Part shown: positions 1 to 64,000 of the stretch, piece by piece | Layout of the letters: each line of letters opens with the position of its first letter | Numbering within the stretch: the first letter of the stretch is position 1 | NCBI GenBank assembly: GCA_002256345.1 | Contig: NKIY01000003.1 | Span: forward strand, 248,001 to 312,000 | Source of the DNA: Bradyrhizobiaceae bacterium PARB1 | GTDB taxonomy: Bacteria; Pseudomonadota; Alphaproteobacteria; Rhizobiales; Xanthobacteraceae | Direction: 5' to 3' | DNA: 64,000 nucleotides | Program-made: the position numbers and the translations under genes | The notes under the pieces: generated by a model | Told to the model about the DNA's origin: nothing | What the model saw: only the letters and a program-made list of their open reading frames with translations | The model's database searches: none

Positions 1-2126
1 CGAGCGACCGCCGCGGCCGCGACGGCTTTGTCGAGATGGAGTGGGACGAGGTCCTCGACCTGCTCGCAGGCGAGCTGAAGCGGGTGAAGGACAAGCACGG
101 CCCGCAGGCGGTGTTCGGCGGTTCCTACGGCTGGTCCAGCGCCGGGCGCTTCCATCACGCGCAGAGCCAGGTGCATCGCTTCCTGAACTTTGCGCTCGGC
201 GGCTATGTGCGCTCGGTGAACTCCTATTCCGCTGGCGCCTCCACGGTCATCATCCCGCGCATCCTCGGCGACTACGAGGACATGACCCGCCGCAATATCG
301 GCTGGGACGAAGTGGTCGAGCATTGCGACCTCGTCGTCGCCTTCGGCGGCATGAACACCAAGAACTCGCGCGTCGCCGGCGGCGGCATCAGCAAGCACAC
401 CGAACACGGCGACATGATCGCGGTGAGCAAGCGCGGCGGCGAATTCGTGCTGGTCTCGCCGCTGAAGACCGACCTGCCGGACGAGGTCAACCAGGACTGG
501 CTGCAGGCGACGCCGGGCTCGGACGTCGCACTGATGCTGGCGCTGGCGCATACGCTGGTGATGGACGGGACGCATGACCGCGCCTTCATCGACCGCTGCA
601 GTGTCGGCTTTGATGAGTTCGAAAAATATCTGATGGGCCGCAGCGACGGCCAGCCGAAGGATGCCGCCTGGGCGGCTCCGATCACCGGCATCGAAGCCGA
701 TGTCATCCTCAAGCTCGCGCGCCGCTTGCCCGGCAAGCGCGTGCTGTTCACCGTCGCGCATTCGCTGCAGCGGGCGCGGCATGGTGAGCAGCCGGTGTGG
801 ATGTCGGCGGTGCTGGCCACGATGCTGGGCCAGATCGGCCTGCCCGGCGGCGGTTTCGGCTATGCACTCGGCGCCATCGCCAATTACGGGCGTCGCTACA
901 ATGCGGTGCCGATCGCCGGCCTGCCGCAGGGCAAGAATGGCGTCGCCGATTTCATCCCGGTGGCGCGCATCTCCGACATGCTGCTCAATCCGAACGGGCC
1001 GTTCGATTACAATGGCAAACGGATGACCTATCCGGACATCAAGCTGGTCTATTGGGCCGGCGGCAATCCTTTCCATCACCATCAGGACATCAACCGCCTG
1101 CGCAGCGCCTTCGCGCAGATCGACACGCTGGTGGTGCACGAGCTGGCCTGGACCGGCACAGCGCGCCATGCGGATATCGTGCTGCCCGTCACCATGTCGC
1201 TGGAGCGCGATGATATCGGTAGCGCACAGACCGATCCGCTGATGGTGGCAATGCATCAGATGGCCGAGCCGTTTGGCGAGGCCCGCAACGATTACGACAT
1301 CTTCTCGGGTCTCGCCGAACGCCTCGGCAAGGGACAGGAATTCACTGAAGGCCGCACCACACGCGAATGGCTGCAGCATCTCTACAAGACCACGCAGGAC
1401 GGTCTTGCGGCAAAGGGGCTGGATGCGCCCGATTTCGAGACCTTCTGGAAGAATGGCGAAATCCTGCTGCCGCAGAAACCACTCGACGGCGGTACGTTGC
1501 GCGCGTTCATCAATGACCCCGAAGCGCATCCGCTGCCGACGCCGAGTGGCAAGGTGGAAATCTTCTCCTCCACCATCGCCGGCTTCAATTATGCGGACTG
1601 CCCGGGCCATCCGGCCTGGCTGCCACCGCTCGACGTGCCGACGGCCGAGACGCCGCTGCATCTCGTCGCCAACCAGCCGGCCTCGCGCCTGCACAGCCAG
1701 CTCGATTTCGGCGGCCACAGCGCGGCGGAGAAGCGCCGCGGGCGTGAAGTGGCGCGCATGCATCCGATCGATGCTGACGCGCGCGAGATCAGGGATGGCG
1801 ACATCATCAAACTGTTCAACGAGCGCGGCGCGTGTCTCGCTTCGGTGGTCATCACCGAGGATGTGATGGCCGGCGTAATCCAGTTGCCGACCGGCGCTTA
1901 CTACGATCCGGAAGACATCAACGAGGACAAGCCACTCTGCGTGCACGGCAATCCGAATGTGCTGACGCGCGATATCGGAACGTCGAGCCTGGCGCAGGGA
2001 TGTACGGGGCAGCTCACGGTGGTGCAGGTGGAGAAATTCACCGGCAATCTGCCGCCGATACAGTGCTACGATCCGCCGGTGCCGGTGGAGCGCCCGCAGC
2101 CGCCACGGCTTGAAGCGGCGGAGTGA
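1..2126 (+). CDS. Molybdopterin-dependent oxidoreductase, biotin sulfoxide/TMAO reductase-like (5' end outside window)
   Basis: The reading frame is open from base 3, and the first visible residues (RGRDGFVEMEWDE) are internal to the family. The gene therefore starts left of the window; about 707 residues are visible, and I estimate only some 60 are missing. The DMSO-reductase family uses a bis-molybdopterin-guanine-dinucleotide cofactor to reduce S- or N-oxides. The segment NSYSAGAS near residue 75 places a serine where the family has its Mo ligand. The C-terminal dinucleotide-binding domain is complete, with the family segments LHSQLDFGG and GNPNVLTRDIGTS. Close relatives are BisC, TorA/TorZ and DorA; no redox partner gene is visible, so the substrate cannot be fixed. 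It ends in a convergent gap with the next gene, where a GC-rich palindrome could terminate transcription. Confidence 0.85.
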   Translation, partial: SDRRGRDGFVEMEWDEVLDLLAGELKRVKDKHGPQAVFGGSYGWSSAGRFHHAQSQVHRFLNFALGGYVRSVNSYSAGASTVIIPRILGDYEDMTRRNIGWDEVVEHCDLVVAFGGMNTKNSRVAGGGISKHTEHGDMIAVSKRGGEFVLVSPLKTDLPDEVNQDWLQATPGSDVALMLALAHTLVMDGTHDRAFIDRCSVGFDEFEKYLMGRSDGQPKDAAWAAPITGIEADVILKLARRLPGKRVLFTVAHSLQRARHGEQPVWMSAVLATMLGQIGLPGGGFGYALGAIANYGRRYNAVPIAGLPQGKNGVADFIPVARISDMLLNPNGPFDYNGKRMTYPDIKLVYWAGGNPFHHHQDINRLRSAFAQIDTLVVHELAWTGTARHADIVLPVTMSLERDDIGSAQTDPLMVAMHQMAEPFGEARNDYDIFSGLAERLGKGQEFTEGRTTREWLQHLYKTTQDGLAAKGLDAPDFETFWKNGEILLPQKPLDGGTLRAFINDPEAHPLPTPSGKVEIFSSTIAGFNYADCPGHPAWLPPLDVPTAETPLHLVANQPASRLHSQLDFGGHSAAEKRRGREVARMHPIDADAREIRDGDIIKLFNERGACLASVVITEDVMAGVIQLPTGAYYDPEDINEDKPLCVHGNPNVLTRDIGTSSLAQGCTGQLTVVQVEKFTGNLPPIQCYDPPVPVERPQPPRLEAAE

Positions 2127-2155
2127 TATGATCCACGTACAGCGACGCTCGGATC

Positions 2156-2178
2156 ACCTCTCCCCGGCGGGGAGAGGT
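2156..2178. repeat. GC-rich palindrome, CTCTCCCC family, copy 1
   Basis: Perfect 10-bp arms (acctctcccc / ggggagaggt) enclose a 3-nt loop, in the gap between the convergent molybdoenzyme and SDR genes. Related copies lie at 16318 and 33064. It may act as a two-way terminator without a T-tract, or be a REP-like element. Confidence 0.7.
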
Positions 2179-2195
2179 AAAGAGGAGCGCCATCG

Positions 2196-2990
2196 CTACT
2201 TCCCGAACGCCTCGCGCATCTTCGCCTGGATCTTGGCCATGCCGCCGATCCAGCGGTCGTAGTTCTCGGTCTTCTTGCGCATGTAATCGACCACCTGCTT
2301 GTGCGGCAGGATGAGGAACGTCTCTGCTTCAATCCCGGCCAGCGCATCCGCGGCCACCTGCTCCGGCGACAGGTTGCCGTCATTCGACTGCGGGCCCTTC
2401 GGGATGTTCTTGAGCATGTTGGTGTCGACGCCCTGCGGGCACAGGATCGAAACCTTGATGCCATGGGCGCGATGCGAGATGGCAAGGCTTTCGGCAAATC
2501 CCACGGCGGCGTGTTTGGTCGTCGAATAAGCGGGGCTGCCGACTTGCGACAACAGACCGGCGGCCGAGATCGTACTGAGAAAATAGCCGCCGCCGCGCTC
2601 TTTCATCAGCGGCACCAGATGCCGCGCTGCATAGACATGGGCCATCACATGGATCGCCCAGCTCTTCATCCACGGCTCGTCGGATGCGCCGCCGGCATTG
2701 GGCATCATCGGATCGAAGCCGCCACCGATGCCGGCATTGGAGCAGAACAGATCAATGGGACCGAACTGGCGCTCGGTTTCATCGATCACATGCTTGATAT
2801 CTTCCTCGCGCCCGACGTCGCATTTGAATGACGCACCGCCGATGCCGTCGGCCACCGCTTTGGCGCGCTCACCATCGAGATCGACGACGACGACTTTCTT
2901 TGCGCCTGCCTTGTGAAAGGTTTCGCACAGCGCCTGGCCGATGCCGTTGGCGCCGCCGGTCACGACGACGACCTTGCCGTCTACCCGCAT
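2196..2990 (-). CDS. SDR family NAD(P)-dependent oxidoreductase
   Basis: This is a classical short-chain dehydrogenase/reductase of 264 aa, the usual family length. It shows the glycine-rich cofactor loop TGGANGIG (residues 11-18), the structural motif SNAG (84-87), and the catalytic set Ser142 and Tyr155-x3-Lys159 (YSTTK). An acidic residue after beta-2 (VVVDLDGE) suggests NAD(H) preference. The middle of the protein has an insertion rich in Pro, Met and Gly (PMMPNAGG), as in SDRs acting on bulky hydrophobic substrates. It stands alone, convergent with the molybdoenzyme and 35 bp upstream of the hemolysin III gene on the same strand. The substrate cannot be told from sequence. Confidence 0.85.
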   Translation of the reverse strand: MRVDGKVVVVTGGANGIGQALCETFHKAGAKKVVVVDLDGERAKAVADGIGGASFKCDVGREEDIKHVIDETERQFGPIDLFCSNAGIGGGFDPMMPNAGGASDEPWMKSWAIHVMAHVYAARHLVPLMKERGGGYFLSTISAAGLLSQVGSPAYSTTKHAAVGFAESLAISHRAHGIKVSILCPQGVDTNMLKNIPKGPQSNDGNLSPEQVAADALAGIEAETFLILPHKQVVDYMRKKTENYDRWIGGMAKIQAKMREAFGK

Positions 2991-3025
2991 GGGTTCACTC
3001 CCCTGATGCTATATTTTCTTGTCGC

Positions 3026-3730
3026 TTACGCCGCGGTGCTCAGCACCATGTCGAGCACCGCGGTATAGTGGCATGCGGCGCCGAGCAGGACAAATGCGTG
3101 CCAGATGGCATTCTGGAAGCGCAGGCGGCGCCAGGCGTGGAAGATGACGCCGAGAGTATAGAGCGTGCCGCCCGCTGCGACGAACCACATACTCATCGGC
3201 GGCAGCGGCGTGAACACGGCGTCATAGGCCATCATGCCGCTCCAACCGAGCGCGAGATAGAGCACCACGGCAAGTCCGTCGAAGCGGCCGGGATAGCGCA
3301 GCTTGATCACAATGCCCGCCGCGGCGACGCTCCACACGAAAGCGAGCAGACCGGCGGCGAGCCAGCCACTCTCGATCTGCGCGAGGAACGGCGTATAGGT
3401 GGCAGCAATGAGCAGGTAGATCGCCGAATGATCGAAACGGCGCAAGAACCATTTTCGCGGCGACACCGGCCACATATTGTAGGCGGCGGAGAAGCCGAGC
3501 ATCGCGAGCAGCCCTGCCGCGTAGATGGAGACGCTGACGATCTCGGTGGCCGTGGCGAACACGGCAGTCAGCACGATCAGCACTGTCAGTGCGATCAGGC
3601 CGGCGAACACGCCGAGGCCATGGATGATACCATCGGCGATCAGTTCGGCGCGGTCGTAGTTCCAGCGGATCGCGCCGGCGACGCGATGGGCGGAATTGGC
3701 AGTAAGCTGCTTCAGGCGGAAAACGGTCAT
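3026..3730 (-). CDS. Hemolysin III / PAQR family membrane protein
   Basis: The product is a 234-aa seven-helix membrane protein of the Hly-III (YqfA-like, PAQR) family. The family fingerprint is present: RAELIADGIIHGLG near the N-terminus, the helix DHSAIYLLIAATYTPF in the middle, and a conserved histidine in ACHYTAVLDMV at the C-terminus. PAQR proteins are thought to coordinate a metal with conserved Ser, Asp and His residues, and the bacterial role is linked to membrane fluidity. I chose the ATG at 3730 (MTVFRLKQL) because the open frame upstream codes for a Pro/Arg/Gly-rich stretch unlike the family. It is alone on its strand here. Confidence 0.85.
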   Translation of the reverse strand: MTVFRLKQLTANSAHRVAGAIRWNYDRAELIADGIIHGLGVFAGLIALTVLIVLTAVFATATEIVSVSIYAAGLLAMLGFSAAYNMWPVSPRKWFLRRFDHSAIYLLIAATYTPFLAQIESGWLAAGLLAFVWSVAAAGIVIKLRYPGRFDGLAVVLYLALGWSGMMAYDAVFTPLPPMSMWFVAAGGTLYTLGVIFHAWRRLRFQNAIWHAFVLLGAACHYTAVLDMVLSTAA

Positions 3731-4039
3731 GGCGAATGCTGGCCGGTCGGCTGGTGATGCAGATGGCACGCCCGCCCCAGGCACGCCGCGATATCCCCTC
3801 GTCCCGCGATAGATGATGCGGTGCGGAAGGTCAATGAAAGCTGAGTGACAGAGCTGTAACACTTCGCGTTAAGCTTGATTTCGGCCCAAACATCGCCACT
3901 TTGTGATCGCGTTTCGCTATCAGCACCGGCTCCATCTTCGACCGATCCGGTACTGATTTTTCTTTGTTTGCGCATGATCTCGGCCGAAAATCGGTATCCA
4001 CCTTTTCGGGATCATGCGCGGGGAGCATCCACGCGCAAC
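3731..4039. other. Intergenic region between divergent genes
   Basis: This 309-bp gap separates the divergent hemolysin III and ycjX genes, so it should hold promoters for both. The only clear structure is the palindromic repeat at 3971-4020, which sits just before the ycjX start. I see no convincing small gene. An upstream ATG at 3875, in frame with ycjX, would force translation through the repeat and is unlikely to be used. Confidence 0.5.
3971..4020. repeat. GATCATGC palindromic repeat (rhizobial type), copy 1
   Basis: A 50-bp imperfect palindrome whose ends read cgcatgatc and gatcatgcg, with the core CGGTATCCAC in the middle. The second copy at 42888-42939 shares both the ends and the core. 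Elements of this form are scattered in large numbers through Bradyrhizobium-type genomes. Confidence 0.75.
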
Positions 4040-5503
4040 ATGGCCAGCCTGTCCGAACTCGTCGAAGAAGCCCGGCTGTCCGCGCGCGCATTGCTCGATT
4101 ATGGCGACGGCCTGTTCAATCCCACCGTGCGGCTAGGCGTCACAGGCCTGTCGCGCGCCGGTAAGACAGTCTTCATTACAGCGCTCGTCCACGGACTGAC
4201 GCGCGGCGGCCGGTTTCCCGTATTTGAATCGCTGGCGACCGGACGCATCGCAAAAGCGCGGCTCGCGCCGCAGCCGGACGATGCGGTGCCGCGCTTCGCC
4301 TATGAGGAGCATCTTGCGACCCTGATCGACGAGCGGCGCTGGCCGAACTCGACCACCGATATCAGCGAGCTGCGCCTCGTCATCGACTATCAGCGCAAGA
4401 GCGGCGCAGAACGCACGCTAACGCTGGATATCGTTGATTATCCCGGCGAGTGGTTGCTCGATCTGCCGCTGCTGAACAAGAGCTACGAGGAATGGTCGGC
4501 GGAAAGCCTTGCGCTGTCGCGGCAGGGCCCGCGCGCGGAGATCGCAGCGGACTTCCTCGCGCATCTCGCAACGCTCGCGCCCACCGCGCCGGAGAACGAG
4601 CCGTTCACACTGACGGCGGCACGACTGTTCACCGACTATCTGCGCGCCGGACGCGATGAACGCTTCGCCATGAGCCTGCTGCCGCCGGGCCGCTTCCTGA
4701 TGCCCGGGAATCTTGCGGGGTCGCCTGCCCTCACCTTCGCACCGCTCGATGTGGCCGCAGATGGCAGTGCGCCGGACGGATCGCTATGGGCGATGATGAA
4801 GCGGCGCTACGAGGCCTATAAGGACGTCGTCGTCCGGCCGTTCTATCGCGATCACTTCGCGCGGCTGGATCGGCAGATCGTGCTGGTCGACGCGCTCTCC
4901 GCTTTCAATGCCGGGCCGGAAGCGCTGCACGATCTCGAAGCGGCGCTGGCCGGCATCCTCGACAGTTTCCGCATCGGCCGCAGCTCGATCCTGAGCACGC
5001 TGTTCCGCCCGCGCGTCGATCGCATCCTGTTTGCGGCGACCAAGGCGGACCATTTGCATCATCTCAGCCATGACCGGCTGGAGGATGTCCTCAAGCAGAT
5101 CGTGCGCAAGGCGCTGGCGCGCTCGGAATTGTCGGGAGCCGCCGTCGATGTGGTCGCCATCGCCGCGGTGCGCGCCACCAAGGAAGCGCTGGTGCAGCGC
5201 GGGCGCGAAAAGCTGCCGTCGATCCTCGGTACGCCGGTCGCCGGCGAATCCGCCAATGGCGAAATCTTCGACGGCGAGACCGAAGTCGCGACCTTCCCCG
5301 GCGACCTGCCGAACAATCTCGATGGCCTGTTCGACGGCGGCGCCTTCACCGGCCTGTCCAGCGCCAGCGCCGACAAGGCCGATTACCGCTTCCTCAAATT
5401 CCGTCCGCCACAGCTCGTGCGCGAGGATGGCGCGGAGCCGGCGCTGCCTCACATCCGCCTCGACCGCGCGCTCCAGTTCCTGATCGGAGACCGCCTGCAA
5501 TGA
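4040..5503 (+). CDS. ycjX: YcjX family P-loop GTPase-like protein (DUF463)
   Basis: A 487-aa member of the YcjX/DUF463 family, a P-loop NTPase in the stress-responsive ycjXF pair of Proteobacteria. The Walker A motif GLSRAGKT is at residues 36-43. IVDYPGEW supplies a DxxG-like switch, and AATKADH looks like the guanine-specificity N/TKxD motif. The start ATG at 4040 (MASLSELVEE) is preferred: family members begin with this helix, and the longer frame runs through a palindromic repeat. The stop overlaps the start of the next gene by ATGA, so the two are translationally coupled. The family's role is poorly defined; envelope stress has been proposed. Confidence 0.9.
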   Translation: MASLSELVEEARLSARALLDYGDGLFNPTVRLGVTGLSRAGKTVFITALVHGLTRGGRFPVFESLATGRIAKARLAPQPDDAVPRFAYEEHLATLIDERRWPNSTTDISELRLVIDYQRKSGAERTLTLDIVDYPGEWLLDLPLLNKSYEEWSAESLALSRQGPRAEIAADFLAHLATLAPTAPENEPFTLTAARLFTDYLRAGRDERFAMSLLPPGRFLMPGNLAGSPALTFAPLDVAADGSAPDGSLWAMMKRRYEAYKDVVVRPFYRDHFARLDRQIVLVDALSAFNAGPEALHDLEAALAGILDSFRIGRSSILSTLFRPRVDRILFAATKADHLHHLSHDRLEDVLKQIVRKALARSELSGAAVDVVAIAAVRATKEALVQRGREKLPSILGTPVAGESANGEIFDGETEVATFPGDLPNNLDGLFDGGAFTGLSSASADKADYRFLKFRPPQLVREDGAEPALPHIRLDRALQFLIGDRLQ

Positions 5504-6525
5504 CCGACCGCACGCGCCGCCCGGCCACGTTCCGCCTCGACGATCCCCATGTCACCGTCATGGATGGCGACGACGATATTGGCCGCCTCGCCCGCGGCGC
5601 CATCCGCATCACGCCGGAGCCCGAGCCGCAATTGCCTGTCGCCATCGAGGAGCCGCTACGCCCCGCCCGCAAGGGCTTTGGCTGGGGCACGCTGTTCTGG
5701 AGTGCGCTTGGCGGCCTCGTGCTGCTCGGCACCGGCCTCGGCGTCGCCAATCTGATCCGCGACCTCTTCACCATCAATGACGGCCTCGGCTTTCTCGGTG
5801 TCGGCCTCGCTGCGCTGGTCGCGCTGGCACTCGCGGTAATCATCGCGCGCGAAGCGCTCGCCTTGATGCGCCTTGCCACCATCGAGAAACTGCATGCCCG
5901 CGCCATCGATGTGATCGCGAGCGACGATCGGAGCGAAAGCCGCGCGGTACTCGCCGATCTGCTCAAGCTCGCCCACGGCAATCCCCGCCTCGCCCGCGCA
6001 CGCACTGCACTGCAGGCCCATGCGGGCGAGATCATCGACGGCGCCGATCTGATCCGTCTCGCCGAACGCGAGCTGATGTCGCCGCTCGATATTGAGGCGC
6101 GCCGACTGGTCTCCGTCGCGGCACAGCGCGTGTCGGTCGTCACCGCGATATCGCCCCGCGCGCTGGTGGACATGCTGTTCGTCTTCGCCGCCGCGATCCG
6201 GCTGGTGCGACAACTGGCGAAACTCTATGGCGGGCGCCCCGGCGCGCTCGGCATGATCACGCTGCTCCGCCATGTCGTCAGCCATCTCGCCATCACCGGC
6301 GGTATGGCCGCCAGCGACAGCATGATTCAGCAGATGCTCGGCCACGGCATTGCGGCGAAGCTCTCGCAGCGCCTTGGCGAAGGCATTTTGAACGGCCTGC
6401 TCACGGCAAGGCTCGGTCTCGCAGCCATCGACGTGACACGGCCGCTACCCTTCACGGCCTTGCCGCGACCACAGCTCGCGGATCTCGCGAAGGATCTGGT
6501 GCGGAAGAAGGAAGACGAAACCTAG
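5500..6525 (+). CDS. ycjF: YcjF/DUF697 family membrane protein
   Basis: A 341-aa inner-membrane protein of the TIGR01620/DUF697 family, coupled by a 4-base ATGA overlap to ycjX, the usual partnership. Two hydrophobic helices lie at about residues 60-83 and 96-118. They are followed by the soluble alpha-helical C-terminal domain with the motif ALVDMLFVFAAAIRLVRQLAKLY, characteristic of the family. The TAG stop is the first triplet of the palindromic element that fills the gap to the convergent glycosyltransferase gene. Its molecular function is not established. Confidence 0.88.
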   Translation: MTDRTRRPATFRLDDPHVTVMDGDDDIGRLARGAIRITPEPEPQLPVAIEEPLRPARKGFGWGTLFWSALGGLVLLGTGLGVANLIRDLFTINDGLGFLGVGLAALVALALAVIIAREALALMRLATIEKLHARAIDVIASDDRSESRAVLADLLKLAHGNPRLARARTALQAHAGEIIDGADLIRLAERELMSPLDIEARRLVSVAAQRVSVVTAISPRALVDMLFVFAAAIRLVRQLAKLYGGRPGALGMITLLRHVVSHLAITGGMAASDSMIQQMLGHGIAAKLSQRLGEGILNGLLTARLGLAAIDVTRPLPFTALPRPQLADLAKDLVRKKEDET

Positions 6526-6606
6526 GGCGGATTGGCCGAAGGGCTAATCCGCCGCTCTGCATCCCATGCCCGTCGCCGGCGGATTACACTGCGCTCATCC
6601 GCCCTA
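6523..6606. repeat. 84-bp palindromic element (AGGGCGGAT family) between convergent genes
   Basis: The ends read tagggcgga and atccgcccta, and an internal pair (ggattggcc / ggctaatcc) forms a second hairpin. The element begins with the TAG stop of ycjF. On the other strand it contains the last codons and TAA stop (6584-6586) of the glycosyltransferase, whose C-terminal residues GRMSAV are repeat-encoded. Confidence 0.75.
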
Positions 6607-8170
6607 CGAGAAGCGCCAGCGACGGCGGGCGATAGAATGGCGTATCGGGCGCCGGATTGAGCTCCGGCGTCCAGCCGGTGATCTTGTCGATCTGGAAGGA
6701 ACGCATCGCTGTGCCACGCCACATGGTGTTGAACCGATCCAGCGGCTGCAGCGTCGCGCCGGCATTCAGCAACAACGCGCGATCCTGATCGTCCGGCTGC
6801 GCGATGTAGAGTCCGGGTTTGCCCTTGATGCGGTCCATGCCGGGATCGCGGAAGCCGAGAAAGCGCGCGCGCTCGTTGACCTGAATCACTGGCACGCTGT
6901 CCTTCAGGTGCCAGCGCAGCATCGCATAGACACGGTAGTTGGTCGTCGCAATCCAGGTGGCCCCGGTGGCCTGCATCTCCTGCACAGCGCGCGCCGCGAG
7001 GCCGTCATAGCCGGCCTCGGTGCCGATCGGATCGTTGCGGCCGAGCAAATTCCACGGCGCGGCCACAGAATAGAGGAAGGCGAGCACGACGAAGGGAATG
7101 CCGACGGCGATCGATGTGACGATCCAGCGATGGCTGGCGCGCACCGTCCTCGCCGACCAGCCATCCTCAACAAGGCGCGTGACATTGATCGCCGCCACCG
7201 CAATGGCCGGCGGCCACATGAACATCGGCCAAGTATCGCCGACGCGCAGCGTCAGCGAACGCCACAGGAAATAGGCGAACGGCACCAGCACGCTCAGCGA
7301 CAGCAGCAGCGAAACCGGATCGCGCCGACGGGTGCCACGCCAAAGCGTCAGCACGCAGGCGGAGACCAGCACCGGAAACAGAACGAAACCGACCTGCGCA
7401 AATTGCAGGCCGAAGAACTCGCCGAACGTGCCAAGCGAGAAGGCATGCGGCGCAGTTACACGCACGAACTGGAACTTGAACGACGCCCAGTCATGTGTCG
7501 CATTCCAGATCGTCACGGGGGACGACACGGCGAGCGCGACCAACACAGCGAGCCACGGATACGGACTTTTCAGCCAGCGCATCCGCCAGTCCGGCAACAG
7601 CATGAAGGCGAGAATGGCGGGGACAGTCAGCACCACCGTGAGCTTCGACAATAGCGCGAGGCCGCCGAACAGGCCGGCTGCCAGCCACCAGCGGCCGTCA
7701 TTACTTTCGGCAAGCCGCACCAACGACCACAGCATCGCCGTCGCGAACGGGATCATCGCGACATCGGGCGCCACCTTGGCCATCAGCAGGCCGTAATACA
7801 GCGCAGCTTCGGTCATCAGTACGGTGACCACCATCGCCCGCAAATCCCGGGTGACGCGACGGACGATATCCACCAGCAGCAACTGGGTGACCGCCAGCGC
7901 CACGATTCCGGTGAAACGGGCGCCGAAAGCAGTGTCGCCAAAGATTGCCGTGCCAGCACGGACGAACCAGGCGATCATCGGCGGATGATCGAGGAAGGAC
8001 AGCACGCTCTCCTTCGACCATGTCCAGTAATAGGCCTCGTCGGTGCGCAGCTCGAACATTCCGGCATAGATCAGCCGCATGACGGCGAGCGCCAGCAACA
8101 GCGCGCCCACGGCAGCCAGCGACCGGCGCGAAAGATTACGATTGAGGGGACCGGGAGCGAATGGCGTCAT
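6584..8170 (-). CDS. ArnT/PMT-like membrane glycosyltransferase (GT39/GT83 family)
   Basis: A 528-aa polytopic membrane protein. The first periplasmic loop after helix 1 carries RTDEAYYWTWS with the acidic pair that binds metal and the lipid-phosphate donor, followed by FLDHPPMIAWF, both hallmarks of the ArnT/PMT fold. About a dozen hydrophobic helices follow, then a soluble C-terminal domain (YRVYAMLRWHLKD... onward). Such enzymes move a sugar from an undecaprenyl-phosphate carrier to lipid A, protein or polysaccharide on the periplasmic side. No arn genes are nearby, so acceptor and sugar are unknown. The last residues are encoded by an intergenic repeat. The gene stands alone, divergent from the cyclase gene. 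Confidence 0.85.
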   Translation of the reverse strand: MTPFAPGPLNRNLSRRSLAAVGALLLALAVMRLIYAGMFELRTDEAYYWTWSKESVLSFLDHPPMIAWFVRAGTAIFGDTAFGARFTGIVALAVTQLLLVDIVRRVTRDLRAMVVTVLMTEAALYYGLLMAKVAPDVAMIPFATAMLWSLVRLAESNDGRWWLAAGLFGGLALLSKLTVVLTVPAILAFMLLPDWRMRWLKSPYPWLAVLVALAVSSPVTIWNATHDWASFKFQFVRVTAPHAFSLGTFGEFFGLQFAQVGFVLFPVLVSACVLTLWRGTRRRDPVSLLLSLSVLVPFAYFLWRSLTLRVGDTWPMFMWPPAIAVAAINVTRLVEDGWSARTVRASHRWIVTSIAVGIPFVVLAFLYSVAAPWNLLGRNDPIGTEAGYDGLAARAVQEMQATGATWIATTNYRVYAMLRWHLKDSVPVIQVNERARFLGFRDPGMDRIKGKPGLYIAQPDDQDRALLLNAGATLQPLDRFNTMWRGTAMRSFQIDKITGWTPELNPAPDTPFYRPPSLALLVGRMSAV

Positions 8171-8223
8171 GCCGGGCTTTTGGGCTGGTCACGCCATGGT
8201 GTCAACTTGTTGCCCCCGCTCGT

Positions 8224-8306
8224 GTAGGATGGGTTGAGCGCGGCGAAACCCCATCAATTCCGGAGCTTGCGGTAGATGGGTTATCGCTGCGCTCAACCCA
8301 TCCTAC
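8224..8306. repeat. GTAGGATGGG palindromic element, copy 1
   Basis: An 83-bp element with perfect 17-bp terminal inverted arms (gtaggatgggttgagcg and its complement) and the inner motif gcgaaacc...tcaattccgg. It lies between the divergent glycosyltransferase and cyclase genes, upstream of the cyclase start at 8335. The copy at 11128-11225 shares the arms and the inner motif. Confidence 0.85.
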
Positions 8307-8334
8307 GACCGCCGCAGCGTTTTATGGTTTCCCA

Positions 8335-10089
8335 ATGACCCGGACTGCCGTTCCGTTCCCCGCCTCGCATGATGCCGCCCCGTCCTGGCTGGCGGGCGTC
8401 GGCCTGCGCCAGATCCGGCTGACCTGCGCTCTGGTGTTGTTCACCTATCTGCTCAGCCACTTCGTCAATCACGCACTCGGCAATATCTCGATGGACGCCC
8501 TGCAAGCCGGCGTCGTCATTCATGCCGCGATCTGGCAGTTCTTCCCGGTCGCCGTGATTTTCTATACGTCCGCGCTGGTTCATACCTCGCTCGGCATCTG
8601 GGCACTGTATGAGCGCCGCCAGTTCCAGCGAAGGGCCGTCGAACCACTGCAGCTGGTGCTTGGCCTCAGCATTCCTGCACTGATCGTCGCCCATGTAGTG
8701 GCGGTGCGTCTTGGCGAAAATCTCTACGACATCGATCGCAGCTATCCGCAGGTGTTTGCCGCCTGGATCGGCTCGCCGCTGCGTCTGTGGGCAATGTATA
8801 CCGTGGTGCTCGTGGCGTGGATCCATGGATGCATCGGCCTGTATTTCTGGCTGCGACTGAAAACGTGGTTCAGGAGATCCGCGCCGTGGCTGCTCGCTGC
8901 GGCAGTGATACTCCCGACGCTGGCGCTGCTCGGTCTCTTCCAGGGGCAGCGCTTTGTCGCGGCCAATATCGCGGCGCCGGAATGGCAGGCAGCCAATCTC
9001 GGCACCGGCCAGGTCGGAACACGCGCACAACAGGATAGCTTGGCGGCCATCACCGACAATCTCCTGATCGGCTATGTCGTGCTGCTGCTGCTCGTTCTCG
9101 CTGCCCGCGGAGTCCGCCTCATCCTCGAGCGACGCGTCGGCATGATCAGTCTCGCTTACGGCAATGGACGCACCGTGCGCGTGCCTGTCGGGCTCAGCGT
9201 GCTCGAAGCAAGCCTGCGCCACAGGGTGCCGCATGCCAGCGTTTGCGGTGGCCGGGCGCGTTGCTCGACCTGTCGCATCCGCATCACCAGCGATCTCACA
9301 GCATTGCCGAGGCCGTCGCCGCGCGAGAGCTTCGTGCTGAGCCGGCTCGGCAGCGAGGGCGATCCGGCCATCAGGCTTGCCTGCCAGTTACATCCGGTCG
9401 CCGATATCGCCTTCGTGCAATTGCTGACGCCGCATGCGACCAGCGCCAATGTCCACGCCACCCATCCGGCGCGGATCGGCCAGGAGCGCTATCTGGCCTG
9501 CATGTTCATCGACATGCGGGGCTCCACCATGCTGGCGGAGAAGCGACTTCCTTACGACACCGTGTTCATCGTCAACCGCTTCCTCGCCGCCGTTTCGCAG
9601 GCGGTCGTCGCTTGTGGCGGCAAGCCGAACCAGTTCATTGGCGACGGCGAACTCGCGCTGTTCGGCCTGAACTGCGATCCGCAGACCGCTTGCCGCCAGG
9701 CACTGCGCGCGGCAGCGCTGATCGCGGACAATGTCGACGAGTTGAATCAAGCTTTACGGCACGATCTGCCGGAACCGCTGCGGTTCGGCATCGGCATTCA
9801 TGGCGGCGAGGTAATTGTCGGCGATATCGGTTATCGCGACAATATGGTGTTCACCGCGCTCGGCGATCCCGTGAATGTTGCTGCGCGATTGCAGGACATG
9901 ACCAAGAGCCTGTCCTGCGCAGCGATCGTCTCTGACGATGTGTTCGCTTCAGCACAGTTTGATGCAAATGGCTTCGCTGCTCATGACCTTGCGGTGCGTG
10001 GCCGCAGCGCGCCCATCAAGGTGCGCGCCATCACCGACACGCGGCAGCTTACGCACGATGCCGCGCAGCATGGCACCGCCGGCACTTGA
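8335..10089 (+). CDS. Membrane-anchored [2Fe-2S] ferredoxin-class III nucleotide cyclase fusion
   Basis: This 584-aa protein has three parts. Residues 26-262 form about six membrane helices, with histidines inside or at the ends of the first four (His42, 46, 63, 83, 120, 164), a pattern like diheme cytochrome b anchors of the succinate dehydrogenase type. Residues 269-365 are a plant/adrenodoxin-type ferredoxin with Cys304-x5-Cys310-x2-Cys313 and Cys350. Residues 384-565 are a class III cyclase domain with metal Asp393 and Asp437 and catalytic Asn514 and Arg518. The usual purine-selecting Lys is Gln433, and the partner position is Thr507, as in class IIIb. I infer a redox-sensing cAMP-type cyclase. 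The start at 8335 is chosen because the upstream frame is the palindromic repeat. Confidence 0.82.
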   Translation: MTRTAVPFPASHDAAPSWLAGVGLRQIRLTCALVLFTYLLSHFVNHALGNISMDALQAGVVIHAAIWQFFPVAVIFYTSALVHTSLGIWALYERRQFQRRAVEPLQLVLGLSIPALIVAHVVAVRLGENLYDIDRSYPQVFAAWIGSPLRLWAMYTVVLVAWIHGCIGLYFWLRLKTWFRRSAPWLLAAAVILPTLALLGLFQGQRFVAANIAAPEWQAANLGTGQVGTRAQQDSLAAITDNLLIGYVVLLLLVLAARGVRLILERRVGMISLAYGNGRTVRVPVGLSVLEASLRHRVPHASVCGGRARCSTCRIRITSDLTALPRPSPRESFVLSRLGSEGDPAIRLACQLHPVADIAFVQLLTPHATSANVHATHPARIGQERYLACMFIDMRGSTMLAEKRLPYDTVFIVNRFLAAVSQAVVACGGKPNQFIGDGELALFGLNCDPQTACRQALRAAALIADNVDELNQALRHDLPEPLRFGIGIHGGEVIVGDIGYRDNMVFTALGDPVNVAARLQDMTKSLSCAAIVSDDVFASAQFDANGFAAHDLAVRGRSAPIKVRAITDTRQLTHDAAQHGTAGT

Positions 10090-10214
10090 ACAGACATTCA
10101 GAAAATTCCTGCGAAACGACCTCGAACCCGGTCTGAAAACGGGGCGACGAATGGGCGATGGATCACAAACGATCCCGCAACCAGCGCATCGCGCATCACG
10201 CCAGGAGAACGACC

Positions 10215-10460
10215 ATGTTTCGCAAACTTGCTCTCGCAGCCGTCGCCGCAGCGTCGCTCGGTGCCGCCGCACTCATGCCCTCCGCCGCGTCCGCCCATGG
10301 CTGGGGCGGCTGGCACGGCTATCATCACCACCATCACGGCGGCTTCTACGGCCCCGCCTTCCGTGTCGGCTTCGTCGGCCCCGGCCCGGGTTGCTACGTC
10401 ACCCGGCGCGTGATGACGCCCCATGGCCTGCGCTGGCGGACCTTCAACCGCTGCTATTGA
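10215..10460 (+). CDS. Small secreted His/Gly-rich protein
   Basis: An 81-aa precursor. The signal peptide MFRKLALAAVAAASLG...ASA is followed by a His- and Gly-rich stretch (HGYHHHHHGG, about residues 34-43) and a C-terminal part with two cysteines (GPGCYVTRR ... FNRCY). The start at 10215 is preceded by AGGAG at a good distance; a longer frame upstream would hide the signal peptide. The His cluster suggests divalent-metal binding in the periplasm, but this is inference. Such short secreted proteins are frequent in this bacterial family and have no assigned function. A hairpin terminator follows the stop. Confidence 0.75.
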   Translation: MFRKLALAAVAAASLGAAALMPSAASAHGWGGWHGYHHHHHGGFYGPAFRVGFVGPGPGCYVTRRVMTPHGLRWRTFNRCY

Positions 10461-10476
10461 TCGCTACGTTCGCGGC

Positions 10477-10504
10477 AAGCCCCTGCCAGCCGGCGGGGGC
10501 TTTT
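10477..10504 (+). terminator. Rho-independent terminator after the His-rich gene
   Basis: The arms aagcccc and ggggctt enclose an 11-14 nt loop and are followed by TTTT, 16 bp after the stop codon at 10460. Confidence 0.75.
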
Positions 10505-10748
10505 GCCATGCGTTGCAGCGTCCAGCAGTGCAGCTACACTTGCCATCCTGCGACTTTCCGCAGCGCCGCGCGCTCGCACATGCGACCATCGGTGCGCGCG
10601 ATTTTACGCTGAGCGCGAAATTGGCGATTGCCGCCTACCCTTTGTGCTGTCAAGCTATGTTGCCCGCGCGTAAGCTGCCCGGGTCGGATCGGCCGGTTGG
10701 CGGGGACAGGTCATTCGTTCTGAGATGCGATCCCGCGGAGACGACGTG

Positions 10749-10949
10749 ATGGCTAAGGGTACTGTTAAGTGGTTCAACGCGACCAAGGGCTATGGCTTCA
10801 TTCAGCCGGCAGCCGGTGGTAAGGACGTGTTCGTGCATATCTCTGCGGTTCAGAAAGCCGGCCTGCAGTCACTGAACGAAGGCCAGACGATCGAATTCGA
10901 GGAAGTCGCCAATCGCGGCAAGACCTCGGCCGAGAATCTCAAGGTCTGA
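10749..10949 (+). CDS. cspA: Cold-shock protein (CspA family)
   Basis: The 66-aa product is a complete single cold-shock domain: [16 protein letters not shown] (RNP1-like) and DVFVHISAV (RNP2) carry the aromatic nucleic-acid-binding residues, and the domain closes with [10 protein letters not shown]. These proteins bind single-stranded RNA/DNA and act as RNA chaperones. The ATG at 10749 gives the normal family length. About 245 bp separate it from the previous terminator, space enough for the long structured leader that csp genes often have, though no specific cold box was recognised. Several paralogues per genome are usual, so the temperature response cannot be assumed. Confidence 0.92.
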
Positions 10950-11127
10950 TCCAGACGTGATAAGGGCGTGATTGGGGTCGCTGGCCTGCATGGGCCGGCA
11001 CGAGCGAATTCAAGAACGCCAGCGATCGGAAATGCATTCGGCAGGGCGGCTGACGGGCCTCCCGTGCGCAGGATGGTTTTGTGCCTGGCTACGCATATTG
11101 CGTGCCTGCTGCGCCATATCGGCATCG

Positions 11128-11225
11128 CGTAGGATGGGGAGAGCGTCTTCGCGAAACCCGTCAATTCCGCGTGCGGAAGGCGACGCGGTAAGCGATGGGT
11201 TTCGCTACGCTCTCCCCATCCTACG
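11128..11225. repeat. GTAGGATGGG palindromic element, copy 2
   Basis: A 98-bp element with perfect 19-bp terminal inverted arms (cgtaggatggggagagcgt and its complement) and the inner motif gcgaaacc..tcaattccg shared with the copy at 8224. It sits between the convergent cspA and secreted-protein genes and could be transcribed from either side as a long hairpin. The rest of the 293-bp gap (10950-11242) shows no gene. Confidence 0.85.
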
Positions 11226-11242
11226 ACGCGCACTCTTGTTCC

Positions 11243-11881
11243 TCAGTCCTCTTTGACCCATTGCGTCACCGGCATCACCGCCGGCGGCTGGGCGTAGGCC
11301 TGGGTCCACATATCCACCGACCACTCGGTGCCAGTGACCTTGTCGCGGAGAACCGCGGTGTTGTGCGGGGTCTGCAGCGCCAGCGCATTGCCGCGATAAT
11401 GCGGATTGCCGACCGTGTGATGCTTGAACATGCCCCAGTTCTGCATGATCAGCAGCAGGCTGGTGACGTTACGCGTGGTATCCCAGCAATCGTAATTGTG
11501 CTTGTCGTCGAAATAGCGAAAGTCCGCCTTGGCGATGCGCTTGTCGGTACCGATGATCGGGCCGAGCCGGCGGTCCCACCAGATCACGGCTTTCTGCGCG
11601 GCGGCACGCTCGGCCGCCGCCGTTGCCTTGCCGCTCGCCATGATCTTTCCGAGCGCCGCGCGATCCGCCGCCGAGAAATCGAAAATATGACGGCGGCGGC
11701 AGACGAAGCCGTAGCAGACCGTCATGGAACTCGCCGAGGGCGGATAGATCGACACCGATGTGTAGAGATCCGTCACCTCGCGCGACATCTCGATGGCGCA
11801 GACCGGCGATGCCTGGGTGATACCGAACAGAAGACCGGCCGCGACCAGCGCACTGTGTTGAAAATTCCCGAACGACATCAA
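11243..11881 (-). CDS. Secreted protein of unknown function
   Basis: A 212-aa protein with an N-terminal signal peptide (hydrophobic stretch ALVAAGLLFGITQASPVCA). I do not recognise the mature domain. It has four cysteines in the mature part or at the cleavage site (CYGF, CRRR, CWDT and the one at cleavage), and conserved-looking WWDRRLGP, CWDTTRNVTSLL and HHTVGNPHYRG segments, suggesting a folded, possibly disulfide-bonded periplasmic protein. It is divergent from putA with 107 bp between starts. Either of two adjacent ATGs (11881 or 11878) could start it. No functional link with putA can be claimed. Confidence 0.7.
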   Translation of the reverse strand: MMSFGNFQHSALVAAGLLFGITQASPVCAIEMSREVTDLYTSVSIYPPSASSMTVCYGFVCRRRHIFDFSAADRAALGKIMASGKATAAAERAAAQKAVIWWDRRLGPIIGTDKRIAKADFRYFDDKHNYDCWDTTRNVTSLLLIMQNWGMFKHHTVGNPHYRGNALALQTPHNTAVLRDKVTGTEWSVDMWTQAYAQPPAVMPVTQWVKED

Positions 11882-11988
11882 TCCGTCACTGCCCCATCGA
11901 AGCCTTTGCGGAAACTAGCCGAGGGCTCCTATGATGCCAAGCGCCCGGCTCTCGCCCTCCTGCCGTTTCGCATTCAAGGCTGTGCACG

Positions 11989-14973
11989 ATGTCCGCTTTT
12001 TCGGCCCCTTACGCGCCTGACGATACCGCTATCGCCGCACGGCTGCTGGCCAACGCGAGGCTAACGCCGGAGCAGGACGCCCGCATTGACGCCACCGCCA
12101 CACGGCTGATCGCTGCGATCCGCGCCCGAGATGATCGATTTGGCGGCGTCGAAGACATGCTGCGCGAATACGCGCTCTCCACCAAGGAGGGTCTCGCGCT
12201 GATGGTGCTAGCGGAAGCGCTGCTGCGCGTGCCGGATGCGCGGACAGCCGATGCCTTCATCGAAGACAAGCTGGCCGATGGCGACTTCATCCATCACGAG
12301 ACAAAATCGACGGCGTTCCTGGTCAATGCCTCCGCCTGGGCGCTCGGGCTCTCCCAGCGCGCGATCCAGCCCGGCGAGACGCCGCAGGGCACGCTCGGCC
12401 GGCTCGCCAAACGCATCGGTCTCCCCGCGGTGCGCGCGGCCACGCGACAGGCGATGCGGCTGATGGGTAGCCATTTCGTGCTCGGCGAAACCATCGGCGA
12501 TGCGCTCGCGCGCGCCGGGAAAGCCACAGAACGCGCACCGCGCTATTCCTATGACATGCTCGGCGAAGGCGCCCGCACAGCGGAGGATGCGCAGCGCTAT
12601 TACGACTCCTATGCCGCGGCCATCGACGCCATCGGCCAAGCCGCCGGCAACAAGCCCCTACCCGATCGACCGGGCATCTCGGTGAAACTCTCCGCGCTGC
12701 ATCCACGCTATGAAGCAATCAGCCGCGCCCGTGTCATGACCGAACTGGTGCCGCGTCTGATCGCGCTGGCACAGCAAGCCAAAGGTTACGATCTCAATTT
12801 CACTGTCGATGCGGAAGAAGCCGACAGGCTCGAACTCTCGCTCGATGTGATCGATGCGGCGATCGCCGCCCCCTCGCTCAAGGGCTGGGACGGCTTCGGG
12901 CTCGCGATCCAGGCCTACCAGAAGCGCTGCATGGCGGTGATCGATCATGTCGAAGCGCTGGCCCGCAGGCACGATCGCCAACTGATGGTGCGGCTGGTGA
13001 AGGGTGCCTATTGGGACACCGAGATCAAGCGCGCGCAGGAGCGCGGGCTGGATGGCTATCCCGTCTTCGCCCGCAAGGCGATGACGGATCTCAATTACAT
13101 CGCCTGCGCACGGAAGCTGCTGGCGCTGCGGCCGCGCATCTTCCCGCAATTCGCCACGCACAATGCGCTGACCGTGGCGACCATCCTCGAACTCGCCGAT
13201 GGCGGCGGCTACGAATTCCAGCGCCTGCATGGTATGGGCGACGCACTCTATACGCAGCTCGGCAAGGATCGCCCGGACATTCGCTGGCGCACTTACGCGC
13301 CGGTCGGCAGCCATCGCGACCTGCTTGCCTATCTGGTGCGAAGGCTGCTGGAGAATGGCGCGAACTCGTCCTTCGTGGCCATCGCAGCCGATGAGAGCGT
13401 GCCAGTGACGACATTGCTGCAGCGACCGGCGGGGCTGATCGGCGGCGCGGACCGTGCGAACCATCCGCATATTCCGCTGCCGCGCGATCTCTATGGCGCT
13501 GAGCGCGCCAATTCATCCGGCATCGAATTCGGCGAGCGCAAAGCGCTGGATCGGCTGCTTGCGGATGTTGCGACGAGCAAGCGGGAGAGCTGGTGGATCC
13601 CGCACGCGACCACGGAGCAGGCCGACAAAGCCATCGCCGATGCCATGTCCGGCTTCGCAGCCTGGAGCCGGACATCGGCGGACCAGCGCGCCGCAATGCT
13701 GGTGCGTGTTGCCGACCTGCTCGAAACACGCCGTGCCTCTTTCATCGCACTGCTGCAGAGCGAAGGCGGCAAGACGCAAGACGATGCACTTGGCGAGGTC
13801 CGTGAAGCCGCCGACTTCTGCCGCTATTATGCCGCGCAGGGCCGCAAGCTGTTCGGCGCGGGCGAAACCATGCCGGGCCCGACCGGCGAGAGCAACGTGC
13901 TGACACTGCGTGGCCGTGGTGTGTTCATTGCCATCTCGCCGTGGAATTTTCCGCTCGCGATCTTCCTCGGCCAGATCGCCGCGGCGCTGATGGCCGGCAA
14001 TAGCGTGGTCGCCAAACCTGCCGAGCAAACGCCGCGCGTGGCAGTCATGGCGATCGCGCTGCTCCATGAAGCGGGCGCCCCCACGCAGGCGCTGCATCTC
14101 GTTCAGGGCGACGGCCGCATCGGCGCGGCGCTGGTCGCACATCCCGCAGTGGCCGGCGTCGTCTTCACCGGCTCCACCGAGGTGGCGCGCGCGATCAACC
14201 GAACGCTCGCCGCCAAGGATGGCCCGGTCGTACCGCTGATCGCCGAGACCGGCGGCATCAATGCGATGATCGCCGATGCCACCGCGCTGCCCGAACAGGT
14301 CGCCGACGATGTGGTGACCTCCGCCTTCCGTTCCGCCGGCCAGCGCTGTTCGGCGCTGCGGCTGCTGTTCCTGCAGGAGGATGTGGCAAATCGCATGATC
14401 GAGATGATTGTCGGTGCGGCGCGAGAACTGAAGATCGGAGATCCGGCCGATCCGTCAGTGCATGTCGGCCCGGTCATCGATGCCGAGGCGAAGCAGAAGC
14501 TCGATACCCATATCGCGCGGATGAAAGGCGAAGCGCGCCTGCTCCATGCCGGTACCGCACCGCCCGGCAACTTCGTCGCGCCGCATGTGTTCGAACTCGG
14601 CAGCCCTCAACAACTGACCGAGGAAGTGTTCGGCCCGGTGCTGCATGTGGTGCGCTATCGCGCCGCCGATCTTGGCCGCGTGCTGGACGACATCGCGGCC
14701 ACCGGCTTCGGCCTCACCCTCGGCATTCATTCACGCATCGACGACATGATCGAGCGCACCATCGCGCGTCTGCAGGTCGGCAATATCTATGTGAACCGGA
14801 ACATGATCGGCGCGGTGGTCGGCGTGCAGCCCTTCGGCGGCTTCGGCCTGTCGGGCACCGGACCGAAGGCCGGCGGTCCGCATTATCTCGCGCGCTTCGC
14901 CACCGAGCAGACCGTGAGCATCAACACCGCCGCAGCCGGCGGCAATGCAGCATTGATGACGGCGAAGGACTAG
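11989..14973 (+). CDS. putA: Bifunctional proline dehydrogenase / L-glutamate gamma-semialdehyde dehydrogenase
   Basis: PutA oxidises proline to glutamate in two steps: an FAD-linked dehydrogenase passing electrons to quinone, then an NAD-linked aldehyde dehydrogenase, with channelling between them. The 994-aa length fits the short type-A PutA known from Bradyrhizobium, which lacks the DNA-binding domain of E. coli PutA. The proline dehydrogenase barrel occupies about residues 60-480 (VRLVKGAYWDTEIKRAQ is the FAD-barrel strand). The aldehyde dehydrogenase part runs from about 510 to 980, with ISPWNFPLAIF, the catalytic SAGQRCSALR (Cys about 787) and the C-terminal PFGGFGLSGTGPKAGG. Regulation must come from elsewhere; no Lrp/PutR gene is adjacent. 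Confidence 0.95.
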   Translation: MSAFSAPYAPDDTAIAARLLANARLTPEQDARIDATATRLIAAIRARDDRFGGVEDMLREYALSTKEGLALMVLAEALLRVPDARTADAFIEDKLADGDFIHHETKSTAFLVNASAWALGLSQRAIQPGETPQGTLGRLAKRIGLPAVRAATRQAMRLMGSHFVLGETIGDALARAGKATERAPRYSYDMLGEGARTAEDAQRYYDSYAAAIDAIGQAAGNKPLPDRPGISVKLSALHPRYEAISRARVMTELVPRLIALAQQAKGYDLNFTVDAEEADRLELSLDVIDAAIAAPSLKGWDGFGLAIQAYQKRCMAVIDHVEALARRHDRQLMVRLVKGAYWDTEIKRAQERGLDGYPVFARKAMTDLNYIACARKLLALRPRIFPQFATHNALTVATILELADGGGYEFQRLHGMGDALYTQLGKDRPDIRWRTYAPVGSHRDLLAYLVRRLLENGANSSFVAIAADESVPVTTLLQRPAGLIGGADRANHPHIPLPRDLYGAERANSSGIEFGERKALDRLLADVATSKRESWWIPHATTEQADKAIADAMSGFAAWSRTSADQRAAMLVRVADLLETRRASFIALLQSEGGKTQDDALGEVREAADFCRYYAAQGRKLFGAGETMPGPTGESNVLTLRGRGVFIAISPWNFPLAIFLGQIAAALMAGNSVVAKPAEQTPRVAVMAIALLHEAGAPTQALHLVQGDGRIGAALVAHPAVAGVVFTGSTEVARAINRTLAAKDGPVVPLIAETGGINAMIADATALPEQVADDVVTSAFRSAGQRCSALRLLFLQEDVANRMIEMIVGAARELKIGDPADPSVHVGPVIDAEAKQKLDTHIARMKGEARLLHAGTAPPGNFVAPHVFELGSPQQLTEEVFGPVLHVVRYRAADLGRVLDDIAATGFGLTLGIHSRIDDMIERTIARLQVGNIYVNRNMIGAVVGVQPFGGFGLSGTGPKAGGPHYLARFATEQTVSINTAAAGGNAALMTAKD

Positions 14974-15099
14974 CGGCACAGCGTCCCGTTTCCGGCCGTT
15001 GCATCACCTTGCCAAGATGGTTCAAATGCGCCGATGAAGTCTTTGTGGAATAAAATTCCACCAGACGGCACAAGCAACAATCTCTCTGGGAGTGACGCG

Positions 15100-16305
15100 A
15101 TGGAAGACGGTTTGTTCAAGGGGCTGAAGGTTCTGGATTGCGCGAGCTTCATCGCCGCACCGGCTGCAGCCACCGTCCTGTCCGACTTCGGTGCCGACGT
15201 CATCAAGATCGAACCGCCTGGCGCCGGCGATCCCTATCGCAACCTGCCCAACCTTCCCGGTTATCCGAAGAGCGAGCACAACTACGCCTGGATGATGGAG
15301 AGCCGCAACAAGAAGAGCCTCGCGCTCGACCTCGCCAAGCCGGAGGGTCGCGAGGTGCTCTACAAGCTCGCCGCCGAGGCCGACGTCTTCATCACCAATT
15401 TCCCGCCGCCGGTGCGCAAGAAGCTGAAGATCGCCTATGAGGACATCGCGCCGCTGAACGACAGGCTCATCTATGCCTGCTTCACCGGCTATGGCGACAA
15501 GGGCGCCGAGGCCGACAAGCCCGGCTTCGACTCCACGGCCTGGTGGGCACGCTCGGGCATGATGGATCTTGTGCGCGCCGATGAGGATACAGTGCCTGCG
15601 CGTTCCATCGCCGGCATGGGCGATCATCCTTGCGCCATGGCGCTCTATGGCGCCATCGTCAGCGCGCTCTACAAGCGCGAGAAGACCGGCAAGGGCTGCC
15701 AGGTGAAATCCAACCTGATGGCCAATGGTGTATGGTCGTCGAGCGTGCTGGCGCAGGCGAAGCTGTGCGGCGCCACCTTCGAGAAACGCCGCGGCCGCCA
15801 CGAGGCGCTGAATGCCGTGACCAATCACTATCGGTGCCGCGACGGCCGCTGGATCATGCTCTCGCTGCTGGCCGAAGAACGGCAATGGCCGGCCTTCACC
15901 AAATGCTTGGAGCGCGAGGACCTGCTGAACGATCCCCGCTTCGCCACCAAGCCGGATCGCCATGCCAATTCGGTCGAACTGATCAAGATCCTCGACGAGG
16001 TATTTGCCAAGCGCGATCTCGCCGACTGGCGCGAGCGTCTCGACGGCAACGGCCTCGTCTTTGGCTTCGTCGGCATTCTCGACGACATCCCGCACGACCA
16101 GCAGATGAAGGACAACGACGTGCTGGTGCCGTTCGAGAATTCGGACATCCTCACCATCAACAGCCCGATCTGGATCGGCGGCGAAACGAAGCGCCAGCCG
16201 CGTTTGCCGCCCTCCATCGGACAGCACAGCGACGAGATCCTGCGCAGCATGGGCTATGACGATCACCAGATCGAAAAGCTGCGCGCCGCGGGGGCCGTGC
16301 AGTAG
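15100..16305 (+). CDS. CaiB/BaiF family CoA-transferase (class III)
   Basis: A 401-aa family III CoA-transferase, which moves CoA between carboxylates via an aspartyl anhydride. It opens with LFKGLKVLDCASFIAAPAAATVLSDFGADVIKIE, the CoA-binding N-terminal fold. AGMGDHPCAM carries the probable nucleophilic Asp, aligned with Asp169 of formyl-CoA transferase. The ATG at 15100 has a GGGAG ribosome site; an in-frame ATG at 15034 lies in unrelated sequence. The donor and acceptor acids cannot be predicted from family membership, and there is no neighbouring racemase, decarboxylase or dehydratase. A GC palindrome follows the stop. Confidence 0.88.
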   Translation: MEDGLFKGLKVLDCASFIAAPAAATVLSDFGADVIKIEPPGAGDPYRNLPNLPGYPKSEHNYAWMMESRNKKSLALDLAKPEGREVLYKLAAEADVFITNFPPPVRKKLKIAYEDIAPLNDRLIYACFTGYGDKGAEADKPGFDSTAWWARSGMMDLVRADEDTVPARSIAGMGDHPCAMALYGAIVSALYKREKTGKGCQVKSNLMANGVWSSSVLAQAKLCGATFEKRRGRHEALNAVTNHYRCRDGRWIMLSLLAEERQWPAFTKCLEREDLLNDPRFATKPDRHANSVELIKILDEVFAKRDLADWRERLDGNGLVFGFVGILDDIPHDQQMKDNDVLVPFENSDILTINSPIWIGGETKRQPRLPPSIGQHSDEILRSMGYDDHQIEKLRAAGAVQ

Positions 16306-16317
16306 TTCTTGTCTTAA

Positions 16318-16344
16318 CCTCTCCCCGCTCTGTGCGGGGAGAGG
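16318..16344. repeat. GC-rich palindrome, CTCTCCCC family, copy 2
   Basis: Perfect 11-bp arms (cctctccccgc / gcggggagagg) enclose a 5-nt loop, between two convergent genes just as copy 1 does. Confidence 0.75.
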
Positions 16345-16349
16345 GAAGA

Positions 16350-16508
16350 TCACCTCGCCAGCAGCCACCCGAAGAAGCCAAGCCCGAGCAGCACCGCGAC
16401 GGCGACGGCCCACACGCTGACGCGAATGTCGCTCACCGTCTGCTTCTTGCTCTCGTTCTCGTTGATGACGGCTTCCCGATCCTTGATCTCTTTTTCCGTC
16501 TCGTTCAT
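16350..16508 (-). CDS. Small single-pass membrane protein
   Basis: A 52-codon ATG frame (start 16508, stop 16350) reads MNETEKEIKDREAVINENES..., a charged helix of about 28 residues. One membrane helix (VWAVAVAVLLGLGFFGWLL) ending in AR follows. The charged N-terminus is likely cytoplasmic. The coding quality is good (third positions G/C rich) and it fits exactly between the CoA-transferase repeat and the next minus-strand gene, 13 bp downstream of that gene's stop, so it may be the last gene of that transcript. I do not recognise the family. Short proteins with a charged amphipathic segment and one helix often serve as membrane-complex accessories. Confidence 0.6.
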   Translation of the reverse strand: MNETEKEIKDREAVINENESKKQTVSDIRVSVWAVAVAVLLGLGFFGWLLAR

Positions 16509-16521
16509 CGCCCAGTCCCCG

Positions 16522-18015
16522 TCACTTCACAAAACACATGCCGATGCGCGACGCTTGATCGTCGCCAGTTGGCTGGCATGATAGCCCTTCGGCGCAGGTC
16601 CATGATGCGAAGCTGGCATCGAGCAGCCCCCTTGCATCCCGCCGGTAGCACGTCGCGCCCCAGCCATCATTTGCCGAGTTTCCCGCGAGCTCACGGCTGC
16701 CGCGGAGCTGCGGCCGATCGGAGAATCCCCTGGAGAAATCCGGCACCTTCCCATCGCGCATCGACATGACGATGGCGCGACGGCGAAGCTGGTCGCCGAC
16801 GAAATGCGGGGACGCCGGCACGGCGCCCTGCACCGCCTGCGCGGCCTGCGAATCCACACCGGTGAAGTGAAAGCCGCCGATGCCCCGGATCTGGTGACAA
16901 CCGCCGCAGGTGATATCGCTGAGGCGCCGGGCAAAGCCGGCCGGCGAGCGGATGTTCTCCAGCGCGCCATCTTTCGCCGCCTGCGCCAGCGCGGCGACGA
17001 CGTCGCCCTCGGTGAACACGCCCTTGCTTTTGCCGTCCGCCATCAAACCGAAAGCCGGCTGCAACGCCGAGGGCGCGAAGCCCACCGGCGTCGCGGCCAG
17101 CGAAGTGGTGGCGAGGAACTGTTCGGGGATCAGTAGCGTGCCGCGATCGAAGGCGCGGAGATTTTCGGGTGCGAGCAGCCAGTCACGAAACGCGCGGCCG
17201 AGCGCGGCATCCGTGAGCAACCGGTCGCGATCGATCTGGTTCTCCATCGGGGATTCATGAAAGACCTGCGTTGCTACGTCACGGCGGAACACCTTCTGCA
17301 GATAATCGGTGCGGAACTCCGCCGCTTCGGATCTCGGCCGATGGGAGATCTGAAGATTGGTCTCGATACGATCGATCTGCGCGGCATGAACCGATGCCAG
17401 AGGCCCCTCACCTTCCATCAGGCGATCGGCTAGCGCAGTACCCGTTTCGGCGAAGGCCGATACCGCGAGCCAGCGCGCCCCGAGATCGGCGCAGGTGATG
17501 CGTTCCGCCGGCAGTTTCGCATGCATCACCAGATTGAGCGTCATCGGCAGGCGCGGCGGCGTGTTGCCGGCGTTGATGCGGGTCAGCCGATAGATCAGGC
17601 GGATCTCGCCGCAGGTTTCCGGCGCGACATAGGCGCGGTCCATACGATTGACGATGCCGGCCAGCACAAAGCGGGTGTCGGGCGATGTGATCATTGCCTG
17701 GTCGAACAGGAGCACATCGTGGCCCGCGCCGACGCCGATGCTCTCGGTCGGCGTGCGTTGGCGGTGATCGGCGAGATAGCGCACGAAGGCATCGTCCAGT
17801 GCTGCCCGCACCGGCGCCATGGCCGGCAACGCGAACAATGCGTCATCGGCAATCGGGGCAGCCATCTGCGGCGCGAGCATCTGCGCGAGGCCGAAACGCG
17901 ACGTCTCAAGCGCATGCAAGGCCAGCGCATCGGTGACGGCGAGCTGGCCCTCCGCCCACGCGGCAGGAGGCGCGAGGCACAGCAGCAAGCTAAGCAAGCG
18001 AAAACAATATCGCAC
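16522..18015 (-). CDS. Secreted protein with one CxxCH heme motif, function unknown
   Basis: A 497-aa precursor with a signal peptide (MRYCFRLLSLLLCLAPPAAWA). The mature part is unfamiliar. About residue 372 it has ITCGGCHQIRGIGG, a canonical c-type heme attachment site in a cytochrome-like context. A long N-terminal region (segments VLAGIVNRMDRA, GEIRLIYRLTRI, LVMHAKLPAERITCADLG) and a C-terminal Cys-rich tail (ATCYRRDARG, WTCAEGLSCQ, IGMCFVK) suggest disulfides. This looks like a periplasmic monoheme redox protein or oxidoreductase with a large non-cytochrome domain. A transcript including the small membrane gene downstream is possible. Confidence 0.72.
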   Translation of the reverse strand: MRYCFRLLSLLLCLAPPAAWAEGQLAVTDALALHALETSRFGLAQMLAPQMAAPIADDALFALPAMAPVRAALDDAFVRYLADHRQRTPTESIGVGAGHDVLLFDQAMITSPDTRFVLAGIVNRMDRAYVAPETCGEIRLIYRLTRINAGNTPPRLPMTLNLVMHAKLPAERITCADLGARWLAVSAFAETGTALADRLMEGEGPLASVHAAQIDRIETNLQISHRPRSEAAEFRTDYLQKVFRRDVATQVFHESPMENQIDRDRLLTDAALGRAFRDWLLAPENLRAFDRGTLLIPEQFLATTSLAATPVGFAPSALQPAFGLMADGKSKGVFTEGDVVAALAQAAKDGALENIRSPAGFARRLSDITCGGCHQIRGIGGFHFTGVDSQAAQAVQGAVPASPHFVGDQLRRRAIVMSMRDGKVPDFSRGFSDRPQLRGSRELAGNSANDGWGATCYRRDARGLLDASFASWTCAEGLSCQPTGDDQASRIGMCFVK

Positions 18016-18052
18016 GGCACCATCCCGACAGGTCAGGTCGTCAGGCTAGCGC

Positions 18053-18082
18053 AAAACAAAGGCCGCTGCACGGGCAGCGGCC
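18053..18082 (-). terminator. Rho-independent terminator downstream of the coiled-coil gene
   Basis: A perfect 9-bp stem (ggccgctgc / gcagcggcc) encloses a 4-nt loop. On the minus strand it is followed by TTTGTTTT. It lies 25 bp after the stop at 18107. Confidence 0.8.
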
Positions 18083-18106
18083 TCGTCAAATTCAGTGGGC
18101 TGCAGA

Positions 18107-19000
18107 TCAGCGCGCGACGATCAGGCCGCGGCTGGTGACCACGGTCCACCGGCCGTCCTGCTTGCGCACCGCATCGACGCGGCCGAGGCCGGGAACGGGA
18201 TCGCCGGGATAGACCTCGAACACGCCCTGACGGCTTTCGATGGTGGCGCCGCCGCCGGCAACATCGAGAATGCGCCAGCCTTCCACGGTCGGCAGGCGCG
18301 CGACGTCGGACTTCGGTGCCGGTGCCGGCGTAGTATTGATCGAGCCCGTCACTTCCTTCGCGGGAGCGGAGGCGACCGGTGCCGGGGTTGGCGCAGCGGC
18401 TGGAGCCGGCGGCGGCGCGGTGCGCAGCTTCTCGACGGCTTCGTTCAGCTTGGCGATCTTGGCATTGGGCTCGGCCTGTGCCTTCTCCAATTTGTCGAGG
18501 CGATCGTTGAATTTGGCGCGCGCGGCAGTAGTGGCCTTGCCAGCCTTGTCGGCGTCCGCCTTAAGCGCCGCGACTTCGCTTTCGAGGCGATTGATATGTT
18601 CTTCAAGCGCCTGGGTCGCCGACTTGCCGTCATCGGCTGCGAGCAGCTTGCCGAGACCTGATGTTGCCATCGTTCCGCCGACAGCGCCGACAGTGATGCC
18701 GATCGCGATCATCGCCGCGATGGCCAGCATACGCGCCGTGCCTGCCTTCTGCTCCTGCTCGCTGCGTGGCTCGGCATTGACCATATCTTCCCAGGAGCGC
18801 TCGCGCTTGTGGTCGTCGCGCTGCGCGCCGTCCAGCGTCGGCCCCATCAGGGTGATGCGACCGGGCGCACCGAGCTTCGGCGCTTCCTTCTTCGCGCCGC
18901 CGGCGCCCTGCCCGGGCACCAGTCTCGGCGACTCCACATGCCTGTTGCCGGCCTGATCGCCGCTCTGGTCAGAGGTGAAATCGGCGCTGTGCTCGCTCAC
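18107..19000 (-). CDS. Membrane-anchored coiled-coil protein of unknown function
   Basis: A 297-aa protein with four visible parts. The N-terminal cytoplasmic segment is hydrophilic and disordered (1-88). One membrane helix follows (about 90-112, MLAIAAMIAIGITVGAVGG). Next comes a coiled coil (about 128-195, with LEEHINRLESEVAALKADADK), and a Pro/Ala linker leads to a compact C-terminal domain of about 60 residues (VEGWRILDVAGGGATIESRQ ... TSRGLIVAR). The topology implies that the coiled coil and C-terminal domain are periplasmic. The terminal domain resembles small beta-rich periplasmic modules, but I cannot name it. The gene has its own terminator and a divergent GST neighbour. Confidence 0.7.
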   Translation of the reverse strand: MSEHSADFTSDQSGDQAGNRHVESPRLVPGQGAGGAKKEAPKLGAPGRITLMGPTLDGAQRDDHKRERSWEDMVNAEPRSEQEQKAGTARMLAIAAMIAIGITVGAVGGTMATSGLGKLLAADDGKSATQALEEHINRLESEVAALKADADKAGKATTAARAKFNDRLDKLEKAQAEPNAKIAKLNEAVEKLRTAPPPAPAAAPTPAPVASAPAKEVTGSINTTPAPAPKSDVARLPTVEGWRILDVAGGGATIESRQGVFEVYPGDPVPGLGRVDAVRKQDGRWTVVTSRGLIVAR

Positions 19001-19168
19001 GGTAAAAGTCTCCAGGATCGTTCAACCTTTTGGTAACTTTCATTGCTTGCCAAATTCTTACCCGCGCGCCCGCTTACGAAAATTTCACCTCTCGTCCGGC
19101 CTGCGCCCGCGCTTGACCCTGCCGCAAGCCCGCCGCACAACGGACGCAACGAAAACACAGGAAACACC

Positions 19169-19780
19169 ATGAAACTCTACGATTCCATCGGCCCGAACCC
19201 GCGCGTGGTGCGCATTTTCCTGGCCGAAAAAGGCATCGGCCTTCCCGTCCAGACCGTCGATCTGGCGGCCGGCGAAAACCGCGAAGCCGCGCATCTGATG
19301 CGCAATCCGCACGGCCAGATGCCGACGCTCGAACTGGATGACGGCAGTTTCCTGTCCGAAACGGTAGCGATCTGCGAATATTTCGAGGAAATGCAGCCAC
19401 AGCCGGCGCTGATCGGCACCACGCCGGCCGAGCGCGCGGCAGCGCGGATGTGGCGGCAGCGCGTCGATCTCAACATCTGCCAGCATATCGCCAATGGCTA
19501 TCGGTTCGCCGAAGGCCTCAAGCGCTTCGAAACGCGCATCGTATGCGTGCCCGAAGGCGCGCCGGGGCTGAAGAAGATCGCGATGGATCGCTTGAAGTGG
19601 CTGGACGGCCAGATGGGCGACAAGCCCTTCATCGCCGGCAACCGCTTCACCATGGCGGACATCGTGCTCTATTGCTGGCTCGATTTCGCCGACAAGGTCG
19701 GCCAGCCCTGGGACCGCGGGCTGACAAAGATCGCGGCATGGTTCGAGCGGGTGGGACAGAGGGAATCGGTGAAGGCATAG
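19169..19780 (+). CDS. Glutathione S-transferase family protein
   Basis: A 203-aa GST. The N-terminal thioredoxin-like domain (MKLYDSIGPNPRVVRIFLAEKG) contains NPHGQMPTLELDDG with the cis-proline and LSETVAICEYFEE for the glutathione gamma-glutamyl site. The helical C-terminal domain shows GNRFTMADIVLYCWLDF, the N-capping box. The Ser/Asn pair near residue 10 rather than Cys suggests a theta/zeta-like transferase rather than a beta-class one. The start at 19169 has a GGAAA site and gives normal length. It is convergent with the TPM gene through a palindromic repeat. The substrate is unknown. Confidence 0.88.
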   Translation: MKLYDSIGPNPRVVRIFLAEKGIGLPVQTVDLAAGENREAAHLMRNPHGQMPTLELDDGSFLSETVAICEYFEEMQPQPALIGTTPAERAAARMWRQRVDLNICQHIANGYRFAEGLKRFETRIVCVPEGAPGLKKIAMDRLKWLDGQMGDKPFIAGNRFTMADIVLYCWLDFADKVGQPWDRGLTKIAAWFERVGQRESVKA

Positions 19781-19790
19781 AGGCCTTCTC

Positions 19791-19871
19791 CGTCATTCCC
19801 GGGCCTGTTCCGAGGATCCATCTTTGCAACAGGGAAAAAGCTGGATGGCCGGGTCAAGCCCGGCCATGACG
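19791..19871. repeat. CGTCAT...ATGACG palindromic element
   Basis: The ends cgtcat and atgacg enclose a perfect internal 9-bp hairpin (atggccggg, loop tcaag, cccggccat) at 19845-19867. It lies between convergent genes and may end both transcripts. A shorter relative is at 34032-34062. Confidence 0.7.
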
Positions 19872-19884
19872 TCGAAAAACGGCC

Positions 19885-20382
19885 CTACAGCACCACCGGC
19901 GCATCCGGTAGTTCGTTCACCGCCGCGCCATGTTCCGGGAAATGCTGCGCCAGATGCAACGTCACAGCTTCGATGCCGGCGATGACCCCCTGCTCGAAGC
20001 GGCCGGCACGAAAATGCGCTTCCATCATCTGGCAGATCGTTTCCCATCCGGCGATACCGACATGCCTGTCGATGCCGCGATCAACGACGATTTCGACATC
20101 GCGATCGGCCAGCAGCAGATAGATCAGCACACCGTTATTGTGCTCAGTGTCCCAGATGCGGAGCTGCGCGAACACGTCGATGGCGCGCTCGCGCGCCGCC
20201 TGATTGCGAAACAGCGGCGCACCGTCGAGTGCGCCTTCGACAACGAAGCGGACCTGGCCGGCATGCAAGGCCTCGCTCGCCTTGATGGCCCGCTCGATGG
20301 CAGCCATGGCCTTTGGCGGGAACGCCTTGCGGACGCGGGCGCGGTTGCTGAGCAGATGTTTGCTGATCCGTTTGAGGCTCAT
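19885..20382 (-). CDS. TPM domain protein (TLP18.3/Psb32/MOLO-1 fold), soluble form
   Basis: A 165-aa protein consisting of one TPM domain: AFPPKAMAAIERAIKASEALHAGQVRFVVEGALD..., RERAIDVFAQLRIWDTEHNNGVLIYLLLADRDVEIVVDRGI and FRAGRFEQGVIAGIEAVT match the fold in order. No signal peptide or membrane helix is seen. The ATG at 20382 overlaps the stop of the upstream gene (TGATG), so the two are coupled; in-frame GTG/TTG codons just upstream are alternatives. It is the third gene of a lemA-ygcG-TPM cluster. Such clusters are common, and their role in envelope processes is not settled. Confidence 0.82.
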   Translation of the reverse strand: MSLKRISKHLLSNRARVRKAFPPKAMAAIERAIKASEALHAGQVRFVVEGALDGAPLFRNQAARERAIDVFAQLRIWDTEHNNGVLIYLLLADRDVEIVVDRGIDRHVGIAGWETICQMMEAHFRAGRFEQGVIAGIEAVTLHLAQHFPEHGAAVNELPDAPVVL

Positions 20383-21266
20383 CACCAACTCCCCGAGGCG
20401 CCGCCGCCGCCGAAACTGCCGCCGCCGCCGCTGAAGCCACCGCTGCTGCCCGACGAACTCCCCGACGACCAGGACCCGCCGCTGCCGCCGACATAACCGC
20501 CGCCGCGTCGCCCACCGCCTCCGCCGCCCGACATGAAGGCCTCGCTCACCAGCGTGAAGAAAAATGCGACCACACCAAGAATGCCACCGAACAGCAAACT
20601 GCCGGCGACAAGCCAGACCACCGTGGTGACAAGGCCGCCGGTCGCAAGCGAACCGAACAACCGGCCGAAGATACTGCGCAAAATGCTACCGAAGATCAGC
20701 ACGCCGAACAGCAGGAACGGCGCATATTCCATGATGTCGTCGAGGGCATTCGAATTGCCCTTCCATTCATCCGGCGCCGGCAGCGGCTCGCCGTCGATCA
20801 CCTTGATGATCTGGTTGACGCCTGCCGTGATGCCACCCGTGAAATCGCCGACCTTGAAACGCGGTGTTATGATCTCATCGATGATGCGCTTGGTCGTGAC
20901 GTCGGTCAGCGCGCCTTCGAGGCCATAACCGACCTCGATGCGCAGCTTGCGGTCATTCTTGGCCACCAGCAGGATCGCCCCGTCATCGACCTTCTTGCGA
21001 CCGATCTTCCAGGCCTCGGCAACGCGGATAGAGTACTGCTCGATAGTCTCGGGCACCGTGGTCGGCACGATCAGCACGGCGATCTGGCTGCCCTTGCGGG
21101 TCTCGAAATCGCGCAACGTGCTGTCAAGCGCCGCGCGGTCAGCTTCACTCAGCGTCGCAGTCTGATCAACCACGCGGCCGGTCAGAGCCGGCACGGCGAT
21201 ATCTGCCAGAGCGGCAACGCTCCAGCACAACAGCAATGCCAGCAGGCAGGCTTTGATCGCCTTCAT
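20382..21266 (-). CDS. YgcG/TPM domain membrane protein with Gly/Ser-rich tail
   Basis: A 294-aa protein. It has a signal peptide (LLALLLCWSVAALA) and a periplasmic TPM domain beginning VPALTGRVVDQTATLSEADRAALDSTL, with RKVDDGAILLVAKNDRKLRIEVGYGLEGALTD. One or two membrane helices follow (about 185-235), then a C-terminal tail almost wholly Gly and Ser (from about 248). This is the YgcG architecture, which almost always stands next to lemA, as here (24 bp downstream). The tail is repetitive and codes for an unstructured segment. The cellular role is uncertain; TPM domains have been reported as phosphatase-like or metal-binding. Confidence 0.87.
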   Translation of the reverse strand: MKAIKACLLALLLCWSVAALADIAVPALTGRVVDQTATLSEADRAALDSTLRDFETRKGSQIAVLIVPTTVPETIEQYSIRVAEAWKIGRKKVDDGAILLVAKNDRKLRIEVGYGLEGALTDVTTKRIIDEIITPRFKVGDFTGGITAGVNQIIKVIDGEPLPAPDEWKGNSNALDDIMEYAPFLLFGVLIFGSILRSIFGRLFGSLATGGLVTTVVWLVAGSLLFGGILGVVAFFFTLVSEAFMSGGGGGGRRGGGYVGGSGGSWSSGSSSGSSGGFSGGGGSFGGGGASGSW

Positions 21267-21290
21267 CGGACCGGCCCGATCGGCGCCGAG

Positions 21291-21899
21291 CTACTTCGCC
21301 GGCGCCGGCGTGGGGTTGAAGTCAACCTTCGGCGCCGTGGAAATTTCGCCTTCATTAGCGACGGAGAAATTCGCTTTCTCCTTGAATCCGAACAGCATGG
21401 CGGTGAGGTTGTTCGGGAAGGTGCGCACGCCGACATTATAATCCTGCACCGACTTGATATAGCGGTTGCGCGCTACGGTGATGCGGTTTTCGGTGCCTTC
21501 GAGTTGCGACATCAGGTCCTTGAACAACGCATCCGACTTCAGCTGCGGATAATTCTCGGTCACGACGAGCAGACGCGACAGGGCGCTGGACAGTTCGCCT
21601 TGCGCGGCCTGGAATTTCTGCAGCGCGCCTGGATCGTTGACCACATCCGGCGTCGCCTGCACCGACCCCACTTTGGCGCGGGCATTGGTGACGCCGAGCA
21701 GTACGTCCTTCTCCTGCTGCGCAAAGCCCTTCACGGAATTGACGAGGTTCGGCACCAGATCGGCGCGGCGCTGATACTGGTTCACGACTTCCGACCAGGC
21801 GGATTTCACCTGTTCGTCATTTGTCTGGATTGCGTTGTAGCCGCAACCGGACAGGCCGAGGGTCGCCAGCGCCGCCAGCACGGTCAAGAACTTGCGCAT
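21291..21899 (-). CDS. lemA: LemA family lipoprotein
   Basis: A 202-aa LemA protein. The lipobox LSGC near residue 19 follows a hydrophobic signal segment, so the mature protein should be lipid-anchored. The family core is intact: NDEQVKSAWSEVVNQYQRRADLVPNLVNSVKGFA, LSRLLVVTENYPQLKSDALFKDLMSQLEGTENRI and VGVRTFPNNLTAMLFGF. LemA proteins form antiparallel helical bundles. It is the first gene of the lemA-ygcG-TPM set and is divergent from the acyl-CoA synthetase gene. Confidence 0.93.
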   Translation of the reverse strand: MRKFLTVLAALATLGLSGCGYNAIQTNDEQVKSAWSEVVNQYQRRADLVPNLVNSVKGFAQQEKDVLLGVTNARAKVGSVQATPDVVNDPGALQKFQAAQGELSSALSRLLVVTENYPQLKSDALFKDLMSQLEGTENRITVARNRYIKSVQDYNVGVRTFPNNLTAMLFGFKEKANFSVANEGEISTAPKVDFNPTPAPAK

Positions 21900-22086
21900 C
21901 TTTATCTCCTGTGACGCATCCGAAGCTTCTGCCGGTTTCTAGCATGGGGCGACCGCGGGGGCAGCCACAAGTTCACGCGGCCATGCTGCAATGCGCGCAT
22001 CGGATTGTATTTGCGCGCACCGGAATCGTTGCTAGCCTCATGGACATCAGCGGCCCGCAGAGGCCGGGACATAACGGGAGGATGCG

Positions 22087-23649
22087 ATGACGGACGTGCT
22101 CAACACGTTTCCGACGGTGGGCCTGCAAACCTTGCGTGCACTGGCGCGCTATCCGGACCGCATCGCTTTCAGTTGGCCCGGCGGCTCCCTTACCTATCGC
22201 GGCGCCACCGAGATGATCGGGCGACTGCAGCACGTCTTCATGAATCTGGGCGCAAGGCCTGGCGCGAAGGTCGCCCTGCTCACCGCCAATCGCGCGGAGA
22301 CCTGGTGCACCGGCGTTGCCGCGCAATTATCGCGTTTCGCCATCACCTGGCTGCATCCTTTGGGATCGCTACAGGATCAGATCGACCAGATCGAGGACTC
22401 GGAGGCTGCGATTCTGGTCATCGACGCCGACAATTTCGGCCCACGTGGCAGCGAACTGGCGGCGAAGGCGCAGGGATTGCGTCATGTATTCACGCTCGGC
22501 CGCGCCGATTACGGCATCGATCTGCTGCAGGTGATCGACAGCAACGGCACGGCGACCGCACGTGATTTCGCCGAAGTGAACGACGTCGCCGTGCTGAACT
22601 ACACCGGTGGCACCACCGGCAAATCGAAGGGCGCGCTGCGCCGGCACCGCGAGACCGCAGGTTTCGCCAACGCCATCCTTGCCGATTTCGAAATTCCGGA
22701 CAGGCCGAGTTACCTCACCGTGGCGCCGATCAGCCACGTGGCCGGCACCAAAGTGCTGCCGACGCTGATGCGCGGCGGCACGGTGCATATGCTCAAGGGC
22801 TTCGATCCCGAAGCCGTCCTGAAAACCATCCAACGCGAGCGCATCAATTTCACGCTGTTCGTGCCGACCATGATCTATGTGCTGCTCGATCATCCGGCGA
22901 TGGGGACCACCGATCTCTCTTCCCTTGATCTCGTACTCTATGGGGCATCGCCGATGTCGCCGAGCCGGCTGGTGGAAGGAATCGAACGGATCGGACCGGT
23001 TTTCTCGCAGCTTTACGGGCAGACGGAGTGTTATCCGGTGTCGGTTCTGCGCAAGTCCGACCACGATGTGAAGCAGCCTGACCTGTTCCTGTCCTGCGGC
23101 TTCCCGATCGCGGTCTGCGACGTGCGTATCCTCGACAATGATGACAACGAGGTAGCCCCCGGCGAAGCCGGGGAAATCTGCGTGCGCGCACCCCATGTAA
23201 TGCAGGAATACTGGAAGCGGCCGGAGCAGACGGCGGAGACGCTGAAGAACGGCTGGCTCCATACCGGCGATATCGCGCGCATGGACGAGCGCGGCTACAT
23301 GTTCATCCTCGACCGCAAGAAGGACATGATCGTGTCGGGCGGCTTCAACATTTTCCCGCGCGAAATCGAGGATGTGCTGACCAGCCATGCAGATGTCGCC
23401 ATGTGCGCCGTGGTCGGTATCCCCGACGACAAATGGGGCGAGGCCGTCACCGCCGTGGTGGTGGCCCGCAGCGGCGCACAGCCGAATGCGGAGGAACTCA
23501 TCAATCTCGTGAAGACGCGGAAGGGATCCGCCCATGCGCCGAAGCACATCAAATTCGTGACGGAACTACCGATGACCGGCGTCGGCAAGATCGACAAGAA
23601 GTCGCTGCGCGCAAGCTTCTGGATCGGGCGGGAGCGGATGGTGGGATAG
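22087..23649 (+). CDS. AMP-dependent acyl-CoA synthetase (fatty-acid-CoA ligase type)
   Basis: A 520-aa member of the adenylate-forming superfamily, which activates an acid to acyl-AMP and then acyl-CoA. The P-loop-like A3 motif YTGGTTGKSKG is at residues 172-182, and YGQTECYPV provides the adenine-binding motif. GWLHTGDIARMDERGYMFILDRKKDMIVSGGFNIFPREIE is the hinge region, and GVGKIDKKSLR near the C-terminus holds the catalytic lysine. The sequence is of the long/medium-chain or aromatic acid type, and the substrate cannot be chosen. The ATG at 22087 follows a GGGAGG site. No beta-oxidation genes are adjacent. Confidence 0.9.
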   Translation: MTDVLNTFPTVGLQTLRALARYPDRIAFSWPGGSLTYRGATEMIGRLQHVFMNLGARPGAKVALLTANRAETWCTGVAAQLSRFAITWLHPLGSLQDQIDQIEDSEAAILVIDADNFGPRGSELAAKAQGLRHVFTLGRADYGIDLLQVIDSNGTATARDFAEVNDVAVLNYTGGTTGKSKGALRRHRETAGFANAILADFEIPDRPSYLTVAPISHVAGTKVLPTLMRGGTVHMLKGFDPEAVLKTIQRERINFTLFVPTMIYVLLDHPAMGTTDLSSLDLVLYGASPMSPSRLVEGIERIGPVFSQLYGQTECYPVSVLRKSDHDVKQPDLFLSCGFPIAVCDVRILDNDDNEVAPGEAGEICVRAPHVMQEYWKRPEQTAETLKNGWLHTGDIARMDERGYMFILDRKKDMIVSGGFNIFPREIEDVLTSHADVAMCAVVGIPDDKWGEAVTAVVVARSGAQPNAEELINLVKTRKGSAHAPKHIKFVTELPMTGVGKIDKKSLRASFWIGRERMVG

Positions 23650-23735
23650 CGGAACCGCGTTTTAACTTTTCAAGCGCAAGCCGATGCTTTACCGGAAATC
23701 ATCCTTTTCGACTTCGACTTTCACTTGGGGTCAAC

Positions 23736-23846
23736 ATGTCCTGGTTCCAGCTTTCGCTTCGCGAGCAATTGCTTGTCGGCGCCGCTATCGCGCTGACCTT
23801 TGCCGTTTTCTATGTCGCCGGCCTGCAGGTCGGCGGGCATTGGTAA
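23736..23846 (+). CDS. Very small hydrophobic membrane protein (36 aa)
   Basis: The frame 23736-23846 encodes MSWFQLSLREQLLVGAAIAL... with one clear membrane helix (about 12-31) and the tail QVGGHW. It has an ATG with GGGG upstream, and lies 86 bp after the acyl-CoA synthetase stop and before a palindromic repeat. Composition and a plausible amphipathic N-terminus support it, but at 36 codons chance cannot be excluded. I do not recognise a family. Confidence 0.4.
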   Translation: MSWFQLSLREQLLVGAAIALTFAVFYVAGLQVGGHW

Positions 23847-23852
23847 GTTCCT

Positions 23853-23904
23853 GTAGCCCGGATTGAGCTACCGACGCCAGGCGTCGGGAAATCGATCCGG
23901 GCTG
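23853..23904. repeat. TAGCCCGGAT palindromic element
   Basis: The ends agcccggat and atccgggct enclose an inner perfect hairpin (cgacgcc / ggcgtcg). The form is like the other intergenic palindromes of the window but the sequence family is different. It lies just upstream of the HxlR gene. Confidence 0.7.
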
Positions 23905-23956
23905 CTTTCGATGAGGTGACTTGCACGATAATAGTAACTCGCCTATCTTTGCTGCC

Positions 23957-24460
23957 ATGCAACGTAAGAGCTTCGACAAGATGGAATGCCCGGTCGCACG
24001 CAGTCTCGAACGCGTGGGCGAGTGGTGGAGCATTCTCATCATGCGCGACGCCATCTACGGGATGACGCGTTTTGATCAGTTTCAAAAGAACCTGAACATC
24101 GCCCCGAACATGCTGACCAGGCGCCTTGCGGTGCTGGTCGAAGCGGGTCTGCTGGAAAAGCGGCTCTATTCCGAGAAGCCGCCACGCTACGAATACATCG
24201 TCACCCGGCGCGGCCGCGATTTCCGTGCCGTGTTGTGGTCGCTGCAGAGTTGGGGCAACCGGCATTTCGCCCCCGAGGGCGAGAGCGTTGTCCTGATCGA
24301 CAAGGAGACTGGCGAACGCGCCGATCCGATCCTGGTCGACCGCCTGACCGGCAAGCCGATCACCGAAGCCACTCACACCAATGCCCCCGGGCCTGCCGCC
24401 AGTGCACGCGTGCAGCGCCGTCTCACCAAACCGCGCCCGCAGAAGGACGGAACACAATGA
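23957..24460 (+). CDS. HxlR family transcriptional regulator
   Basis: A 167-aa regulator with one winged-helix domain of the HxlR (MarR-like) type. CPVARSLERVGEWWSILIMRDAIYGMTRFDQFQKNLNIAPNMLTRRLAVLVEAGLLEKRLY is the complete fingerprint, with an extra C-terminal extension of about 55 residues rich in Pro/Thr/Arg. The conserved Cys near residue 10 is a redox sensor in some relatives such as HypR and QorR. I chose ATG 23957 because the family starts just before this Cys; an upstream TTG at 23921 also keeps frame. The stop overlaps the MATE exporter start (ATGA), so it very probably controls that operon. Confidence 0.88.
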   Translation: MQRKSFDKMECPVARSLERVGEWWSILIMRDAIYGMTRFDQFQKNLNIAPNMLTRRLAVLVEAGLLEKRLYSEKPPRYEYIVTRRGRDFRAVLWSLQSWGNRHFAPEGESVVLIDKETGERADPILVDRLTGKPITEATHTNAPGPAASARVQRRLTKPRPQKDGTQ

Positions 24461-25860
24461 AACTGGAAACGCCACAGGCGATCGCCGCCGCCAATCCCGC
24501 GCCGCTGCCGGAGATGAATCCGCGCACGCGCATGCTGCTGCAGGCTCCGATCGTCCCCACGCTCGTCAAACTCGCCTGGCCAAATCTGCTGGTGATGCTG
24601 GCGCAGGCCTCCACCGGCCTGATCGAGACCTGGTGGGTGTCGCATCTCGGCACCGACGCGCTGACCGGCATGGCCGTGGTCTTTCCCGGCTTCATGATGA
24701 TGCAGATGCTCTCGGCCGGCGCCATGGGCGGCGGCATTTCCTCGGCCATCGCCCGCGCGCTCGGCGCCCGCCGCGCCGACGATGCCGAGGCGCTGGTGCT
24801 GCATGCCACCGTCATCAATATCCTGCTCGGCCTGATCGGCTCGGCGATCTTCTTGTTCGGCGGTCGCGCGATCTATTCGTCCATGGGCGTCAGCGGCGGC
24901 GCACTCGACGCGGCGATGCAATATTCCAACGTCGTGTTCGGCGGCAGCATCCTGGTCTGGCTGATGAACGGCTTTGCCAGCATCATCCGCGGTACCGGCA
25001 ACATGCTGGTGCCCTCGCTGTCGATCTGCATTGGCGTTGTCATCCTGATCCCGCTCTCTCCGCTGCTGATCTTCGGCTGGGGACCGATTCCCGCGCTCGG
25101 CATTGCCGGCGGCGGCTGGGCGGTGGTGATCTCCACTTTCACCGTCGCGGCCGTGCTCGGCGGCTACGTTCTCTCCGGCCGCTGCATCGTACAGTTCAAA
25201 TGGGCGCGGCTGCGCTGGGATCTCTCCGCGGATATCCTCCGCGTCGGCGCCATCGCCGCGGTGATTTCGCTGCAGACCAGCCTCACCGTGTTGCTCACCA
25301 CCGCGCTGGTCGGCGGCATGGCTGGCGGCGACGCGGTGGCCGGCTTCGGTACCGGCGTGCGCCTCGAATATTTGATGGTGCCGTTGGCCTTCGGTTTCGG
25401 CGGACCGCTGGTGGCGCTGGTCGGTACCAATATCGGCGCCGGGCAGCAGGACCGAGCGCTGCGTGCCGCGCTGATCGGCGGCGCCATGGTGTTCGCCATC
25501 ACCGAAAGCATCGGGCTCGCCGCCGCGATCTGGCCAGCGGCGTGGCTCGGCCTGTTCGGCTCAGACCCGCAAATGATAGAGACCGGCAGCAGCTATCTGC
25601 GCATCGTCGGCCCCGCTTACGGCTTCTTCGGCCTCGGACTGTCGCTGTATTTCGCATCCCAGGGCGCCGGCAAGATGCTGTACCCGCTGCTGGCGGGCGT
25701 GCTCCGCCTCCTGATCTCCATCGGCGGCGGCTGGCTGGTACTGCAAATGACGGGATCTCTGACCTGGCTGTTTGCCTGCCTCGCGCTTGCACTGGTGATC
25801 TACGGCACCATCATCGCTACCGCCGTGGCGACGGGGACGTGGTTCAAGAAGGCCAGCTAA
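24457..25860 (+). CDS. MATE family multidrug efflux transporter
   Basis: A 467-aa, twelve-helix MATE (DinF/NorM-like) exporter that expels cationic drugs or metabolites using an H+ or Na+ gradient. It has the two-fold MatE repeat: LVKLAWPNLLVMLAQASTGLIETWWVSHLGTDALTGMAVVFPG in the first half and VPLAFGFGGPLVALVGTNIGAGQQDRA in the second. The ATG at 24457 overlaps the HxlR stop by four bases; the open frame further upstream overlaps HxlR coding sequence and is not used. An MFS exporter follows 148 bp on, so this is an efflux cluster under a likely HxlR regulator. Confidence 0.9.
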   Translation: MKLETPQAIAAANPAPLPEMNPRTRMLLQAPIVPTLVKLAWPNLLVMLAQASTGLIETWWVSHLGTDALTGMAVVFPGFMMMQMLSAGAMGGGISSAIARALGARRADDAEALVLHATVINILLGLIGSAIFLFGGRAIYSSMGVSGGALDAAMQYSNVVFGGSILVWLMNGFASIIRGTGNMLVPSLSICIGVVILIPLSPLLIFGWGPIPALGIAGGGWAVVISTFTVAAVLGGYVLSGRCIVQFKWARLRWDLSADILRVGAIAAVISLQTSLTVLLTTALVGGMAGGDAVAGFGTGVRLEYLMVPLAFGFGGPLVALVGTNIGAGQQDRALRAALIGGAMVFAITESIGLAAAIWPAAWLGLFGSDPQMIETGSSYLRIVGPAYGFFGLGLSLYFASQGAGKMLYPLLAGVLRLLISIGGGWLVLQMTGSLTWLFACLALALVIYGTIIATAVATGTWFKKAS

Positions 25861-26008
25861 GCGGTAGAATGGATGGAGCGCAGACGCACGAGTGCCGAAG
25901 GCGGCGAGACGTGCATACGGCACATGCAACCGGACGCCTGTAGGCCAGCCGCGAACTGGCCTAGATAGCCGGATCGGCCAGCGTGGCCGCATCCAGGAAT
26001 CCCCGGAA

Positions 26009-27400
26009 ATGGCAGATGGTATCCCGACACAGGCTCCTCAGCCCACGGAAGGGCTGACGCCGCAGCAGCAGCGCTGGGCGCGTGTCGCGATTTTCACTGC
26101 GCTGGCCATGGCCTCACTCGACACCGCCATCGCCAATGTCGCCCTGCCGACCATTGCGGCCGAGCTGAAGGCGACGCCGGCCGATGTGATCTGGGTCGTG
26201 AACGTCTATCAGATCGCCATGGTGGCCACGCTGTTGCCGTTCGGGGCGCTGGGCGAGATCATCGGCCATCAGCGCATCTATTTGTTCGGATTGATCCTGT
26301 TCACAGCGGCCTCGGTCGCCTGCGCGCTGTCCTGGTCGCTGGAAACCCTTTTGATCTCGCGCGTGCTGCAGGGATTGGGCGCGGCCGGCGCGATGAGCGT
26401 CAACGCAGCCCTGGTTCGCACCGTCTACCCGCCGCATCATTTCGGCCGCGGTCTCGGACACAACGCGCTCATAGTCGCGACCTCCTTCACGATCGGACCG
26501 ACCGTGGCTTCCGCGATCCTTGCGGTCGCCAGCTGGGAATGGCTGTTCGCCATCAACCTGCCGTTCGGACTCGCAGCCCTCGCCATCAGCCTGAAAACCT
26601 TGCCGAAGACGCCGCGCGCCACACATAGCTTCGACTATTTCGGCGCGCTGCTGGCGGTGGCCTGCCTCGGCCTCCTGATCACCGGCATCGACAGCGCCGC
26701 CCACCACGTCTCCGCACCGGTCGTCATTGCCGAACTGATCGTTGGACTTTTTTTCGGCTGGGCGCTGCTGCGCAAGCAGGCCGGGCATCCCGCGCCGATG
26801 CTGCCCATCGACCTGTTCCGCCGGCCGCTATTCGCCCTGTCCGCTGCGACGGCCGTCTGCTCCTTCTCGGTCCAGGGCCTCGCTTTTGTGTCACTGCCCT
26901 TCTATTTCGAGGAAATCCTGCACCGCTCGGCGGTCGAGACCGGCTTCTTCCTCACACCCTGGCCGCTGGTCGTCGGCATCATGGCGCCGATCGCCGGCCG
27001 GCTGTCGGACCACTACCCCGCCGGCCTGCTGGGTGGCATCGGTCTCGCCTTGCTCGGCATCGGCATGGTGCTGCTGGCGACGTTGCCGCCCGAGCCCAGC
27101 ATCGCCAATATCGTCTGGCGGATGGTGATCTGCGGCGCCGGCTTCGGCTTTTTCCAGGCGCCGAACATGAAGGCCATCATGTCCAGCGCCCCCGCCGGCC
27201 GCAGCGGCGGCGCCAGCGGCATCGTTGCCACCGCCCGGCTGACGGGCCAGAGCATCGGCGCCGCCCTCGCCGCCTTCTGCTTCGGCCTGTTCGGCCATGC
27301 CGGCGCCACCTGGGCGCTGGCAGTTGGCGCGGGCTTCGCCGCGGTGGGCTGCATCATGAGTTTCCTGCGACTGGTCGTGCAGCAGCCGAGCGACGCCTAA
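26009..27400 (+). CDS. MFS transporter, DHA2 (EmrB/QacA-like) family
   Basis: A 463-aa drug:H+ antiporter-2 type exporter. Motif D1 is seen in MASLDTAIANVALPTIAAELKA. The helix 4-5 region reads RVLQGLGAAGAMSVNAALVRTVYPP. About 13-14 helices can be counted, matching DHA2 rather than the 12-helix DHA1. There is no linked EmrA membrane-fusion gene, so it probably works as a stand-alone inner-membrane pump. The start at 26009 avoids an Arg/Cys-rich upstream frame unlike the family. It follows the MATE gene and may belong to the same resistance region. Confidence 0.87.
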   Translation: MADGIPTQAPQPTEGLTPQQQRWARVAIFTALAMASLDTAIANVALPTIAAELKATPADVIWVVNVYQIAMVATLLPFGALGEIIGHQRIYLFGLILFTAASVACALSWSLETLLISRVLQGLGAAGAMSVNAALVRTVYPPHHFGRGLGHNALIVATSFTIGPTVASAILAVASWEWLFAINLPFGLAALAISLKTLPKTPRATHSFDYFGALLAVACLGLLITGIDSAAHHVSAPVVIAELIVGLFFGWALLRKQAGHPAPMLPIDLFRRPLFALSAATAVCSFSVQGLAFVSLPFYFEEILHRSAVETGFFLTPWPLVVGIMAPIAGRLSDHYPAGLLGGIGLALLGIGMVLLATLPPEPSIANIVWRMVICGAGFGFFQAPNMKAIMSSAPAGRSGGASGIVATARLTGQSIGAALAAFCFGLFGHAGATWALAVGAGFAAVGCIMSFLRLVVQQPSDA

Positions 27401-27596
27401 AAATATTTGCGGCAGATCGCGCGCGTCACATTTCTCTTTTGCAATGCCGTATTAAGTGATGTGATATACTGCAGTGCAAAGAGAGTTGATTTGCGTCGCA
27501 AGTAACAAAACTGAGTTCCAAAGCCCTCGGTAAATATGCACCCAAAGCTGCTGGACCCGTTTTGCTTGGTTGTCGCATGGGGCACGAGGGGCGCGC

Positions 27597-29015
27597 TTGA
27601 GGGTTCTGTTCGTCACGCCTGAGATCGACGACTATGTCCGCGTCGGCGGACTTGCCGCCGTGTCGGCTGCTCTTCCCCGTGCGCTTCGCAACTGGACCGA
27701 TGTCCGCGTCATCCTCCCCGGCTACCGCGACGTGGTTTCCCAATGCGGCCCCATCCAGATCGTCGGCGAATGCCCGGCGCTGGCGGAGATGCCAGCCTGC
27801 ACACTCGGCCTCGCCGCCGCGAAGGACGGCATGCCTATCTATGTGCTGCTGTGCCCACAGCTCTATGACCGCCCCGGCAATCCCTACGGCGACGAAAGCG
27901 CCCGCGACTGGCCGGACAACGACATCCGCTTCGCCCGTTTCGCCTCGGCCGCCGCGCTGCTCGCCAGCGGCCATCTCGACCCGAACTGGGCTGCCGATCT
28001 CGTTCACGCCAATGACTGGCCGGGCGCACTGGTGCCGGCCTATCTGGCCTGGAGCCAGATCCAGATCCCGACCATCCTGACCATCCATAATCTGGCCTAT
28101 CAGGGCCTGTTTCCGAAAACCGCGCTGCGCCGGATCGGCGCGCCGGAGAACTCGTTCCATATCGACGGGATCGAATTCTACGACAAGCTGTCCTTCCTCA
28201 AGGGCGGCCTGAACTACTCGACGCATCTCACCACGGTAAGCGAGACCTATGCCCGCGAGATCACCACCGCGGAATTCGGCTGCGGCCTCGAGGGGCTTCT
28301 GAAGAAGCGCTCCAACGCATCGCAGCTCACTGGCATCCTCAACGGCATCGACGAGACCTGGGACCCGCGCTTCTGCCAGGAGCTGATGCGCCCGTTCGGC
28401 GCCGGCGACTGGGAGGCGAAACGCGCCAATGCCGACGGTGTCCGCCAGCAATTCGGGCTCGCGCTCTCACGCGGGCCCATTTTTGGTCTGGTGGCGCGCC
28501 TCGTCCACCAGAAGGGCGTCGATCTCGTACTCGCCGCTGCCGATGCCATCGTGTCAGCCGGCGGACAGATCGTGGTCACCGGGCGCGGCGAGCCAGCCAT
28601 CGAGAACGCGCTGATGGAAGCGCATCGCCGCCGCCCCGACGCGATCGGCGTCGCCATCGGCTTCAACGACCGCGAAGCCCGCCGCATTTTCGCCGGCAGC
28701 GATTTCACGCTGATGCCATCGCGCTTCGAACCCTGCGGGCTCAGCCAGATGTATGCCCAGCGCTTCGGCTCGCTGCCGATCGGTCACCAGACCGGCGGCC
28801 TCGCGGAGACTATTATCGATGGCGAGACTGGCTTCCTGTTCAACAAACCCTCGACCGAGTCGTTTCTCGGCGGCATCCTGCGCGCCTTCGCCACTTTCGG
28901 ATCGCAGGATCGGCTGAACTCCATGCGCCGCAGCGCCATGGCGAAGTCGTTTTCGTGGAACATCTCGGCAGCGAGCTATTCGTCGCTGTACCGGAAGATG
29001 TCGCTCGCCGCCTGA
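27597..29015 (+). CDS. glgA: Glycogen synthase-like glycosyltransferase (GT5)
   Basis: A GT-B fold enzyme of about 472 aa in the glycogen/starch synthase family, which extends alpha-1,4-glucan from ADP-glucose. The N-terminus MRVLFVTPEIDDYVRVGGLAAV matches the family, but the ADP-glucose loop K-x-G-G-L is R-V-G-G-L here. LVHANDWPGALVPAYL and the C-terminal PSRFEPCGLSQMYAQRFGSLPIGHQTGGLAETI are canonical. No ATG fits: the TTG at 27597, with AGGGG 4-8 bp upstream, gives the family start, and another TTG at 27570 is possible. No glgB, glgC or glgP is nearby, so a polymer other than glycogen cannot be ruled out. Confidence 0.8.
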   Translation: MRVLFVTPEIDDYVRVGGLAAVSAALPRALRNWTDVRVILPGYRDVVSQCGPIQIVGECPALAEMPACTLGLAAAKDGMPIYVLLCPQLYDRPGNPYGDESARDWPDNDIRFARFASAAALLASGHLDPNWAADLVHANDWPGALVPAYLAWSQIQIPTILTIHNLAYQGLFPKTALRRIGAPENSFHIDGIEFYDKLSFLKGGLNYSTHLTTVSETYAREITTAEFGCGLEGLLKKRSNASQLTGILNGIDETWDPRFCQELMRPFGAGDWEAKRANADGVRQQFGLALSRGPIFGLVARLVHQKGVDLVLAAADAIVSAGGQIVVTGRGEPAIENALMEAHRRRPDAIGVAIGFNDREARRIFAGSDFTLMPSRFEPCGLSQMYAQRFGSLPIGHQTGGLAETIIDGETGFLFNKPSTESFLGGILRAFATFGSQDRLNSMRRSAMAKSFSWNISAASYSSLYRKMSLAA

Positions 29016-29021
29016 CGGGAC

Positions 29022-29041
29022 GGCATCGCGTTAGCGATGCC
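29022..29041. terminator. Terminator-like hairpin after the glycogen synthase gene
   Basis: A perfect 8-bp stem (ggcatcgc / gcgatgcc) with a 4-nt loop, 6 bp after the stop, between convergent genes. There is no T-tract, so it may only stabilise the mRNA end. Confidence 0.45.
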
Positions 29042-29073
29042 TCTCCGCGCCATGGACGCTCCGCGCGATGGAC

Positions 29074-29493
29074 TCAACCGGCGTGTTTACCGGCCAGCAT
29101 GTCGTCAAATCCTTCGGCGGCCTTTCTGACGTCATCAGGGAAATCGGCCATTTCCTGTACTTGCCGGATTTCGATCACTTCACTGCCGGACGCCGGACAT
29201 CTGCTCGCCCAGGCGATCGCCTCATCGCGTGAGGCAACATCGATCATCCAGTAACCGCCAAGCACTTCCTTGGACTCGGCGAACGGCCCATCAGTTACGA
29301 CCGGCTTGCCGTCCGGAAATGAAACACGTGCCCCCATTGAAGGCGGGTGCAGGCCGTCGAGTGTGATCAGCACGCCGGCTTCCTGCAGCGCCTTATTATA
29401 GGCCATCATCTCGGCAACGCGCTCGGCTTCGGGCATGGTGCCCGGCGCCGCCGTCTCGTAGCCACCGGGGATCATCAACATCATAAAGCGCAT
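29074..29493 (-). CDS. YCII/DGPF domain protein
   Basis: A 139-aa YciI-related protein. The fold signature is complete: MRFMMLMIPGG at the first strand, GVLITLDGLHPPSMGARVSF, VVTDGPFAESKEVLGGYWMIDVASRDEAIAWASRCP with the name-giving DGPF, and EVIEIRQVQEM. Proteins of this class are often partners of ECF sigma factors; a related gene stands next to the sigma factor at 34074. Here it is separated from that operon by a GST and other genes. The biochemical role is unknown; a His-Asp pair in YciI has been proposed to be catalytic. Confidence 0.85.
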   Translation of the reverse strand: MRFMMLMIPGGYETAAPGTMPEAERVAEMMAYNKALQEAGVLITLDGLHPPSMGARVSFPDGKPVVTDGPFAESKEVLGGYWMIDVASRDEAIAWASRCPASGSEVIEIRQVQEMADFPDDVRKAAEGFDDMLAGKHAG

Positions 29494-29591
29494 AGATTAC
29501 TCCTGCTTGGGTGTCCAACTGTCACAATGACGAATGCGGTTTTGCCAAACCTACATCAGCGGCGAAATAATCCCGGACGTCATTGTCCGCA

Positions 29592-30239
29592 TCATTCTTG
29601 CGGGAACATGTCGAAATAAGGTTCGGCCTCCCGCAGCACACGCGCCACCGATGGTCGCGCGTGCAGGCGGCTGAGATAGGCGGTGACATTGGGATGCGTA
29701 GTGGCGAAGGGTAGCACCTTGTTGCCGTAGTACAGCGGCGGGAAGGCCGCGCAGTCGGCGAGCGTGAAAGCGTCGCCCATGGCCCATTGCCGATCGGTCA
29801 TATCACGTTCGATCATATCGAGAGCGACGCGCAGCTTGTGCTTTGCCTCAGCAAGGCCATGCGGGTCTTTCGCAGCCGCGGGCCGAAGCCGGTCGCCGAC
29901 GATCTTCTGTATGTGCTCGTGCATGTGCAGATCGAAGAAGCGATCACGCAGCCGGGTCTTCAGGCTGAGATCGCCTTCGGGAATGAAGAGCACGGGGCCG
30001 GGGTAATGACGATCGAGATATTCGATCACGATGGTCGACTCCGGCACGACTGCGTCGCGGGTGCTGTCCTGCAGCACCGGAAACTTGCCGACCGGCCACA
30101 AAGCGAGCAGTGCCGCGCACTGGTCGGGATCGCCGAGATTGACCATGTGATGAGTGAAGGGCGTATCGTTCTCGTAGAGCGCAATCAGCGCCTTCCAGCA
30201 ATAGGATGACAGCGGGTGGAAATGCAGGGTCAGGGACAT
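29592..30239 (-). CDS. Glutathione S-transferase family protein
   Basis: A 215-aa GST. The N-terminal domain reads MSLTLHFHPLSSYCWKALIALYEN, with Ser12 and Cys14 near the glutathione thiol position, then WPVGKFPVLQD (cis-Pro) and VPESTIVIEYLDRHYPG (glutathione-binding Glu-Ser). The helical domain carries MGDAFTLADCAAFPPLYYGN. It lies 98 bp downstream of nothing recognisable and upstream of the YCII gene on the same strand, which suggests co-transcription. The substrate is unknown. Three GSTs in 18 kb mark this as a detoxification-rich region. Confidence 0.87.
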   Translation of the reverse strand: MSLTLHFHPLSSYCWKALIALYENDTPFTHHMVNLGDPDQCAALLALWPVGKFPVLQDSTRDAVVPESTIVIEYLDRHYPGPVLFIPEGDLSLKTRLRDRFFDLHMHEHIQKIVGDRLRPAAAKDPHGLAEAKHKLRVALDMIERDMTDRQWAMGDAFTLADCAAFPPLYYGNKVLPFATTHPNVTAYLSRLHARPSVARVLREAEPYFDMFPQE

Positions 30240-30398
30240 TTGCCCTCTCCTTCAATGAAGCGGTTCACCTGAAAGACGAACGGGACCGGCCGATCCCGAC
30301 ACACGGGACCGCCGGTCCGGGAGGGCATATCCGGGCTTGTCGCCCTCCCCCGCCTCTCCTAAAGAGGCTGGCGAGAACAAACCTTATCGGGACGGACA

Positions 30399-31202
30399 AT
30401 GACCATGACTGACGGCAGCAGCCAGATTCGCAAAGTCGCGCTGGTAACCGGCGCAGCGCGCGGCATCGGACTCGCGGTGGCGAAGCGGTTTCTCGGCGAA
30501 GGCTATCGCGTCGCGCTGCTCGACATCGAGGGTGAGCTGCTCGCCGCCAGTGTCAAAGCCCTGAACGATCCGGATAACACGCTGGCGCTGCATGCGGATG
30601 TCTCCGACGAGATTGCGGTAGCCAAGGCCTTTGCGGAAATGCAGACCCGCTTCGGCCGGCTCGATGCACTGGTCAACAATGCAGGCATCGCCAATTTCAA
30701 GCCGGTGCTGGAGACGACGCTCGCCGAGTGGGACCGCATCATCGCGGTGAACCTCACCGGCCCGTTCCTGTGCACCAAGGCAGCCGCCCCCCTGATGCGC
30801 GAACATGGCGGCGGCGCCATCGTCAACATCGCCTCGATCTCGGCCCTTCGCGCCTCGACGCTGCGCGTCGCCTACGGCACCAGCAAGGCCGGCATCATCC
30901 ATTTCACCAAGCAATGCGCCGTCGAACTCGCGTTGCTCGGCATCCGCGTCAATGCTGTCGCGCCGGGTCCGGTAGAGACGGCGATGGCCAAGGCCGTGCA
31001 TACGCCGGCGATCCGCGCCGACTATCACGATGCGATCCCGCTCAATCGCTATGGCGGCGAGGACGAATTGGCGGACGCCATCTTCTTCCTGTGCAGCGAC
31101 CGCGCGAGCTACATCACCGGTCAGATGCTGGCGGTGGACGGTGGCTTTGACGCAACGGGAATCGGACTACCGACGCTGCGGCGCGAGGGGATCAACGGGT
31201 AG
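30399..31202 (+). CDS. SDR family oxidoreductase
   Basis: A 267-aa classical SDR. It shows TGAARGIG (17-24), LDIEGE with acidic Asp42 favouring NAD(H), NNAG (93-96), Ser146 and Tyr159-x3-Lys163 (YGTSK). The C-terminal ITGQMLAVDGGFDATG is the usual dimer-interface end of FabG-like enzymes. Two ATGs, at 30399 and 30405, are equally usable. It is a single gene, divergent from the GST across a 159-bp gap. Substrates of such FabG-like SDRs include sugar acids, secondary alcohols and 3-oxoacyl thioesters; none can be chosen here. Confidence 0.87.
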   Translation: MTMTDGSSQIRKVALVTGAARGIGLAVAKRFLGEGYRVALLDIEGELLAASVKALNDPDNTLALHADVSDEIAVAKAFAEMQTRFGRLDALVNNAGIANFKPVLETTLAEWDRIIAVNLTGPFLCTKAAAPLMREHGGGAIVNIASISALRASTLRVAYGTSKAGIIHFTKQCAVELALLGIRVNAVAPGPVETAMAKAVHTPAIRADYHDAIPLNRYGGEDELADAIFFLCSDRASYITGQMLAVDGGFDATGIGLPTLRREGING

Positions 31203-31240
31203 GCAAGCCGGGATTGTACCAAACGCCCGGGCTCGTCACG

Positions 31241-31287
31241 GTCCCGGTTCTGCGCAACAGCGTTGCTCGCTGCAGCGCGCCCGGGAC
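31241..31287. repeat. GTCCCGG...CCGGGAC palindrome
   Basis: A 47-bp imperfect inverted repeat with ends gtcccgg and ccgggac and an inner gcaac-agc-gttgc hairpin, lying between the convergent SDR and DUF1772 genes. It could form a terminating hairpin for either side. Confidence 0.6.
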
Positions 31288-31310
31288 ACAGTGGCGATGT
31301 TCATCAAACC

Positions 31311-31793
31311 TTAGAGCTGCCTCAACGCCTGGATAAATGTCCCGAGAGCTACGGTCGAAGTGACTGTGCGTACGTGGTTCCAGCCGGTCCAGACCGAGAG
31401 ATAGCGCGCCCAGATGCCGGCAACTTCGCTGCTGTCGGCAGCGCCAGCGGCCAGTGCGTCGTTCATCGGCACGTTGAAGATGATGGTGACGAGGAAGGTG
31501 CCGGCTGCGTAGAGCAGCGCGCCCGTCACCAGCCACGCTGACGCCGGATGTGACCAGTTCAGCACAGCCACGATGGCGATGACGACACAGAGCAGCGCCG
31601 TGCCCATGAAGACCGAGAGGAAGAGCGGGCTGAGGATCGTGGTGTTGATCGACTGCATCGCCGCGATGCCGGCGGCGGCCGGAAGCTTGCCGAGCGCGCT
31701 CATGATCGTCACCGAGAACACGAAAAACAATCCGGCCATTAGGCCCGATCCGATCGCCGCTAAAAAGGCCAGACCGAACGTCATTTGCCTCAT
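31311..31793 (-). CDS. DUF1772 family membrane protein (anthrone-oxygenase-like)
   Basis: A 160-aa, four-helix membrane protein of the DUF1772 family. It begins MRQMTFGLAFLAAIGSGLMAGLFFVFSVTIMSAL and contains MQSINTTILSPLFLSVFMGTALL, the family fingerprint, and a conserved N-x(n)-W segment near the C-terminus. Some members catalyse anthrone oxidation in polyketide pathways; most are uncharacterised. It is the last gene of a minus-strand run (MFS, VOC, DoxX, sigma factor), and in this bacterial group DUF1772, DoxX and YCII/VOC genes are often found near ECF42-type sigma factors, so shared control is plausible. Confidence 0.83.
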   Translation of the reverse strand: MRQMTFGLAFLAAIGSGLMAGLFFVFSVTIMSALGKLPAAAGIAAMQSINTTILSPLFLSVFMGTALLCVVIAIVAVLNWSHPASAWLVTGALLYAAGTFLVTIIFNVPMNDALAAGAADSSEVAGIWARYLSVWTGWNHVRTVTSTVALGTFIQALRQL

Positions 31794-31829
31794 CCCTCTT
31801 CCCCGACCGATGCAGCCTAGCAGCCTCGC

Positions 31830-33029
31830 CTATTCTGCAAGCTGCGGCGAAAGTTCGCGCGGACGCAATGTGCACACCGTGATGATCAACGCGGCGATCG
31901 CCGTCAATGCAATGGTCGCGACCATCGGCAGCGACGTGCCGTTGAAGAACAAGCCGGCGATGGCGATCACCGCACCGCCAGTCAGCATCTGCAGCGTGCC
32001 GCCGAGCGCGCTGGCGCTGCCGGCGATCGGGCCATGCTCCTCCAGCGACAACACCATGGTCGCAGGGATCACGAGACCGAGGAAGGCGAAAGACATGAAC
32101 AGCAGCGGGATCAGCACCCACAGGCTGGTGAAGCCGACCAGTGTCAGCGCCAACAGCAATAGCGCAAACGATGCGTAAGCCACGACGGCGCCCATCACCA
32201 CCCGGCCCATGCCGAAACGCGCGCCGAGCCAACCTGCGAACTGCGACGTGCCGATGAAGCCGACGGCATTGATCGAAAACGCCACGCTGTATTCCGCCAA
32301 TGTCAGGCCATAGGTCTTGATGTAGACGAAGGACGACATCGACAGAAACGTAAAGAAGCTGGACATGCCGAGGCCGCCAATGAAGGTGAGCCCGAGGAAG
32401 TGCCAGTCGCGAAACAGCACACCGAAATGGCCGAGCACGCTGCGGACATCGCCGCGGATGCGCTCATGCGCCGGCCGCGTCTCCGGCAGCATCGTTGCCA
32501 GGAGCACGGTGGCTATCAGCGCTGCGACCGTCACCGCGACAAATACGGCACGCCAGCCGAACGGCACGATCAGCGCACTACCACCGAGCGGTGCGAGGAT
32601 CGGCGAGACTGAGAACACCAGCATGACGAGAGACATGAGCCGCGTCGCTTCGACACCCGTATGCAGATCGCGGATAATGGCGCGCGGGATTACGCCCATC
32701 GCAGCAGCGCCGAGGCCCTGAACGAAGCGAAACGCGATCAGCCATTCCACGGTCGGCGCCAACGCGCAGCCGACCGAGCCCACGACGAACAGCGCCAGGC
32801 CGGCATAGAGCGGCGCCTTGCGGCCATAGACGTCGGACAGCGGGCCATAAGCGATCTGGCACAAACCGAAGGCGATGAAATAGGAGGTCAGCGTGAGCTG
32901 CGTTGCCGATGTTGTGGCGCCGAGGTCGCTTTCGATATCGGGCAGCGCCGGCAGATACATATCGATGGCGAAGGGGCCGACGGCACAGAGCAGACCAAGC
33001 ACGATGGCATTGCGGGCAAACGGAGACAT
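31830..33029 (-). CDS. Bcr/CflA family MFS multidrug exporter
   Basis: A 399-aa, twelve-helix drug/H+ antiporter (DHA1). It opens with LGLLCAVGPFAIDMYLPALPDIESDLGATTSATQLTLT, typical of Bcr/CflA proteins. The helix 2-3 loop motif GPLSDVYGRKAPLY and motif B/C region RFVQGLGAAAMGVIPRAIIRDL confirm it. Substrates in the family include bicyclomycin, chloramphenicol, sulfonamides and cysteine. It lies 36 bp upstream of the DUF1772 gene and is separated from the VOC gene by a GC palindrome, so it might be transcribed with either or alone. Confidence 0.9.
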   Translation of the reverse strand: MSPFARNAIVLGLLCAVGPFAIDMYLPALPDIESDLGATTSATQLTLTSYFIAFGLCQIAYGPLSDVYGRKAPLYAGLALFVVGSVGCALAPTVEWLIAFRFVQGLGAAAMGVIPRAIIRDLHTGVEATRLMSLVMLVFSVSPILAPLGGSALIVPFGWRAVFVAVTVAALIATVLLATMLPETRPAHERIRGDVRSVLGHFGVLFRDWHFLGLTFIGGLGMSSFFTFLSMSSFVYIKTYGLTLAEYSVAFSINAVGFIGTSQFAGWLGARFGMGRVVMGAVVAYASFALLLLALTLVGFTSLWVLIPLLFMSFAFLGLVIPATMVLSLEEHGPIAGSASALGGTLQMLTGGAVIAIAGLFFNGTSLPMVATIALTAIAALIITVCTLRPRELSPQLAE

Positions 33030-33063
33030 TGCAGCTACTTTTCAGTTCAGAAGAATCCAGCAA

Positions 33064-33092
33064 GCTTCTCCCCGCAGATCGCGGGGAGAAGC
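33064..33092. repeat. GC-rich palindrome, CTTCTCCCC family, copy 3
   Basis: Perfect 12-bp arms (gcttctccccgc / gcggggagaagc) enclose a 5-nt loop, between two same-strand genes (VOC ending at 33103, MFS starting at 33029). It is nearly the same as copies 1 and 2, and could end the upstream operon or reduce read-through. Confidence 0.75.
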
Positions 33093-33102
33093 CCATCAAA
33101 TA

Positions 33103-33522
33103 TCACTGGTCGGGGCAGTCCTGCGCGGTATTGATCATCCAGGGCACGCCGAACTTGTCGACGCACATGCCAAACCCCTTTGACCAGAACGTGGCGGAAA
33201 ATGGCATCTTGGTCACGCCGCCATCGGCCAGGGCGTTGAACCATTTCTCGCCTTCCGCCGGTGTCTGGGCCTGCAGGCAGACGGAGAAACCCTGCATTTT
33301 CTCGAAGTAGTCTGGCGGCGAGTCCGACGCCATGATCACTTCGCCATCGACGCTGAGCTGTGCATGCAGCACCTTCTTCGCCATCGAGGGCGGCATGTGT
33401 TCAGCGGCCGGCGAGCCTTCGACATGCATGATGACATCGATCTTGGCGCCAATCGCTTTTTCATAGAACTTGAAGGCTTCCTCGCAAGTACCGTTGTAGT
33501 GGAGATAGGGATTGATCTGCAT
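33103..33522 (-). CDS. VOC family protein (PhnB/glyoxalase-like)
   Basis: A 139-aa protein of the VOC superfamily, PhnB-like subgroup. MQINPYLHYNGTCEEAFKFYEKAIGAKI starts the first beta-alpha-beta-beta-beta unit. The second half carries GVTKMPFSATFWSKGFGMCVDKFGVPWMINT, the DxFGxxW signature of 3-demethylubiquinone-methyltransferase-like proteins. Despite the PhnB name these are not tied to phosphonates. It is 24 bp from the DoxX gene and in the gene train of the ECF42-type sigma factor, where VOC proteins are common companions. Ligand and reaction are unknown. Confidence 0.87.
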   Translation of the reverse strand: MQINPYLHYNGTCEEAFKFYEKAIGAKIDVIMHVEGSPAAEHMPPSMAKKVLHAQLSVDGEVIMASDSPPDYFEKMQGFSVCLQAQTPAEGEKWFNALADGGVTKMPFSATFWSKGFGMCVDKFGVPWMINTAQDCPDQ

Positions 33523-33546
33523 GGTTGTCTCCTTCGGGTTGAGTTT

Positions 33547-33939
33547 CTAGTTCCGGATCGGCATCAGCGCCCGGAGGGCGGGATCTCGTAGATAAAGACC
33601 GCCCCATGCCATCAGACCGATGTAGAGGCCGAACAAGAGATGCGTGAACAGCGGGCTGTCGACCCGCAGATGCGTCGCCATGGCACCACCGAGCAATCCG
33701 GTGAGCAAGATCGCACCGAGCACCGACGTACGCGGAACGGCATAAAGCAACGCGCAACCGAGCGTGAGAATGCCGAGCAATCGCGCCTGCCCGAGCGAGC
33801 CGCTATAGCCGAGCTGCTGGAGGGTTTCGGTAACCTCCTTGATCGGCACCAGTTTAATGCCGCCATCCATCAGGAGAAAGGCAATGACGAGGCCGCTGAG
33901 AATGCGGCCGATCCAGAGTGAGGTGCGGGAGATGGGCAT
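33547..33939 (-). CDS. DoxX-like family membrane protein
   Basis: A 130-aa, four-helix membrane protein resembling DoxX/DUF4260-type proteins: MPISRTSLWIGRILSGLVIAFLLMDGGIKLVP, LLGILTLGCALLYAVPRTSVLGAILLTGLLGGAMATHLRV and a final helix before RDPALRALMPIRN. The start at 33939 is chosen since the longer frame upstream is polar and unlike the family. It is 24 bp upstream of VOC and 134 bp after the sigma factor gene. Function is unknown; DoxX relatives are linked to quinone or thiol oxidative stress. Confidence 0.83.
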   Translation of the reverse strand: MPISRTSLWIGRILSGLVIAFLLMDGGIKLVPIKEVTETLQQLGYSGSLGQARLLGILTLGCALLYAVPRTSVLGAILLTGLLGGAMATHLRVDSPLFTHLLFGLYIGLMAWGGLYLRDPALRALMPIRN

Positions 33940-34031
33940 GGTGATCCTGATTTGAGACAGAGTATTGTAACAAGGACGAACGCGATCGAACGAAGCCGAC
34001 ATCGACACGTCTCTTTTTCATCGCTTTCCGT

Positions 34032-34062
34032 CGTCATGCCCGATTCTATCCCGGCCATGACG
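34032..34062. repeat. CGTCATG...CATGACG palindrome, short copy
   Basis: A 31-bp element with ends cgtcatg and catgacg and inner cccg...cggc. It shares ccggccatgacg with the element at 19791-19871 and lies in the 134-bp gap between the DoxX and sigma-factor genes. Confidence 0.5.
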
Positions 34063-34073
34063 GCTCAGCACGA

Positions 34074-35330
34074 TCAGGACGCCTTGCTTTCGCGCATCAA
34101 TCGATCGATATGCTTGCGGATGTGATCGGCTTCCGCCGCCGTGTTTGCCAGCGCGATGGCGCGATTGAAGCTTTCGCGGGCCTCATCGCTGCGGCCGAGC
34201 TGCATCAGATAGGCGCCCTGTACACCGAAGAAGTGGAAGTAATTGGCCAGCTTTGTGGCTAATGGCGCAATCATGTCGAGCGCTGCCTGCGGCCCGCGCA
34301 CTTTCGAAACCGCCACCGAACGGTTGAGCGTGATGACCGGCGATGGCTGCAGTATCTCGAGCGAACCATAGAGCAAGTCGATCTGTGCCCAGTCGGTATC
34401 CCCGGGGGTCGCAGCACGCGCATGCAGCGCAGCAATAGCCGCCTGGATCTGATAGGCGCCGGTGCGGCGATGACGCATGGCTTTGTCGATCAGCGCCAGG
34501 CCTTCGGCGATCATCTTGCCATTCCACAGCGAGCGATCCTGATCTTCCAGCAGGATCAACGCGCCATTGGCATCGAAACGGGCGCTTGAGCGCGCATATT
34601 GCAGCAACATCAGTGCAGCGAGCCCCATGATCTCCGGCTCGGCGGGAAACAGCTTGAGCAGCAAACGTGCGAGGCGGATCGCTTCCTCGCAGAGCGGCGC
34701 GCGCAGATCGGCGCTTTCGCCGCCGGCGGAATAGCCCTCGTTGAAAACCAGATAGAGCATCGCGGCAACTGCGGCGAGCCTTTCGCTGCGCTCCGGTGCG
34801 CCGGGAGCTTCGAACGGGACCTTGTTCTTGGCGATCGCAGCCTTCGCGCGGGTAATGCGCTGCTCCATCGCAGCTTCGCTGACGAGAAATGCGCGTGCGA
34901 TCTGCTTCACCGTGAGGCCTGAGACGATGCGGAGTGCCAATGCGATCTGCTGGGTCGCCGGCAATTGCGGATGGCAGCAGATGAACAGCAGCCGCAGAAT
35001 GTCGTCGCGATAATGCGAGCCATCGAGCCGATCGGCTAGTTCGCTCTCGGCATCGTCGAGATCGGAGATCGCATGATCGTCATCCGGCAGCGGCTGCTGT
35101 CGCTTGCCGCGGCGGAGATCGTCGATAGCGGTGTTGCGACCCACCATGATCAGCCACGCCGCGGCATCGCGCGGCGGGCCGTTCTGCGGCCAGGTTTTCA
35201 GCGCGCGGAGGCAGGCGTTCTGGAACGCCTCCTCCGCAGTGTCGAGATCTCGAAAATAGCGCAGCAGCGCACCAAGCGCCTGGGGACGCGCCGTGGTCAG
35301 CGCCGCATCGATCCAGGCGACGTCGGTCAT
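34074..35330 (-). CDS. ECF-type RNA polymerase sigma factor with C-terminal extension (ECF42-like)
   Basis: A 418-aa protein, far longer than a minimal ECF sigma factor. Sigma region 2 (about residues 10-80) has RYFRDLDTAEEAFQNACLRALKTWP, and region 4 (about 110-180) has VKQIARAFLVSEAAMEQRITRAKAAI. The rest is an alpha-helical TPR-like extension starting near LYLVFNEGYSAGG, the mark of the ECF42 group, which lacks a normal anti-sigma factor and is usually next to a YCII/DGPF gene. Here the YCII stop and sigma start overlap (ATGA at 35327-35330). Downstream DoxX, VOC and DUF1772 genes may be its regulon. Confidence 0.88.
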   Translation of the reverse strand: MTDVAWIDAALTTARPQALGALLRYFRDLDTAEEAFQNACLRALKTWPQNGPPRDAAAWLIMVGRNTAIDDLRRGKRQQPLPDDDHAISDLDDAESELADRLDGSHYRDDILRLLFICCHPQLPATQQIALALRIVSGLTVKQIARAFLVSEAAMEQRITRAKAAIAKNKVPFEAPGAPERSERLAAVAAMLYLVFNEGYSAGGESADLRAPLCEEAIRLARLLLKLFPAEPEIMGLAALMLLQYARSSARFDANGALILLEDQDRSLWNGKMIAEGLALIDKAMRHRRTGAYQIQAAIAALHARAATPGDTDWAQIDLLYGSLEILQPSPVITLNRSVAVSKVRGPQAALDMIAPLATKLANYFHFFGVQGAYLMQLGRSDEARESFNRAIALANTAAEADHIRKHIDRLMRESKAS

Positions 35331-35692
35331 GGTTGAAACGCTCCGTGAAAGACGCCGATCGGGCGGATTTCGTAAGCGCCACCGGGATTGGCGCGGCCGA
35401 GTTCCTGCGCGATTTCGAGCGCGCCGTCGAGATTCTCCGCCTCGACGACATAGAAACCAAGCAACTGTTCCTTGGTCTCGGCGAACGGGCCATCGAGCAC
35501 CACCGGCGGATCGTCCTTGCGCAGGGTGGTGGCTGCCGTGGTCGGCAGCAACCGTGCCACCGGGCCGAGCCGGCCCTGCTGGGCCAGCTTGCCGTGTACG
35601 ACAGCGAGCTTCGCCATCACAGCGTCGTCTTCGTCTTTCGACCAGCCGCCGACGACGGCTTCATCATGATAACAAAGGATGGCGTACAGCAT
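35327..35692 (-). CDS. YCII/DGPF domain protein, partner of the ECF42-type sigma factor
   Basis: A 121-aa YCII protein: MLYAILCYHDEAVVGGWSKDEDDAVMAKLAVVHGKLAQ, VVLDGPFAETKEQLLGFYVVEAENLDGALEIAQEL and a conserved terminal AYEIRPIGVF. It is fused by a four-base overlap to the start of the sigma factor gene, so the two are made in step. DGPF proteins have been suggested to sense or modify a small molecule and to control ECF42 activity, but no mechanism is shown. The ATG at 35692 gives the family N-terminus; the frame upstream is not family-like. A second YCII gene lies at 29074. Confidence 0.85.
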   Translation of the reverse strand: MLYAILCYHDEAVVGGWSKDEDDAVMAKLAVVHGKLAQQGRLGPVARLLPTTAATTLRKDDPPVVLDGPFAETKEQLLGFYVVEAENLDGALEIAQELGRANPGGAYEIRPIGVFHGAFQP

Positions 35693-35791
35693 GGGTGCTC
35701 CTTGATTGAAAGACGGGCAGCGCAAGGCGATGCCGACAGGTTAGCTGAAATTATTGTGGCGTGATGCGCATCGGCGATGGGATGGAACGGA

Positions 35792-36433
35792 TCAGGCCTG
35801 GCAGAGCTGTTCGACGGCGCCCACCAGCGTCGCTTCGATCTCGGCGCGGGGCATGCCGGCACGCGAGCGCACTGCGGAGAGATAGATCATTGCCGAGGCC
35901 ATCTGCGCACGTACGGTAACATCGATGGTGTCAGGCAATTCCCCACGGGCGATCGCAGTGCGAAAACACCAGACGAATGCATCGTCGATATCCTTGAAGC
36001 CTTCGCGCACCAGCGCACGGATCTCGGGATCGGCGATAGCATCGGACGCGACCGTCATCACCGTAAAGCAGCCGCTCGGTCCGGCCTCGCCGGTCATATG
36101 GATGTCGAGTGCTAGCGTGAGAAAACGCGTCAATCGCTCGCGGATGTCGATATCGGCATTGAAAATATCGACGGCTCCAGCGGTGTAGTCATCGCGATAG
36201 CGATGATAGCTCTTGATATAGAGCGCGCGCTTGTCGCCAAAGGCGCCATAGAGGCTCGGCCGGTTCATGCCAGTCGCGGCGCTGAGATCGTCGAGAGACG
36301 TTGCCGCATAACCTGTGCGACGAAACAGACTTAGCGCCTGCCCGATCGCCACGTCCGGCGCATAGGCACGCGGCCGCCCACGGCGTTTCCCCTCAGCCTT
36401 GTCTGCTCCAACCAGATCCTTTTTTTGTACCAT
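35792..36433 (-). CDS. TetR family transcriptional regulator
   Basis: A 213-aa repressor with the TetR N-terminal helix-turn-helix: RPRAYAPDVAIGQALSLFRRTGYAATSLDDLSAATGMNRPSLYGAFGDKRALY (about 22-74), then a helical ligand domain with GCFTVMTVASDAIADPEIRALVREGFKDID, typical of the AefR-like subgroup. The basic N-terminus (KGKRRGRPRAY) probably binds the DNA minor groove. It is divergent from a GST gene across a 99-bp gap holding a large inverted repeat (36427-36479) that overlaps its own start codon, so autoregulation and control of the GST are likely. Confidence 0.88.
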   Translation of the reverse strand: MVQKKDLVGADKAEGKRRGRPRAYAPDVAIGQALSLFRRTGYAATSLDDLSAATGMNRPSLYGAFGDKRALYIKSYHRYRDDYTAGAVDIFNADIDIRERLTRFLTLALDIHMTGEAGPSGCFTVMTVASDAIADPEIRALVREGFKDIDDAFVWCFRTAIARGELPDTIDVTVRAQMASAMIYLSAVRSRAGMPRAEIEATLVGAVEQLCQA

Positions 36434-36479
36434 CTCGCAAATTATTCCTTGACCGCCCCATTATTGTGCGAGACGGTAC
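36427..36479. promoter_or_regulatory. Inverted-repeat operator between TetR regulator and GST
   Basis: Arms of 20 bp (36427-36446 and 36460-36479, core GTACC-TCTCGCA and its complement) match at about 16 of 20 positions around a 13-bp spacer containing TTGACC. Each arm could bind one TetR dimer half-site. The left arm includes the TetR start codon (36431-36433), so bound repressor would block both genes. Confidence 0.7.
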
Positions 36480-36532
36480 GAAAATCAATCAAGGCGTCGC
36501 GGAACGCGCGTAACACCAACAAAGGAAACACC

Positions 36533-37177
36533 ATGGACCTCTATTTCTCTCCGATGGCCTGCTCGTTGGCCACCCGTATCGCGCTTTATGAGGCCGGCGC
36601 CGATGCCCGCTTTATCGAGATCGATCCGCCGAGCAAGACCTTGCTGCAGGACGGTTCGGATTTCCACGCCATCAATCCGCTCGGCCTGGTGCCTGCGCTG
36701 CGGACCGACGACGGCGCCATCCTGACCGAAAATGCGGCGATCCTCCAGCATGTGGCCGAGCGCTTTCCGGACTCGGCAGTCGCGGCCGGAACAGGCATGG
36801 AGCGGAGCCGGCTGCAGCAGTGGCTGTGCTTCATCGGGACAGAACTGCACAAGTCGCTGTTCCAGCCACAGCTTTTGAAGAAAGTGCCGGCGGAGGCGAA
36901 GACTTACGCGTTGGAAACCGGCCGTTCGCGGCTCGATTATCTCGAAAACCATCTCAAAGGCCGCGAATTCCTGCTGGATCGCTTCAGTGTTGCCGATGCC
37001 TATCTGACGACGGTGCTGAACTGGACCACGGTGATCCCCCAGCTCGATCTCAATCAGTGGCCGGCCATCAAGACCTATCACACCAGGATGCGCGAGCGGC
37101 CGAGCGTGGTGCGCGCCGTGACCGAGGAATTCGAGCTGTTCAAGGCCGAACAGGCGCGTCATAAGGCGGCGGCGTAA
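36533..37177 (+). CDS. Glutathione S-transferase (beta-class-like)
   Basis: A 214-aa GST whose N-terminus MDLYFSPMACSLATRIALYEAG carries the bacterial beta-class Ser-x-x-(Ala)-Cys10-Ser arrangement, with the catalytic Cys. Then come INPLGLVPALRTDDG (cis-Pro) and LTENAAILQHVAERFP for glutathione. The C-terminal domain shows LLDRFSVADAYLTTVLNW. The start at 36533 has an AAGGAAA site. It is divergent from the TetR gene, with a likely TetR operator in the gap, so it should be inducible by an electrophile or aromatic compound. Its TAA stop abuts the phnE2 stop within the palindrome ggcgtaattacgcc. Confidence 0.9.
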   Translation: MDLYFSPMACSLATRIALYEAGADARFIEIDPPSKTLLQDGSDFHAINPLGLVPALRTDDGAILTENAAILQHVAERFPDSAVAAGTGMERSRLQQWLCFIGTELHKSLFQPQLLKKVPAEAKTYALETGRSRLDYLENHLKGREFLLDRFSVADAYLTTVLNWTTVIPQLDLNQWPAIKTYHTRMRERPSVVRAVTEEFELFKAEQARHKAAA

Positions 37178-38026
37178 TTACGCCACTGCGCGGCGACCGA
37201 TGATCGCGAAACGGAGGCGGCCGGAGATCCAGTCGATGGCCGCCACCGCAACGAGAATCATCAGGATCAGGAACGACACTTTCTGCCATTCCAGCACGCG
37301 GATCTGCTCCGCGAGCTGCAGGCCGATGCCACCTGCGCCGACGATGCCGATGATGGTGGCGGAGCGTGTGTTCGACTCGATGAAATAGAGCACCTGCCCG
37401 GCGATGACAGGCAACACCTGCGGCATCAGGCCGAAACGGATCTCGTGCAGCGGGCTGCCGCCGGACGCGCGGATGCCCTCGACCTGCTTCTTGTCGGCTC
37501 CCTCGATGGCTTCGGAGAACAGTTTGCCGAAGGCGCCGAAGTCCGAGACCGCGATGGCCAGCACGCCGGCGAACGGACCGAGCCCGACGACATTGATCCA
37601 CACCAGCGCCCAGATCAGCGTATCGATGCCGCGGATCGTGTCCAGCGAGCGCCGCACCGGAAAACGCAACCATGCCGACGGAATGACGTTTCGCGCCGCA
37701 AGCAGGCTGACCGGCAGCGCCAGCAATGCCGCTAGTGTGGTGCCGAGGACGGCGATCGACAATGTCTCTCCCATCGCCTGCAGATAGGCGGGGAGCGACG
37801 AGCCTGGATCGGGCGGGATCATCATCATCGTGATCCAGCCGAGCTGCTGCAGGCCATGCAGCATCCGCGCGGGCGAGAAGTCGAGTTCGTTAAGGCCGAA
37901 GATCAGCAACGCCAGCGCGGCGACGAGGATCGTCGGCACTGCCGCGCGCGATTTCAGCGGACGGTCGAATACATCCGGATAACGGTTGCGCAGTTCCTGG
38001 GTGTCGATATCCGGCTGCTTGTTCAC
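37178..38026 (-). CDS. phnE: Phosphonate ABC transporter permease PhnE (second copy)
   Basis: A 282-aa inner-membrane permease of the PhnE type. It has about five to six helices and the cytoplasmic coupling loop FSEAIEGADKKQVEGIRASGGSPLHEIRFGLMPQVLP, which docks the ATPase. The typical end SNTRSATIIGIVGAGGIGLQLAEQIR confirms the family. It overlaps the first phnE by four bases. With two permease genes, phnC and phnD it forms a complete phosphonate importer (phnCDEE). It ends flush against the convergent GST gene. Confidence 0.93.
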   Translation of the reverse strand: MNKQPDIDTQELRNRYPDVFDRPLKSRAAVPTILVAALALLIFGLNELDFSPARMLHGLQQLGWITMMMIPPDPGSSLPAYLQAMGETLSIAVLGTTLAALLALPVSLLAARNVIPSAWLRFPVRRSLDTIRGIDTLIWALVWINVVGLGPFAGVLAIAVSDFGAFGKLFSEAIEGADKKQVEGIRASGGSPLHEIRFGLMPQVLPVIAGQVLYFIESNTRSATIIGIVGAGGIGLQLAEQIRVLEWQKVSFLILMILVAVAAIDWISGRLRFAIIGRRAVA

Positions 38027-38906
38027 GACCGCGCCTCCCCGCCGAACAGACGGCCGCGCAGCCAGCCGGTGGCGATATCGATGATGAAAACGGTGACGAT
38101 GATCATCAGCAGAATGGCGCTGACGTCGGAATAGTAGAACTTGCGCACGGCAACCACGAGCTCCTGGCCGATGCCCCCGGCGCCGACAAAGCCCATCACC
38201 GAAGCGCCGCGCACATTGATCTCGAAGCGCAGCAGTGTGTAGCTGGCGAAACCCGCCGAGACCTGCGGCAGCACCGCGAAGCGCATGCAGTCGATCCAGC
38301 TTGCGCCGGTGGAACGAATGCCCTCCACCGGCTTCATGTCGATATTCTCGACGATCTCGCCATAGAGCTTGCCGAGTGCACCCACGCAGTGAATCGCGAT
38401 GGCGAGCACGCCGGCCATAGGACCAAGTCCGAAAGCGATCACGAAGATCAGTGCGAACACGATGTCCGGCACCGTTCGGCAGAATTCCATGAAGCGCTTG
38501 ACGACGAAACGTAACCAGCGCGACGGGCGGTATTTTCGGCGCCGAGAAAGTTCAAACCAAAGGCAAGCAGCGCGCCGACCACGGTACCGACATAGCTGAT
38601 CAGCACGGTCTCGCCGAGCAGGGCCAGCCACTTCTTCCAGCCCCAGAACCATTCGCCGATGTCGTTCCACACCCGCACGCCGCTATCGAGCGTGAAGATG
38701 CGATCGAAGTAGCTGAAGAAGTTGCCGATCTTGGCGATGAAGGTTGCGAGATTCACCTCGGCACCGATGGCGGCGACGAACAGCACGACCGCGCAGGTAG
38801 CAACCGACAGCAGCGTGCGCAGCCGGCGACGCGACACCGCCTTGCTATAGGCATCGTTCAGCGCGGCGAGCTGCTGGCTCGGCAGAATGGAGACGGCGGC
38901 AGGCAT
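38023..38906 (-). pseudogene. phnE: Phosphonate ABC transporter permease PhnE (first copy), frameshifted
   Basis: Two frames make one PhnE. The first (start 38906) gives MPAAVSILPSQQLAALNDAY... through LNFLGAENTA. The second continues as PSRWLRFVVKRFMEFCRTVPDIVFALIFVIAFGLG... to 38023. One base is missing in the G run at 38525-38527: restoring it would give 294 codons and the family sequence ENTAPSRWLRF. The coupling loop LYGEIVENIDMKPVEGIRSTGAS is intact after the shift. It could be a real recent mutation or a sequencing/assembly error in a homopolymer. If real, the importer would depend on the second PhnE alone. Confidence 0.8.
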
Positions 38907-38927
38907 CGGCGACCTTCAGACGGCATG

Positions 38928-38960
38928 AAAAAGGAGCCGGATCATGCCCGATCCGGCTCC
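38928..38960 (-). terminator. Hairpin with T-tract between phnD and phnE
   Basis: A perfect 11-bp stem (ggagccggatc / gatccggctcc) encloses a short loop, and on the minus strand is followed by TTTTT. It sits between phnD and the first permease gene. A leaky terminator after the solute-receptor gene would favour more PhnD than permease. Confidence 0.8.
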
Positions 38961-38976
38961 TAGGAGTTGCGACGAG

Positions 38977-39915
38977 TTACGACGCTTTCTTCTTGCGCAG
39001 GGCGTCGACGAACTTGATCAGGTCGATCGTCGCATCCCAATCCTTGGTGGTGGCGGGATGGAAGCCCTTCTTCTGGCCATCCGAGAGCTTGTCGAACGCG
39101 GCCTTGTCCTTGGTCGGGGCTTCTTCGAAAGCCTTGCGGATCGCAGCCTTCAGGTCTTCCGGCAGGTCCGAGCTATAAGCATAGGGACCGTTGATGATCG
39201 GTGCCGACTTGTGGATGATGCGGAAGTCATCCTTCTTCATCGGCGTGCCGTCGGCATTCTTCAGCATGCCCTTGTGGAGCATCTGCTGCAGTGTCGAGTC
39301 GGCATCATTGGTCCACTGGTTGGCAGCGACATCGACGGTGCCTTGCGACAGCGCGAGCAATGCATTTTCGTGGCTGCCGGTAAAGACGACCTTGCTGAAG
39401 AAGCCATCAGCATCGGTGATGCCCATCTTGTCGAGCTCGAAACGCGGCACGTTGTTGCCCGAGGTCGAGTTCGGATCGACGAGGCCGAGATTCTTGCCCT
39501 TCAGATCCTGCACGGTCTTGTAGGGGCTCGTCGCCTTGACGAAGAACACCGAATAGTAGCCGGTCGAGCCATCGATATTGATGTCATTGGCAAAGGCATC
39601 GGTCTTCACGCCGGTGAGGCGGGCGCGGGCGAACGAAGCCGAGCCGTAGCTGGCGAGATGAATGTTACCCGAGCGCTGGCCTTCGATGACAGCCGCATAG
39701 TCATTGGCGATGCGCAGATTGACCTTCACGCCGAGCTCCTTGGAGAGATAGGCGGTGAATGGCGTCCAGCGCTCGGTAACGCCCGAGGCGTTCTCCGCCG
39801 GAACGACGGCGAAGGTCAGTTCCGGATATTTGGCCTTGTAGTCCTGCGCCGAAGCGGAGGTTGCGGCGAATGCGAGCACGGCGGCGCCGAGCACGATGGA
39901 ACGACGATTGATCAT
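38977..39915 (-). CDS. phnD: Phosphonate ABC transporter, periplasmic substrate-binding protein PhnD
   Basis: A 312-aa precursor with a signal peptide ending in SASA-QDY. The mature protein follows the PhnD fold: LTFAVVPAENASGVTERWTPFTAYLSKELGVKV, NIHLASYGSASFARARLTGV, LGLVDPNSTSGNNVPRFEL and VFTGSHENALLALSQGTVDVAANQW, regions that bind the phosphonate moiety and its amine. The ATG at 39915 follows the expected signal start; an upstream start at 39972 would bury the signal peptide. It sits between phnC and the permeases in a phosphonate-uptake operon and has a terminator-like hairpin after it. Confidence 0.93.
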   Translation of the reverse strand: MINRRSIVLGAAVLAFAATSASAQDYKAKYPELTFAVVPAENASGVTERWTPFTAYLSKELGVKVNLRIANDYAAVIEGQRSGNIHLASYGSASFARARLTGVKTDAFANDINIDGSTGYYSVFFVKATSPYKTVQDLKGKNLGLVDPNSTSGNNVPRFELDKMGITDADGFFSKVVFTGSHENALLALSQGTVDVAANQWTNDADSTLQQMLHKGMLKNADGTPMKKDDFRIIHKSAPIINGPYAYSSDLPEDLKAAIRKAFEEAPTKDKAAFDKLSDGQKKGFHPATTKDWDATIDLIKFVDALRKKKAS

Positions 39916-40032
39916 GGCAATCCCTGCGTGATCTGTGGAGGTGACGGAGTTTCTTATTGGTAGACGGAGCATCTATCGCCGCGATGACATCAATTGCCCA
40001 AAATACGGGCCGACATCATCACGGCGATCTGG

Positions 40033-40848
40033 TCAGGCAACGGCAGCAGCGCCGTATTCCGGCACGCGCACACCTGCTGGCACATGCGCGGGGGCCGATC
40101 CCATCACCTCATCGGCTTCGAGATCGTAGAGTTCGCGCGCGATATGTTCGGTGAGTTGGGCCGGCACGCCGTCGAAAACGACGCGGCCAGCCGACATGCC
40201 GATCAGGCGGTCGCAATAGGTGCGGGCCAGATCGAGCGAATGGAGATTGCACATCACGGTGATGCCGAAGTGCTTGTTGATACGCAGCAACGCATCCATG
40301 ACGATGCGGGTGTTGCGCGGATCGAGAGAGGCAATCGGTTCGTCGGCGAGAATAATGTCGGGCTGTTGCACCAATGCGCGGGCAATCGCAACGCGTTGCT
40401 GTTGACCGCCGGACAGCTGGTCCGCGCGCTGCGAGGCGTATTGCGCCATGTCGAACTGTTCGAGCGCGGACATCGCCAGCGCGCGATCCTGCTCGGGCCA
40501 CATCTGGGTGAGCGAACGCCACTGCGGCATGCCGGCAAGACGGCCCATCAACACATTCGTCAGCACATCGAGGCGACCGACGAGATTGAACTGCTGAAAG
40601 ATCATGGCCGAACGCGCGCGCCATTTGCGCAGCTCGCGGCCCTTCAGCGCGGTGACGTCGAGGCCATCAAACAGAATACGGCCGGAGGTCGGCTCGGCCA
40701 GGCGATTGACCATGCGCAGCATCGTCGACTTGCCAGCGCCGGAACGGCCGATCACGCCGACAAAGGAGCCAGGCGCAATCGTATAGTTGGCATTATCGAC
40801 CGCCGCCTTGGCGCCGAAACGACATGTCAGCCCTTCGACTGCAAGCAT
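40033..40848 (-). CDS. phnC: Phosphonate ABC transporter ATP-binding protein PhnC
   Basis: A 271-aa ABC ATPase. Walker A is GRSGAGKS (34-41), the signature LSGGQQQR, Walker B IILADEP, and the switch His lies in [10 protein letters not shown]. The length and the [28 protein letters not shown] stretch are typical of PhnC. The ATG at 40848 gives the usual N-terminus [12 protein letters not shown]; the longer frame upstream lies in the promoter region. It is the first gene of phnCDEE. A Pho-box-like repeat in the minus-strand direction lies 46-62 bp upstream. Confidence 0.94.
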
Positions 40849-40893
40849 GAATAACTCCAGCGTTAACAAACATTGCACGCCTATCGCCCCCGA

Positions 40894-40910
40894 ATGACAG
40901 CGATGTGACG
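40894..40910 (-). promoter_or_regulatory. Pho-box-like repeat, oriented toward phnC
   Basis: Read on the minus strand: CGTCAC-ATCGC-TGTCAT, two half-sites 11 nt apart, as in the PhoB operator of Rhizobiales (CTGTCAT with 11-nt period). It lies 46-62 bp upstream of the phnC start. Expected effect: induction of phosphonate uptake under phosphate starvation. Confidence 0.65.
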
Positions 40911-40970
40911 CGACTGTCACAATGCGCAACCCGCAGCCCTGCAACCCACGCAAGTTTAATTTCATCGCCA

Positions 40971-40987
40971 TGTCACGTGATTGTCAC
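40971..40987 (+). promoter_or_regulatory. Pho-box-like repeat, oriented toward the acyltransferase/phnM genes
   Basis: TGTCAC-gtgat-TGTCAC: two identical half-sites with the 11-nt period of PhoB binding sites, 49 bp upstream of the ATG at 41036. It lies between divergent phn transcripts. Confidence 0.65.
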
Positions 40988-41020
40988 GAAACGGTCTGAT
41001 GACCTGCTCGCACAAATGCA

Positions 41021-41037
41021 GGTCATGGATGTGTCAT
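41021..41037 (+). promoter_or_regulatory. Third 11-nt-period GTCAT repeat, overlapping the acyltransferase start
   Basis: GGTCAT-ggatg-TGTCAT overlaps the candidate start ATG at 41036. If PhoB bound here it would be at an odd position for activation. It may instead hint that the true start is the ATG at 41048. Confidence 0.35.
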
Positions 41038-41686
41038 GGTTGGAAAGATGTTGTCGCTCGATCCCGTCATCGAGCCGAGCGCAAAACTCAAGGGCGCAAC
41101 ATTCGGTCGCTATAACGAAGTCGGCGCGCGGACCGTGCTCCATGAAGTGTCGATGGACGACTACTCCTATGTGGAGCACGAGTCCCAGATTGCCTATGCG
41201 ACGATCGGCAAGTTCTGCTCGATTGCATCCATGACCCGGATCAATCCCGGCAACCATCCGATGCAACGCGCATCGCAATCGCATTTCACCTATCGTGCCA
41301 GCGCCTATTTCCCCGGCGAGGCGGACGACGCCGAGTTCTTCGCATGGCGCCGTGAACACCACTGCACGCTCGGACACGACGTCTGGATCGGCCACGCCGC
41401 CGTCGTGCTGCCGGGCCGCCATGTGGGCACTGGCGCCGTGATCGCCGCGGGCGCCATCGTCACCAAGGACGTTCCGCCCTATACGATCGTGGCCGGCAAT
41501 CCGGCTCGCCCCCTTCGCCGTCGCTTTTCGGAATCGGTGGAACAGGGCTTGATGGATCTCGCCTGGTGGGATTGGGATCACGAAACGCTACGGCAGGCGT
41601 TACCGGATTTCCGCGCGCTATCGGTGGATGATTTCATAAGCAAGTATAAGGGCGTCAGACCGACGCAGCAGATGGACGTGACATGA
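41036..41686 (+). CDS. Hexapeptide-repeat acyltransferase of the phosphonate locus
   Basis: A 216-aa left-handed beta-helix transferase. [104 protein letters not shown] and the final helix match the xenobiotic acetyltransferase type found in phn operons (TIGR03308-like). The catalytic His is probably in NPGNHPM. Its role in phosphonate metabolism is uncertain; acetylation of an aminophosphonate, as PhnO does with a different fold, is a reasonable guess. The start may be 41036 or 41048 ([11 protein letters not shown]); the stop overlaps phnM (ATGA). Confidence 0.85.
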
Positions 41687-42867
41687 CGGAACTTTTTATC
41701 GAAGGCGGACGAACCCTGCTTGGACAGGAGATCGGCGAAACCTCGCTTAAGATCTCGGGCAGCATCATCGCAGATGTCGGCAGCGCTGCGCATGGCACAC
41801 TTGGCATCGACGCGCGCGGCCTGCTGGTCATGCCAGGCATCGTTGACATCCACGGCGACGCCTTCGAGCGGCAATTGATGCCGCGCCCTGGCGTCGATTT
41901 TCCCGTCGATGTGGCGCTGATCGACAGCGACAAGCAGGCGATCACCAACGGCATCACCACTGTGTTTCACGGCACCACCTGGTCCTGGGAGCCCGGCCTG
42001 CGCGGCGCTGAGAATGCGCGCGCCTTACTGTCGGCCATCGAGACGCTGCGCCCGCAACTGGCGGCGGACACCCGCTTTCATCTGCGGCAGGAGACCTTCA
42101 ATCTCGATGCCGAAGACGAGATCATCGGCTGGATCGAGGATGGTCGCATCGATCTGCTCGCCTTCAACGACCACATGGACCTCACCGGCATTTCCAAACC
42201 GGCGAAGCGCGCGAAGATGGTGGAGCGTACCGGCCTCAGCGCCGAGGCCTTCGATCAGCTGGTGGAACGCGTGCTGTCCCGCGCGGATCAGGTGCCGGCC
42301 TCGATCAAGCGGCTAGCGGAGGCGGCAAATGCTGCAGGCGTCGCCACACTCTCGCACGACGATAGCAGCCCGGCCATGCGCAGCGGATTTCGCGATCTCG
42401 GCGTCCGCATCGCGGAATTTCCGATCAACGAAGAAACCGCAATCGCCGCCGCTGCGGCTGGCGACTTCATCGTCTACGGCGCCCCGAATGTGGTGCGCGG
42501 CGGCAGCCATACCGGCTGGACCAAGGCATCCGACATGATCGCCAAGGGCCTGTGCTCCGTGCTGGCATCGGACTACTATTATCCCGCTCAACTGCTTGCG
42601 GCTTTCCGCCTCATGCATGATGGCATCCTTGCGCTGCCACAGGCATGGTCGCTGATCTCGTCAGCACCGGCGAAGGCTGCCGGCCTCATCGACCGCGGGG
42701 AAATTACAGCCGGCAGCCGCGCGGACGTTCTGCTCATCGACGACAGTGTAGCGCTGCGCCCACGCGTCGTTGCCGTCATCGCCAATGGCAAACTCGCTCA
42801 TCTCGCCGATGCCGAGCGGCTGCGTCCTGCGGCAACCATGCCCCGAAAGGCAATTGCCGCCGCCTGA
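41683..42867 (+). CDS. phnM: Alpha-D-ribose 1-methylphosphonate 5-triphosphate diphosphatase PhnM
   Basis: A 394-aa amidohydrolase-fold enzyme of the C-P lyase pathway that removes pyrophosphate from the 5-triphosphate formed by PhnGHIL. The metal motif [25 protein letters not shown] near residue 50 is typical of PhnM, with His-x-Asp; SHDDSSPA supplies the later conserved His/Asp residues, and a conserved YYYP segment follows. It overlaps the acyltransferase gene. The C-P lyase core genes are absent here and must lie elsewhere if the pathway is complete. Confidence 0.93.
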
Positions 42868-42887
42868 AGCGGCGCTTTCTCTGTTTT

Positions 42888-42939
42888 AGAGCATGATCCT
42901 ATCTGGAAACCGGTATCCACTTCCCGGGATCATGCTCTA
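42888..42939. repeat. GATCATGC palindromic repeat, copy 2
   Basis: A 52-bp palindrome with ends tagagcatgatcc and ggatcatgctcta and the core ccggtatccactt shared with the copy at 3971. It lies between phnM and the DUF1045 gene. It carries an in-frame ATG (42932) that would add six residues to DUF1045, but the ATG at 42950 looks more natural. Confidence 0.8.
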
Positions 42940-42949
42940 TGCTGCGGCC

Positions 42950-43651
42950 ATGAGTGAATATCCGAGATATGCGATCTATTTCGCACCCGACGCCGACCGC
43001 GCGCTGACGCGGTTCGGCGCCGAAACCTTGGGCTATGACGCCTATAGCGGCCATGAGATCGACCATCCCAAGGGCGTTCTTGCCGATTTTCCCGATTGGG
43101 CCGAGATGAGCGCCGATCCCCGCAAATACGGGTTTCACGGCACCCTAAAAGCGCCCTTCCCGCTCGCCAACGACAAGAACGAAGCAGATTTGCTCGCCGC
43201 GATCGACGAATTCGCTGGCGAACCACGCGAGATCCCGATCATCGCGCCGGTCGTACGCATCATCAGCGGCTTCACCGCTATCGTTCCGAGCGAGCCGGAC
43301 GACGATCTGCAATTGCTGGCTGAAGCCTGTGTGCGCGAATTCGACGCGTTTCGTGCACCGATGAGCGCGGAAGATCGCGCCCGCCGCAAGCCGGACGCGC
43401 TGACGCCGCGTCAGATCGAACATCTCGACGACTGGGGCTATCCTTACGTCTTCGAGGATTTTCGCTTCCATATGACGCTGACCGGCCGCCTCACCGAAGA
43501 GCGCGGCGCAGCGGCATTGGCGATGCTGCAACACCGGTTCGCCGAACTCGATATCGATGAATTGCCGATCGACAGTATCGCGCTGTTCAAGCAGGACAAC
43601 GCGACCACACGCTTCCGCATCATCAAGCATGTCGCATTGACGGAGGCTTGA
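42950..43651 (+). CDS. DUF1045 phosphonate-metabolism protein (2H phosphoesterase-like)
   Basis: A 233-aa DUF1045 (TIGR03223) protein, a regular companion of phnM in phn operons. It shows the two-histidine pattern of 2H phosphoesterases: FHGTLKAPF near residue 63 and FHMTLTGRL near residue 174. From this fold a cyclic phosphodiesterase or ligase on a ribosyl phosphate intermediate is plausible, but no reaction is assigned with confidence. The start at 42950 (MSEYPRYAIYF) avoids translating through the upstream repeat. It is the third gene of the rightward phn unit and ends 4 bp before the convergent methyltransferase. Confidence 0.88.
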   Translation: MSEYPRYAIYFAPDADRALTRFGAETLGYDAYSGHEIDHPKGVLADFPDWAEMSADPRKYGFHGTLKAPFPLANDKNEADLLAAIDEFAGEPREIPIIAPVVRIISGFTAIVPSEPDDDLQLLAEACVREFDAFRAPMSAEDRARRKPDALTPRQIEHLDDWGYPYVFEDFRFHMTLTGRLTEERGAAALAMLQHRFAELDIDELPIDSIALFKQDNATTRFRIIKHVALTEA

Positions 43652-43655
43652 GACG

Positions 43656-44867
43656 TCAGCGGCGGCGCCAGACGAACAGCGTGCCCTGTGCGGGCACGTT
43701 CGCTTCCAGGCGGATGTCGGTCGCTTGCTGTTCCAGCAGCTCGAAATGCTGGTCGGCAAGGCGCCTGACATATGCCCCCGCATGCGCGAAACGGCCGGAC
43801 GGCAGGATTTCAAAATCGCGCGCGCCATTCTCGATGCTCACAGCGAAAATTCCACCCGGCGTGGTCGCCCTGGCAACCGCTGCGATCAACGCATCGAGCC
43901 GACCAAAATAGATTAGCGTATCCGCGGCGAAGACAAGATCGAACATGCCGGGCTTCGCTGCGAGGTGCGCGAGTGCCTCGGCATGCTCGAGCGCGTCATA
44001 TACCGCCCGAGATGCTGCCCGCTCGAGCATCCCTGCAGAGAGGTCGACGCCGCCGAGCTTGCCTGCGACCGGCCGGAGATGTTCCCCGGCAAGACCCGTC
44101 CCGCAACCGAGATCGAGCACGTGACCGAACGAGGTGCGATGACGCCGGATCAAGGCGGTCAGGCGCTCCGGCACACGATACCCGAGAATATGCACCAGCT
44201 TGTCGTCAAAGCCATGCGCGAAGGCGTCGAAATGCGCCTCGACATAAGCAGGTGGCACGCGATCGATGGCACGGCCGGCGATCGCATCATTGAGATAGCG
44301 TTGCACCGCATCATCAGGCTTCGCAGCAATCAGCAGCTCTCCCAGATCTAAAGCGGTATCGCGATGGCCGTAGGCGCTGAGCAGGCCAAAGCCATCACGG
44401 AGCACGATGTCCATTGGCTCGGCCTCACTGCCCGCAAGCGCCGAATAGTTGGCGAGCGCATCCTCGGTCTCGCCCGCTATCATCGTTGCGTAAGTCCGGG
44501 CGCGCGCATAGCAGCGGAGGCTGTCGCCCTGGAGAGGCATCTCCATCGAAGCCATCTCGAAGGCTTCGGCGCTCTCCGGAAATCGACCGGTCAGATAGAG
44601 CGATTTTCCGAGCAGCAGACAGGTTGCCCCATCAACCGCACCGGCCGAGACAACCGCTTGCAGTTCGGTTGCGGCGTCACCATATCGCCCCGACCTGAAA
44701 TAGGTGACGCCCAACCCGAAGCGGGCATCGATCAGATGGGCATCGCGTGCGAGCGCTTGCTGAAAGGCATGTTCCGCTGTTGCAACATCGCCGGCTCTGT
44801 CCGCCGCGGCGGCGCGGCGAAGCCAGATCTGAGCATCGGCTGTTCCGGTGTCGGGAAGCTCTGACAT
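43656..44867 (-). CDS. TPR-containing SAM-dependent methyltransferase
   Basis: A 403-aa protein. The N-terminal half (1-190) is tetratricopeptide-like: AAAADRAGDVATAEHAFQQALARDAHLIDARFGLGVTYFRSGRYGDAATELQAVV and CLLLGKSLYLTGRFPESAEAFEMA. The C-terminal half (about 220-400) is a class I methyltransferase with VLDLGCGTGLAGEHLR (SAM loop), GVDLSAGMLERA and FDLVFAADTLIYFG. The fusion implies that the TPR part recruits a protein or glycan substrate. Similar two-part proteins occur in Rhizobiales. The start at 44867 is followed by MSELPDTGTAD. No partners are adjacent apart from the convergent phn genes. Confidence 0.83.
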   Translation of the reverse strand: MSELPDTGTADAQIWLRRAAAADRAGDVATAEHAFQQALARDAHLIDARFGLGVTYFRSGRYGDAATELQAVVSAGAVDGATCLLLGKSLYLTGRFPESAEAFEMASMEMPLQGDSLRCYARARTYATMIAGETEDALANYSALAGSEAEPMDIVLRDGFGLLSAYGHRDTALDLGELLIAAKPDDAVQRYLNDAIAGRAIDRVPPAYVEAHFDAFAHGFDDKLVHILGYRVPERLTALIRRHRTSFGHVLDLGCGTGLAGEHLRPVAGKLGGVDLSAGMLERAASRAVYDALEHAEALAHLAAKPGMFDLVFAADTLIYFGRLDALIAAVARATTPGGIFAVSIENGARDFEILPSGRFAHAGAYVRRLADQHFELLEQQATDIRLEANVPAQGTLFVWRRR

Positions 44868-45263
44868 CAGAATCGTCTCAAGAGAGATCAGAAACGAGGT
44901 GTACGTCTCTGATCAGGAGAATGCTTTCATCTAGACCTGTTGCAAATGCGCAGAAAGACGCACCGATACGACATGAGCAGCGCATCACCTGGCTTGCCTG
45001 AGATTGATCAATCGTCGGCTCGACCGATGCGCGCCGGAGACGCATCGTGGACGCATGCGCAACAATCGTCGGAGGAGAAATTTCATCGCATTTTATGTTT
45101 CGAGATATTTCAGAATCGAGCTGTATTTCACAAGGCATCGACGCACTCAATCGCAGCGATCAACATAATGTCAGACCGTGTCATCCACCCTTCATCGCGC
45201 TGACTCAGCGGCGCCCTAAACTGCCACTAGACAGTCCGCACACCACGATCATGGGAGTGCATC
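44868..45263. other. Intergenic region without a recognisable gene
   Basis: These 396 bp are less GC-rich than the surroundings. They hold only weak frames (an 87-codon frame on +, 44940-45203, starting at TTG, and a 90-codon frame on -, 45150-44878), neither with family features. The segment 45063-45170 is notably A/T-rich. Promoters for the flanking divergent genes should lie here. Confidence 0.5.
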
Positions 45264-45497
45264 ATGACGACCACCCAGACGACACAATCGCAGATGCCGC
45301 CGTTCGACGCGCAGCGCATTGCCGTGTTGCGCCAGGTGCTCGACATCGCCGTGGAGCAGATTGCCGTGCAATATCGCACACCGGCGACCAAGGCCATGAT
45401 GGCACAGATCATCGTCAGCCGTGCCGCCGATGGCATCACCGACACCAGCGCACTGGTGAGTCACGCCGTTCAGGCCGGTGCTGCAGGCGCCCCGTAA
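45264..45497 (+). CDS. Small protein of unknown function (77 aa)
   Basis: The ATG at 45264 is preceded by GGGAG and gives a 77-aa soluble, probably helical protein: MTTTQTTQSQMPPFDAQRIAVLRQVLDIAVEQIAVQY, then MMAQIIVSRAADGITDTSALVSHAVQAG. It has no signal peptide and no cysteine. I do not recognise it; small proteins with this pattern occur as unassigned genes in related bacteria. It is followed by a perfect palindrome and a T-tract terminator, so it is a monocistronic unit. Confidence 0.62.
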   Translation: MTTTQTTQSQMPPFDAQRIAVLRQVLDIAVEQIAVQYRTPATKAMMAQIIVSRAADGITDTSALVSHAVQAGAAGAP

Positions 45498-45513
45498 TTT
45501 CGCGATCGCGAAA
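45498..45513. repeat. Perfect 16-bp palindrome TTTCGCGATCGCGAAA
   Basis: A perfect palindrome beginning at the stop codon of the 77-aa gene. A related tttcgcgat occurs again at about 45547-45555. It could be a protein-binding site or a hairpin; the core GCGATCGC is a known overrepresented octamer in some genomes. Confidence 0.6.
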
Positions 45514-45626
45514 GGTGGGGAAGTCACTTTTTGCGATTTTGTTGCGTTTCGCGATGCATAAATGACCATCTTTGCGGTTTCGCATCGCCGCTGCCATGCC
45601 TTCGCCAAATTACCCCGTGACCTTTT

Positions 45627-45656
45627 GACCTCAAGTCAACGACTTGGGGTCTTTTT
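45627..45656 (+). terminator. Rho-independent terminator
   Basis: Arms gacctcaagtc and gacttggggtc pair with one G-T wobble around a 3-nt loop and are followed by TTTTT. It lies 130 bp after the 77-aa gene and 41 bp before the next. Confidence 0.8.
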
Positions 45657-45696
45657 ACGTGGTGGTTTTGTGCTTGGGGACATGATGGAGGCGACC

Positions 45697-45885
45697 ATGA
45701 TCATGTCTGCAAATTATCTTCGTGACCGGGCTGAAGATTGCAACCGCCTGGCCCGGCAAGAGAGCGACCTCGACATGCGTAGCATGTTGGCGGATCTCGA
45801 AATGGACTATCGTGCGAAAGCCGTACATGCCGCAGCCAACGGCTGGCGTGATCCACCGCGTTATTTCGAGAACGCTGAGATATGA
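45697..45885 (+). CDS. Small protein of unknown function (62 aa)
   Basis: The ATG at 45697 has GGAGG six bases upstream and gives 62 aa: MIMSANYLRDRAEDCNRLARQESDLDMRSMLADLEMDYRAKAVHAAA... The sequence is helical with repeating hydrophobic positions (LAR, MLADLEMDY). Small proteins with the pattern Y-L-R-D-x-A-E-x-C-x-x-L-A-x-Q are common, unassigned proteins in Bradyrhizobium-type genomes. In-frame ATGs at 45682 and 45685 are alternatives. It follows a terminator, so it has its own promoter. Confidence 0.65.
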   Translation: MIMSANYLRDRAEDCNRLARQESDLDMRSMLADLEMDYRAKAVHAAANGWRDPPRYFENAEI

Positions 45886-45982
45886 GGGCTTGATCTCGCC
45901 CTAAGCGGATTCGCTGCGGCGTCCACCGCTGTTCTTCACGACATTCCTGCGGCCGCGAGTGATGCCTTGCTACCGCTAAGAA

Positions 45983-47512
45983 TCACTCGCCCCAGGCCGC
46001 GAAGGCGTCGTTAAACGCGCGCTCGCCGGGCGCCCCCTTCTCGATCGCGATGATCGCCCGACGCTGATTGGTATAGACCAGCGGAATATCGAACCAGGAG
46101 CGCTCCTTCAGGAGCTGCAGGTTTCGAGCTTTGTCGCTCTCGACATTGCTGAGACCCACCAGGAAGAAGCCATCCGTGACCTTGACCGCGAGACCGGCCA
46201 GCGGTGTACCGCGGGCCTGCTCGTTGGACTTCATCAGGATGCCCGGGACATTGGCAACGCCGCCACCATTGAAATCCTGCGGCAGGACAAAGGTCAGCTC
46301 CGCCGTATGGCTCGCCGGCAAGGTGGAGTCGTTGTTGCGACGGAACGACATGGTCATCTTGAACTTGCGTTCTGGAATGTCGATGTCGGCGCGCACGGCG
46401 ACATCGCCGGGGCGACCGCCGCTGCCCTTGATCTGCTCGGTGCGCCACACCACGGTGCCGACGAACTGCTTGCCCTTCGGTTCCGACGGATCCTCGTCAT
46501 AAAGCACGACGCGTTGCGCCACCGGAGCAACCTGATCCGACGGCTGACCGACGCGATCGGTGATCTTCGGCCGTGGCGCGAGCGCACCATCCTTGTTTTC
46601 GCTGGTCGGCGCGGGCGTGCTGCCGCTGCCGCCGAGACCACGCACCATGCCCGAGATCTGAGGCCAGGCAAGGAAGGCGCCGCCCACAAGAATCAGCAGC
46701 AGACCGACAACCAGTAGCGTCTTGAAAGGGAACCCGCCACGAACGCGTTTTGGCTTTGGCGCCTTCGGCGTCTTGCCATCTACGCCGCCGGCAGGGACGG
46801 CCTCGGCATCCTGTTGATCATACGGCTGCTGCTCGTCGTAACCGAAGACCGCGCTACGATCTTCCATGCTCGGCTCGAGCCGGTCGAATTCCGGCGTTGG
46901 CGACGGCACGTTTGCATAGGTTTTGCGCGCAGCGCGATTGGCCTGCGCAGCGGCGCGGCCGAGATCGTCGACATCGGCCGTCACGTCACGGAAGCCACGC
47001 ATCGCTGCCTCGCCGCGATCGTCGCGGCCGGGCGACGGGACAGCTTGATCCGAACGGCGCGGCGGCGACGCCGGACGCGAAGCGCTCGCCTCACGCGGAA
47101 TCGGCGGCGGATCGACGCGCAACGTCCGCTGTGGGCGCTGTTCTTCCGGCGTGCGCGGCGGCGGCGGTGGCGCGACCGGCTGGCGACGGCTCGGCGGCGG
47201 CTCGGTCGGCGGCGTGCCCGCTCGCTGGGTGGCGCTGCGGAAGGCATCGCCGGCGCGAGGGCGATTTGCATCTGCCGCCCGCGATGCGTCGCGGGCCCGC
47301 TGGGCGGCTTCGGATTCGACCTTGCGGACGGCTTCCTCGAGCGACAGCCGCTCGCGGGTAATCTCGGATTCCGAGAGCGGTGGCTCGACACTGCGCAACT
47401 GCGCGATCAGCGCAGTACGGGCGCGTTCATAAAGCGCACGTCGTTGCTCGCCGGGGGCACTGGGGTCCAGGCCGGCGATGGCACGGGCAATCAGGGGATA
47501 GTAGTCAGCCAT
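45983..47512 (-). CDS. Single-pass membrane protein with disordered N-terminal half, function unknown
   Basis: A 509-aa protein. Residues 1-75 form helices (MADYYPLIARAIAGLDPSAPGEQRRALYERARTALIAQLR), then a long Pro/Arg/Ala-rich disordered part follows (about 80-255). One membrane helix is at about 263-283 (FKTLLVVGLLLILVGGAFLAW). A C-terminal globular domain of about 200 residues follows, with VVLYDEDPSEPKGKQFVGTVVWRTE and ADIDIPERKFKMTMSFRRNNDSTLPASHTAELTFVLP. The topology puts the C-terminal domain in the periplasm. This architecture recurs, without a known function, in Bradyrhizobium relatives. It is downstream of purA by 55 bp on the same strand, so it may be cotranscribed. Confidence 0.72.
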   Translation of the reverse strand: MADYYPLIARAIAGLDPSAPGEQRRALYERARTALIAQLRSVEPPLSESEITRERLSLEEAVRKVESEAAQRARDASRAADANRPRAGDAFRSATQRAGTPPTEPPPSRRQPVAPPPPPRTPEEQRPQRTLRVDPPPIPREASASRPASPPRRSDQAVPSPGRDDRGEAAMRGFRDVTADVDDLGRAAAQANRAARKTYANVPSPTPEFDRLEPSMEDRSAVFGYDEQQPYDQQDAEAVPAGGVDGKTPKAPKPKRVRGGFPFKTLLVVGLLLILVGGAFLAWPQISGMVRGLGGSGSTPAPTSENKDGALAPRPKITDRVGQPSDQVAPVAQRVVLYDEDPSEPKGKQFVGTVVWRTEQIKGSGGRPGDVAVRADIDIPERKFKMTMSFRRNNDSTLPASHTAELTFVLPQDFNGGGVANVPGILMKSNEQARGTPLAGLAVKVTDGFFLVGLSNVESDKARNLQLLKERSWFDIPLVYTNQRRAIIAIEKGAPGERAFNDAFAAWGE

Positions 47513-47566
47513 CTCGACTCAGTTTCGCGGGGCCCCTCAATTTGAAAGCCATACGGTAATACTTCG

Positions 47567-48859
<1,293 letters not shown>

Positions 48860-48905
48860 GTGGCGATAGTCCTCTGAAAATCCACGCGTTCAAGCGCGAT
48901 CGCCA

Positions 48906-48929
48906 CGGCAAAAGGTCTGCCTTTTGCCG
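48906..48929 (-). promoter_or_regulatory. Hairpin in the purA leader
   Basis: A perfect 10-bp stem (cggcaaaagg / ccttttgccg) with a 4-nt loop lies 47-70 bp upstream of the purA ATG. It could be an attenuator or mRNA-stability element in the purA 5' UTR, or a terminator for a preceding transcript; it is the only clear structure in the 254-bp gap 48860-49113. Confidence 0.5.
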
Positions 48930-49113
48930 GATCACGCCCAGGCATCCGCCCAAACGCGCCGAAGAGGACGCTGTCTGCGATGCAAACCGGGAATAAAGGA
49001 AGAAGACAGTGAAAACAAGCGTAAGAGCAGAGAAAACCGCCCCGTCAAGCCCGCGCAAACCTTTGATATCCCCTGAAAATCCGACGCAGTGTGGCGAGAA
49101 TGGGGCGAGATCG

Positions 49114-50028
49114 CTAGGTGTGGCGCAAGTGCCCGCGCATGACCGGAACGCAATAGCCAGCGATGCTCACGCGCTCGACCTGCCCGCCCCGCTTCTCGAC
49201 ATCGACTTCAATACGGCTCGGACGTCCCATTTCTACGCCCTGCGTAATGGTGACCCGGATCGTCGACTCTGATTCCAGATCGAGGCTGCCAAGAAATGCG
49301 CCGAGCGCGGCGGCAGCACTGCCAGTAGCGGGATCCTCCGGAATGTTGCTTAGCGGCGCGAACATTCTTGCGCGCAAGTTTTCGACGCCATTGCCGGTGC
49401 GGACATAGAGATAAGTCGAGAACCGGTCGCCGCTATGCCAGTAACGAGCACCGGCCTGGGCAAACGCATCCGCATTCGGCCGGGCCGCGGCTAGCGCCTC
49501 GAGATTGGCGAGCTCCGCGACGACGATCGGCAACCCCACGGAGACGATCCGAGGTGCATGCGCCGCGGTGGCGATATCTCCTGCAGCAAGCCCGACGCAG
49601 TTCGCCACGACCTGCCCTTCAACTTCCTGTCCGAGTTCGAGGCGCTGCGGAGCCAACACACGCGCACCGACAACATCACCACCATCGCGCAGAAGATCTA
49701 TCCTGACGAGACCGGCCTTCTCCTCGAAAACCATTTCGGAAGCGATTGGCTTGCCAAAAACATCGTCACTGCGACCAAGCACAAACGCGGTACCGACGTT
49801 GGGGTGTCCGGCGAAGGGAATTTCATCGGTCGGCGTAAAGATGCGGACACGCGCGGTGTGAGCAGGATCATCGGGAGGATAGACGAACGCCGTCTCGGAA
49901 TAATTAAATTCGCGCGCAATCAATTGCAACCGGCCTTCGGGAATGGAGCGCGCGTCGGGAATGACTGCCAAAGGATTGCCTCCGAACACCGTCTGCGTGA
50001 AAACGTCTACCGTCACGTAATCAACCAT
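49114..50028 (-). CDS. PhzF family isomerase-like protein
   Basis: A 304-aa PhzF-fold protein (diaminopimelate-epimerase-like twin barrels). MVDYVTVDVFTQTVFGGNPLAVIPDA, REFNYSETAFVYPP with the catalytic Glu of PhzF (here in NYSETAF), TPTDEIPFAGHPNVGTAFVL and the C-terminal NIPEDPATGSAAAALGAFLG are all typical. The ATG at 50028 gives the family start. PhzF proteins shift protons on small cyclic substrates; only one subgroup makes phenazines. It is divergent from a Rid-family gene 67 bp away, and the two may share a control region. Confidence 0.9.
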   Translation of the reverse strand: MVDYVTVDVFTQTVFGGNPLAVIPDARSIPEGRLQLIAREFNYSETAFVYPPDDPAHTARVRIFTPTDEIPFAGHPNVGTAFVLGRSDDVFGKPIASEMVFEEKAGLVRIDLLRDGGDVVGARVLAPQRLELGQEVEGQVVANCVGLAAGDIATAAHAPRIVSVGLPIVVAELANLEALAAARPNADAFAQAGARYWHSGDRFSTYLYVRTGNGVENLRARMFAPLSNIPEDPATGSAAAALGAFLGSLDLESESTIRVTITQGVEMGRPSRIEVDVEKRGGQVERVSIAGYCVPVMRGHLRHT

Positions 50029-50095
50029 GCCAACCTCCGCAGCGATGCTAAACTCGCCGAAATGATCGTCGAAAATAACATAGCGGGAGGAATCA

Positions 50096-50497
50096 ATGAT
50101 CGAAATTCGCCACATCAACCCACCCGCTCTTGGCGAGCCTCCCGGTTACTCGCAGGTCGTGGAAGCACGCGGCGGACGGACGATCTACATCGCCGGGCAG
50201 ACCTCCCTCGATTCCAACGGCGAATTGATCGGGAAAAACGATTTTCCCGCACAGGCCGTTCAGGTTTTCAGGAATTTATCGGTCGCGCTCGATGCGGCTC
50301 AATGCACCGTCGCCCATGTGGTCAAGCTGAATGTCTACTTGCGCGACATGTCGAACCTTGCCGCATATCGCGAGGCACGAAACCGCTTTCTCGATCAGGC
50401 GACGCCGCGCGCTGCTCCGGCGGTAACACTCGTGGAAGTGTCGCGGCTTTACGGGCCAGACTTCATGATCGAGATCGATGCAATTGCCGTAGCCTGA
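50096..50497 (+). CDS. Rid family protein lacking the catalytic arginine
   Basis: A 133-aa YjgF/YER057c/UK114 protein. It has the fold marks GRTIYIAGQTSLDSNGE, QAVQVFRNLSVALDAAQCTVAHVVKLNVYLRDMSNLAAY and FMIEIDAIAVA. In RidA the segment P-A-R-S/T-x-V-E-V holds Arg105, essential for imine deamination; here it reads P-A-V-T-L-V-E-V. It is thus more like the Rid4-7 subgroups and is unlikely to be a classical RidA deaminase. It is divergent from the PhzF gene and upstream of a CMD-family gene, so a catabolic role for an aromatic or N-containing substrate is possible. Confidence 0.88.
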   Translation: MIEIRHINPPALGEPPGYSQVVEARGGRTIYIAGQTSLDSNGELIGKNDFPAQAVQVFRNLSVALDAAQCTVAHVVKLNVYLRDMSNLAAYREARNRFLDQATPRAAPAVTLVEVSRLYGPDFMIEIDAIAVA

Positions 50498-50608
50498 ATG
50501 CAGTCTGGATGAACCCGCCTCAAATTGGTGACGGGCGCCTCAACCGGCCGACCTCGCATCGCCTGGCTCATGTGGGCTACAAACACGACGACAGGAAGAG
50601 AACATACC

Positions 50609-51133
50609 ATGGCCCGCATTGACTACAGCGCCCCCGCGACCGCAAGCGAACGTACACGCGATTTGCTCGACAAGAACCGCAATGCCAACATCTTTCGCAT
50701 GATGGCGCATTCACCGAGCTATCTCGAACAATATTGCCGGCTTGGCGGAGCGATCCGCAACAAAGGTGAGCTGGATCCGGTCGTCCGCGAGCTCGCGATC
50801 ACGCGTACCGGCATCCTATGCGAGGCTCCCTATGAGGTCGCCGCGCACAAGCGCATCGGCGGCTATGTCGGTGTGACCGACGAGCAGAATGCAGCCCTCG
50901 ATGACTGGCAGAGCGCAACCTGTTTCGACGAAACACAGCGCGCGGCCCTCGCCTTCACCGACGAGATCGTCAAACTGCATCGCCCGACAGACCCGACATT
51001 CAAGGCGATCGCGGCAAAACTCACCCCCGGCGCGCTGGTGGAGCTGCAGCTGGCGGTCGGCTTCTACATCATGACCTCGAAATTCCTCGAGACCTTTGCT
51101 ATCGACATGCAGCCGGTCACCGACGTCGTGTGA
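50609..51133 (+). CDS. Carboxymuconolactone decarboxylase family protein
   Basis: A 174-aa CMD/AhpD-fold protein. The core helical repeat is LDPVVRELAITRTGILCEAPYEVAAHKRIGGYVGVTDEQ. The usual E-x-x-x-H position is occupied by Glu of YEVAAHKR, with one cysteine (GILCEAP) rather than the C-x-x-C of AhpD peroxidases. It is therefore more like the carboxymuconolactone decarboxylase or 4-CMLD-like group; the reaction is not fixed. The start at 50609 has AGGAAG upstream. It is 111 bp after the Rid gene on the same strand and 18 bp before ybaK. Confidence 0.86.
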   Translation: MARIDYSAPATASERTRDLLDKNRNANIFRMMAHSPSYLEQYCRLGGAIRNKGELDPVVRELAITRTGILCEAPYEVAAHKRIGGYVGVTDEQNAALDDWQSATCFDETQRAALAFTDEIVKLHRPTDPTFKAIAAKLTPGALVELQLAVGFYIMTSKFLETFAIDMQPVTDVV

Positions 51134-51151
51134 CCTCTCAACGAGCCTCCT

Positions 51152-51625
51152 ATGTCCAAGTCAACCCGCGCCACCCAGACACTCGCAAAGCTCGGAGCCA
51201 CTTTCACACTCCACACCTATGACTACGATCCCGACGCCGAGAGCATTGGGCTGCAGGCGGCGGAAGCACTTGGCATTGCGCCGCAGCGCATGCTGAAAAC
51301 GCTAATGGCGGAGGTGGATGGCAAGCCGGTCTGCGTGGTGGTACCATCCGACAAGGAAGTGAGCATGAAGAAGCTTGCCGCTGCCTTCCGGGGCAAATCC
51401 GCGAAAATGATGCGGCCGGCAGAAGCCGAGCGCATCACTGGATACCATGTGGGCGGTATCAGCCCGTTCGGGCAGAAGAAGCGCGTTCCAATTGCCATTG
51501 AGCAAGCGGCGCTCGCCGAAACCACAGTCTACCTCAATGGCGGCCAGCGCGGCCTGCAGATCGAAATCGCGCCGGATGCAGCCCGCGCTGCACTGGATGC
51601 CGCAACCGCCGCATTGACGGATTGA
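51152..51625 (+). CDS. ybaK: YbaK family Cys-tRNA(Pro)/Cys-tRNA(Cys) deacylase
   Basis: A 157-aa YbaK/EbsC protein of the INS superfamily that hydrolyses Cys-tRNA(Pro) made by error by prolyl-tRNA synthetase. It shows the N-terminal THAT-like motif (TLAKLGATFTLHTYDYDPDAESIGLQAAEALGI), KTLMAEVDGKPVCVVVPSDKEVSMKKLA with the catalytic Lys, and GYHVGGISPFGQKKRVPIAIEQAAL, the family hallmark. It starts 18 bp after the CMD gene, so it may be read from the same transcript. Confidence 0.92.
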   Translation: MSKSTRATQTLAKLGATFTLHTYDYDPDAESIGLQAAEALGIAPQRMLKTLMAEVDGKPVCVVVPSDKEVSMKKLAAAFRGKSAKMMRPAEAERITGYHVGGISPFGQKKRVPIAIEQAALAETTVYLNGGQRGLQIEIAPDAARAALDAATAALTD

Positions 51626-51733
51626 TGCTCCGGCATTGCGGCAATGAACCGCTGTGATGGCAGGGAACACGGACCTAGACTTCGCGTTTTCTTTTTCGCG
51701 TTTTCTTTCCCGAACCTCAAAAGGAGCACGGAC

Positions 51734-52081
51734 ATGCGCTCGATCCTGGCAGCTACCGCAGTTCTCATCGCCGCTGGCGGCCTCAGCAGCATCGGCGTGA
51801 CATCGGCAGAAGCGCGCGAGTATCCATGGTGCTCGCGCACCTCGGCCTCTGGCTTCAATCCGAGCTGTACATTTACGTCCTACGCGCAATGCATGGCGAC
51901 CGTGAGCGGCCAGCGCGGGGATTGCATGCAAAATCCGGTATTGGCGTTCGGCGAACAGCGCGAGCCACGTCGCAAGGGCCGGCAGTATCGCGACCAGCAA
52001 AATGACTGGAACAATAACGGTTGGAATAACAACGGCTGGAACAGCAACTGGAATAACAACAACTGGAACCAGCGCTGGTGA
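51734..52081 (+). CDS. Secreted DUF3551-type protein with Asn/Trp-rich tail
   Basis: A 115-aa precursor with a signal peptide (MRSILAATAVLIAAGGLSS...AEA) and the DUF3551 core REYPWCSRTSASGFNPSCTFTSYAQCMATVSGQRGDCMQNPV, which has four cysteines. The last 26 residues are an Asn/Trp-rich repeat of the type NNNGW (about 89-115), coded by DNA of low complexity around 52002-52075. DUF3551 proteins are small and specific to Bradyrhizobium-type bacteria, and their role is unknown. The AAGGAG site sits 8 bp upstream of the ATG at 51734. Confidence 0.8.
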   Translation: MRSILAATAVLIAAGGLSSIGVTSAEAREYPWCSRTSASGFNPSCTFTSYAQCMATVSGQRGDCMQNPVLAFGEQREPRRKGRQYRDQQNDWNNNGWNNNGWNSNWNNNNWNQRW

Positions 52082-52091
52082 GCGATCCGGC

Positions 52092-52283
52092 CTATCGCTT
52101 TCGCCAATAAGCCCAGGCGGTCACGGCGATCGGCAGGCCAACCCCGAACCAGGAAAAGTAGCGGCCGAGATCACCGGCGAGCAGCGCCGACAGAAGGCCC
52201 GCAAGCGAGAGCACTCCGATCCCGATCGGCGCGCCAAGGACGCGCAGCCATTGCTGACGTTGCGGAGATATCGGCTCGCTCAT
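52092..52283 (-). CDS. Small membrane protein of the iron locus (63 aa)
   Basis: A 63-aa protein with two predicted helices (about 16-35 and 42-59: VLGAPIGIGVLSLAGLLSALLAG and FGVGLPIAVTAWAY) and a basic end (YWRKR). It starts within the stop of the PepSY gene (ATGA overlap at 52280-52283), so it is translated with it. Small membrane proteins after PepSY/TonB receptor genes occur in other bacteria and may assist reduction or transport of ferric siderophore. I do not recognise the family by name. Confidence 0.7.
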   Translation of the reverse strand: MSEPISPQRQQWLRVLGAPIGIGVLSLAGLLSALLAGDLGRYFSWFGVGLPIAVTAWAYWRKR

Positions 52284-53422
52284 GATGAAACCGTGACGGT
52301 AACGGACGCATTCGCACCCCCCCTCGGACGGCGCTGTTTACGGCGTCGCGCGATATAGAGATAGACGCCGCTAGCAAGTACGACGATGGTGAAAACCGTC
52401 AGAAACGCCCAGATGATCTTGAGCGGCATGCCGCCATAATCACCGAAATGCAACGGCTGCGAGATCAGCACTGCCTTCAGATAGACGGGCAGATCACTGG
52501 TGCTGGAGACGGCTCCGGTCTCACCATCGAGCAGCACGGGCTTTACCAAACGCGACGTCAGAGGCGTGTCACCGCGCAGGAAAACGGCGAAGTGATGCGT
52601 CGATGTGAACGGCGTTCCGGGAAATGCGATAAAGGCCGGTTCCATGCCCGGCGTTGCTTTCATGGCATTGCCGAGCACGATGTCGAGCGAAGCGAGTTTC
52701 GTCGGCGTCGGTTGGCCGACATAGGGCGCAGCAATGGCCGTGAGTTCATTGCGCTGCCAAACGCCGAGCAGGAGTTCGGCATAGGCGTTGAGAACCCCGG
52801 TACCGCCAACAACCAGCGCCCAGACGACAGTGACCACGCCAATCAGATTGTGCCAGTCAAGCCACCACACACGGCGTGACTTCTGCTTGCGGATCGCAGC
52901 GAAGTTCAGCCGCCGCGTAAACGGCCAATACAGGACCACACCGGAAACGATGGCGGCCATGAACACAAGGCCCATCACTCCCATGAACCACTTGCCAGGC
53001 AAACCGAGATACATGTCGGTATGGAGCCGCAGCATCACCAGCATCGGCCCGGTACCGAGCAGGCCGACAGGCTTGGCCGTGTAGGCATCGAAGGCCTTTA
53101 CGACTGTCGTTTGCGGATCTGATGTCACGGTCTTGTTGGTGAAGGTCGAGACCATGCCGGGCTCGTCCTTGTCCCACCCCATATAGAGCATCACATTGCC
53201 GGGATGATCGGCCAGCGCGGCGCGCTGAATGTCGTCGAGGCTGAGCTTGGGTGCACCGGGCGCATGCACATCCAGCTTCGGCGAGTAGCCGAGCGCATCA
53301 TCGATCTCGTGATGAAAGATCAGCGGCAGACCGGTGAGGCACAGCAACAGCAGGAACACTGTTGATATCAGGCTGGTCCAGGTATGGATCACCGACCAGA
53401 TGCGGGTCGTTCGTGCTTTCAA
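52280..53422 (-). CDS. PepSY-associated membrane protein (siderophore/iron utilisation)
   Basis: A 380-aa PepSY-TM (DUF2218/COG3182-like) inner-membrane protein with four helices: near residue 15-35 (WTSLISTVFLLLLCLTGLPLIFHHEIDD), about 150-175, about 190-215 and a C-terminal one. Periplasmic parts carry the conserved VVKAFDAYTAKPVG and HTDMYLGLPGKWFMG. The His in TWTSL..HHEIDD and the HTDM region are likely heme or metal ligands. In B. japonicum, fegB is such a gene behind a TonB receptor, the arrangement seen here. A role in reducing or releasing imported ferric siderophore is inference. Confidence 0.86.
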   Translation of the reverse strand: MKARTTRIWSVIHTWTSLISTVFLLLLCLTGLPLIFHHEIDDALGYSPKLDVHAPGAPKLSLDDIQRAALADHPGNVMLYMGWDKDEPGMVSTFTNKTVTSDPQTTVVKAFDAYTAKPVGLLGTGPMLVMLRLHTDMYLGLPGKWFMGVMGLVFMAAIVSGVVLYWPFTRRLNFAAIRKQKSRRVWWLDWHNLIGVVTVVWALVVGGTGVLNAYAELLLGVWQRNELTAIAAPYVGQPTPTKLASLDIVLGNAMKATPGMEPAFIAFPGTPFTSTHHFAVFLRGDTPLTSRLVKPVLLDGETGAVSSTSDLPVYLKAVLISQPLHFGDYGGMPLKIIWAFLTVFTIVVLASGVYLYIARRRKQRRPRGGANASVTVTVSS

Positions 53423-53452
53423 CAGAACGCTCCTTCAATTGACGTCGCAAAT

Positions 53453-53489
53453 GCAAATGTCGCCTCCGGCGGCTGGAGGCGACATTTGC
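53453..53489. repeat. Perfect 15-bp hairpin between TonB-receptor and PepSY genes
   Basis: Stem gcaaatgtcgcctcc and its exact complement with a 7-nt loop, in the 128-bp gap. The T-run needed for a standard terminator is absent on the minus strand, so it may reduce read-through or protect the receptor mRNA end. Confidence 0.7.
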
Positions 53490-53550
53490 CAAATCGATCC
53501 GCAACGCGCCCGCGACAGGGATTTTCGCCGTCCGCCTGCGTCTGGTCAGA

Positions 53551-55821
53551 CTACCACTTGTAGCCGACGCTGCCGACAATACGACGGCGGTCACCGTAGA
53601 AACAAGCGCTGGCGCTCGAGCAGCTCGCAACGTAGATCTCGTCGGTGACGTTGTTGGCATTCACCGCAAAGCGCCAGTTCTGGTACTCGTAGTGAACCGA
53701 AACGTCAGTCAGAACGCGGGACGGCACAATGAGTGAATTAGCCTGGTCGGCAAAAGATGCGCCGACATAACGCACACCGCCGCCGAAACCAAAACCACGC
53801 AGAATACCGTCCTGGAACGTGTAGTCCGCCCAGCCCGACGCCAACTGACGCGGCGTTCCGACCGGCACCGTGCCGATAATGGCCGGATCGCCATCTTTGC
53901 TCACAAACAGATTGTAGTTCGTGAAGGAGCCCACCACCTTGAAGCCCGGAGCGAGATTGGCAACAGCCTCGAGTTCGATACCACGCGAGGTCTGCTCACC
54001 GTTTTGAATCGACAACAGAGGGTTCAACGGATTTGTCGTCAGGACGTTCTGCCGCTTGAGGTCGAAAAGCGCCACGCCAAAGTGACCGTTGAAGCCGACC
54101 GGTTGGAATTTGACACCGACCTCGGTCTGCTGGCCGGTTTCAGGCAACTGCAGTGTCGCCGTCGCACCCGATCCGTTGAGGCCGACCACCGGATTGTAGC
54201 TGGTCGCATAAGAGACATAGGGCGCAAGGCCGCTGTCGAAATTGTAGATCAGGCCGGCACGACCGCTGAATTTGCTGTCCTCGCGGCTCTGGCTCGGGCC
54301 AGCATGGTTCTGGTTGTCGGTCGAAACCCAATCGTTGCGGCCGCTCAGGACGAGCGTGAAACGATCGAGCTTGATCTGGTCCTGCAGATATACGCCGACC
54401 TGCTTCTGGTTCAGCGTCACATCGCGGAATGGTCCGGTCGCTTCGGGAGTGTTCGGTGTATAGACCGGATTGATCACATTGATGGGCGATCCGAAATCGA
54501 ACTTCTGCAGATCGTCGATATTGTAGTATTTCAGATCGACGCCAAACAGCACTTTATGCTGCAGTGGGCCGGTATCGACGCGGTATTCGAGCTGATTGTC
54601 CATCGTCGCCTGATCGGCAACGTCCTTGGCGAGGAAGTTGAATCGCGTCAGATTGGTGGCCGCTGGCGTTGTCGAATAGCCAAAACCGTAATTGGTTGCG
54701 AACTTCACATCGACATGGGCATAGCGCGCGTTCTGCCGGAAGGTCACGCTCTCAGAGAGATTCTTTTCGAATTGATAGCCGATCGACGCCTGGTAGCGAT
54801 TCCAGGTGTCCATGTTCGGTTCGCTGGTGAAGATATTGGTGCCGATCCGGCCGAACGGTGCGTTCACCACCGTGCCGACATAGGGCAGGAAGTTCTGGCC
54901 CCTGGTATTGTTGTTCGAGGCCTGCGCATACAGCGTGAAGCTCGTATCGGCATCCGGCCGCCAGGTTAGCGACGGTGCCAGGAAATAATTGTTGTCCTGC
55001 GTAAAGTCGGTCTGTGTGTCGCCCCCCTGCACGCGGCCGACGAGGCGGGTCGACAACCATCCATTCTCCGGCGAAATCGCAACCGGGCCGCCGATGTCGA
55101 AGCCGACGTAGCGGTTGCCGTAGTTGTCCACGCCAGCCTCAATGTAACGGATCGGTTCCGCGGGCGGCAATTTGCTGATCGCGTTGACAATACCACTGGG
55201 ACCGGAGCCACCGTAGAGGATCGCCGATGGACCGCGCAGGACTTCCACGCGCTCGAGATTAAACGGCTGCAGCTTCCAACTCGCATAGGCCGTGGAGAAC
55301 AACTGCATGCCGTCGAGGAACAGCGAGTTGTCGTCGGACTTGAAGCCGCGGATCAGAAACCAATCGGTACGGACGTCGGCGCCAAAATTGGCGGCGAATA
55401 CGCCTGGCGCATAATTGAGAATCTGGGCAAACTGGCTCGGCTGCTGATCGCGGATCTGCTCGGCGCCAATAACGGTGATAGCCTGCGGCGTCTCGTTGAT
55501 CGGCGTATTGGTCTTGGTGCCCGAGGAAGAGCGGTTGGCGACATAGCCCTGGATCGGGCCGCGCGGACTTTCCACGAATACATCGCGACGCGGCAGCTGC
55601 GCCGCCGGACGCGGTGCGACCGCGGTGCGGGCGGCACGCGGTGCGCGCTGGGCAGTTGCCGCGCGGCGGCGCTGTGCTGGCGGATTCACCACCACGGCCG
55701 GCAGGTTCTGCGCACCGCTTTGAGCATTGCTCGACTGCGCCAGCGCGAAGTCAACCGACAGAATGCTGAGCACGCCTGCGGATGATAACAATGCGAGCCG
55801 CGACAAACGAATGATGTTCAA
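53551..55821 (-). CDS. TonB-dependent siderophore receptor
   Basis: A 756-aa outer-membrane receptor. It has a signal peptide (LALLSSAGVLSILSVDFALA), a TonB-box-like LPAVVVNPP, and a plug domain (about 100-230: ETPQAITVIGAEQIRDQQPSQFAQILNYAPGVFA, RTDWFLIRGF, LERVEVLRGPSAILYGGSGPSGIVNAIS). A 22-strand barrel follows, ending in VGSVGYKW with an aromatic C-terminus. The TTG at 55821, with GGGGA upstream, gives the right N-terminus; upstream ATGs give a non-signal extension. The length and FhuA-like plug suggest a ferric hydroxamate/ferrichrome-type siderophore. It leads the PepSY gene, and an Irr-box-like sequence lies 91 bp upstream. Confidence 0.9.
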   Translation of the reverse strand: MNIIRLSRLALLSSAGVLSILSVDFALAQSSNAQSGAQNLPAVVVNPPAQRRRAATAQRAPRAARTAVAPRPAAQLPRRDVFVESPRGPIQGYVANRSSSGTKTNTPINETPQAITVIGAEQIRDQQPSQFAQILNYAPGVFAANFGADVRTDWFLIRGFKSDDNSLFLDGMQLFSTAYASWKLQPFNLERVEVLRGPSAILYGGSGPSGIVNAISKLPPAEPIRYIEAGVDNYGNRYVGFDIGGPVAISPENGWLSTRLVGRVQGGDTQTDFTQDNNYFLAPSLTWRPDADTSFTLYAQASNNNTRGQNFLPYVGTVVNAPFGRIGTNIFTSEPNMDTWNRYQASIGYQFEKNLSESVTFRQNARYAHVDVKFATNYGFGYSTTPAATNLTRFNFLAKDVADQATMDNQLEYRVDTGPLQHKVLFGVDLKYYNIDDLQKFDFGSPINVINPVYTPNTPEATGPFRDVTLNQKQVGVYLQDQIKLDRFTLVLSGRNDWVSTDNQNHAGPSQSREDSKFSGRAGLIYNFDSGLAPYVSYATSYNPVVGLNGSGATATLQLPETGQQTEVGVKFQPVGFNGHFGVALFDLKRQNVLTTNPLNPLLSIQNGEQTSRGIELEAVANLAPGFKVVGSFTNYNLFVSKDGDPAIIGTVPVGTPRQLASGWADYTFQDGILRGFGFGGGVRYVGASFADQANSLIVPSRVLTDVSVHYEYQNWRFAVNANNVTDEIYVASCSSASACFYGDRRRIVGSVGYKW

Positions 55822-56158
55822 GGTGATCCCCCATGATCCATACTGATCGCAACGATCATGGATCTGTCGAATTTCAGGCATTGGGGTTAGGTGACCACGC
55901 GTATCCAAGCCAATAGAACCGTTCCAAACCTGTCACAATCGGCGGGGCTGTGACCCAGACGCCGCACTTTGTGGCTGGATGTGTCGGCTGGGCGACCGTT
56001 GTACCCTCCGGGAATAACGATAAGCCCGGCGGCGACGCGCCAACCGATCGTCCGGCTGGAAGTTCCGACTTCCCCCATGAAGGCGCGTGCGCTCGTTGCT
56101 TCCGCGCATAGACGCTGCGCGTCAATATCGGTTGTCTCGCCGCTTAAATTAATCGCCT
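55822..56158. other. Intergenic region upstream of TonB receptor and DMT exporter
   Basis: A 337-bp divergent gap. It contains an Irr-box-like sequence at 55912-55928 and an A/T-rich patch before the DMT start (near 56146-56155). A possible short minus-strand peptide frame (55874-56125) has no family features. No terminator is seen. Confidence 0.5.
55912..55928. promoter_or_regulatory. Irr (ICE)-like box upstream of the TonB receptor
   Basis: AATAGAA-CCG-TTCCAAA matches the iron control element TTTAGAA-N3-TTCTAAA at 11 of 14 positions. It lies 91 bp upstream of the receptor start. Irr is the iron/heme-responsive regulator of Rhizobiales, so control by iron is likely but not proven. Confidence 0.5.
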
Positions 56159-57094
56159 ATGGCATTGCAGACTTCGTCCGGACCAATGTCCTCCACGTCA
56201 CCGCGATCATTGCTCGGCTGGTTCGCAAACCAGCCCTATCTCCTGCTCAGCCTGACCTCGCTGTTCTGGGCGGGAAATATCGTGCTCGGCCGCTATGTGG
56301 CCGGCCATGTCCCGCCGGTGACACTCTCCTGCGTCCGCTGGATCGGCGCATTTCTGCTCCTTCTCCCATTTGCCTGGAAGCCGCTACGACAGGATTGGCC
56401 GGTGATCCGCAGGCATATGCCGCTGATGCTGGTGCTGGCGCTGACCGGTTTCGCCGCCAACACGGTCCTGGCCTATTGGGGCCTACAATATACCCAGGCG
56501 CTCAACGGGCTGCTGATCCAGTCGTCCGGTCCGCTCTGCGTGGCATTGTGGACACTGATCCTGTTCGGGGTGCGGCTGACGCTGGCGCAGTTGCTTGGCA
56601 TCGTGGTTTCGCTGATCGGCGTCCTCATCATCATTTTGCGCGGCGACCTGACCGCCCTCGCCAACATCGAGATCAACAAAGGCGACGCCATGCTCGCCGG
56701 GGCCTTGATGGTGTTCGGAATCTATTCGGCATTGATGCTGAAGCGCCCCGCCACGCACCCGATGTCCCTGATTGCGGCGACCACAGCATTGGGCGCACTG
56801 ATGACCGTGCCTGTCAGCATCTGGGAACTCAATTCCGGTTCGCCGCTCTTCTTTGATTTTGCGACACTGACTGCACTGGCCTATGCGGCCATCTTCCCCT
56901 CGACCCTCGCTTATCTGTTCTTCAATCGCGGCATTGCGCTGATCGGCCCGAACCGCGCCGCGCCGTTTCTGCATCTGATGCCGGTGTTCGGTTCGGTGAT
57001 GGCGATCGCGTTTCTCGGCGAACAGCCGCAGTTGTTTCACCTTGCCGGCTACATCCTGGTGATATCGGGCGTCGTTATCGCATCCCGCCGTTGA
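56159..57094 (+). CDS. EamA-family DMT transporter
   Basis: A 311-aa, ten-helix drug/metabolite transporter with two EamA repeats: SLTSLFWAGNIVLGRYVAGHVPPVTLSCVRWIGAFLLL and, in the second half, TLTALAYAAIFPSTLAYLFFNRGIALIGPNRAAPFLHLMPVFGSVMAIAFLGEQ. Members export amino acids, nucleotides, or other metabolites; no substrate can be chosen. It is divergent from the TonB receptor across 337 bp and precedes the Bug gene by 181 bp. The ATG at 56159 gives the usual N-terminus. Confidence 0.9.
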   Translation: MALQTSSGPMSSTSPRSLLGWFANQPYLLLSLTSLFWAGNIVLGRYVAGHVPPVTLSCVRWIGAFLLLLPFAWKPLRQDWPVIRRHMPLMLVLALTGFAANTVLAYWGLQYTQALNGLLIQSSGPLCVALWTLILFGVRLTLAQLLGIVVSLIGVLIIILRGDLTALANIEINKGDAMLAGALMVFGIYSALMLKRPATHPMSLIAATTALGALMTVPVSIWELNSGSPLFFDFATLTALAYAAIFPSTLAYLFFNRGIALIGPNRAAPFLHLMPVFGSVMAIAFLGEQPQLFHLAGYILVISGVVIASRR

Positions 57095-57275
57095 GGCCTT
57101 GTGCCCGCTATGCGCCCGGTCGCGATCGCAACGCGTTCGCTTGGCGTGGCACCCATCGAAAACGGGCATTCCCTGCAACTACAATCGCACCTTTCCACTT
57201 CCTCGCCTCCGCAAGCTCAGCTAGGTTGCGGGCAATAATTCTGGCCGACCAGGCCTATCCAGGGAGAGGAACCAT

Positions 57276-58265
57276 ATGATCGGACTTCGCGTGTTTCGTG
57301 GTGTAACGATTGCCGCAACATTGATCGGCGCAACGGCGGTGTCCCTGACCGGCGCAGCGGCGCAAAATGCGGGCTACCCGAATCGGCCGATCACACTGGT
57401 TCTGCCTTTCGCTGCTGGCAGCGGTACCGACACCACCACACGCCTGATCGCAAAGGAGCTTGGTACGGCACTGAATGCGACCACCGTTATCGATAACAAG
57501 GCTGGAGCCAATGGCTCGATTGCCGCCAGCTTCGTCGCCCGGGCGCCAGCCGATGGCTACACGCTGTTCGTGACTACGAACACGACGCATTCAGCCAACC
57601 CGTATCTGCTCAAAAACATGAACTATGATCCCATCAAGGATTTCACACCGATCGCACGTACCGGCGACCTGCCGTTTATGCTGGTGATCAATCCGGAAAT
57701 TCCTGCCAATTCGGTCGAGGAGCTGATTGCGCTCGCCAAGAAGAATCCCGGCAAATATACCTATGCCAGCGGCAGCTCGTCGGCGATCGTCTCCGGCGCG
57801 ACCTTTGCGCGGCTCGCCGGCCTCGACTTGCTGCACGTTCCCTACAAGAGCTCACCGCCGGCCATGACGGACGTCATCGCTGGGCGCGTCAGCATGATGT
57901 TTACCGACGTACCCACGGGCCTGCCGCATGTGAATGCCAAGTCGCTGAAGGCGCTGGCAGTGACAACCAAGTACCGCTCCAAGATCATGCCCGAGCTGCC
58001 GACCATGGACGAAGCCGGCGTGAAGGGCTTCGACGTCACCTCATGGCAGGGCTATCTCGGCCCCGCCAATCTGCCAAAGGACATCGTCGTCAAGCTCAAC
58101 GCCGAGATCCGCAAGATCGTCGAACGTCCTGACATCCAGAAGGAGCTCGCCGGCCGCGGCATGGAGGCCTTCTCCGGCACACCGGAGGAATTCGACGCGT
58201 TCCTCAAGGAGCAACTGGTGGTGTGGAAGAAGCTCATCGAGGAAGCAGGAATCGAGAAACAGTAA
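57276..58265 (+). CDS. Bug-family (TctC-like) periplasmic solute-binding protein
   Basis: A 329-aa precursor with a signal peptide (GVTIAATLIGATAVSLTGAAA). The mature protein has the Bug fold: YPNRPITLVLPFAAGSGTDTTTRLIAKELG, VIDNKAGANGSIAASFVARAPADGYTLFV and DLLHVPYKSSPPAMTDVIAGRVSMMFTDV, with the substrate carboxylate loop near GSGTDTT. No TctA/TctB permease genes are nearby, so it is an orphan receptor, as are most Bug genes. It is convergent with the choloylglycine-hydrolase-family gene; a functional pair is possible but not shown. Confidence 0.92.
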   Translation: MIGLRVFRGVTIAATLIGATAVSLTGAAAQNAGYPNRPITLVLPFAAGSGTDTTTRLIAKELGTALNATTVIDNKAGANGSIAASFVARAPADGYTLFVTTNTTHSANPYLLKNMNYDPIKDFTPIARTGDLPFMLVINPEIPANSVEELIALAKKNPGKYTYASGSSSAIVSGATFARLAGLDLLHVPYKSSPPAMTDVIAGRVSMMFTDVPTGLPHVNAKSLKALAVTTKYRSKIMPELPTMDEAGVKGFDVTSWQGYLGPANLPKDIVVKLNAEIRKIVERPDIQKELAGRGMEAFSGTPEEFDAFLKEQLVVWKKLIEEAGIEKQ

Positions 58266-58320
58266 GGTTTCCCTGCTCCTCCGCGATCGGAGCGCACTCC
58301 AGTCTACCTGCCAAGGGTAT

Positions 58321-59376
58321 CTACAATCCCAGAAACTTGAACGGCGGCGCTTCCTTGAACTGCGCCGTCGCATCGCCGGCATAGGTGTGATCTTGGTCAT
58401 TACCGAGATCGAGCTTTTTGACCCGCCCTGTCTCGGGTGAGAAGTCGATCGCTTTCAGATCGACCCAGAACGTATTCGGCGTGAGCGCGGACTCGAAGAA
58501 ATACAGTTTACGCGCATGATCGACCACTGTGCGCCAACGCGTCGATGAGATATTGGGCTGATCGGGCGTCGTAATCCCGTAGGGAACCGAGACGTTGCGA
58601 ATAACACTGAAGACACTGGCGATGGCGCGATTTGGATTCGCATCCTTCGGAATCGCGTTGACGTAAAATGACGCGCGCGCAAAACGGTCGGAAGCCCTGT
58701 TGGTGCCGGGCAGGAATGTCGTTCCACCGATCTGCTTCCAGTATGTATTGAGTGCAAGCTGCTCGTCGTAGATCGGCGAGTTGGTCATCACTTGATACTG
58801 GCGTCCGTGATGGATGACCTGCTTGCCCTTGATATATTCGACAATGGCACTGTCGCCCGCCGCATCGGACATCGACAAATGCAGCGTCGCCAGTCGCTGT
58901 TCACCCGGCACGGCATCGGTGACGATGATGAAAGGCTCTTTCTCCAGCGCAGCGACGGCCTCGGCTACGGTGGCAAAGTTGTCGAGCACATATTGCGCCC
59001 AGGCTGCAATGGTCAGCCCCGGCTTGCTCTGATCGAATTTGGGATAGTCGGACTCCACCAACCACAAGAGATTGGCGTTGAGACCCGCCTCGTTGAGCCC
59101 ATCGGTTGTCGAGATATCGTAGCCGGTCGCAACCACGCTGCCATACTTCGCTGCCCACTTGACCGAATTCGGACCAGCCTCTCCCGATCGTGCAACGCCG
59201 CGTGGAAGAATCCATAGATTGGTCCGAACATCGGTCTTCCAGTCCATCGACCGGGCCGTGATCACCTGACCATCTGCACCATGATAGACCAGCCGTGTGC
59301 ATGCTTGGGCTGTGGTCTGTGCAAGCAGCGAAAGGACGAGTGAGATCGACAGGAACATACGCAGTTGAGCGATCAT
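58321..59376 (-). CDS. Secreted linear amide C-N hydrolase (choloylglycine hydrolase/penicillin acylase family)
   Basis: A 351-aa N-terminal nucleophile hydrolase. The signal peptide (MFLSISLVLSLLAQTTAQA) is cut right before Cys26, which becomes the free N-terminal nucleophile (CTRLVYHGADGQVITARSMDWKTD). Conserved Asp/Asn residues follow in MDWK, NEAGLNANLLWL and TNSPIYDEQ. This is the cluster of bacterial periplasmic penicillin V acylases and N-acyl-homoserine lactone or bile-salt hydrolases; Gram-negative members often cleave long-chain AHLs. The substrate is not decided here. It is divergent from the phytase-like gene and convergent with the Bug gene. Confidence 0.88.
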   Translation of the reverse strand: MIAQLRMFLSISLVLSLLAQTTAQACTRLVYHGADGQVITARSMDWKTDVRTNLWILPRGVARSGEAGPNSVKWAAKYGSVVATGYDISTTDGLNEAGLNANLLWLVESDYPKFDQSKPGLTIAAWAQYVLDNFATVAEAVAALEKEPFIIVTDAVPGEQRLATLHLSMSDAAGDSAIVEYIKGKQVIHHGRQYQVMTNSPIYDEQLALNTYWKQIGGTTFLPGTNRASDRFARASFYVNAIPKDANPNRAIASVFSVIRNVSVPYGITTPDQPNISSTRWRTVVDHARKLYFFESALTPNTFWVDLKAIDFSPETGRVKKLDLGNDQDHTYAGDATAQFKEAPPFKFLGL

Positions 59377-59617
59377 GGCGGAACTCCAGCAGCAGGCGCC
59401 GTAAAGTGCAGCAGGGGCGATGCTGTCACGGCTTCAAGCCGATATCCAGACTGCCGCAGGGCTCGTGCTGGCCATCGCCCAACCCGTAGGCATGGCGACG
59501 GCATGTCGCAGGGATTTCCCCCGCCGTCATCGTTCCTTCACGAAACTGTCAGGCCGGCGTAACTGCCGCTCTTCAGAACACCGCGCGTGGTCCTATCCAC
59601 CCTCAGGAGACAAATCC

Positions 59618-60973
59618 ATGCGCAGCACTTTCCTCTGCTCCGTCGCTTCCCTCGTCATGCTCACCTCCGCCGCTTTCGCGCAGTCGGAAGGCGAATTCCC
59701 CGCCAAGCTTGCTGGCCATGCCGTGCTACCGGCGGCGTCGACCATCGACGCGCCGGCTGATGCACCGAACGACCTGAAGACCTCGGGCAAATACACCACC
59801 GGCAAACGCGTCGAAGCGCTCGGCACCGTGATGGGCAAGTCCAAGGAACGCGACACCGGTATAGCGCTGCCGATGAAGGGCCAGCCGCTGCAAGGCCATT
59901 CAGGCATAAAGGTAATGCCAGATGGTTCGTTCTGGGTGCTGACCGACAATGGCGCGGGCTCGCGCTACAATTCGGCCGACTACATGATCTATCTCAACCG
60001 TCACAAGATCGATTGGAAGAGCGGCAAGGTCGAGAAGCAGGAAACCGTGTTTCTGCACGATCCCGACAAGAAGATGCCGTTCCGCATTCTCCATGAAGAC
60101 ACCGCCAAGCGCTATCTGACCGGCGCCGACGTCGACAGCGAAGGATTCCAGATTGTCGACGGCAATTTCTGGATCGGCGAAGAATTTGGGCCCTATATCA
60201 TCCAGGCCGACATGACCGGCAAGGTGCTGGCCGTGTTCGAAACCGTGGCCGATGGCAAACCGGTTCGCTCGCCCGACCATTGGGCCGTGCAGTCGCCAGG
60301 CGCGCCGGGTGCCAGCTACACCAATGTCAATCTGAAGCGCTCCAAGGGTTACGAGGGCTTTGCGTCGTCGAAGGACGGCAAGTTCCTCTACGGCCTGCTC
60401 GAAGGCCCGATCTGGGATGCCGAGAAGAAGGATTGGGAGAAGGTCGACGGCAAGGAAGCCGCCCGCATTCTCGAATTCGACGTTAAGGCGCAGAAGTTCA
60501 CCGGCCGTTTCTGGTACTATGTATTCGAGACGAACGGCAACGCCATCGGCGACTTCAACATGATCACCGCCGACAACGGCCTGATCATCGAGCGTGACGA
60601 CGGCGAAGGCACCAAGGACAAGGCCTGCGCCGACGGCAAGCGCGGCACCGACTGCTTCCCGGATCTGCCGAAGCTGAAGCGCGTCTACAAGATCGAGATG
60701 AACGATGGCAATGTCGGCAAGCCTGTCCGCAAGATCGGCTTCATCGACCTGCTGAAGATCCAGGACCCGAACAAGCTGGCGAAGAAGCCGCTGAACGACG
60801 GCGTGCTGACCTTCCCGTTCTTCACCATCGAGAATGTCGATCAGGTCGATGCGACGCATATCATCGTCGGCAACGACAACAACCTGCCATTCTCGTCCAG
60901 CCGCGAGCCGAACAAGGCCGACGACAACGAATTCGTCCTGCTCGAAGTCGCCGACTTCCTGAAGGCGAAGTAA
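59618..60973 (+). CDS. Secreted esterase-like/phytase-like protein (PF13449 type)
   Basis: A 451-aa precursor with a signal peptide (FLCSVASLVMLTSAAFA). The mature part is a beta-propeller-like protein with the marks GHSGIKVMPDGSFWVLTDNGAGSRYNSADYMIY, GADVDSEGFQIVDGNFWIGEEFGPYII and KGYEGFASSKDGKFLYGLLEGPIWD, each a conserved DxxG/EGF unit of the esterase-like phytase family. Acidic residues in these turns suggest calcium or metal binding. The start at 59618 has AGGAGA eight bases upstream and gives a proper signal peptide. It ends in a hairpin terminator region shared with the chemoreceptor. The natural substrate is unknown. Confidence 0.84.
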   Translation: MRSTFLCSVASLVMLTSAAFAQSEGEFPAKLAGHAVLPAASTIDAPADAPNDLKTSGKYTTGKRVEALGTVMGKSKERDTGIALPMKGQPLQGHSGIKVMPDGSFWVLTDNGAGSRYNSADYMIYLNRHKIDWKSGKVEKQETVFLHDPDKKMPFRILHEDTAKRYLTGADVDSEGFQIVDGNFWIGEEFGPYIIQADMTGKVLAVFETVADGKPVRSPDHWAVQSPGAPGASYTNVNLKRSKGYEGFASSKDGKFLYGLLEGPIWDAEKKDWEKVDGKEAARILEFDVKAQKFTGRFWYYVFETNGNAIGDFNMITADNGLIIERDDGEGTKDKACADGKRGTDCFPDLPKLKRVYKIEMNDGNVGKPVRKIGFIDLLKIQDPNKLAKKPLNDGVLTFPFFTIENVDQVDATHIIVGNDNNLPFSSSREPNKADDNEFVLLEVADFLKAK

Positions 60974-61002
60974 GTCCACCTCAGGCGATCGTCTGAAACG
61001 CG

Positions 61003-61027
61003 AAAGCCCTCCCGCAAGGGAGGGCTT
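61003..61027. terminator. Bidirectional terminator hairpin between convergent genes
   Basis: A stem of 10-11 bp (aagccctccc / gggagggctt) with a 4-nt loop, 30 bp after the esterase stop and 21 bp before the chemoreceptor stop at 61048; T's lie nearby on both sides. Confidence 0.7.
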
Positions 61028-61047
61028 GGCTTTCAGATACCGTCCAA

Positions 61048-62727
61048 CTAGGCAGCCCGCACCTTTGCGAGGAAGTCATCGACCGCTGCTCGCAGCAGGC
61101 CGGATTGCCCTTCCAGTTCCTGGGCATTCGACAGCACCTGCGACGCCGCCGAACCGGTCGCCTCAGCCGCGCTGCTCACGCCGCCGATGTGATTGTTGAT
61201 CTCGCTCGCCCCTGCCGATACCGACTGGATGTTCCGAGCGATCTCTTGCGTCGCCGCGCCCTGCTGTTCTACCGCCCCCGAGATCGTGGTGGTGATCTGG
61301 CTCATCTGTGCGATGGTGCCGGTAATAGCACCGATCGACGCGACCGCCTCGCTGGTCGAAGCCTGCATGGTGGCGACCTGGGCGGAGATCTCCTCGGTTG
61401 CCTTGGCCGTCTGGCTCGCCAGCGCTTTCACTTCCGACGCAACCACCGCGAAGCCACGACCTGACTCGCCGGCACGCGCGGCCTCGATGGTCGCATTGAG
61501 GGCGAGCAGGTTGGTCTGCGAGGCGATGCTGTGAATGAGCTGCACCACTTCACCGATCTTCTCGGCGCCGGCGGACAGAACCTGCACCGTCGCATTGGTT
61601 CGCTCGGCATCGCTCACAGCCTTGTTGGCGATCTCGCGCGATGTCGAGACCTGGCGCAGCACTTCGCTCACTGATGCCGAAAGCTCCTCTGCCGCGGACG
61701 CCACCGTGCTGACGTTATCTGACGAACGGTTCGACGCCGCGCTGACCGTTGCAGCACGCGCACTCGCATCACCTGCGGTCGCCGTCATCGATTGTGCGGT
61801 GCTCTGCATGCCGGCGGCGGCAGACGATACCGAGCGGACGATGCCGGTCACACTGCGTTCGAAATCGGTTGCGATGGCTTCCATGGCCGCTCGTCGCTCG
61901 GCCGCGATACGTTCCTGGGCATCGGCCTCGACCTGCTCCAGCGAGCGAATGCGCAAGGCATTGTCCTTGAACACCTGAACAGACTTGGCCATCGCGCCAA
62001 CTTCATCACCGCGGCTGACGCCCGGGATGTCTGCATCCAGTTCCCCTCTCACGAGTGCTTCCATGCGCGCACCGAGTTGGCCAAGCGGCGCCGTGATGCT
62101 GCGACCGATGAGCCACGCGATCACGGCTGCCACCGCGGCGATCGCCAGCATCGCCAGTCCCAGCGCCCAGATAATCGGCTTCAGATGCGCGTCGAGGTCA
62201 TCAAGATAGGCGCCCGTGGCGATAAACATATTCCAGCCCGGAAGAGCCGCTGCGTATCCCATCTTGCGCGACGGCACCGTCTCGTTCGGCCTCTGGAACT
62301 CGTACGTCAGGACATGCGAGCCTTTCGCTGCGACGCCGTCACGGAATTCGCGCGTAATCGCCACACCGTTGACAAGCGTGTTCAGCCGGTTGGACCCCGG
62401 TTTGAAGCCAGGTAGATGAACCACATCGCCATCCATGGTATAGATGAAGAGATAGTTGCCGTTATCGTAGGTCATCGGCTCGATACGGCGTACCAGCTCG
62501 GCCGTGGCCGCTTCCTTGGTGAGCTTGCCCGCAGCAACATCCTTCTGAATGTTGGCGGCGACATTCGTCCCGATCTCGACGATGGATTTCAGCTGCAGCA
62601 TTCGCGCGTCGAGCATTTCGCTCTTCATCATCTGGGCCGCGAAGATGCCGGAGGCACAGAGGCCGATCATGGTGACAGCTACCAGGACAACCAGCTTGTA
62701 GGTGATACGGATATTGGCGAGCTTCAC
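61048..62727 (-). CDS. Methyl-accepting chemotaxis protein with periplasmic Cache domain
   Basis: A 559-aa chemoreceptor. The first membrane helix is at about 12-32. A single Cache (sCache_2) ligand domain occupies about 35-190, with [31 protein letters not shown] and [18 protein letters not shown]; the second helix is at about 190-212. A HAMP linker (about 212-265) and the kinase-control module follow, whose tip [45 protein letters not shown] is canonical. The protein signals through CheA/CheW to the flagellar motor. Ligands of this Cache type are often small carboxylates or amines. It has no adjacent che genes, and no C-terminal pentapeptide for methyltransferase tethering is seen. Confidence 0.93.
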
Positions 62728-62865
62728 AGTTTCGTTCCCCCAGACGCGCGACTTCAGTCGCTGATTCCGGAATGAACGTACGGGGCCAGAGTTCCCAAAT
62801 CCTTACGCCTCGGCCGGGCAACGCCAGTGCGCCGCGCTGACTTCAGCGAAAGATTGTCCGCGGCA

Positions 62866-62896
62866 CGAAAAATCCCCGCCTTTCGGGCGGGGATTT
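62866..62896 (-). terminator. Rho-independent terminator after serA
   Basis: An 11-bp perfect stem (aaatccccgcc / ggcggggattt) with a 5-nt loop, followed on the minus strand by TTTTTC. It lies 30 bp after the serA stop at 62926. Confidence 0.85.
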
Positions 62897-62925
62897 CGGA
62901 AGCATCGGGGGCGATGGGCGGCCCC

Positions 62926-64000
62926 TCAGAATGCCAACGTCTTCGCCTGCTTCACCTGCGGCAGCGCCTGGACCTTGGCCAACACGTCACCCGGCACCTG
63001 ACCATCGACTTCGACCAGCGCGATGGCGTCGCCGCCCTGGCTCTGGCGACCGAGGTGGAAGGTCGCGATATTGATCTTGGCATCGCCGAGCAACGAGGCG
63101 AAGGCGCCGATGAAGCCGGGCTTGTCTTCATTCGTGATGTAGACCATCGACTTGCCGAATTCGGCATCGACGCGGATGCCCTTGATATCAACGAGACGCG
63201 GCTTGCCATCGGCATAGACCGTGCCGGACACCGCACGTTCCTGCTTGTGGGTGGTCACAGCAATGCTGATCAGGCTTTCATAGTCGCTTTGCGCCGCACG
63301 GACGACTTCGTCCACCACCATGCCGCGTGCATGAGCGACGCTTGGCGCCGATACGACATTGACGTCGCCCAGCATCGGCCGCAGCAGGCCCGACAACGCG
63401 GCTGAAGTCAGCGCCTTGATCTTCATCTCGGCGACAGCGCCTTCATAGGTGATGGTCACCTTGGCGATATCGCTGTCGGTGAGCTGGCCCGCGAAGGAGC
63501 CGAGCTTTTCGGCGAGCTCGATGAACGGCTTCAGCTTCGGCGCCTCTTCGGCAGTAATCGAGGGGAAATTGATCGCGTTGGAGATCGCACCGGAGAGCAG
63601 ATAGTCCGACATCTGCTCGGCGACCTGCAATGCGACGTTCTCCTGCGCCTCGTTGGTGGACGCGCCGAGATGCGGCGTGCAGATCACATTGGGATGGCCG
63701 AACAGCACGTTCTTGGTGGCGGGTTCCTCGACGAAGACGTCAAAGGCCGCGCCGGCGACCTGCCCGCTGTTGAGTGCATCCACCAGCGCCTGCTCATCAA
63801 CCAGACCGCCACGGGCGCAATTGATGATCCGGACGCCCTTCTTCATCTTGGCGATAGCAACCGCGTCGATAATGTTCTTCGTCTTCTCGGTGAGCGGCGT
63901 GTGCAACGTGATGAAGTCGGCGCGCTTGAACAGGTCGTCAAGCTCGACCTTCTCGACGCCGATATCCTTGGCGCGCTCGGGCGACAGGAACGGATCGAAG
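62926..64000 (-). CDS. serA: D-3-phosphoglycerate dehydrogenase, C-terminal part (5' end outside window)
   Basis: The frame stays open to the right edge, and FDPFLSPERAKDIGVEKVELDDLFKRADFITLHTPLT is seen there, so about 358 of roughly 529 residues are visible. The catalytic region has INCARGGLVDEQALVDALNSGQVAGAAFDVFVEEP with the Glu and, a little further, FGHPNVICTPHLGAST with the active-site His. The next part is the intervening ASB domain (about LSGAISNAINFPS to VDEVVRAAQ). The C-terminus is a serine-binding ACT domain (NEDKPGFIGAFASLLGDAKINIATFHLGR ... VQALPQVKQAKTLAF). This is the type-I long PGDH, first step of serine synthesis, inhibited by serine in related enzymes. A terminator follows. 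Confidence 0.96.
   Translation of the reverse strand, partial: FDPFLSPERAKDIGVEKVELDDLFKRADFITLHTPLTEKTKNIIDAVAIAKMKKGVRIINCARGGLVDEQALVDALNSGQVAGAAFDVFVEEPATKNVLFGHPNVICTPHLGASTNEAQENVALQVAEQMSDYLLSGAISNAINFPSITAEEAPKLKPFIELAEKLGSFAGQLTDSDIAKVTITYEGAVAEMKIKALTSAALSGLLRPMLGDVNVVSAPSVAHARGMVVDEVVRAAQSDYESLISIAVTTHKQERAVSGTVYADGKPRLVDIKGIRVDAEFGKSMVYITNEDKPGFIGAFASLLGDAKINIATFHLGRQSQGGDAIALVEVDGQVPGDVLAKVQALPQVKQAKTLAF

Follow-up and report, generated by a model that had tools for sequence, protein, structure and literature searches.

A CyaC-type class III cyclase gene with a predicted di-haem membrane anchor and a ferredoxin domain in Bradyrhizobiaceae bacterium PARB1

The cyclase gene and its surroundings

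We have analysed a stretch of 64,000 nucleotides from Bradyrhizobiaceae bacterium PARB1, here called the window, and found on its forward strand a gene for a CyaC-type cyclase. Its product carries six predicted membrane helices, followed in the same chain by a ferredoxin domain and then by a class III cyclase domain. The parts lie at the following window positions; the helix ranges were set by eye on hydropathy.

8335..10089, + strand: CyaC-type cyclase gene, an open frame of 584 aa plus stop
8413..8481, + strand: membrane helix 1, residues 27-49, with H42 and H46
8530..8598, + strand: membrane helix 2, residues 66-88, with H83
8644..8706, + strand: membrane helix 3, residues 104-124, with H120
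8782..8850, + strand: membrane helix 4, residues 150-172, with H164
8884..8946, + strand: membrane helix 5, residues 184-204
9049..9111, + strand: membrane helix 6, residues 239-259, leading into the cytosolic domains
9160..9396, + strand: ferredoxin (Fer2) domain, residues 276-354, with Cys 304, 310, 313 and 350 (Pfam, E 4.8e-7)
9460..10038, + strand: class III cyclase domain, residues 376-568, with metal Asp 393 and 437, Thr507, Asn514 and Arg518 (Pfam and PDB)

An alternative in-frame ATG upstream at 8161 would give a protein of 642 aa. The start at 8335 is likely, because it gives an N-terminal length about equal to that of the nearest same-genus relative (L009). In Pfam, the Fer2 match and a Guanylate_cyc match at residues 388-527 (E 1.3e-8) both lie above the curated cut-offs, and the N-terminal membrane part has no match at all. 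Among PDB entries, the ferredoxin part matched ferredoxins, an adrenodoxin homologue and putidaredoxins. For the cyclase part the matches were adenylyl cyclases, with a photoactivated one as the best (E 2.7e-17). The catalytic metal Asp393 and Asp437 as well as Asn514 and Arg518 are all present. The gene is the only full-length copy in its genome, where seven other matches consist of the cyclase or the ferredoxin part alone and Guanylate_cyc domains number eight in total.

The six membrane regions were grouped by eye from hydropathy peaks in the protein's own profile and in the family average; an extra lone peak in its own profile, at residues 410-428, falls within the cyclase domain. Over 147 aligned rows, the mean net charges of the predicted cytosolic segments (+2.8, +2.8, +2.9 and +3.8) and of the predicted periplasmic segments (-0.7, -0.1 and -1.1) obey the positive-inside rule, which places the C-terminal domains of the window protein in the cytosol. 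When the N-terminus is inside, the predicted topology turns H42 and H120 toward the outside, and H83 and H164 toward the cytosol. Hydropathy, Pfam and loop charges thus bear out the six helices, the ferredoxin and the class III cyclase that an earlier note on this DNA had described, and the histidines (42, 46, 63, 83, 120 and 164) and cysteines (304, 310, 313 and 350) are found where that note had placed them. In the translations of three relatives (L184, L185 and L186), a long Gly/Tyr/Ser-rich stretch separates helices 5 and 6.

Upstream of the cyclase gene lie a PMT_2 glycosyltransferase gene on the other strand and, on the same strand at 3875-6525, adjacent YcjX-like (DUF463) and DUF697 genes. 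We compared 81 stretches, namely 80 loci and the window; ORF families at the PMT_2 and DUF463/DUF697 places recur in about 25 of them, including Bradyrhizobium loci. As an operon partner we considered a family of same-strand downstream ORFs present in 19 of the 81 stretches, which come from Bradyrhizobium and one or more MAGs, and rejected it, since it is absent from the window. One representative of this family (L039, 8115-9530) is a molybdopterin oxidoreductase. The window itself has downstream, on the same strand at 10158-10460, a small ORF (100 aa) that begins with a hydrophobic segment, contains a His run (HHHHH) and has no Pfam match. Agrobacterium vitis CG78 has another Guanylate_cyc gene (L102, 7861-9261) immediately downstream, in the same orientation.

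Matches at E <= 1e-60 occur in 81 of 297 genomes of the order, so the architecture is no chance find; a set of genomes drawn around a Rhizobium gave matches in 74 of 199. A scan of named genomes gave at least 80 loci, which are full-length relatives apart from fragments. The matches listed come from Bradyrhizobium, Rhodopseudomonas, Afipia, Methylobacterium, Agrobacterium, Rhizobium, Microvirga, Kiloniella, Reyranella and others, and also from MAGs labelled Rokubacteria, Nitrospinota and beta-proteobacteria. Among these listed matches, the closest named relative is a MAG protein (L038) with 80% identity, and S. meliloti CyaC does not appear by name. The protein of an R. palustris strain (L059), 59% identical to the window protein, has the same residues.

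Conserved predicted ligands and the likeness of the anchor to SdhC

The predicted ligand residues were counted over the 147 aligned rows, 142 of which are distinct sequences. Four histidines are invariant in all 147 rows, and each aligns to a conserved His of SdhC.

8458..8460, + strand: H42, predicted outer (distal) haem ligand with H120
8581..8583, + strand: H83, predicted inner (proximal) haem ligand with H164
8692..8694, + strand: H120, predicted outer haem ligand
8824..8826, + strand: H164, predicted inner haem ligand

Cys304, 310, 313 and 350 are likewise invariant (147/147), as are Asp393, Asp437 and Arg518, and Thr507 is kept in 145 rows. In place of Asn514, five rows carry His and L038 carries Arg; this Arg could be a sequencing error in the MAG or mark an inactive copy. 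The count leaves out L062, L068 and L077, which are cut or fragments, and L092. Its rows are not all independent, as L021/L146, L022/L148 and L023/L157 are the same contig places and L108/L159 are one genome's gene. Considering that the at least 80 loci were picked by patterns over three clustered Cys or the second catalytic motif, the patterns themselves account for part of the conservation at these places; the 71 rows outside the pattern scan have the same His and Cys.

The earlier note had asked whether the six histidines pair up across the helices. Conservation singles out 42, 83, 120 and 164, whereas His is found in 141 of the 147 rows at the H46 position and in 44 at the H63 position. 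Accordingly, we reject six haem ligands, and the haem ligands of the window protein are likely the four invariant His. We also looked for relatives without a haem anchor among four proteins whose matches (in G071, G231, G032 and G094) start behind it. All four frames contain the anchor, and by eye the four His are present.

To compare the anchor with SdhC, a profile of 55 membrane domains was aligned with SdhC from the di-haem b558 family. The 15 SdhC proteins used came from genomes reached via the cyclase loci; in each stretch the frame with the highest hydrophobicity was taken. The profile-profile alignment spans 163-180 columns with a probability of 42-70%, depending on settings. In it, all four invariant His of the cyclases pair with His conserved in 15 of 15 SdhC rows, and two additional conserved SdhC His have no counterpart in the cyclase anchors. 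Among 200 block shuffles, none paired four His and the best, a single one, paired three; the real score was matched by three of the 200 and, in an earlier run, exceeded by one of 60. The reversed profile scored 15.8 against 35.3 for the real one. Rotations reached the real score in 16 of 22 cases and paired four His in 7 of 22, but they are uninformative as a control, because the true order is largely preserved in them.

Searches against family models gave weaker results. TIGR02046 (sdhC_b558) was matched weakly by 20 of the 55 membrane domains (best E 1.4e-4), and the next family by 3 of 55. A Pfam scan of the 55 anchors found Sdh_cyt in two, and with a best E of 0.032 this family did no better than unrelated ones; the sole SdhC match of the membrane profile in the PDB was insignificant (E 0.73). 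In the reverse direction, an SdhC profile run over 12 cyclase-bearing genomes at E <= 0.001 recovered the genuine SdhC and two weak matches of short length; the cyclases were absent. The SdhC family gave 6 weak matches in 299 genomes of the phylum, none above the cut-off, and TIGR02046 had no match in the window's genome. The profile search for SdhC/cytochrome b and Fer2 domains that the earlier note had suggested found Fer2. The window's own anchor hit no SdhC family in either Pfam or NCBIfam at E <= 1, which leaves it below the curated TIGR02046 cut-off of 96 bits.

On the one hand, the window protein resembles di-haem SdhC/FrdC (TIGR02046, b558) in having four predicted ligand His in the same order in the first four helices. 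On the other hand, it differs from them by a sixth helix and by fused cytosolic domains. We consider that the anchor works like sdhC_b558, yet it is not classed as a member of TIGR02046, whose cut-off it does not reach. The outer pair H42/H120 and the inner pair H83/H164 presumably correspond, as ligand pairs, to the distal and proximal haem arrangement of Wolinella FrdC and Bacillus SdhC.

The weak SdhC scores of the window's own anchor would also suit a membrane cyclase whose His do not bind haem and whose anchor senses something else. Against this, the four His are invariant over divergent rows at the SdhC ligand positions, and haems are reported, in passages of PMC10463352, for the relative CyaC; we regard a haem-free anchor as highly improbable. 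The di-haem, SdhC/FrdC-like reading that had been put forward for this locus agrees with the profile alignment, with the topology and with CyaC as it is described in part of that literature.

Relation to CyaC and the proposed redox mechanism

Cyclases of this kind are already described. Passages of an eLife 2016 paper (PMC4821796) group 30 class IIIb cyclases in which a ferredoxin stands between the membrane and catalytic domains, liken their anchors, with four spaced His, to the cytochrome b subunits of fumarate reductase/succinate dehydrogenase, and predict two haems for the 6TM-ferredoxin-cyclase architecture, with an example from R. palustris. Going by these passages, the window protein is like cluster 1 (Q132R4, Rhodopseudomonas palustris) in its part order, its four intramembrane His and its cytochrome-b-like anchor, and the comparison by description found no differences from this cluster.

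For Sinorhizobium meliloti, passages of a BMC Microbiology 2023 paper (PMC10463352) state, crediting Wissig et al. 2019, that CyaC binds two haem b. According to the same passages, ubiquinone oxidises or reduces these haems and thereby affects cyclase activity, and quinone oxidation can activate the enzyme, in which a [2Fe-2S] cluster is marked. The di-haem regulation is repeated in passages of PMC9552081 and PMC13259868. By this description, the window protein shares with CyaC (SMc01818), the enzyme with two haem b and quinone redox input, a 6TM anchor, a [2Fe-2S] cluster and a class III cyclase. The window gene is a member of the CyaC-type (ferredoxin-associated 6TM class IIIb) cyclases.

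We therefore hold it very probable that the gene encodes a redox-sensing class III nucleotide cyclase of the CyaC type, with two b haems, a [2Fe-2S] cluster and quinone input. As the alignment and topology suggest, the two b haems would sit in the first four of the six helices, as in di-haem SdhC/FrdC, the outer one held by H42 and H120 close to the periplasm and the inner one by H83 and H164 close to the cytosol. Electron exchange between the haems and the quinone pool, which is reported for S. meliloti CyaC, would take place here too, and the redox state of the haems may pass to the [2Fe-2S] domain beneath the membrane. The activity of the dimeric cyclase would be altered by this redox state, oxidation being the activating condition in S. 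meliloti, and the cyclic nucleotide output would answer the respiratory state of the cell.

The earlier note had proposed such a path from quinone or haem through [2Fe-2S] to the cyclase, and the proposal agrees with the tests run and with the described relative CyaC. Its statement that the signal had not been described does not hold, because passages of PMC4821796 already predict two haems and those of PMC10463352 describe a quinone-dependent, di-haem-B CyaC with [2Fe-2S]; considering that the same architecture and CyaC appear in these two papers, the mechanism was already in print.

For the step between haem and cluster, the literature on CyaC-type cyclases that we consulted gave no description of electron transfer from haem to Fe-S or of an action of the cluster on the cyclase. 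This leaves room for another arrangement, in which the haems sense the quinone pool, the ferredoxin forms a second, independent input and the cyclase integrates both. The independent input could come from a soluble electron donor, or consist in cluster loss caused by oxygen or by a shortage of iron. In favour of this arrangement, the Fer2 domain resembles electron carriers of the adrenodoxin and putidaredoxin type in its PDB matches, and such carriers have soluble partners. However, anchor and Fer2 co-occur in the relatives read, including the four whose matches start behind the anchor, which fits one path without proving it. We consider two separate inputs possible but rather unlikely. If the gene does encode a redox-sensing CyaC-type cyclase, many alpha-proteobacteria, and MAGs labelled otherwise, retain the quinone-sensing haem/Fe-S cyclase known from a single rhizobium together with the full set of its cofactor ligands.

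The base-selecting site and the cyclase product

When aligned to the photoactivated adenylyl cyclase, the window protein shows an unusual pair at the site that selects the base.

9628..9633, + strand: Asn432-Gln433, with Gln433 at the position of the adenine-selecting Lys of adenylyl cyclases

Thus, of the adenine-selecting Lys/Thr pair, Thr507 is present and Lys is replaced by Gln433. At residues 432-433, the 147 rows carry Asp-Lys in 86 cases, Asn-Gln in 59 and Thr-Asn in 2, and Gln433, being common to 59 rows, is no bar to CyaC-type membership. We built a tree by a quick method from 85 rows, after thinning at 75% identity, with L075 left out and columns 432-433 removed. On this tree Asn-Gln needs two changes, although a single origin is not excluded. 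One Asn-Gln branch holds Bradyrhizobium, Rhodopseudomonas, Methylobacterium and the window protein, and the other holds MAGs of Rokubacteria, Nitrospinota and beta-proteobacteria.

The product of the window cyclase is probably cAMP, but because of Gln433 in place of Lys the base choice of its branch is not secured. The Asn-Gln branch might instead consist of redox-sensing guanylate or mixed cyclases, which would make cGMP, or cAMP and cGMP together. This would suit the presence of Gln instead of the adenine-selecting Lys throughout the branch and the two changes on the tree, and Rv0386 of M. tuberculosis, which has Gln at the same site, reportedly shows relaxed specificity. Guanylate cyclases, however, carry a guanine-selecting Glu, which is absent from the Asn-Gln branch, and Thr507 is kept as in the adenylate cyclases of the family. 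Accordingly, we consider a guanylate or mixed activity unlikely; if it were true, one di-haem/Fe-S quinone sensor would be coupled to two different second messengers. A literature search on Gln at the base-selecting site found nothing usable, and in PMC3420878, where Bradyrhizobium cyclases were sought, the mentions of cyclase concern a two-hybrid assay. The Lys/Gln split offers a natural comparison for the determinants of base choice in CyaC-type cyclases.

The two kinds of site also differ in their neighbours. According to passages of PMC10463352, S. meliloti cyaC adjoins cycR (TetR) and a LysR gene. Unlike this described arrangement, a scan of five ORFs next to the window gene gave neither cycR nor LysR, with no TetR at E <= 0.01. 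A cyclase gene without a CycR neighbour raises the question of how its signal is read. A TetR neighbour is found in the orthologues L173, L174, L176, L177 and L179, which were taken as Sinorhizobium-like by their neighbours and are 34-35% identical to the window protein; L174 has a LysR neighbour as well. All five carry Asp-Lys, whereas the window protein carries Asn-Gln.
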